DNA of 5,724 nt, taken from positions 41,353 through 47,076 of the forward strand of contig MGQK01000065.1 of assembly GCA_001797815.1 (NCBI GenBank), given 5' to 3'. Source of the stretch: Deltaproteobacteria bacterium RBG_13_61_14. Its GTDB lineage: Bacteria > RBG-13-61-14. Below are positions 1 to 5,724 of the stretch, in pieces (positions within the stretch are counted from its first letter, which is position 1; each line of letters starts with the position of its first letter). The position numbers and the translations under genes are program-made. The notes beneath the pieces were generated by a model that had not been told where the DNA came from, made no database searches, and saw only the letters and a list, made by a program, of their open reading frames with translations.

Positions 1-1235
1 CTCAGGTCGGTCTCCGGGTAAAAGTAGGTGAAGCGGTCGCTGTCGGCCTGGACCTGCATGCCCGCCTGCAAAGCCTGCTCCCAGAGCTCGGTCCCTTCAA
101 AGGGCGTGACGAAAAAGAAGTTGACCGAGTGCAGCTTTGAATCAAGCGCGAAATTCAACGTCGCTTGGATTTCCTCCCGCGTCTCCGTCGGGAAACCCAC
201 CATGAAGAACCCGTCCACCATCATCCCCAGCCGGTCGGTCTCCGCGATCATCTCCTTGACCCGGTCCAGCTTCAGGTTCTTCTTCATATATTTCTGGATA
301 CGGGACGAGCCCGACTCCACCGCGTAGGTGATCCGGTAAGTCCCGGCTTCTTTCAGCTTGCGCAGAAGCTCGGGCGTCATGATGTCGCCGCGCACCCCGT
401 TGGGGAAGTTGATCGCGATCTTCAAGCCCTCCTCCACGATCCGGTCGCAGATGGCCATCGCCCGCTTTTGGTCGAAGTTGAAGCAGTCGTCAATGAAGTG
501 GATCTCGCGCACGCCGTGCTGGTGGTAGAGGATTTTCAACTCCTCGATCACGTTCGGGACGCTCCGGGCCCGGAACTTCTGGCCGAAGAGGCGGTGGCAA
601 TAAGTGCAGTTGAAGGGACAGGCGCGGCTGGAGAAAACCGACATGTAAGGGCGAAAGCGGTAGGCGGTGCCGAAGCGTGGGATATCCCAATAGCGTTCCA
701 TGCGCACCAGGTCCCAGGCCGGGAAGGGCAGGGAGTCGAGATCCGGGTGGAAAGCTCGGGGCGGGGTCAGATAGGGTTGACCGTTCCGACGGAAGCCCAC
801 GCCCGGGATTTCCGGTTGCCGCTCGCCGGCGAGCAGTCGGGGCACCAGCTCGGCAAAGGTTCCCTCGCCCTCGTGGCGCACAATCAGGTCCACTTCCGGC
901 AGGGCGAGCACGCGCAGGGGCATGGTGGTCGCATGCGGCCCGCCCGCCACAATAGGCAGGTCCGGCCGGAACGCCTTCACCGCCTTGGCCAGGGCCGCCA
1001 TTTCCTCGGACTCGTAGGTCATGGCGCTGATGCCGAGGATGTCCGGTTGATAGTCCCGGATTTCCCGGACCAGATCGGCGATGGTCAAATTGTCAGGGAG
1101 CATATCGCGTAATTTGAGCTCGACCCCCGGCATTTTCCGCCGCAGGTAGGCGGCGAGCATCATGATCCCGAGCGGCTGTCCGAATTTTTGGCGGGCGGTG
1201 CGGTGCCCGACCTTGACTAAAAAGATGCGGGGCAT
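1..1235 (-). CDS. B12-binding-domain radical SAM protein (3' end beyond window)
   Basis: The minus-strand frame is open for 411 codons from ATG 1235-1233 to the window edge, so the C-terminus is missing. Residues about 1-140 look like the Rossmann-like cobalamin-binding fold of this family, with a conserved GGPH at 98-101 and HEGEGTF at 121-127. Residues about 195-400 are the radical SAM barrel, with the cluster motif CPFNCTYC (C206, C210, C213; the CxxxCxxC that binds the [4Fe-4S] cluster and SAM). Later barrel motifs include FIDDCF (247-252), VESGS (306-310) and GFFMVGFPTET (342-352). Known for the family: reductive cleavage of SAM to a 5'-deoxyadenosyl radical for methylation, cyclisation or other C-C chemistry. 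The substrate cannot be read from the sequence. The cobalamin base-off motif DxHxxG is not visible (LRDMLPDN at 42-49 has no His), so B12 may be bound base-off without His or not at all. An in-frame TAA lies four codons upstream, so ATG 1235 is the first ATG in this frame. The 12-bp gap to the Hsp70 gene implies co-transcription. Confidence 0.93.
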   Translation of the reverse strand, partial: MPRIFLVKVGHRTARQKFGQPLGIMMLAAYLRRKMPGVELKLRDMLPDNLTIADLVREIRDYQPDILGISAMTYESEEMAALAKAVKAFRPDLPIVAGGPHATTMPLRVLALPEVDLIVRHEGEGTFAELVPRLLAGERQPEIPGVGFRRNGQPYLTPPRAFHPDLDSLPFPAWDLVRMERYWDIPRFGTAYRFRPYMSVFSSRACPFNCTYCHRLFGQKFRARSVPNVIEELKILYHQHGVREIHFIDDCFNFDQKRAMAICDRIVEEGLKIAINFPNGVRGDIMTPELLRKLKEAGTYRITYAVESGSSRIQKYMKKNLKLDRVKEMIAETDRLGMMVDGFFMVGFPTETREEIQATLNFALDSKLHSVNFFFVTPFEGTELWEQALQAGMQVQADSDRFTYFYPETDL

Positions 1236-1247
1236 GAACGGAAAAAC

Positions 1248-3026
1248 TTATCCTCGTTGAAACAGACGTTTGAGCCGGCTCACCAAACCGGCCAGCGCGG
1301 ATTCCTTGGCCGGACGGACGGGCTTGGGCGGCTGGGGTTGGGGCGGGGGCGGTGTTTTCTCCGGCGCCTTGGCGGTTTCCGGACCGGGCGGCGGAGCCGT
1401 GCCGGCCTTGAGTTTCACTTCCCGCGTGACCGTGGCGGAGATCACGGTCTCGCCGGCTTTCTTCTCCATCGGCTTCTTGAGCGCGATCAGGTCCGGATGG
1501 ATGGGCTTATGGCCGGCGGCCTGGATCTGGAGCACCGATTCCCGGGCGGCGCCGGTGTCCGGGTCGCGGGCGGCGACGGTGAGGATGCCCTCATGGTTGA
1601 GGGTAAACACCGTTTCCACCTTGGCCTGGCCCTTGGCCGCCGGATGGATCCCGGAAAAGGTGAAGTCGCCGATGATCTCGTTTTCCGCGGCCGTGGCTTT
1701 GTCCCCTTGCAGGATGGTGAGCTTGAGGCTCTGCTGCTGGTCCTTGGAAGTGGTGAAGACCTTCAGCTTCTGGTTGGGGTAGGGCGAGTTGCGGGGGAAG
1801 ATCGGGACCATCTTGCCGCCGGCGGCCTTGATCCCGATGGTCATGGGCAGCACGTCGAGCAATTGGATCTCGCCCTCGCCCTTGCGCGCCAGGCTGTCGG
1901 CCATGATCGCCGCGCCCAGGGCCACCGCCTCGTCGGGGTGGATGCCCTTGCTGGGGGCCTTGCCGAAAAAGTCGGCCACCTTTCTCGCCACCAGGGGGAT
2001 GCGGGTGCTGCCGCCGACCAGGAGCACCGCGTCCAGGTCCTCGGATTTGAGCTTGGCGTCCGCCATCACCTGCCGGCAGGCGACCAGGGTGTTCCCGATC
2101 AAGTCCTCGCACAACTGCTCGAATTCTTCCCGCTTGACCGTGTAATCAATATTCAGCGCGCCGGAGGGGCCCATGGTGATAAAGGGGATATGGACTCGCG
2201 TTTCCGGCCGGGAGGACAGGTCAATCTTGGCCTGCTCGCAGGCGTCCTTGATCCGCTGGTGGCAGATCGGATCCTTGAACAGGTCAATGCCGTGCTCTTT
2301 CTGGAAGCGATGGATCATAAGCTCGGCCAGGCGGTTGTCAAAGTCCACCCCGCCCAGGAAGGTGTCGCCGCCGGTGGCCAGCACCTCGAAGACATTGTCC
2401 CGGACCTCCAGGATGGAGACGTCGAAAGTGCCGCCGCCGAAGTCGTAAACCGCGAGCTTCTGGTGGAGCGCCTTGCCGAAGCCGTAGGCCAAGGCCGCGG
2501 CGGTCGGCTCGTTGATGATCCGGAGCACGTCTATCTGCGCGATCTTGCCCGCGTCGCGCACCGCCTGGCGCTGGCGGTCGTTGAAGTAGGCCGGCACGGT
2601 CACCACCGCCCGGGCCACCTCGCGGCCGAGTGAGTCCTGGGCCAGGTTGCGGACGTGGTCGAGGATGATGGCCGAGATCTCTTCCAGCCCGTAGGGCTCC
2701 TCCCGGATCTTGATCAGCACGTCGGCATGTTCGTCGCTGGTGATCCGGTACTTGAAATGGTCCTGGATTTTCCTTACCACCGGCGACTGGATGTCCCGCC
2801 CGATCAGCCGCTTGACCCCGTAGATGGTGTGGATGGGGTTGATCAGCACCTGCCGCTTGGCCGCCTGGCCCACCAGGCGGTTGCCCTTGTCGTCCACCGC
2901 CACGATCGAAGGGATGGTGTAGCCGCCGCCGGTGTCCGAGATCACCCGCGGCCGGTTGTTCTCGACAATGGCGGCGACCGAGTAAGTGGTGCCCAGGTCA
3001 ATTCCGATGGTAGCCGGTTCCGACAT
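1248..3026 (-). CDS. DnaK/Hsp70-family chaperone lacking the helical lid, with proline-rich tether and amphipathic C-terminal helix
   Basis: The protein has 592 residues; E. coli DnaK has 638. The N-terminal ATPase domain (about 5-385) is complete: GIDLGTTYS at 8-16, YGVKRLIGR with K72 (E. coli K70), VTVPAYFND at 142-150, INEPTAAALAYG with E173 at 171-182, the phosphate loop DFGGGTFD with T200 at 195-202, and the adenosine motif LLVGGSTRIP at 335-344. The interdomain linker LLDVLPMTIGI (389-399) and the beta substrate-binding domain (about 400-505; LQGDKATAAEN at 439-449, GILTVAARD at 480-488) are also present. The roughly 100-residue helical lid is absent. Instead there is a short basic stretch, a Pro/Lys-rich tether (about 545-573) and a cationic amphipathic helix, 575-592, ending LKRLFQRG. 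Known for the family: ATP-driven binding of unfolded segments with J-protein and nucleotide-exchange partners, neither of which is encoded here. I infer an Hsp70 paralogue held at the membrane rather than the housekeeping DnaK. ATG 3026 is the first ATG after an in-frame TGA three codons upstream and has a GGTGAT ribosome binding site. Confidence 0.95.
   Translation of the reverse strand: MSEPATIGIDLGTTYSVAAIVENNRPRVISDTGGGYTIPSIVAVDDKGNRLVGQAAKRQVLINPIHTIYGVKRLIGRDIQSPVVRKIQDHFKYRITSDEHADVLIKIREEPYGLEEISAIILDHVRNLAQDSLGREVARAVVTVPAYFNDRQRQAVRDAGKIAQIDVLRIINEPTAAALAYGFGKALHQKLAVYDFGGGTFDVSILEVRDNVFEVLATGGDTFLGGVDFDNRLAELMIHRFQKEHGIDLFKDPICHQRIKDACEQAKIDLSSRPETRVHIPFITMGPSGALNIDYTVKREEFEQLCEDLIGNTLVACRQVMADAKLKSEDLDAVLLVGGSTRIPLVARKVADFFGKAPSKGIHPDEAVALGAAIMADSLARKGEGEIQLLDVLPMTIGIKAAGGKMVPIFPRNSPYPNQKLKVFTTSKDQQQSLKLTILQGDKATAAENEIIGDFTFSGIHPAAKGQAKVETVFTLNHEGILTVAARDPDTGAARESVLQIQAAGHKPIHPDLIALKKPMEKKAGETVISATVTREVKLKAGTAPPPGPETAKAPEKTPPPPQPQPPKPVRPAKESALAGLVSRLKRLFQRG
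1251..1255 (-). promoter_or_regulatory. Possible ribosome binding site for the radical SAM gene
   Basis: GAGGA on the minus strand lies in the last codons of the Hsp70 gene, 15 nt before ATG 1235. The spacing is longer than ideal, so the site is weak. Translational coupling to the Hsp70 stop 12 bp away is a reasonable alternative way of starting. Confidence 0.35.
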
Positions 3027-3034
3027 GCTCGATC

Positions 3035-3040
3035 ATCACC
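3035..3040 (-). promoter_or_regulatory. Ribosome binding site of the Hsp70 gene
   Basis: Minus-strand GGTGAT, complementary to part of the 16S 3' end (GGAGGTGAT type), lies 8 nt before ATG 3026. It supports this start codon. Confidence 0.55.
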
Positions 3041-3094
3041 GGGCGCTCCCCCGAAAAGGGCCCCTGCGCTTCCGATCCCCAAACCGCGCCTCGC

Positions 3095-3116
3095 CTCGCC
3101 GGCGAGCATCGCGATG
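3095..3116. repeat. Two abutting perfect palindromes in the Hsp70 leader
   Basis: CTCGCCGGCGAG (3095-3106) and CATCGCGATG (3107-3116) are each perfect inverted repeats with no spacer, and they touch end to end. They lie about 70-90 nt before the Hsp70 start and downstream of its predicted promoter, so in RNA they could form small hairpins, or in DNA an operator. The sequence does not match CIRCE (TTAGCACTC-N9-GAGTGCTAA). Short GC-rich palindromes can arise by chance in such DNA, so function is unproven. Confidence 0.45.
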
Positions 3117-3164
3117 GAACGCGAGGCCTTTCTTTCCGAGCAGCAGCGACCGTCTGCGTCTGAG

Positions 3165-3195
3165 GAGGGAAAAAGAACTGCTCCTGATTTCCCTC
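3165..3195 (-). other. Inverted repeat (8-bp stem) in the early Hsp70 leader
   Basis: On the minus strand GAGGGAAA (3195-3188) pairs perfectly with TTTCCCTC (3172-3165) across a 15-nt loop. It begins just after the predicted transcription start. The loop side holds AGGAG (3185-3181), which can alternatively pair with CTCCT (3167-3163), so two mutually exclusive hairpins are possible. No T-run follows, so it does not look like an intrinsic terminator for the ABC gene upstream. Confidence 0.4.
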
Positions 3196-3203
3196 TCCGA
3201 AAA

Positions 3204-3232
3204 ATTCTAACGAACTATTGCGGGAATGTCCA
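3204..3232 (-). promoter_or_regulatory. Sigma70-like promoter for the Hsp70-radical SAM pair
   Basis: Minus strand: -35 TGGACA (3232-3227, 5 of 6 consensus), a spacer of exactly 17 bp, and -10 TAGAAT (3209-3204, 5 of 6). It starts 12 bp after the ABC ATPase stop and lies in an AT-richer patch of otherwise GC-rich sequence. Predicted transcription start is near 3197, giving a leader of about 170 nt before ATG 3026. It does not look like a sigma32 heat-shock promoter, nor is a CIRCE element present. Confidence 0.6.
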
Positions 3233-3243
3233 GCGTGGAGAGT

Positions 3244-3978
3244 TTACGTCCCTGGCGGCTTGGAAGCGGGGCAAGCCTTTTTCTCGTCCCGCGCGATGCG
3301 GCCGTCGTGGAGCTGGATCAGCCGGCGCGCCCGGGCCATGACGTTGGGGTCGTGGGTGGAGAAGAGGAAGGTGATGCCCCGCTCGGCGTTGAGCCGCGCC
3401 ATCAGGTCCAAGAGCCCGGCCGCGGTCTTGGAGTCGAGGTTGGCGGTAGGCTCATCGGCCATCACCAGCTCGGGGTTGCTGACAATGGCCCGGGCCACCG
3501 CCACCCGCTGCTGCTGCCCGCCGCTCATCAGGGGCGGCCGCTGGTGGATCAGCTCCTGGAGGCCCACCTCGAAGAGGATCGTCTCGGCGCGCTCCCGCCG
3601 CTCTTTCTCGGCCACCCCTTGCAGGAGCATGACGTATTCCACGTTCTCGATCGCGCTCAGGACCGGAATCAGGTTATAGGATTGGAATACGAAACCCAGC
3701 CGATGGAGCCGCAGCCGGCTGAGCTCGCCTTGGGAAAGCTTGGTCACCTCCACCTCGCCCAGGAAGACCCGGCCCGAGCTGGGCGAGTCGAGTCCGCCCA
3801 GGAGGTTGAGGAGCGTGGTCTTGCCCGAGCCGGAAGGGCCGGAGATGGCGGTGAACTCCCCCGGCTCGATCAAGAGGTCCACCCCCCGGAGCGCGTGCGT
3901 CTCCACCTGGTGGACCGCGTAGGTCTTGCTCAGTTGCTCGGCCCGCAAGGTGGCCAAGGGTTTCTCCTGCCCGGGCAT
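3244..3978 (-). CDS. ABC transporter ATP-binding protein, LolD/MacB type
   Basis: This is a 244-residue nucleotide-binding subunit with all catalytic elements: Walker A GPSGSGKT (47-54), Q-loop Q99 in VFQSYNLIPVLSAIENV, signature MSGGQQQRV (151-159; M replaces the usual L), Walker B LVMADE with catalytic E176, D-loop ANLD (179-182) and the H-loop STHD with H209. The sequence style and length fit the LolD/MacB/FtsE branch. In characterised members the ATPase drives a four-helix FtsX-like permease that moves lipoproteins, peptides or drugs mechanically at the inner membrane. No permease gene lies beside it here: upstream is a divergent gene and downstream is the Hsp70 gene 217 bp away, so its partner must be encoded elsewhere. 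The tail after residue 230 (EKKACPASKPPGT) is a short non-conserved extension. The start at ATG 3978 is supported by the nearby AGGA and promoter. Exact substrate is unknown; LolD, MacB-type or an antimicrobial-peptide exporter ATPase are all possible. Confidence 0.93.
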   Translation of the reverse strand: MPGQEKPLATLRAEQLSKTYAVHQVETHALRGVDLLIEPGEFTAISGPSGSGKTTLLNLLGGLDSPSSGRVFLGEVEVTKLSQGELSRLRLHRLGFVFQSYNLIPVLSAIENVEYVMLLQGVAEKERRERAETILFEVGLQELIHQRPPLMSGGQQQRVAVARAIVSNPELVMADEPTANLDSKTAAGLLDLMARLNAERGITFLFSTHDPNVMARARRLIQLHDGRIARDEKKACPASKPPGT

Positions 3979-3986
3979 TCTTTATT

Positions 3987-4015
3987 ATCCTATCGGGCGA
4001 GTGCCGATTCGTCAA
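3987..4015 (-). promoter_or_regulatory. Candidate promoter of the ABC ATPase gene
   Basis: Minus strand: -35 TTGACG (4015-4010, 5 of 6), a 17-bp spacer, and -10 TAGGAT (3992-3987, 4 of 6). If used, transcription would start near 3980, only a couple of bases before ATG 3978, giving an essentially leaderless mRNA. The overlapping GATAAT (3989-3984) is a closer -10 match but has a 20-bp spacing. Confidence 0.45.
3988..3991 (-). promoter_or_regulatory. Possible ribosome binding site of the ABC ATPase gene
   Basis: Minus-strand AGGA with 9 nt to ATG 3978 is a well-spaced Shine-Dalgarno match. It overlaps the TAGGAT -10 candidate, so only one of the two readings can be right unless transcription starts further upstream. 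Confidence 0.4.
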
Positions 4016-4018
4016 CCC

Positions 4019-4047
4019 TTCACTTTCGCGCCGGAACCGTGTATGCT
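4019..4047 (+). promoter_or_regulatory. Candidate promoter of the dehydratase-family gene
   Basis: TTCACT (4019-4024, 4 of 6) and TATGCT (4042-4047, 4 of 6) are 17 bp apart, in the AT-richer spacer between the two divergent genes. The implied leader is about 30 nt before ATG 4083. The -35 box sits 3 bp from the -35 box of the opposing ABC promoter, so the two promoters would be back to back. Confidence 0.4.
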
Positions 4048-4065
4048 TCTTCAATCGAATTTGCC

Positions 4066-4070
4066 GGGAG
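4066..4070 (+). promoter_or_regulatory. Ribosome binding site that decides the start of the dehydratase-family gene
   Basis: GGGAG lies 12 nt before ATG 4083 and only 3 nt before the in-frame GTG at 4074. The 3-nt spacing is too short for initiation, so ATG 4083 (protein beginning MNREW) is preferred. Confidence 0.5.
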
Positions 4071-4082
4071 CGGGTGTGGATC

Positions 4083-5207
4083 ATGAACCGGGAGTGGCTG
4101 GATCAGTTCGAGGCGATCAGCCGCGACGCGGCGGGAGCGGTCGCGCGCTGGAAAGAGAAGAGCGGGGGCAAGGCCGTGGGCTGGATGTTGACCGACGTGC
4201 CCGAGGAGTTGATCCTGGCCGCGGGCGCGCTCCCGGTTGCGGTCCTGGCCGAGGGCGTCACCCTGGGCGTGGCCGACAAGCATTTCCAGGGCTTTGCCTG
4301 TTCCTACTCCCGCTCGGTGCTGGAACTGCTGGCCTCCCGCCGGCTTTCCTACCTGGACGGCATCGTCGTGCCCTACATCTGCGACACCACCCGGGCGCTC
4401 GACCTGGTGGTCAAGCATCACCGCTTCCTGCCTTTCACCGAATGCCTGCGCATCCCCAAGAGCACCCTCGGCGCGGGCGCGCTCTCTTACTACCGGCAGG
4501 AGCTCTTGCGCCTGGCCGCGAGCCTGGCCGGGTTGACCGGCACTTACCCGGACCAGGCGCGGCTGCGCGAGGCCATCCAGCTCCTGAACCGGGTGCGCGA
4601 CCGGCTGGAGCGAATCCGCCGGCTGCTCCGCGACCGGCCCGGCCTGCTATCTGCTTCTGAATATTTCGCGGCCCTGCGCGCGAGCCTGGCGCTGCCCAAG
4701 GAGGAAGCGCTCGAACTCCTCGAGCGGTTCCTGGCCGAGGCGGAGAAGCGGGTGCCGGTTCCGGCGGCGGGCCCGGTCGTGATCCTGGCCGGCAAGGTGG
4801 CGGAGCCGCCGGCGCTGCTGGAGGTGATCGAGTCGGCCGGGTTGCAGGTGAAGGAGGACTTGCTGGTCCTGGGCGGCCGCTACGTGACGGGCGGGGTGGA
4901 TGCGAAACTGGACCCGCTGGAAGCCCTGGCCCGCCGCCAGCTCCAGCAATGGCCCATGGTCGGAGTCTGGGACCACCGGCCCCGCCGCGCCGACTTTTTG
5001 CTCGAGCGCATCGCCGCCGTCGGCGCCCGGGGCGTGATTTTCTTGATCCAGAAGTTTTGCGAGCCGTGGGAGATTGATTACCCGGGCATGAAGGAGGCGC
5101 TCGACCAGGCCGGCATCCCCAGCCTCCGCCTGGAGACCGAATACCAGATGGGATCGCTGGAACCCTTGCGCACGCGGGTGGAGGCCTTTGCCGAGATGCT
5201 GGCCTGA
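4083..5207 (+). CDS. 2-hydroxyacyl-CoA dehydratase / benzoyl-CoA reductase family subunit (HgdB/BcrC-like)
   Basis: This 374-residue protein fits the HGD-D family (HgdB, HadB/C, BcrB/C). The recognisable features are three spaced cysteines: C73 in GFACSYSRS, C100 in PYICDTTR and C325 in QKFCEPWEIDYPG, the arrangement that holds the oxygen-sensitive [4Fe-4S] cluster in this family. The typical SLRLETEYQ segment near the C-terminus (347-355) precedes the final helix, where R363 sits in a TRVEAF stretch. Only one other Cys (C121) is present. Known members work as two different subunits with an ASKHA-type activator ATPase, removing water from (R)-2-hydroxyacyl-CoA or reducing aromatic acyl-CoA. 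Neither the sister subunit nor an activator is next to this gene, which is flanked by a divergent and a convergent gene and is therefore monocistronic. The usual second-domain motif of type EDLCxGxRY is EDLLVLGGRY here (258-267), lacking that Cys. The substrate cannot be assigned. A GTG start at 4074 would add three residues but is poorly spaced. Confidence 0.88.
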   Translation: MNREWLDQFEAISRDAAGAVARWKEKSGGKAVGWMLTDVPEELILAAGALPVAVLAEGVTLGVADKHFQGFACSYSRSVLELLASRRLSYLDGIVVPYICDTTRALDLVVKHHRFLPFTECLRIPKSTLGAGALSYYRQELLRLAASLAGLTGTYPDQARLREAIQLLNRVRDRLERIRRLLRDRPGLLSASEYFAALRASLALPKEEALELLERFLAEAEKRVPVPAAGPVVILAGKVAEPPALLEVIESAGLQVKEDLLVLGGRYVTGGVDAKLDPLEALARRQLQQWPMVGVWDHRPRRADFLLERIAAVGARGVIFLIQKFCEPWEIDYPGMKEALDQAGIPSLRLETEYQMGSLEPLRTRVEAFAEMLA

Positions 5208-5231
5208 AAAGGTTAATACTAGGGACAGGCC
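5201..5231 (+). other. Six-base-pair inverted repeat across the stop codon of the dehydratase-family gene
   Basis: GGCCTG (5201-5206) pairs with CAGGCC (5226-5231) over a 19-nt loop, spanning the TGA at 5205-5207. A second small pair, CCGG (5232-5235 and 5247-5250), follows. No T-run comes after either, so this is at most a weak 3'-end hairpin and not a canonical intrinsic terminator. Confidence 0.25.
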
Positions 5232-5260
5232 CCGGTATTGTAGGCTCCGGATTCAATCTT

Positions 5261-5288
5261 GAGTCTAAAGCCCAATGCCTAAAGCCTG
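5261..5288. repeat. Degenerate seven-base tandem repeat (consensus AAGCCTA)
   Basis: Four consecutive heptads fill most of the rest of the convergent spacer: GAGTCTA, AAGCCCA, ATGCCTA, AAGCCTG. The three best units each differ from AAGCCTA by zero to one base, and the first by two. This also appears as CTAAAGCC repeated at 5265-5272 and 5279-5286. The rest of 5208-5291 holds the hairpins described above and no gene. Confidence 0.5.
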
Positions 5289-5291
5289 ACT

Positions 5292-5724
5292 TCAGAACGC
5301 CGGCTCCACCGTGTGGATGGATAGGATATCCTGGCGGTTGATCTCGGCCTTGGCGAGCTCGCCGTTGGCCACCTGCTGCACAAATTCGACCAGCTCTTTC
5401 CCCGCCTCTTCCAGGCTCACCCCTTCCAGGATCTTGCCCGCGTTCAGGTCCATGTCGTCGTTCATCCGCTCGAAGAGCTGGCTGTTGGAGGCCACCTTGA
5501 TCACCGGCGCGATGGGGAACCCGGCCGGCGTGCCCCGGCCGGTGGTGAAGATCATGAGCTGGGCGCCGGCCGCGGCCATGCCGGTGAGGGAATAGATGTC
5601 CGAGCCGGGCGTGTCCATGATCACCAGCCCCTTTGAGGACGGGGCCGCGGCGTATTCGATCACCTCTTGCACCGGGCTGGTGCCCCCCTTGATGATGCAG
5701 CCGAGCGACTTCTCCTGGATGGTG
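5292..5724 (-). CDS. UxaA/SuyB-family dehydratase or lyase, C-terminal part (5' end beyond window)
   Basis: The minus-strand frame enters at the window edge and runs 143 codons to TGA at 5294-5292; the true start lies beyond 5724. The GTG at 5672 sits inside the conserved GGTSPVQEV stretch and is not the start. The visible fragment matches the C-terminal domain of altronate/galactarate dehydratases: KGGTSPVQEV (12-21 of the fragment), VIMDTPGSDIYSLTGMAAAG (34-53), IFTTGRGTPAG (58-68) and ASNSQLFERMNDDMDLNAG (78-96), then a helix with GELAKAE (121-127). Family members are metal-dependent and dehydrate sugar acids such as D-altronate or D-galactarate; SuyB, the large subunit of (2R)-sulfolactate sulfo-lyase, shares this domain. 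Which substrate applies depends on the missing N-terminal half and the neighbours outside the window. It converges on the dehydratase-family gene; no clear terminator follows it. Confidence 0.9.
   Translation of the reverse strand, partial: TIQEKSLGCIIKGGTSPVQEVIEYAAAPSSKGLVIMDTPGSDIYSLTGMAAAGAQLMIFTTGRGTPAGFPIAPVIKVASNSQLFERMNDDMDLNAGKILEGVSLEEAGKELVEFVQQVANGELAKAEINRQDILSIHTVEPAF

Follow-up and report, generated by a model that had tools for sequence, protein, structure and literature searches.

A lidless bacterial Hsp70 with a proline-rich linker and a putative membrane-targeting helix at its C-terminus

The window, i.e., the whole stretch of 5,724 nucleotides analysed here, contains on its minus strand (1248-3026) an open reading frame for an Hsp70 of 592 amino acids, as a previous sequence-only reading had described it, followed by a gene for a radical SAM protein (Table 1). 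The phosphate and adenosine motifs of the nucleotide-binding domain (NBD) and the β substrate-binding domain (β-SBD) assign the protein to the Hsp70 superfamily, and the motifs GIDLGTT (8), NEPTAAAL (172), YDFGGGTFD (194) and GGSTRIP (338) of the NBD are intact. The match to the Pfam family HSP70 (PF00012, 586 bits) covers residues 7-500 only, corresponding to profile positions 2-497 of 599, and the alignment with E. coli DnaK, the closest match in the PDB, spans residues 6-502 and then stops. Over this region the NBD, the interdomain linker (counterpart of LLLDVTP in DnaK) and the β-SBD resemble those of the canonical bacterial Hsp70 (PRK00290, TIGR02350). In contrast to DnaK, the window Hsp70 is devoid of the α-helical lid, falls below both DnaK equivalog cut-offs (NF001413, 609.8 for a cut-off of 648; TIGR02350, 592.8 for 822.55) and possesses a Pro-rich linker ended by an amphipathic helix.

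Table 1. Features of the Hsp70 locus; coordinates refer to the window unless another locus is named.
Feature	Coordinates	Strand	Basis
NBD, residues 1 to ~383	1878..3026	-	Pfam, DnaK alignment, model, motifs
Interdomain linker QLLDVLP (388-394)	1845..1865	-	DnaK alignment
β-SBD (395-500)	1527..1844	-	Pfam, DnaK alignment, ordered in model
Disordered linker (501-574), occupying the place of the α-helical lid	1305..1526	-	Full-length model, composition
ETVISATVTREVKLK (526-540), short stretch within the linker	1407..1451	-	Counterparts in two same-phylum relatives
C-terminal amphipathic helix ALAGLVSRLKRLFQ (577-590), putative membrane-targeting sequence	1257..1298	-	Moment, wheel, tail-only model, conservation
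Gene for a B12-binding radical SAM protein, downstream of the Hsp70 gene at a distance of 12 bp, running off the window	3..1235	-	Profile matches, neighbourhood comparison
B12-radical-SAM gene in the other two genomes of the phylum	L117:7617-9167; L118:2292-3695		

The groove positions of the β-SBD are retained with conservative changes in the DnaK alignment, where M404, A429 and V436, known groove residues of DnaK, align with A402, S427 and L434. This alignment indicates that the protein has the substrate pocket and that its arch is smaller; by homology and from the model, the NBD and the β-SBD would form an ATP-regulated peptide-binding unit. The lid, whose helix bundle had already been noticed to be missing, is absent by three measures, the Pfam match, the PDB match and the order of the model all ending at about residue 500. 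In the full-length AlphaFold model (37 sequences), the NBD and the β-SBD are ordered and residues 501-592 are disordered, with no helix called among them. A Pro/Lys-rich stretch had been proposed at about 545-573, and prolines do account for 14 of the 30 residues 545-574. The stretch ETVISATVTREVKLK of the linker has counterparts in two relatives from the window's phylum (ETVITRTLTRERHIK and TSVTREVHLK) and is, from these three sequences only, a weak candidate for a short linear motif. Another candidate, a 'TVTR' linker motif common to the clades, was dropped as too rare (4/46 linkers).

The last 18 residues (575-592) read ESALAGLVSRLKRLFQRG. On a helical wheel, L578, L581, V582, L585, L588 and F589 deviate from the hydrophobic axis by at most 64 degrees to either side, and R584, K586, R587 and R591 by 96-164 degrees, which agrees with the two faces, hydrophobic and basic, attributed to this segment from the start. 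The best 14-residue helical moment of the tail reaches 0.67 on the Fauchere-Pliska scale (p ~0.003 against shuffles, 0.0025-0.0055 over repeats), a value attained by 0.9% of 221 control C-termini taken from the other genes neighbouring Hsp70s in the loci analysed. By the identical measure, the E. coli proteins MinD and FtsA have moments of 0.52 and 0.75, respectively. With 34 aligned tails as input, a tail-only AlphaFold run predicts a helix at 577-590, with a pLDDT of about 89 over the last ten residues. The high moment and the helix were recovered, apart from the disorder of the full-length model; helices that fold at surfaces often give rise to such a disagreement between models, which in itself should be counted as no evidence for the membrane-helix claim.

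Altogether, the terminal position, the high moment and the basic polar face are those of a MinD/FtsA-type sequence, the helix being uncalled in the full-length model. The window helix resembles the membrane helices of MinD, FtsA and FlhG in its extreme C-terminal position, its length, its amphipathicity and its basic polar face, but the carrier protein is unrelated, the helix stands on a long disordered tether and its membrane binding is putative. KKGFLKRLFGG is indeed the end of E. coli MinD, which shares LKRLF with the window tail, as had been pointed out, so that the term 'MinD-like' holds as a resemblance, for which the FtsA helix is an equally good comparison, and does not hold as a kinship. 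A literal relationship to MinD was rejected, no MinD scoring above cut-off in five genomes and the likeness amounting to a short string. The MinD helix itself is weak and needs two or more copies, whereas a single FlhG helix suffices (PMC6803595).

The combination of a lidless core, a variable linker and a terminal amphipathic helix was found in about 45 related Hsp70s, mostly from uncultured bacteria. The window's phylum is represented by three genomes in the whole-genome collection, as searched at family, order, class and phylum level, and conservation within it rests on the other two (G001 and G002), both of which contain a tailed relative, ending in PGFFKKIFARLFSKGE and PGFFQNILGKIFSKQD, respectively. 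Two genomes of a second phylum, G045 and G190, encode tails that end in KSLWERIKSLFKKS and KKGFFKRILSIFKK. The third set comprises ~40 Hsp70s of deltaproteobacteria and Myxococcota, about 46-54% identical, with linkers of 69-171 residues and a typical end LWxKVxGWFKGLFGG. In G001, two partial genes resembling tailed Hsp70s (L118, L119) lie at contig ends and overlap over ~residues 397-440; they correspond either to a broken gene or to two paralogues.

A joint test of the moment, hydrophobicity and charge of the terminal segment is passed by 39 of the 45 complete tails and by 9 of the 221 control C-termini; when a preceding Pro-rich stretch is added, 36 tails and a single control remain. The six tails that fail are mostly shorter or more hydrophobic (L045, L052, L056, L077, L079). 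In the 15 closest pairs of the third set (clade B), whose β-SBDs are at least 96% identical, linker identity ranges from 0.25 to 0.68 and that of the last 17 residues from 0.59 to 0.94. In other words, the helix is preserved beside a drifting linker, the very pattern anticipated for an alignment of close homologues. Across the tails, the helix differs considerably in sequence and remains amphipathic: column-averaged hydrophobicity (16 residues) has a periodicity of 0.45 at 100 degrees and of only 0.07-0.13 at 160-180 degrees. The net charge of the tails, 0 to +4, would suit anionic lipid.

The counter-observation named beforehand, relatives without the terminal helix, was in part encountered: a clade of Myxococcus, Corallococcus and their relatives contains a lidless Hsp70 of ~506 amino acids with a core ~50-52% identical, which ends at ~501-510 without linker or helix. 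The two other lidless Hsp70s of the source genome (508 and 541 amino acids) have no such tail. Of its three lidded Hsp70s, two likewise lack it; the third (L003) exhibits a high terminal moment, in a part that aligns with the lid region. Since lidless and yet tail-less Hsp70s exist, lid loss and tail are separable traits. For the notion of a lid 'replaced by' a tail, a 'tail added to a lidless Hsp70' is perhaps the better wording. In trees built from the Hsp70 core without the tail, the tailed proteins fall in three sets, A (the window's phylum), B (deltaproteobacteria/Myxococcota) and C (G045/G190), and the tail-less Myxococcus-type clade is closer to B than A is. Grouping A with B is not rejected (p-AU 0.135), whereas a single clade of A, B and C is (p-AU 0.014). 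From these trees, the tail would either have arisen more than once or be old and have been lost in places.

The B12-radical-SAM gene lies immediately downstream of the tailed Hsp70 in each of the three genomes that represent the window's phylum. Its product resembles HpnJ, BchE and others, and scores below every curated cut-off. Because its C-terminus is hydrophobic and basic in G001 and G002 (e.g., LPYLLWLFLKYSLKWT), this protein may also be peripheral to the membrane. In the source genome, stretches of N inside the radical-SAM frame beyond the left edge of the window (L116, about 8301-8800) make that C-terminus unreadable. In clade B, the Hsp70 gene is usually preceded by genes for CNNM/CorC-type membrane proteins or a zinc dehydrogenase and followed by a SpoU methylase gene. 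Comparison of the loci of the clades found no neighbour gene common to all of them, and these differences between neighbourhoods indicate no common client.

Taking these data together, we infer, with a probability of roughly two in three, that the window protein is a reversibly membrane-tethered lidless Hsp70. The chaperone would be held on the inner membrane, on its cytoplasmic side, by a flexible and fast-evolving tether with a C-terminal amphipathic helix that would fold on the lipid surface and insert shallowly. A single copy of the helix may be weak, as in MinD, and binding would then be reversible, the presence of several chaperones on one client favouring it. A fast-on/fast-off Hsp70 would in this manner be concentrated beside membrane-associated clients; in the window's lineage, the product of the adjacent B12-radical-SAM gene could plausibly be such a client or a partner. 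A looser and faster substrate exchange would be expected without a lid. In favour of tethering, the amphipathicity exceeds that of shuffles and of 99% of the controls, and a helix is retained in three sets while the linker diverges. The tailed proteins fall in separate lineages and the other lidless Hsp70s of the genome are tail-less. Against tethering stand the full-length model without a helix, the six failing tails, the tail-less Myxococcaceae relatives and the differing neighbours. In addition, the window helix, with its basic residues around LxxLF, also looks like a good Hsp70-binding peptide.

This last resemblance introduces another explanation, which we consider unlikely: the tail would act as a tethered pseudo-substrate, lying in the open groove of its own or of a neighbouring Hsp70 and causing autoinhibition or oligomerisation, and would thus do part of the lid's job. 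The general peptide preference of Hsp70s fits a core of the RLKRLF type with flanking basic residues, the DnaK alignment leaves a groove to be occupied, and linker length suffices for the tail to get there. Peptides bound in the Hsp70 groove are extended, however, and such a conformation is disfavoured by the helical periodicity of tail hydrophobicity. Moreover, the clade-B tails rely on Trp, Phe and Gly, with few flanking basic residues, and the tail of the full-length model is low-confidence disorder, which gives no support for docking in the groove.

About as improbable is a helix that docks on a protein partner, such as a J-protein, a translocase or the neighbouring enzyme, instead of lipid. 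The B12-radical-SAM gene invariably comes next in the window's phylum, and clade-B tails can carry protein-binding elements: 28 of the 46 linkers, all 28 from clade B, contain the mid-linker motif [LFIM]x[MI]Px[ST]x[LIM] (e.g., PFTMPQSTLA), for a shuffle expectation of 0.03. As this motif is kept in an otherwise drifting linker, it probably serves to dock a protein partner; it is absent from the linker of the window Hsp70. A helix that varies in sequence and retains its amphipathicity is nevertheless expected for lipid rather than for one conserved protein site, and the neighbouring genes differ between clades. That the tail is a functionless by-product, a decayed lid remnant or a read-through extension, is very improbable: the linker is of low complexity and evolves fast, and the Myxococcaceae relatives lack any tail, but an amphipathic helix is found at the C-terminus in three lineages, persists through linker turnover and, according to the pairwise conservation, already seems to be under purifying selection.

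With membrane tethering as the preferred reading of the window protein, the tail is probably the hallmark of membrane-tethered Hsp70s that form a hitherto undescribed group. A broader view is more tentative and, on balance, somewhat doubtful: a recurrent peripheral-membrane class of Hsp70s would have traded the lid for a tethered helix, the membrane surface rather than the lid confining the client near the open groove, and more than one lineage would have acquired or kept this design. Usually, Hsp70s are brought to membranes by J-proteins or receptors. Among membrane-related bacterial Hsp70s already known in other forms, the cyanobacterial DnaK3, likewise a specialised paralogue, was found at the thylakoid membrane by imaging and pull-down (PMC4297356), and MxDnaK2 of Myxococcus owes its preference for membrane clients to its NBD and β-SBD (PMC11019930). 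The Myxococcus/Corallococcus proteins have a related core and no lid, and differ by the lack of linker and helix. The eukaryotic Ssz1 has a reduced C-terminus and is bound to the ribosome through Zuo1, and it is not known to carry a terminal amphipathic helix. Like the window Hsp70, this member of the ribosome-associated complex is a non-canonical Hsp70 (PMC7083937). In the open-licence papers searched, no bacterial Hsp70 was found that combines the missing lid with a membrane-targeting helix at its end. If the reading is true, lidless Hsp70s with their own lipid-binding helix, spread across uncultured phyla, would represent a further mechanism for localising Hsp70 activity, and would offer a natural case in which to study the role of the lid where clients are already confined to a surface.

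Within clade B, the carriers of the mid-linker motif are L032, L035, L037-L048, L050, L051, L053, L054, L056-L059, L061, L079, L080, L090, L096 and L109. Some public records of metagenome-assembled genomes are titled Bifidobacterium breve or Klebsiella pneumoniae (L035, L042, L049, L062, L096, L101); their Hsp70s and gene neighbourhoods are of the deltaproteobacterial type, and the species labels look wrong.
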